DNA of 11,470 nt from NCBI GenBank assembly GCA_902495265.1, contig CABUWR010000022.1:1-11470 (forward strand), written 5' to 3'. The notes beneath the pieces were generated by a model. The model was given only the letters and a program-made list of their open reading frames with translations. It had not been told where the DNA came from and searched no databases. Below are positions 1 to 11,470 of the stretch, in pieces. The position numbers and the translations under genes are program-made. The first letter of the stretch is position 1; each line of letters begins with the position of its first letter. The stretch is from an uncultured Collinsella sp. Its GTDB lineage: Bacteria > Actinomycetota > Coriobacteriia > Coriobacteriales > Coriobacteriaceae.

Positions 1-10
1 CAGTCCCAAC

Positions 11-33
11 TGATATAGGAAACATCTATATCA
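11..33. promoter_or_regulatory. Inverted repeat TGATATAG-N7-CTATATCA, candidate LysR-type operator
   Basis: The arms at 11-18 and 26-33 are a perfect 8-bp inverted repeat with a 7-nt spacer. The core contains T-N11-A (T16 to A28), the arrangement typical of LysR-family regulator sites. It lies about 87 bp before the MetE-like start, in the AT-richest part of the window, with possible -10 hexamers just downstream (TATAAA at 40-45, TATATT at 48-53). I see no convincing -35. No regulator gene is visible; it could lie left of the window. The repeat is seen directly; its role as an operator is inferred. Confidence 0.45.
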
Positions 34-65
34 AACTGTTATAAATGTATATTTTACGATGGCCA

Positions 66-79
66 TATGAGCGCTCATA
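66..79. promoter_or_regulatory. Perfect 14-bp palindrome TATGAGCGCTCATA
   Basis: TATGAGC and GCTCATA meet without a spacer, giving a perfect palindrome 40 nt before the MetE-like start codon. It lies downstream of the AT-rich candidate -10 region, so it would fall in or near the 5' end of the transcript. It could be a repressor operator. It has no T-run after it and does not look like a terminator. Confidence 0.35.
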
Positions 80-119
80 CTCTGTCCCAGTAAAGCAACC
101 AATGCAAAGGGAGATATCT

Positions 120-1253
120 ATGAGCATTTCGATTCAGCCGAACGCGCCGTTTCGCGCCGATATTGTCGGCAGTTTTCTTCGCCCGCAGGCCGTAAAGGAC
201 GCCCGCGCTGCCTATGCTGCGGGCACACTCGACGCCGCCGGCCTTAAGGCCGTCGAGGACGATGCCATTCGCGATTTGGTGGCAAAGCAGAAGGCCGCTG
301 GCCTGCAGGTGATTACCGATGGCGAGTTCCGCCGCAGCTACTGGCATCTCGATTTTATGTGGGGTCTCAACGGCATTGAACGCCGTACCTCGCGTACGGG
401 CTATATGTTCCACGACGAGGAGACTACCGCCGACACCGCCATGGTGACCGGCCCCATCAGCGGCGAGAACCACCCCTTCGTCGAGCACTTTAAGTTCGTC
501 AAGGCACTTGAGGGCGAGGGCCACGTTGCACGCCAGACCATCCCGGCGCCTATCCAGACGTTCTCTGAGGTCACGCTCGATCGCTGCGACGGCCAGCAGG
601 AGAGCCTGCGCGCTGTCTATAAGACCGATGAGGAACTTGCCGACGCCATTGCGGCCGCTTATCGCACGGTGATCGCCGACCTGTACGCAGCAGGTTGCCG
701 CAACATCCAGTTTGATGACTGCACCTGGGGCATCTACTGCGATACCGACTTTGTCGCCAAAACCGGCATGAGCCCGGTCGACCTGCAAAAGGTAAGCGAG
801 TTGGGCGTGGCGCTCAACAACGCCGCCATCGAGGGCAAGCCCGATGACCTGGTCATTAACACACACGTGTGCCGTGGTAACTACCATTCTACCTATGCCT
901 TCGAGGGCGGCTATGACCCCATCGCGCCGTACCTGTTCGCAAACGAGGATGTCGACGCATTTTACCTGGAGTTCGATACGCCGCGCGCCGGTGGTTTTGA
1001 GCCGCTGAAGTATGTTGCCCCCGGCAAGAAGGTCGTGTTGGGCCTGGTAACCACCAAGGCCGCTGAGCTTGAGGACGAGGATGTCATCGTCGAGCGTATT
1101 CACGAGGCTGCAAAGTACGTGCCGCTCGAGAACCTGTATCTGTCGCCCCAGTGCGGCTTTGCCAGCTGCGAGATTGGCAACAAGCTGACCGAGGACGAGC
1201 AATGGGCAAAGATCGCGCTGGTCAAGCGCGTTGCCGAGCGCGTTTGGAAATAG
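120..1253 (+). CDS. MetE C-terminal-type cobalamin-independent methyltransferase (YxjG/YxjH-like)
   Basis: A 377-residue protein of the methionine synthase II family (COG0620) that corresponds only to the catalytic C-terminal barrel of MetE. The zinc-ligand pattern of MetE is present: H249 and C251 (NTHVCRGN), E284 (FYLEFD) and C345 (SPQCGF). Other family blocks are ITDGEFRR at 65-72 and FDDCTWG at 198-204. The start at 120 is chosen because AAGGGAG at 107-113 lies 6 nt upstream; upstream in-frame codons have no such site. Stand-alone proteins of this size, such as Bacillus YxjG/YxjH, are thought to methylate homocysteine or related thiols from a donor other than the full MetE substrate system. 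The donor here cannot be read from sequence. It is cytosolic. It shares its strand with the uracil permease 122 bp downstream, with no clear terminator between them, so read-through is possible. Confidence 0.88.
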   Translation: MSISIQPNAPFRADIVGSFLRPQAVKDARAAYAAGTLDAAGLKAVEDDAIRDLVAKQKAAGLQVITDGEFRRSYWHLDFMWGLNGIERRTSRTGYMFHDEETTADTAMVTGPISGENHPFVEHFKFVKALEGEGHVARQTIPAPIQTFSEVTLDRCDGQQESLRAVYKTDEELADAIAAAYRTVIADLYAAGCRNIQFDDCTWGIYCDTDFVAKTGMSPVDLQKVSELGVALNNAAIEGKPDDLVINTHVCRGNYHSTYAFEGGYDPIAPYLFANEDVDAFYLEFDTPRAGGFEPLKYVAPGKKVVLGLVTTKAAELEDEDVIVERIHEAAKYVPLENLYLSPQCGFASCEIGNKLTEDEQWAKIALVKRVAERVWK

Positions 1254-1323
1254 CGGTAACGTTCGCAGGTGACGGCGCGTGCGAGACATGGCGTATCGCG
1301 TACAATGGTTCGGATCGTATCGT

Positions 1324-1349
1324 TCGGGCAGGTTATCCGATATGCCCGA
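1324..1349 (+). promoter_or_regulatory. Weak hairpin in the leader of the uracil permease gene
   Basis: TCGGGCA (1324-1330) and TGCCCGA (1343-1349) form a 7-bp stem with a 12-nt loop, 26 nt before the permease start codon. A possible -10 (TACAAT at 1301-1306) lies just upstream without a recognisable -35. I do not see the conserved PyrR binding-loop sequence known from Bacillus pyr leaders, nor a T-run, so a pyrimidine attenuator is not supported. The hairpin may be chance in GC-rich DNA. Confidence 0.2.
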
Positions 1350-1375
1350 TCGCCCTTCCATTCGAAAGGACATCC

Positions 1376-2710
1376 ATGTCCCAATCCTCGACGCCCGCCG
1401 TCACCGATGCCATCTACGATGCGTCGTCGCTCGGCCGCCCGCGCATGTTCCTGCTCGGTCTGCAGCACCTGTTTGCCATGTTTGGCGCCACCGTGCTGGT
1501 GCCCGTGCTCACCGGTCTCTCGGTTTCGGCGACGCTTTTGTTTGCCGGCCTGGGCACGCTGCTGTTCCACTTCCTGTCGCGCGGTAAGGTGCCGGCATTT
1601 TTGGGCTCATCGTTTGCCTTTATTGCCGGTTATGCCGCCATCGCGCCCAACGGCGAGGCCGAGCTTTTGCCCTACGCTTGCCTGGGCGTAGCTTGTGCCG
1701 GCCTGCTCTATCCGGTGCTGGCGGCCCTGTTCCGCGCGTTTGGCGCCAAGCGCGTCATGCGCTTCTTCCCGCCGGTGGTGACTGGCCCTATCGTCATTTC
1801 CATCGGTCTGATTCTGGCAAGCTCCGCTATTGCCAACTGCCAGACCAATTGGTTCGTCGCCGTTATCGCCGTGGCAGTGATCGTCATCTGCAACATCTGG
1901 GGCCGCGGCATGGTCAAGATCGTGCCGATCCTGCTGGGCGTTGCGGTGAGCTATGCCGTTGCGACTGCGCTCGGCGAGGTTGATTTCTCGGGCGTTGCCG
2001 CCGCTCCGTGGGTCGGTCTGCCCATCGTGTGGGATAACACCGTGTTTGCGCTCTTTGGGCCGCAGTTCGATAGCGGCCTTGCCACGACGGCCATCATCAC
2101 CATTATGCCGCTGGCATTTGCGACCATGATCGAGCATATCGGTGATATCTCGGCTATCGGCTCCACTTGCGAGCGTAACTACATCGCCGATCCTGGCCTG
2201 CATCGCACGCTGCTCGGCGACGGCCTTGCCACGATCCTGGCTTCGCTCTTTGGCGCTCCGGCCAACACCACGTATGGTGAGAACACCGGCGTGCTTGCCC
2301 TGACGCGCGTGTTTGACCCGCGCGTGATTCGCATTGCCGCGTGCTGCGCCATCGTGCTTTCGTTCTGCCCCAAGTTCGCGGCTGTCATTGCGGCCATGCC
2401 GGCGTGTGTTATCGGCGGCGTGTCGCTTGTGCTCTATGGCATGATCAGCGCCGTGGGCGTTCGCAACCTCATCGAGAACCAGGTCGATTTCCAGAACAAC
2501 CGCAACGTGCTGGTGGCCGCTCTGGTGCTCGTGCTTTCACTCGGCATTGCCTATAGCACCGCCGGTGCCATCGTGCTGGAGCTGGGCGGCGTGACGATTT
2601 CGCTTTCCGGTCTTGCCGTGGGCTCGCTGGTGGGTATCGTGCTCAACGCGATTCTGCCTGGTAACGACTTTGAGTTCGATGTCTCTGAGCTTGAGGAGGC
2701 TGCTGAGTAG
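1376..2710 (+). CDS. uraA: Uracil permease, NCS2 family (UraA-like)
   Basis: A 444-residue, very hydrophobic inner-membrane protein with the 14-segment NCS2 pattern, expected to import uracil by proton symport for pyrimidine salvage. Family motifs are visible: FLGSSFAFI at 75-83, the segment around E253 (ATMIEHIGD), and the signature ANTTYGENTGVLALTR at 296-311 with E302. E253 and E302 correspond by a constant offset of 12 to uracil-binding E241 and E290 of E. coli UraA. The third UraA contact, H245, is D257 here. The start is set by GAAAGGA at 1364-1370, 5 nt before ATG 1376; the longer open frame upstream overlaps the preceding gene and lacks family similarity. The acidic C-terminus (DFEFDVSELEEAAE) is cytosolic. 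A strong terminator follows at once. Substrate preference for uracil over xanthine is inferred from the TTYGEN signature. Confidence 0.92.
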   Translation: MSQSSTPAVTDAIYDASSLGRPRMFLLGLQHLFAMFGATVLVPVLTGLSVSATLLFAGLGTLLFHFLSRGKVPAFLGSSFAFIAGYAAIAPNGEAELLPYACLGVACAGLLYPVLAALFRAFGAKRVMRFFPPVVTGPIVISIGLILASSAIANCQTNWFVAVIAVAVIVICNIWGRGMVKIVPILLGVAVSYAVATALGEVDFSGVAAAPWVGLPIVWDNTVFALFGPQFDSGLATTAIITIMPLAFATMIEHIGDISAIGSTCERNYIADPGLHRTLLGDGLATILASLFGAPANTTYGENTGVLALTRVFDPRVIRIAACCAIVLSFCPKFAAVIAAMPACVIGGVSLVLYGMISAVGVRNLIENQVDFQNNRNVLVAALVLVLSLGIAYSTAGAIVLELGGVTISLSGLAVGSLVGIVLNAILPGNDFEFDVSELEEAAE

Positions 2711-2735
2711 CAGCTGTGTTCAGCTAGAACAAGAT

Positions 2736-2773
2736 ATGGTGCCCATGCGTATATGCGCGTGGGCACCATTTTT
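2736..2773 (+). terminator. Rho-independent terminator of the uracil permease
   Basis: The stem ATGGTGCCCA (2736-2745) / TGGGCACCAT (2760-2769) is perfect, and the loop extends it by four more pairs (one G-U) to give about 14 bp around TATATG. It is followed by TTTT at 2770-2773. It lies 26 nt after the permease stop and overlaps the stop codon of the convergent esterase by two bases. It may also act on the opposite strand, though the T-run there is poor. Confidence 0.9.
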
Positions 2774-3434
2774 AATGCGTCAGTATCCAGTGGATGCCGC
2801 GGGCCATGCGCAAGTCGGTTTGGGCAAAGTGGTTGCCGGGGTTGAGCTCCAGCGTTGTTGGGATGCCGCGCTCGATGAGTAGCTCTTCCATTGCGCGCGT
2901 GTCGTCGAGTGCATGCCGCATCATGCGGTTGGGCGTCTTGGTTTCCTTTTTGCCGAGTGACAGGTAGACGGCTTGCGGGCTGCCGGCAAAAGGGGCCGTG
3001 CTGGCACGGTCGACAAAGTCGGGAAACCATAGCGACCCCGATGCACTTGCGGCGCGGTCAAAGGCATCGGTTTGCCAGAGGGCCCAAAGCGAAAAGAGAC
3101 CCGCCAGCGAATAACCGGCAATGCCACGCCAAACAGGTGGCTGTGGGAGCGACGACTCGACCTGGGGGATTATCTGATTCAGCAGCTCATCAAGAAAATC
3201 GGCAGCTTGGCCGCCGAAAGGCTCGGCATCGCGTACGGTCCCGTCGCATGCCCAGGGGCTCAGCTCACGATTCCAATCGAGCCCGCCAATGGCTACAAGG
3301 GTGAACGGTGGGCAGTCGAGCTCTCGGCAGCGGTCATAAACATCACTACCGTCGCCCATGACCACGGGAAGGTAGATGACGGGCGCACCTTCCGTGTGTT
3401 CCGAATGAACGGTTATCTGCTTTTGCGCTTCCAA
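2772..3434 (-). CDS. Putative alpha/beta-hydrolase esterase (IroE/BesA/Fes-type, PF00756-like)
   Basis: A 220-residue protein with the putative-esterase fold of the enterobactin/trilactone hydrolase type. The nucleophile elbow is GYSLAG at 107-112 with S109; the likely catalytic His is H202 in PGNHF; E164 in SLGKKET fits the acid position of this subgroup. The block DWNRELSPW (53-61) is typical of the family. There is no signal peptide, so it is cytosolic. The open frame is closed upstream by TGA at 3447-3449, and the only plausible initiator is TTG at 3434-3432, preceded by an AGAGAAG-like ribosome site about 6 nt upstream. The substrate is unknown: no siderophore genes are visible nearby, so a ferric-siderophore role is not supported by context. 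It is the last gene of the leftward run and has a terminator between it and the surface gene upstream. Confidence 0.78.
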   Translation of the reverse strand: MEAQKQITVHSEHTEGAPVIYLPVVMGDGSDVYDRCRELDCPPFTLVAIGGLDWNRELSPWACDGTVRDAEPFGGQAADFLDELLNQIIPQVESSLPQPPVWRGIAGYSLAGLFSLWALWQTDAFDRAASASGSLWFPDFVDRASTAPFAGSPQAVYLSLGKKETKTPNRMMRHALDDTRAMEELLIERGIPTTLELNPGNHFAQTDLRMARGIHWILTH

Positions 3435-3546
3435 GGCAGGCTTCTCTCAGTGTTGTGATATCGGCAGCCCCAATTGTCGCACGCCAGCGTATGCCGGTTG
3501 GGCTAGACCAAAGACAATCTCGTGCATCCCCTGCGGACGCATATGG

Positions 3547-3584
3547 AAAACGCCACCGCCGGAGGGGAGCTCGGCGGTGGCGTT
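3547..3584 (-). terminator. Rho-independent terminator of the distal surface-protein gene
   Basis: A perfect 12-bp stem AACGCCACCGCC (3549-3560) / GGCGGTGGCGTT (3573-3584) with a 12-nt loop. Read on the - strand, the stem is followed by TTTTCC (from the AAAA at 3547-3550). It lies 57 nt past the stop of the surface gene. From here to the esterase start (3435-3546) I see no gene; the esterase promoter must lie there, but no good -35/-10 pair stands out. Confidence 0.85.
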
Positions 3585-3641
3585 GTTAAACGGTGCTGGG
3601 GCTCGGGGCCTTCGCGGGAGCTGCCATGTGCGCAGAGGCGT

Positions 3642-5423
3642 CTAAGAACGCTTACGGCTCGCCATGGTGCCTGCGGCGATAGCGGCTGTTCCCGCAAGGA
3701 CGGTTGCCACGATGGCCGCACCCGAGGTGTCGCCGGTTGCCGCGAGCACGCCGGTAGTCTTGGCTTTCGTGGTTGAAGCCGCAACGGCCTTGGTCGGCTT
3801 TGAGCCCTCAGGCTTGGGGTTCTGCTTGGACTCCGCGGGCTTGCTTTCTGCGGGCTTGGTCTCGTCGGGCTTGGGGTCTTCCGGCTTGGCTACCTCGGGA
3901 GGTGCGATGGTCGTACTTTTGGCGACTGCTTTGATATAGAGGGAGTCGACCGTGGCGTCGCCCGTGCCGATGGCTTGGCCTGCCTCGTAGATGCCGTCAC
4001 GGAGCTTGCGATAGTCAATGACCTTGCCGCCTTCGGGCGTCTGGATGGCGGCGTTCTCAATCTTGATGGTGCCGATTGTCTTGCCGTCAGCGCTCAGGGC
4101 ACGGGCAAAGATTGCCGCTGTATCTCCTTCGGCCGTTACTTTGCTGCGGATGATCGAGATGACTGCGGGTGTGACGCCCTCGCTGGTCTGGGCGATGATG
4201 CCGATGTTCTCGCCTTGGGGTTCGCGCCTCGTCTCGCCATCTTGGTTTTCGTTGTAGGGGATGGGGCCGTCGCCGTTCTCGACATAGCGGGCTATGGCCT
4301 TGACAACGGAGTCGCTGATGTAGATGTGGCCGCCCTTCTCGTTGGGTCGATCGTTTCTGGTGGAGAATGCAGCCGAAACCTCGCCTTCCGCGAATGCATC
4401 CACGATCGAGCCGTTCTTGATGACGATGTCATCCCCGTCGGCGAGGAGTGCGATAGCTTGGCCGTCGCCCTCGCTTGTACGGACCGTCACGGTCGCGTGG
4501 TCGAGCGTAATGCCCTTGTAGCCATAGACGCCATATTTAGCACTGCTTGCATTAAGGGAGGCGTTCGTGACCGTGAGACTGCCCTCAGCGTCGACGGCAA
4601 GAGTTTCCTTGGAGCTCGCCTCGACCTGGCTGCCGCCCGAGATATCGATGTTGCCGCCAGCCCAAATCGCCACGTCCTTGATAGGGCTTGCCTCTACCGT
4701 GCCGCCGCCCTTGATGGTGAGGTTTCTCCCGGCAACGATTCCCTGATCCTCGGTAGCCTTGGCGGTGACGGCTCCGCTGTCGTCAATCGTGATATTGCCG
4801 TTTGCCCTGATGCCATCCGATGCACCCGTGGCGTTGACGTTGCCCGAACCTTTGATAGCGAGATCACCTCCGGCATTGATGGCATCAAACCCAGTGCTCG
4901 TGGCGTTGACGGATCCGGCTCCGTCGATGTTGATATTACCCGTGGAGAGGATAGCGTCCTCAGTAGATGTCACGCTGAGCGTGCCGCCCTCGTCGCCTTG
5001 GATATTGAGCTCGGCATTCTCGTTAGTGCCATGAGAAACGTTGATGCTTTCGATCCATTCGGCAGTGACGATGTTGGTTCCCGAGTAATTCACGTTGAGC
5101 TTGCCTGCGGCCTGGATCTCGCCGCCGTTATAGTTGTTGAGCTTCAAGTCGTCGGCGCCGTCCCACGACCAGGTACCGGCCTCGTCGCTCGCCGCGGTGT
5201 TGTACTTGTTGCCGCCGACCTTGACCCATTCCGCTGCGAGCGAGACGCTCGGCATGAGCAGCGAGCTCACCGTGAGCGCGCACACGGCGCCCGAGACGAT
5301 GCGGCGCGTCACGCGGCGCCGGCTGCCGTGCGCGAGTCCTATGCGACGGCGAACGTCGGGTTCGGCAACATGGGTTCCGGCGGTAGTGTCATTGCGTTTG
5401 GGGGTCGTGAACAAGGCTGCCAT
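3642..5423 (-). CDS. Wall-anchored beta-helix surface protein, carbohydrate-binding-domain type (distal copy)
   Basis: A 593-residue secreted protein. Residues 1-41 are a long basic n-region (RRR at 25-27, RRRVTRR at 35-41), 42-60 are hydrophobic and the likely cleavage is after SLA at 61-63. Residues about 160-310 are rungs of 23-24 residues with the pattern G-N-I-x-I-x-G-x-G-x-V-x-A, as expected for a right-handed parallel beta-helix; this resembles the Cthe_2159/DUF4353 carbohydrate-binding proteins. Residues 500-557 are a Lys/Pro/Glu-rich wall spacer, then LAATGD (560-565), a hydrophobic segment and RKRS: a sortase signal of the LAxTG type described for class E sortases. No catalytic site is seen. 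The start is set by GGGAG five nt before ATG 5423, at the same spacing as in the paralogue. The ligand (glycan or host surface) is unknown; the carbohydrate-binding label rests on family resemblance only. Confidence 0.8.
   Translation of the reverse strand: MAALFTTPKRNDTTAGTHVAEPDVRRRIGLAHGSRRRVTRRIVSGAVCALTVSSLLMPSVSLAAEWVKVGGNKYNTAASDEAGTWSWDGADDLKLNNYNGGEIQAAGKLNVNYSGTNIVTAEWIESINVSHGTNENAELNIQGDEGGTLSVTSTEDAILSTGNINIDGAGSVNATSTGFDAINAGGDLAIKGSGNVNATGASDGIRANGNITIDDSGAVTAKATEDQGIVAGRNLTIKGGGTVEASPIKDVAIWAGGNIDISGGSQVEASSKETLAVDAEGSLTVTNASLNASSAKYGVYGYKGITLDHATVTVRTSEGDGQAIALLADGDDIVIKNGSIVDAFAEGEVSAAFSTRNDRPNEKGGHIYISDSVVKAIARYVENGDGPIPYNENQDGETRREPQGENIGIIAQTSEGVTPAVISIIRSKVTAEGDTAAIFARALSADGKTIGTIKIENAAIQTPEGGKVIDYRKLRDGIYEAGQAIGTGDATVDSLYIKAVAKSTTIAPPEVAKPEDPKPDETKPAESKPAESKQNPKPEGSKPTKAVAASTTKAKTTGVLAATGDTSGAAIVATVLAGTAAIAAGTMASRKRS
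4515..4937 (-). repeat. Coding repeat: beta-helix rungs of 69-72 bp in the distal surface gene
   Basis: Residues 163-304 can be laid out as about six successive 23-24-residue rungs, beginning NINIDGAGSVNA, DLAIKGSGNVNA, NITIDDSGAVTA, NLTIKGGGTVEA, NIDISGGSQVEA and SLTVTNASLNA. The similarity is at protein level; at DNA level the units have drifted apart, so slippage between them is not obvious. Confidence 0.7.
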
Positions 5424-5520
5424 GGTTGCTCCCGTTCTCATAGGGCCTATACGACTAGATTCAGCGTATCTGCTGGATGTTGCCGGCGGTAGTGCCGTTT
5501 GGAGGGCAAAATGGCCAAAA
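5424..5520 (-). promoter_or_regulatory. Leader/promoter region of the distal surface gene (duplicated)
   Basis: This stretch aligns closely with 7480-7575 before the paralogue. Shared blocks include the run GGCGGTAGTGCCGTTTGG (+ strand), GGAGGGCAAAATG, TATCTGC-GGATGT, and the near-palindrome ATAGGGCCTAT (5440-5450) just before the GGGAG ribosome site. Neither copy shows a clear consensus -35/-10 pair, so the promoter is inferred from position and conservation. Confidence 0.5.
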
Positions 5521-5559
5521 TGGGGGAGAAATAGGCCGCACGCCGGCGCAGGGACCGGC

Positions 5560-5601
5560 GCTAAAAGAAAAGCGCGGGGCCGCATGGCGACTCCGCGCTT
5601 T
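5560..5601 (-). terminator. Copied permease terminator, now downstream of the proximal surface gene
   Basis: An 11-bp stem (5569-5579 with 5591-5601, one G-U pair) with an 11-nt loop. On the - strand the arm ends CCGCGCTTT and runs into TCTTTTAG. It is homologous to the terminator at 7626-7660 that follows the intact permease, with nearly the same stem. In its new place it lies 94 nt past the stop of the surface gene at 5695. Confidence 0.88.
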
Positions 5602-5627
5602 ATTGTTCAGCTTTTGCAGCCTTGCCC

Positions 5628-5672
5628 TTACGCTACGAAGAAGTAGACGAGGAAGGCAAGGGCCGCGATCCA
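5628..5672 (-). pseudogene. Remnant of the purine permease 3' end (14 codons + stop)
   Basis: Read on the - strand this encodes WIAALAFLVYFFVA and stop, identical in protein to the last 14 residues of the permease at 7687-8997. Only three of 45 bases differ: CTC to CTT (Leu), GCA to GCG (Ala), and stop TAG to TAA. Upstream of the Trp codon the match ends. It has no start and cannot be a gene; it marks the breakpoint of the duplication. Confidence 0.9.
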
Positions 5673-5694
5673 CCCGTCCCGTGCGAAAAAGTGT

Positions 5695-7479
5695 TTACGA
5701 GCGCTTGCGGCTCACCACGGCGCCCGCGGCGATGGCGGCTGTTCCTGCAAGGGCGGCTGCCACGATGGCTGCGCTCGAGGCGTCGCCGGTTGCTGCGAGT
5801 TTGCCGGCGATCTTGGCTCCCGTGGCTGCAACTGCAACGGTCTTGGTCGTCTTCGTGCCCTCGGACTTGGAACCCTCGGGCTTGGTCTCGCCGGGCTTCT
5901 CCTCGGGTTTGATCTCCTCGGGAGGCGCGATGACCGTGCTCTTGGCGACAGCTTCGTCGTAGGGGGAGTCGACCGTGGCGTCGCTCGTGCCGATGGTTTG
6001 ACCCGCCTCGTAGGAGATGCTGGAGCCGTACTCTTCTTCGTAGCGATAGTTAATGATCTTGCCGCCTGCGGGCGCCTGGATGGGAGCGCCTTCGATCTTG
6101 ATGGTGCCGATCGCCTTGCCATCTTCGCTTATGGCAAGAGCGAAGATTGCCGCCGTGTCTCCCTCAGCCGTGAGCTTGCTGCGGACGATCGAGATACTCG
6201 CGGGCGTGATGCCCTCGTAGGTCTGGGCGAAGATACCGATGTTCAGACCCCTAGGCTCAGGGATGACCGCGCCGCTTTGGTCGTTGCTGTAGTGATCGGG
6301 GCCATCGCCACCGGTCTCGACATAGCGGGCTATAGCCTTAACAACGGAGTCGCTGATGTAGATGTGGCCGCCAGCGACGTTTGGCTGGTGGTTTCTGGTA
6401 GAGATTGCAACCGAGAATTTGCCTTCCGCGAACGCGTCCACGATGGAACCATTCTTGATGACGATGTCATCCCCGTCAGTGATGAGGGCGATGGCCTGGC
6501 CGCCGCTCGCGCTTGTACGGACCGTCACGGTCGCGTGATCGAGCGTAACGCCCTTGTAGGCATAGACACCATATTCAACACCGCTTGCGTCAAGGGAGGC
6601 GTTCGTGACCGCGAGACTGCCCTCAGTGTCGACGGCAAGATCTCCCTCGGAGTTCGCCTTGACCTGGCTGCCGCCTGAGATGTTGATGCCGTCTTCAGCC
6701 CAAATCGCCGCTTCTTCTATCGAGCTTGCTTCTACCTTGCCACCGCCTTTGATGGTCAGGTCACTGCCTGCGGCGATGCCGTAGCCTTCGCCTCCTTTAG
6801 CGATCACGGTGCCAGAGGAATCGATGGTGGTCTTGCCCTTGGATTGGATACCTTCGGTATCGCCCGTTGCATTCACGGTGCCCGAGCCCGTGATAGAGAG
6901 GTCGCCCTTTGCCTCAATTCCGTCGGCAGTAGTACTTGTGGTGTTCACGGTGCCTGGGCCAGAAATGGAGAGGTCGCCTGTGGATTTAATTGCATCGGTC
7001 TCGGCTGTCACATTGAGCTCATCCGTGCTATTCGAGCTCGTTATGTTCAACTCCGCTTTCTGGTTAGTGCCATCCTGCGCTTTGATGGCGGCTCCGGTGT
7101 AATCGGGCTCGGTTTTCACGGTGTTCTTGCCCTCGTACGCAATGTTGAGCTTGCCTGCAGCATTGATCGCACCGCCGTCATAGCCGTTGAGCTTCATATC
7201 GTCGGCGCCGTCCCATGACCAGGTGCCAGCCTCGTCACCCGCCGCGGTGCCAGCGTCATACCGGCTGCCGCCGACGTCCACCCACTCGGCCGCGAGCGAG
7301 ACACTCGGCATGAGCAACGAGCTCACCGTGAGCGCGCAGGTCAGACCACAGACGATGCGGCGTGTCACGCGACGCCAGCTTCCGTGTGCGAGCAGCGTGC
7401 GACGGCGCACGTCGGGCTCGACAAAATGGGCTCCAGAGGTTTTGTCATTGCGCTTGGGGGTCGTGAACAAGGCGGCCAT
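5695..7479 (-). CDS. Wall-anchored beta-helix surface protein, carbohydrate-binding-domain type (proximal copy)
   Basis: A 594-residue paralogue of the protein at 3642-5423 with the same plan: basic n-region (RRVTRR at 36-41), hydrophobic 42-60, likely cleavage after SLA at 61-63, rungs at about 169-310, a Lys/Pro/Glu spacer at about 518-548 (shorter than in the other copy), LAATGD at 561-566, a hydrophobic segment and RKRS. The blocks DHATVTVRTS (314-323), DDIVIKNGSIVDAFAEG (337-353) and GGHIYISDSVVKAIARYVE (370-388) are almost identical in both copies, while residues about 66-170 and 390-415 vary. The start is set by GGGAG five nt before ATG 7479. It is expected to be secreted by Sec, trimmed by sortase and held on the cell wall. 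Function is unknown; beta-helix and glycan binding are inferred from the rung pattern and family resemblance. Confidence 0.8.
   Translation of the reverse strand: MAALFTTPKRNDKTSGAHFVEPDVRRRTLLAHGSWRRVTRRIVCGLTCALTVSSLLMPSVSLAAEWVDVGGSRYDAGTAAGDEAGTWSWDGADDMKLNGYDGGAINAAGKLNIAYEGKNTVKTEPDYTGAAIKAQDGTNQKAELNITSSNSTDELNVTAETDAIKSTGDLSISGPGTVNTTSTTADGIEAKGDLSITGSGTVNATGDTEGIQSKGKTTIDSSGTVIAKGGEGYGIAAGSDLTIKGGGKVEASSIEEAAIWAEDGINISGGSQVKANSEGDLAVDTEGSLAVTNASLDASGVEYGVYAYKGVTLDHATVTVRTSASGGQAIALITDGDDIVIKNGSIVDAFAEGKFSVAISTRNHQPNVAGGHIYISDSVVKAIARYVETGGDGPDHYSNDQSGAVIPEPRGLNIGIFAQTYEGITPASISIVRSKLTAEGDTAAIFALAISEDGKAIGTIKIEGAPIQAPAGGKIINYRYEEEYGSSISYEAGQTIGTSDATVDSPYDEAVAKSTVIAPPEEIKPEEKPGETKPEGSKSEGTKTTKTVAVAATGAKIAGKLAATGDASSAAIVAAALAGTAAIAAGAVVSRKRS
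6550..6975 (-). repeat. Coding repeat: beta-helix rungs of 69-72 bp in the proximal surface gene
   Basis: Residues 169-310 form about six rungs, beginning DLSISGPGTVNT, DLSITGSGTVNA, KTTIDSSGTVIA, DLTIKGGGKVEA, GINISGGSQVKA and SLAVTNASLDA. They align one to one with the rungs of the paralogue, so the rung number predates the duplication and has not changed since. Confidence 0.7.
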
Positions 7480-7575
7480 GGTTACTCCCATCCTCATAGG
7501 GCCTATGCGATTACGCCCAGCATATCTGCAGGATGTAGCCGGCGGTAGTGCCGTTTGGAGGGCAAAATGTCCAAA
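7480..7575 (-). promoter_or_regulatory. Leader/promoter region of the proximal surface gene
   Basis: Homologous to 5424-5520. It includes the perfect palindrome CATAGG-G-CCTATG at 7495-7507, directly upstream of the GGGAG ribosome site, which may be an operator or mRNA hairpin. No consensus promoter is clear. Confidence 0.5.
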
Positions 7576-7611
7576 ACTTGGGAAGCAATACATCGCGCGT
7601 CCGTGCGTAGC

Positions 7612-7660
7612 CTGGCTTTAAAAGAAAAGCGCGGAGCCGCTCGATGCGACTCCGCGCTTT
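7612..7660 (-). terminator. Rho-independent terminator of the purine permease
   Basis: A perfect 11-bp stem AAAGCGCGGAG (7626-7636) / CTCCGCGCTTT (7650-7660) with a 13-nt loop. On the - strand the stem is followed by TCTTTTAAAG. It begins 26 nt after the permease stop, so permease and surface gene are likely separate transcripts. Confidence 0.9.
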
Positions 7661-7686
7661 GGTGTTCTGCTTTGGCAGCTTTGCCG

Positions 7687-8997
7687 CTACGCTACGAAGA
7701 AGTAGACGAGGAAGGCGAGGGCTGCGATCCACATGAGCGGCTTGATCTTGGAAGCCTCGCCCTTAAAGAGCGCGACGACCACGTAGGCGATAAAGCCCAG
7801 GCCAATGCCGGCAGAGATGGAGTAGGTGAAGGGCACGCCGGCGACGATCATGAACGCCGGGAAACCCTGCGACACGTCGGACCAGTCGATCTCGGAGGCC
7901 TCGCTCATCATGAGGTAGCCGACGTAGACCAGAGCACCGCAGGTGGCGGCGCTGGAAACGATGGTGACGATGGGGGAGAAGAACGCGGCGAGAATGAACA
8001 GCACGCCGGTGGTGACGGAGGTGAGGCCCGTGCGGCCACCGTCGGCAGCGCCAGAGGTGGACTCGACGAAGGTGGTGATGGAGGAGACGCCCATGAAACC
8101 GCCCACAGCAGCGGCGGCGGAGTCGACGATCAGGATCTCCTTGATATTCTCGACGTTGCCGTCGTCGGTGAGGAACTCGCCCTGCTTGGCCACGGCCATC
8201 GCGGTGCCCATGGTGTCGAAGAAGTCACTCATGAGCAGCGAGAACGAGATGACGAGGAGCGCGGGGTCGGTAAGGACCTTGACGATGGCGGGCACGCCGC
8301 CGGCGTCGGCGATGGGGCCACCGATGCTCGAGAAGTCGAGCGGGGCGATGATACCGGTCGGAGCCTGGGTCACACCTAGGGGGATACCGGCGATGACGGC
8401 GACGACGATGCCGATGAGCAGCGAGCCGGGGACGTTGCGGCAGGCGAGGGCGACCGTCACCAGGATGGAGATGATGCCGACGATGAAGGTGGGGGAGGTG
8501 ATGTCGCCCAGACCGACGAGTGTACCGGCGCCAGCGGTGATAATGCCGGCATCGCACAGGCCAATCATGGCGATGAACAGGCCCAGACCCACCGAGATGG
8601 CGTGACGCAGGACAACCGGGATGGCGTCCATGATGGCCTCGCGCAGGCCACAAAGCACGAGCAGCAAGATGACGATACCCTCGAGGAAGATGACGCTCAT
8701 GGCCACGTGCCAGTCACCGCCGCAGACGGTGGTGGTGATTCCGGCGATCATCGCGTTGACGCCTAAGCCCGACGCGCAGGCGAGCGGGCGGTTGGCGAAG
8801 ATGCCCATGCAGATGGTCATGATGCCGGCGCCCAGGCAGGTGGCGCAGGCGAGCGCTCCCGCATCGATGCCGGCGCCCGAGAGCACCGCAGGGTTGACGG
8901 CGATGATGTAGGCCATCGCCAGGAATGTTGTCAGTCCAGCGCGAAGTTCGGTCCCGATTGTGGACTTGCGCTCACTGACGTGAAAAAGTTCGTCCAT
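7687..8997 (-). CDS. Purine (hypoxanthine/guanine/adenine) permease, NCS2 AzgA/PbuG type
   Basis: A 436-residue polytopic membrane protein of the AzgA-like branch of NCS2, expected to take up nucleobases by proton symport. Motifs in order: MAYIIAVNPAVLSGAG (28-43), the substrate-site segment ACASGLGVNAMIAG (73-86) with N81, SDFFDTMGT (257-265) with D261, and GVSSITTFVESTSG (303-316) with E312, then GGRTG (320-324). The start is ATG 8997, with AAGGAAAGG six nt upstream; a 15-residue in-frame extension is not needed by the family alignment. The promoter lies in the 193-bp gap it shares with the divergent deformylase homologue, which holds a direct repeat that may be a purine operator. Codon choice is strongly GC-biased, as in a well-expressed native gene. 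Exact base preference cannot be read from sequence. Its last 14 codons are duplicated at 5628-5672. Confidence 0.93.
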   Translation of the reverse strand: MDELFHVSERKSTIGTELRAGLTTFLAMAYIIAVNPAVLSGAGIDAGALACATCLGAGIMTICMGIFANRPLACASGLGVNAMIAGITTTVCGGDWHVAMSVIFLEGIVILLLVLCGLREAIMDAIPVVLRHAISVGLGLFIAMIGLCDAGIITAGAGTLVGLGDITSPTFIVGIISILVTVALACRNVPGSLLIGIVVAVIAGIPLGVTQAPTGIIAPLDFSSIGGPIADAGGVPAIVKVLTDPALLVISFSLLMSDFFDTMGTAMAVAKQGEFLTDDGNVENIKEILIVDSAAAAVGGFMGVSSITTFVESTSGAADGGRTGLTSVTTGVLFILAAFFSPIVTIVSSAATCGALVYVGYLMMSEASEIDWSDVSQGFPAFMIVAGVPFTYSISAGIGLGFIAYVVVALFKGEASKIKPLMWIAALAFLVYFFVA

Positions 8998-9071
8998 GCA
9001 TACCCTTTCCTTGTTCGGCCCCGAGTTTAGGCCGATTGACACGAACTCAACTACTATATCGCCTTTGAAAG

Positions 9072-9098
9072 GTTGATGTTCCTCGCATGTTGATGTTC
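9072..9098. promoter_or_regulatory. Direct repeat GTTGATGTTC x2, candidate operator of the purine permease
   Basis: Two perfect 10-bp copies at 9072-9081 and 9089-9098, with a 17-bp period (just over one and a half helical turns). On the - strand the second copy plus flank reads CCGAACAT (9100-9093), close to the core of the Bacillus PurR box (CCGAACWWT); the other reads GGAACAT. It lies 75-100 bp before the permease start and about 55-80 bp before the candidate -10 of the deformylase homologue. Bacillus PurR boxes come in inverted pairs, so the direct order here does not match exactly. Confidence 0.4.
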
Positions 9099-9151
9099 GG
9101 CGCTTTGTAGCAGACGGACGGTATTTTTCGCATGAAAATGTGTGGGTACCG

Positions 9152-9157
9152 TATACT
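9152..9157 (+). promoter_or_regulatory. Candidate -10 box TATACT for the deformylase-homologue gene
   Basis: TATACT is one base from the consensus TATAAT and lies 33 nt before ATG 9191, giving a short leader. No good -35 is seen at 16-18 nt upstream (the sequence there is CGCATG-like), so the assignment rests on the -10 alone. Confidence 0.4.
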
Positions 9158-9190
9158 TAAGCAGTTACAACGACCCCTATGGAGGAACGT

Positions 9191-9610
9191 ATGATTAAAG
9201 AGCTCTGCCACGACGAGGCTGTTCTGTCCCAGCGTTGCGAGGTCGCGACCGTCGAGGACGAGTCGGTGGCACAGGACCTGATCGATACCATCAAGTCGCT
9301 CGACGATGCCGGCTGCCTTGCCGCTAACCAGATCGGCGTCACCAAGAAGGTCTGCGTCTACCTGGACGATGCCGGCGAGCCCCACGTGCTCTACAACCCC
9401 CGTTTGGTGTTTGGCCTGGGCGCCAGCAAGATGGAGGAGAGCTGCCTGACGCACGAGGAGGTCACCAAGTCCACGCGCTATATCAAGTGCAAGGTTGCCT
9501 TTGACCAGATTGTCGACGGCAAGATGAAGGAGTGCCGCCGTGACTACGCGGGCTTTGAGGCACAGATGGTCCAGCATATGATCGACCACTGTCTTGGAAA
9601 GTTGGTCTAA
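9191..9610 (+). CDS. Peptide deformylase homologue lacking the catalytic Glu (HMxxH)
   Basis: A 139-residue protein of the short peptide deformylase family of anaerobes. Motif I is AGCLAANQ at 40-47, motif II ESCLT at 83-87 with metal ligand C85, and motif III QHMIDH at 128-133 with metal ligands H129 and H133. In active deformylases motif III is HExxH and the Glu is the general base; here that residue is M130 (codon ATG, 9578-9580). Motif II also departs from EGCLS at two positions. Metal binding may persist, but removal of the N-formyl group from new proteins is not expected in the usual way. The start at 9191 is chosen over ATG 9179 because GGAGGAA at 9181-9187 fits the former. It is divergent from the purine permease and probably a single-gene transcript. 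It may have another role, or be a non-catalytic paralogue of a true def gene elsewhere. Confidence 0.85.
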   Translation: MIKELCHDEAVLSQRCEVATVEDESVAQDLIDTIKSLDDAGCLAANQIGVTKKVCVYLDDAGEPHVLYNPRLVFGLGASKMEESCLTHEEVTKSTRYIKCKVAFDQIVDGKMKECRRDYAGFEAQMVQHMIDHCLGKLV

Positions 9611-9713
9611 GGGGACCAAAGCACCGCACCTTGCCGCTCAATCGTCGCTCGCGTACCTTAAGTACGCTTCGCTCCTCTTTCGTGGCAATCTGCGGCACTT
9701 TGACCCCTTAGAC
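9605..9713. repeat. 109-nt imperfect inverted repeat overlapping the stop codon of the deformylase homologue
   Basis: The outer arms GTCTAAGGGG (9605-9614) and CCCCTTAGAC (9704-9713) are perfectly complementary. Moving inward, AAAG/CTTT, CCGCA/TGCGG and TTGCC/GGCAA also pair, separated by 2-3-nt mismatches. After an unpaired 15/16-nt internal loop there is a tip, GCGTAC (9651-9656) / GTACGC (9662-9667), with the loop CTTAA. The left arm starts at the last sense codon (GTC) of the gene. The form suggests a palindromic intergenic element or MITE-like remnant, or a structured RNA. There is no coding sequence in 9611-9854. Confidence 0.6.
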
Positions 9714-9754
9714 GACCTGCGGGGTTAACTTGGTTGAGTTTATCCAGCTTGAAT

Positions 9755-9797
9755 AGTCCGGGCGTGACATTGTTGTCATGTCCGGGCTTTTGTGTTT
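9755..9797 (+). terminator. Rho-independent terminator before the bile salt hydrolase
   Basis: AGTCCGGGCGTGACA (9755-9769) pairs with TGTCATGTCCGGGCT (9774-9788) over 15 bp with three G-U pairs and a TTGT tetraloop, followed by TTTTGTGTTT. It probably ends the transcript of the deformylase homologue. As it lies only 67 nt before the hydrolase start, a role as a leader attenuator of that gene cannot be excluded. Confidence 0.8.
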
Positions 9798-9854
9798 AGC
9801 GCCTTTTTGTTTGGAGACAATGAACTTGGCAGGAACGTAAAGCTAGGAGGCGCT

Positions 9855-10820
9855 ATGTGTACGAGTATTCGATTTACCGATAATTCTGGCCACATGTATC
9901 TGGGCCGCAACCTCGACTGGAGCTTTGACTACGGCCAACAGGTTCGCGTGATGCCGCGCGGATTTCACATTCCGTATTCGTTTATCGACGACGCGACAGC
10001 GGCACACGCGGTGATCGGTATGTGCATCGATTACAAGAACTACCCTATGTTCTTCGATTGCGGCAACGATACGGGCCTCGCCGTGGCGGGCCTCAATTTC
10101 CCGGGTTATGCCGAGTATGCCGAGGGGCCGGTTGATGGAAAGATCAATATCGCGGCTTATGAGTTTCCCCTGTGGGTGGCAGCGACGTTCTCGACGGTCG
10201 ATGAGGTCGAGGCCGCGCTGCGCGACACGGTGATTGTTGCCAAATCTGCAGGAGAGGGGCTGGGCGTGTCGCTGCTCCATTGGATTATCGGCGACAGCCA
10301 GCGCAGCATCGTGGTCGAGATGATGGCTGATGGCCTGCATGTATACGACGATCCGGTCGACACCCTTGCCAACCAGCCGACCTTCCCGTGGCACATGGAA
10401 AACCTGCGCACCTATATCACCGCCACAAGCGATTTTCCGCAGACGGCGAAGTGGCGTGGCGCCGAGCTTAAGCCCTATGGAGCCGGTGCCGGCATGCGCG
10501 GTATTCCGGGTGACTGCTATTCGCCGAGCCGTTTTGTAAAGGCGGCGTACCTCAATGCCAATTACCCGCAAAAGGAGAGCGAGACCGAAAACGTCGTCCG
10601 CATGTTCCGCTCGCTCGAGGGCGTGGTGATGATCGAGGGGGCGTCCAGGATGGGCGATGGCAAGTTCGAGAAGACTATCTACACCGGATGCTTTAGCGCG
10701 CGCACGGGCAATTATTACTACGCGATGTATGGGGATCCGTCGATTCGCTACGTGAGCCTGATGGATGCCGAGGGCGCAAGCCCCGATAGGCTCGTGGTTC
10801 CCGAGCCGCGTCGTTCGTAG
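9855..10820 (+). CDS. bsh: Choloylglycine hydrolase / bile salt hydrolase (Ntn hydrolase)
   Basis: A 321-residue linear-amide C-N hydrolase, the usual family length, expected in the cytosol (no signal peptide). It would cleave glycine or taurine from conjugated bile acids. After Met removal, Cys2 becomes the N-terminal nucleophile (MCTSIRF). All the other catalytic positions of the family are seen: R18 and D21 (GRNLDWS), N81 (GLNFPGYAEY), N173 (LANQPTF) and R226 (SPSRFVKA). Asn at position 81/82 is typical of bile salt hydrolases, while characterised penicillin V acylases such as that of Bacillus sphaericus have Tyr. The start is fixed by Cys2 and by a perfect AGGAGG at 9845-9850, four nt before ATG 9855. 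The promoter should lie in 9792-9854, but no clear hexamers are seen. It is a single gene between two terminators. Tauro- versus glyco-preference cannot be read. Confidence 0.93.
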   Translation: MCTSIRFTDNSGHMYLGRNLDWSFDYGQQVRVMPRGFHIPYSFIDDATAAHAVIGMCIDYKNYPMFFDCGNDTGLAVAGLNFPGYAEYAEGPVDGKINIAAYEFPLWVAATFSTVDEVEAALRDTVIVAKSAGEGLGVSLLHWIIGDSQRSIVVEMMADGLHVYDDPVDTLANQPTFPWHMENLRTYITATSDFPQTAKWRGAELKPYGAGAGMRGIPGDCYSPSRFVKAAYLNANYPQKESETENVVRMFRSLEGVVMIEGASRMGDGKFEKTIYTGCFSARTGNYYYAMYGDPSIRYVSLMDAEGASPDRLVVPEPRRS

Positions 10821-10843
10821 CCGTTAGCTTTACTGCAATGCAA

Positions 10844-10879
10844 AGCGGCCCTGCGTCTCTCGTGAGGTGCAGGGCCGCT
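10844..10879. terminator. Shared terminator between bile salt hydrolase and Kup-type gene
   Basis: A perfect 11-bp stem AGCGGCCCTGC (10844-10854) / GCAGGGCCGCT (10869-10879) with a 14-nt loop that can add CTC/GAG pairs. It sits between the convergent stops at 10820 and 10900. The + side is followed by GTCGTTGATTTG and the - side by TTGCATTGCAGTAAAG, so the T-runs are modest. It probably serves both strands. Confidence 0.75.
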
Positions 10880-10899
10880 GTCGTTGATTTGTGACGTCG

Positions 10900-11470
10900 C
10901 TAGAAGTTGGCGTCGTTGAGCTGGGTGCTCTCGAGGCCGTCGAGCTGTTGCTGTTCGGGCGTATCGGCGACGCTCTCGAGCAGCTCGGTGGGATCGACGT
11001 TCATGTTCTTGCCGGCTTCGTTGCCGTTGACCAGGTCGTCCGAGAAGATGTCGACTTCCATTTCCTCAGCTTCCTCGATCTGAACTTCGAGCGGCACCTG
11101 GGTGCGTACGAGTTTGACTGCCGGACGCATACGGGCAAAGAGGGGCACGTACTCGATAATGATGGCCGAGTTCTCGAGACCGTACCAACGTGCCGGGCTT
11201 CCGCAGGCGCGGCGGACGGCGTACTTGATGGCCATGACGCGATGGTCGTTGCGGTTGATGTCCGTTTCGGGGGCAAGCATCTTGCGCAGCATACAAAAGC
11301 GGAAGTCACCCACGTTGCCGCGTGTCTCGTAGATGGAGTAGGTGTGATGCTGCGGTGGCAACTCACCCGATGCCATCAGGTCGCCAACGATCTGGCGCAG
11401 GTAGGCGTTGATGCGCTGATTGACCTTAAAGCCCAGGTCCAGGCGCACGCGGAACAAAAAGTCCGTGCCA
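10900..11470 (-). CDS. Kup/HAK/KT-type potassium transporter, C-terminal cytosolic part (partial, runs off window)
   Basis: The last 189 residues of a larger protein; the frame stays open through the right edge (GTDFLFRVRLDLGFK...), so the TTG at 11457 is an internal Leu and not a start. The visible part matches the soluble C-terminal domain of Gram-positive Kup potassium uptake proteins: LGFKVNQRINAYLRQIV, SGELPPQHHTYSIY, GDFRFCMLRK, and GSPARWYGLENSAIIIEYVPLF. The last 60 residues are acidic and Gln/Asn-rich (EEAEEMEVDIF...) with no hydrophobic segment. The family imports K+ with protons across the membrane; all the transmembrane part lies outside the window, so this call rests on the tail only. 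It is convergent with the bile salt hydrolase, sharing a hairpin between them. Confidence 0.8.
   Translation of the reverse strand, partial: GTDFLFRVRLDLGFKVNQRINAYLRQIVGDLMASGELPPQHHTYSIYETRGNVGDFRFCMLRKMLAPETDINRNDHRVMAIKYAVRRACGSPARWYGLENSAIIIEYVPLFARMRPAVKLVRTQVPLEVQIEEAEEMEVDIFSDDLVNGNEAGKNMNVDPTELLESVADTPEQQQLDGLESTQLNDANF

Follow-up and report, generated by a model that had tools for sequence, protein, structure and literature searches.

A permease-tail remnant between two diverged surface-protein genes of a Collinsella sp. and the possible stacking of two alleles by one illegitimate join

Introduction

Tandem duplication and amplification leave a head-to-tail repeat, a short-homology join and a truncated fragment of a neighbouring gene, and a copy can later be lost by crossover. 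The locus described here, a pair of tandem surface genes in an uncultured Collinsella sp. from the gut, likewise shows units repeated head to tail, a single new join and a cut-off piece of the neighbouring gene, but its copies are strongly diverged whereas the remnant at the join is not.

In Streptococcus pneumoniae merodiploids, made by transformation, taken-up DNA can generate tandem duplications; the main events reported there rely on repeats and cover some 100-900 kb, though a 3.3-kb duplication that lacks flanking repeats is described as well (PMC3784515). Both cases concern tandem duplication in a bacterium, although the main pneumococcal events are repeat-based and far larger. Another scheme has been proposed for the orphan immunity arrays of the Vibrio cholerae T6SS, in which an incoming module, anchored by homology upstream, is attached by an illegitimate join, the former downstream gene is retained and pushed back, and the 3' end of the displaced effector is shifted back with it in one step (PMC5361080). 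The arrays may then move by homologous recombination, and the authors call such joins rare and their mechanism 'putative' (PMC5361080). The Collinsella locus would follow the same anchor-plus-illegitimate-join scheme, the mechanism being deduced in both cases, but here the displaced end derives from a housekeeping permease that is intact upstream, the stacked genes encode surface proteins instead of immunity proteins, and one join is seen. Among the titles listed as matches in the open-access literature, no earlier description of this join was found.

Results

The window, i.e. the whole stretch of 11,470 nt analysed (contig CABUWR010000022.1, positions 1 to 11,470), carries the locus on the minus strand between a purine permease gene (7687..8997; Xan_ur_permease, PF00860, 99 bits in Pfam, cutoff 27) and an esterase-like gene as its downstream bound (2772..3434; PF00756, 34.1 bits, cutoff 22). 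The last codons and the stop of the permease (7731-7687) are followed by a terminator hairpin (7626..7660; 15 pairs and a U-tract, -29.0 kcal/mol, z -6.85), a conserved 32-bp leader motif (7543..7574) and surface gene U (7479-5695, 594 aa). Of U's own 3' flank, 21 bp are left before the join (5674..5694), as in all 8 genomes aligned. Then come the permease-tail remnant with the last 14 codons and stop (5628..5672), a second copy of the permease terminator, now 3' of U (5569..5601; -22.9 kcal/mol, z -3.64), the conserved 32-bp leader motif of D (5487..5518), surface gene D (5423-3642; 593 aa, 66% identical to U) and the native surface-gene terminator hairpin (3549..3584; -27.1 kcal/mol, z -6.23). 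Both leader motifs were read in the window and also stand 5' of the U and D genes of relatives. By eye, a hairpin like D's native one is also present 3' of the gene in genome G003 and in C. bouchesdurhonensis, and comparison with the flanks of D and G003 revealed no native-type terminator 3' of U. A simple terminator scan returned 9 hits (4.7 expected), among them the permease terminator and neither the copy behind U nor D's native hairpin; these two rest on folding. No known RNA element was obtained in an Rfam search of the window at gathering thresholds, and no sigma-70-type promoter was found in 3400-7760, where about 1 is expected by chance.

The initial annotation had claimed that 45 bp between the surface genes encode the exact last 14 residues and the stop of the permease, and both alignment and translation confirm this: positions 5672-5628 encode WIAALAFLVYFFVA-stop, which equals the permease end at the protein level, with two synonymous changes and the stop TAA in place of the permease's TAG. 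The pattern of the remnant stretch matches twice in the window and never in 200 dinucleotide shuffles. The alignment of 5424-5673 with 7480-7732, suggested as a check, extends from the TGG codon of the permease almost to the ATG of the surface gene; 213 of its 246 aligned columns are identical, and another 11 columns are gaps. The 45-bp piece is indeed followed by copies of the permease's terminator and of the leader, as had been stated, since the terminator copy folds and the leader motif can be read. The repeat is head-to-tail, contiguous and colinear from the permease tail through the gene. The permease constitutes a homologous anchor gene upstream, and its 3' remnant lies between the two modules. 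The extent of the duplicated unit proposed earlier (permease tail, terminator, leader and gene, with one novel join) is likewise supported. The breakpoint at the TGG codon was correctly located, but its exact position, given as 5672/5673, has to be moved by one base: identity reaches one base past the codon, to the G of the preceding ATG at 5673, and the join lies at 5673/5674 or within a 1-base overlap, this shared G being the sole base pair of overlap seen.

Both U and D are probably cell-wall-anchored beta-helix surface proteins. U shows an export-like N-terminal region, a beta-strand core and an LPXTG-like C-terminal anchor; TIGR01167 (LPXTG) scored 16.5 bits for U (E 0.0098, cutoff 15.9) and gave no hit for D. 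With their predicted beta-strand core and C-terminal anchor, both resemble Cthe_2159-type LPXTG-like anchored proteins, but they score just below the Pfam gathering cutoff of 25.8 bits for that family (PF14262; U 25.3, D 25.0). A fold search with a predicted model (mean pLDDT 68) identified no solved structure at E <= 0.001; the best match (E 0.0027) points to a general beta-helix resemblance only.

A search of 43 genus genomes with an 85-bp junction query yielded 32 hits. Eight were full-length, each directly behind a U gene and with the same join position in the aligned genomes (100% identity in 6 carriers, 96-99% in 2). Another 23, one per genome in 23 genomes, start at the TGG codon, as would be expected of the permease's own tail, and the surroundings of some of them were inspected; the remaining hit is a weak 29-bp match in G043. 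No copy was found elsewhere in the 43 genomes, and the idea that the 45-bp match is a widely dispersed element was therefore rejected for these genomes. In both genome collections together, each of which contains one genome per species, the junction occurs in the window and nine other genomes, most simply as the result of one event.

Of 196 permease loci, 80 were kept, and copy-number work covered L001-L021 only, so locus frequencies are not population estimates; L022 gave no surface-gene hit, and L023-L080 are more distant permeases, likewise without one. Genomes present under two labels were counted once (L003=G007, L006=G012, L009=G001, L010=G033 and L012=G032; further examples are L014=G027, L015=G020, L016=G004 and L019=G034). 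Comparing the locus across Collinsella genomes, as the initial annotation had advised, revealed relatives with zero, one and two units. In 10 of L001-L020 there is no surface-gene copy and the esterase-like gene directly follows the permease. L014 has a single D gene and looks like a crossover product, judging from its markers: six are of the permease type and all later ones of the D type, with the switch within 5 identical bases inside the tail/spacer repeat. G032, in which the leader and gene start are U-type and the body is D-type, is a probable U/D chimera. G003 has U alone; the gene is followed by its own terminator, and its 3' flank is not D's. An absence of the permease-surface gene order from single-copy relatives had been named as a ground for refuting the earlier reading, and this ground holds in part: the order is absent from the outgroup C. 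bouchesdurhonensis, where the single copy follows the esterase and not the permease, but present in G003 and L014, which have the order permease, surface gene, esterase.

Across genomes, U and D form separate groups (tree support 100/100; 10 rows each). In three of ten two-copy genomes (the window, L006 and L016), dS between U and D is 0.3-0.9 by region, with 0.30-0.44 at the ends and 0.53-0.94 in the middle. Among seven in-group strains, dS is 0.04-0.26 for the permease and 0.09-0.79 for the esterase; because of the latter range, alleles as different as U and D do occur at this locus. The U/D divergence is inflated, since some strains carry a replaced middle part of U: between the window and L006, dS of U is 0.78 in the middle and 0.135 at the C-terminus. 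The outgroup copy falls on D's side in the midpoint-rooted tree (96/95, short branch), and the U/D divergence relative to C. bouchesdurhonensis is therefore uncertain.

The remnant differs from the permease tail at 0/31 nondegenerate and 3/14 degenerate sites, whereas the U and D spacers differ at 6/26 sites before the terminator and 17/42 after it (Fisher p 0.006 and 1.5e-5 against the remnant), in blocks that were chosen after the alignment was seen and that omit terminator and leader; with both included, the whole U and D spacers of the window still share 81% identity. The count of 0/31 is compatible with a neutral branch <= 0.097. Across 8 genomes, 2/46 sites of the remnant and 8/238 of the rest of the block are variable (p 0.67), and the remnant is thus without visible extra constraint compared with its surroundings. 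The junction block as a whole varies at 10/284 sites, against 40/263 on the U side. L003 and L015, whose contigs end within the junction, are left out of these counts; with L015 included, the stop codon of the remnant would show one more change. In L016, one base of the remnant is permease-like and another change replaces L by P. The exact codons of the remnant occur in none of the 23 permease tails aligned.

Discussion

The gene-copying event at this locus is real, is common to several relatives and is of a known bacterial kind. Divergence is strong between U and D but not in the remnant, which is under no visible extra constraint; the join therefore probably postdates the separation of U from D, an age argument from sequence comparison that is carried by the 31 nondegenerate sites. 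An equal divergence time of the copies and the remnant does not fit these counts in a small sample, which suggests, indirectly, that the modules had already diverged when they were joined; the remnant could also have been kept alike by short gene conversion, with the permease as donor, which may mimic this pattern. Of the earlier view that D is a copied segment beginning inside the permease, the tandem pair, the join and the unit hold, but a simple copy from U that diverged later does not agree with genes and unconserved spacers far more diverged than the remnant.

We give an even chance to the reading that the locus is a stack of two already different alleles, brought together by one homologous anchor and one illegitimate join. 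The anatomy, the common join and the marker switches in L014 and G032 were observed; we infer the order of events, a horizontal source, the resident unit and the function of the terminator as follows. Most likely, incoming DNA with permease and U would have entered a chromosome with permease and D, by homologous recombination at the permease side and illegitimate joining at the opposite end. The end of the U unit, 21 bp past the stop, would thereby have been joined to the last 14 permease codons, and the final 45 bp of the resident permease would have come to lie downstream together with its terminator and D. This single join would have created a tandem array with two units, whose surface genes are related and probably encode beta-helix proteins anchored to the cell wall. 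The retained permease terminator would now end the U transcript in place of the terminator that U lost, and D would keep a leader like U's. The tail/spacer and gene repeats may later have served as crossover sites, by which U was removed or fused with D, and the block may have spread among relatives by homologous recombination.

A strong rival, possible but rather doubtful in our estimate, is an ordinary tandem duplication in one chromosome, in which slippage or end joining copied tail, terminator, leader and gene, U and D later diverged from each other, and either chance or short gene conversion preserved the likeness of the remnant. It predicts the unit order, the colinear repeat and the single join, requires no rare one-sided recombination and agrees with U's 21-bp flank, which by eye is like D's native flank at 13/21 positions; however, the remnant is too alike for the age of the genes and unconserved spacers, and the single-copy U-type locus of G003 has a 3' flank that is not D's. 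The mosaic structure of U and the higher variability of the U side would also fit a recent duplication after which homologous recombination with other strains exchanged U, spacer and gene, for divergent alleles. We regard this as improbable, as the U types still cluster against D and the outgroup (96/95), and a U lineage distinct from D therefore predates the replacements. An origin of the 45-bp match from a dispersed repeat or from faulty assembly has a negligible probability, because the same junction occurs in separate assemblies of isolates and MAGs, with the G008 pair on a 1.37-Mb contig.

For the stacking of two alleles, sequence evidence on the resident unit is mixed. The remnant may once have been the end of the resident permease itself, displaced downstream when the permease-U segment came in. 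Behind the terminator, 9/10 cassette-free relatives are nearer D, but before the terminator 10/10 and within it 9/10 are nearer U, and cassette-free L007 is identical to U up to this point. The single-module chromosomes comprise G003 (U only, flank without a match) and L014 (D only, crossover-like), and by eye U's 21-bp flank is no closer to G003's than to D's. The permease revealed no breakpoint of an imported arm: the genes of 9 two-copy and 10 zero-copy strains show no fixed difference, and among the two-letter sites a strong lean was seen at alignment column 1308 alone. The two-copy state is without linkage to the permease background.

The scar at this locus makes it readable how a bacterium gained a second surface protein, and in relatives later crossovers seem to have used either this scar (L014) or the gene copies (G032). 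It suggests how a terminator lost at a breakpoint can be made good by a copy of the neighbour's, and also that the remnant of a neighbour's tail need not mean simple duplication. For strain typing in Collinsella, the locus offers a marker of both copy number and allele. We also put forward, as a tentative and rather unlikely generalization, that the permease 3' end is a landing site where one-sided homologous recombination stacks diverged surface modules and each time leaves behind a permease-tail fossil and a crossover repeat that can be used again; strains with three or more units should then exist. If this generalization is true, this commensal would hold a push-down array of surface proteins comparable to those of effector-immunity modules in V. 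cholerae.

Results

On the minus strand, the gene order is purine permease (8997-7687), surface-protein genes U (7479-5695) and D (5423-3642), and esterase-like gene (3434-2772). Between U and D, 45 bp (5672-5628) code for the permease's C-terminal 14 residues and its stop codon; this remnant differs from the live permease tail by two synonymous changes plus TAG -> TAA, and the shuffled-sequence control gave zero matches. The two intergenic regions share 213 identities in 246 aligned columns, confirming the permease-tail piece described in the initial annotation. Its breakpoint at 5672/5673 was right in geometry but not in the exact end, as identity extends one more base, to 5673.

An 85-bp query across the junction of U and remnant gave full-length matches in 8 of 43 genus genomes, each directly behind a U gene (100% identity in six, 96-99% in two). 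Another 23 partial matches, one per genome, begin at the TGG codon, as expected of the permease's own tail (surroundings viewed for some), and G043 gave one weak 29-bp match. A dispersed element, which the initial annotation had named as a refuting finding, is ruled out for these 43 genomes. Combining both collections brings the carriers of the join to ten genomes (the window, L003, L004, L006, L009, L010, L015, L016, L019 and G008). The D genes of L003 and L015 sit on separate contigs of the same genomes (G007, G020), and a contig end truncates that of L010. By eye, the D spacer of G007 and G020 is interrupted by sequence with inverted-repeat-like ends (L003 end/L115 start; L015 and L114 end/L113 start), a pattern that would fit insertion elements landing between the two genes.

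Other copy-number states occur. No surface gene lies between permease and esterase in 10 of the 20 loci L001-L020 (L001, L002, L005, L007, L008, L011, L013, L017, L018, L020). In locus L014 only D is present; the first six diagnostic sites are of permease type and all subsequent ones of D type, the switch falling within five identical bases just past the permease stop, which is the outcome expected of a crossover between permease tail and remnant. In L012/G032 the leader and gene start are U-type and the body D-type, one additional base disrupts the frame, and the junction query matched the permease tail only; because the two contigs of this MAG share a 55-base overlap at the leader, a hidden second copy is still conceivable. 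Genome G003 has, on a single contig, a lone U-type gene with a native-type terminator. The single copy of C. bouchesdurhonensis (L021) stands behind the esterase, roughly equidistant from U and D (dS to either 0.30-0.81) and on D's side of the midpoint-rooted tree (96/95, short branch). Among 65 family genomes (six genera), 12 had a surface-gene match at E <= 1e-20, all in the genus Collinsella. By eye (window and L013), a direct repeat of 12-13 bp (about ACGCYGGCGTGCG) lies within the D spacer and ahead of the esterase, and a similar stretch is present once in cassette-free strains; cassettes may have been lost or gained there.

The 32-bp leader motif TTGGNCATNTTNNNNNCCNAANGGCACTANCG (<=3 mismatches) lies upstream of U (7543-7574), D (5487-5518) and the C. 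bouchesdurhonensis gene, and occurs in 22/43 genus genomes (reversed control: none). Being common to both genes, it suggests that D retained a promoter region resembling that of U. At two further loci inspected (L128, L131), it precedes an apparent secreted protein beside a LuxR-type regulator, as labelled from translation reading; loci sharing the motif may form a regulon. U is without a terminator of its own type after the breakpoint, and D keeps a native-type one (3584-3549, -27.1 kcal/mol). The copied permease terminator (5601-5569) still folds (-22.9 vs -29.0 kcal/mol for the original) and would thus probably end the U transcript. Within 5568-5697, the remnant start pairs with bases past its stop in a second predicted hairpin ahead of the terminator.

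By reading, the N-terminus of both proteins is export-like. The U model (mean pLDDT 68) shows a beta-strand-rich core, with pLDDT mostly >90 between about 70 and 360. The C-terminus resembles a sortase anchor, U passing TIGR01167 and D having no match to it; both fall slightly under the Cthe_2159 cutoff. Foldseek with the U model returned nothing at E <= 0.001, the best matches including alginate epimerase, fucoidan lyase and adhesin PfbA. Binding of carbohydrate or a host surface is plausible. The U gene of L004 (L004:11520-13469) encodes 650 aa, the remaining U and D genes compared 565-599 aa.

Discussion

The main rival to a join of unlike genes is simple duplication of the unit. If the remnant has been non-coding since U and D split, changes at nondegenerate positions are expected, yet 0/31 were seen, against U-D spacer differences at 6/26 positions before the terminator and 17/42 after it (Fisher p 0.006 and 1.5e-5); these blocks were picked after viewing the alignment and omit the conserved terminator and leader, the whole spacers being 81% identical. 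Across eight genomes, no extra constraint on the remnant is visible (2/46 variable positions vs 8/238 in the remaining junction block, p 0.67), and the junction block varies less than the U side (10/284 vs 40/263 positions). Ten U and ten D genes form two separate groups (100/100), with U-D dS in three two-copy genomes higher in the middle (0.53-0.94) than at the ends (0.30-0.44). Among seven in-group strains, dS is 0.04-0.26 for the permease and 0.09-0.79 for the esterase, so alleles as unlike as U and D exist at the locus. On the simplest reading of these sequences, U and D differed before they were joined, although the sites are few and gene conversion is also possible. The geometry of the initial account stands, and its one copied segment is among the live readings. 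The middle of U itself (gene 5695-7479) occurs in two very unlike forms (window vs L006, dS 0.78; C-terminus 0.135), which suggests exchange of this region.

Evidence on the resident unit is mixed, parts of the spacer favouring U and others D. All ten cassette-free strains are nearer U before the terminator and 9/10 within it, L007 being identical to U there, whereas behind it D's spacer is nearer in 9/10 (best L013, 23 vs 14 of 26). Since the spacers are mosaics and no link was found between presence of the pair and permease background, the block moves.

Homology-facilitated illegitimate recombination would anchor the upstream end by homology and join the downstream end illegitimately, with the old gene and old 3' end retained. 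For the immunity arrays of V. cholerae, PMC5361080 proposes this putative, rare mechanism, and it fits the U/D locus. The permease-tail join is real, well bounded and evolutionarily informative, and the event that made the pair belongs to an already known kind.
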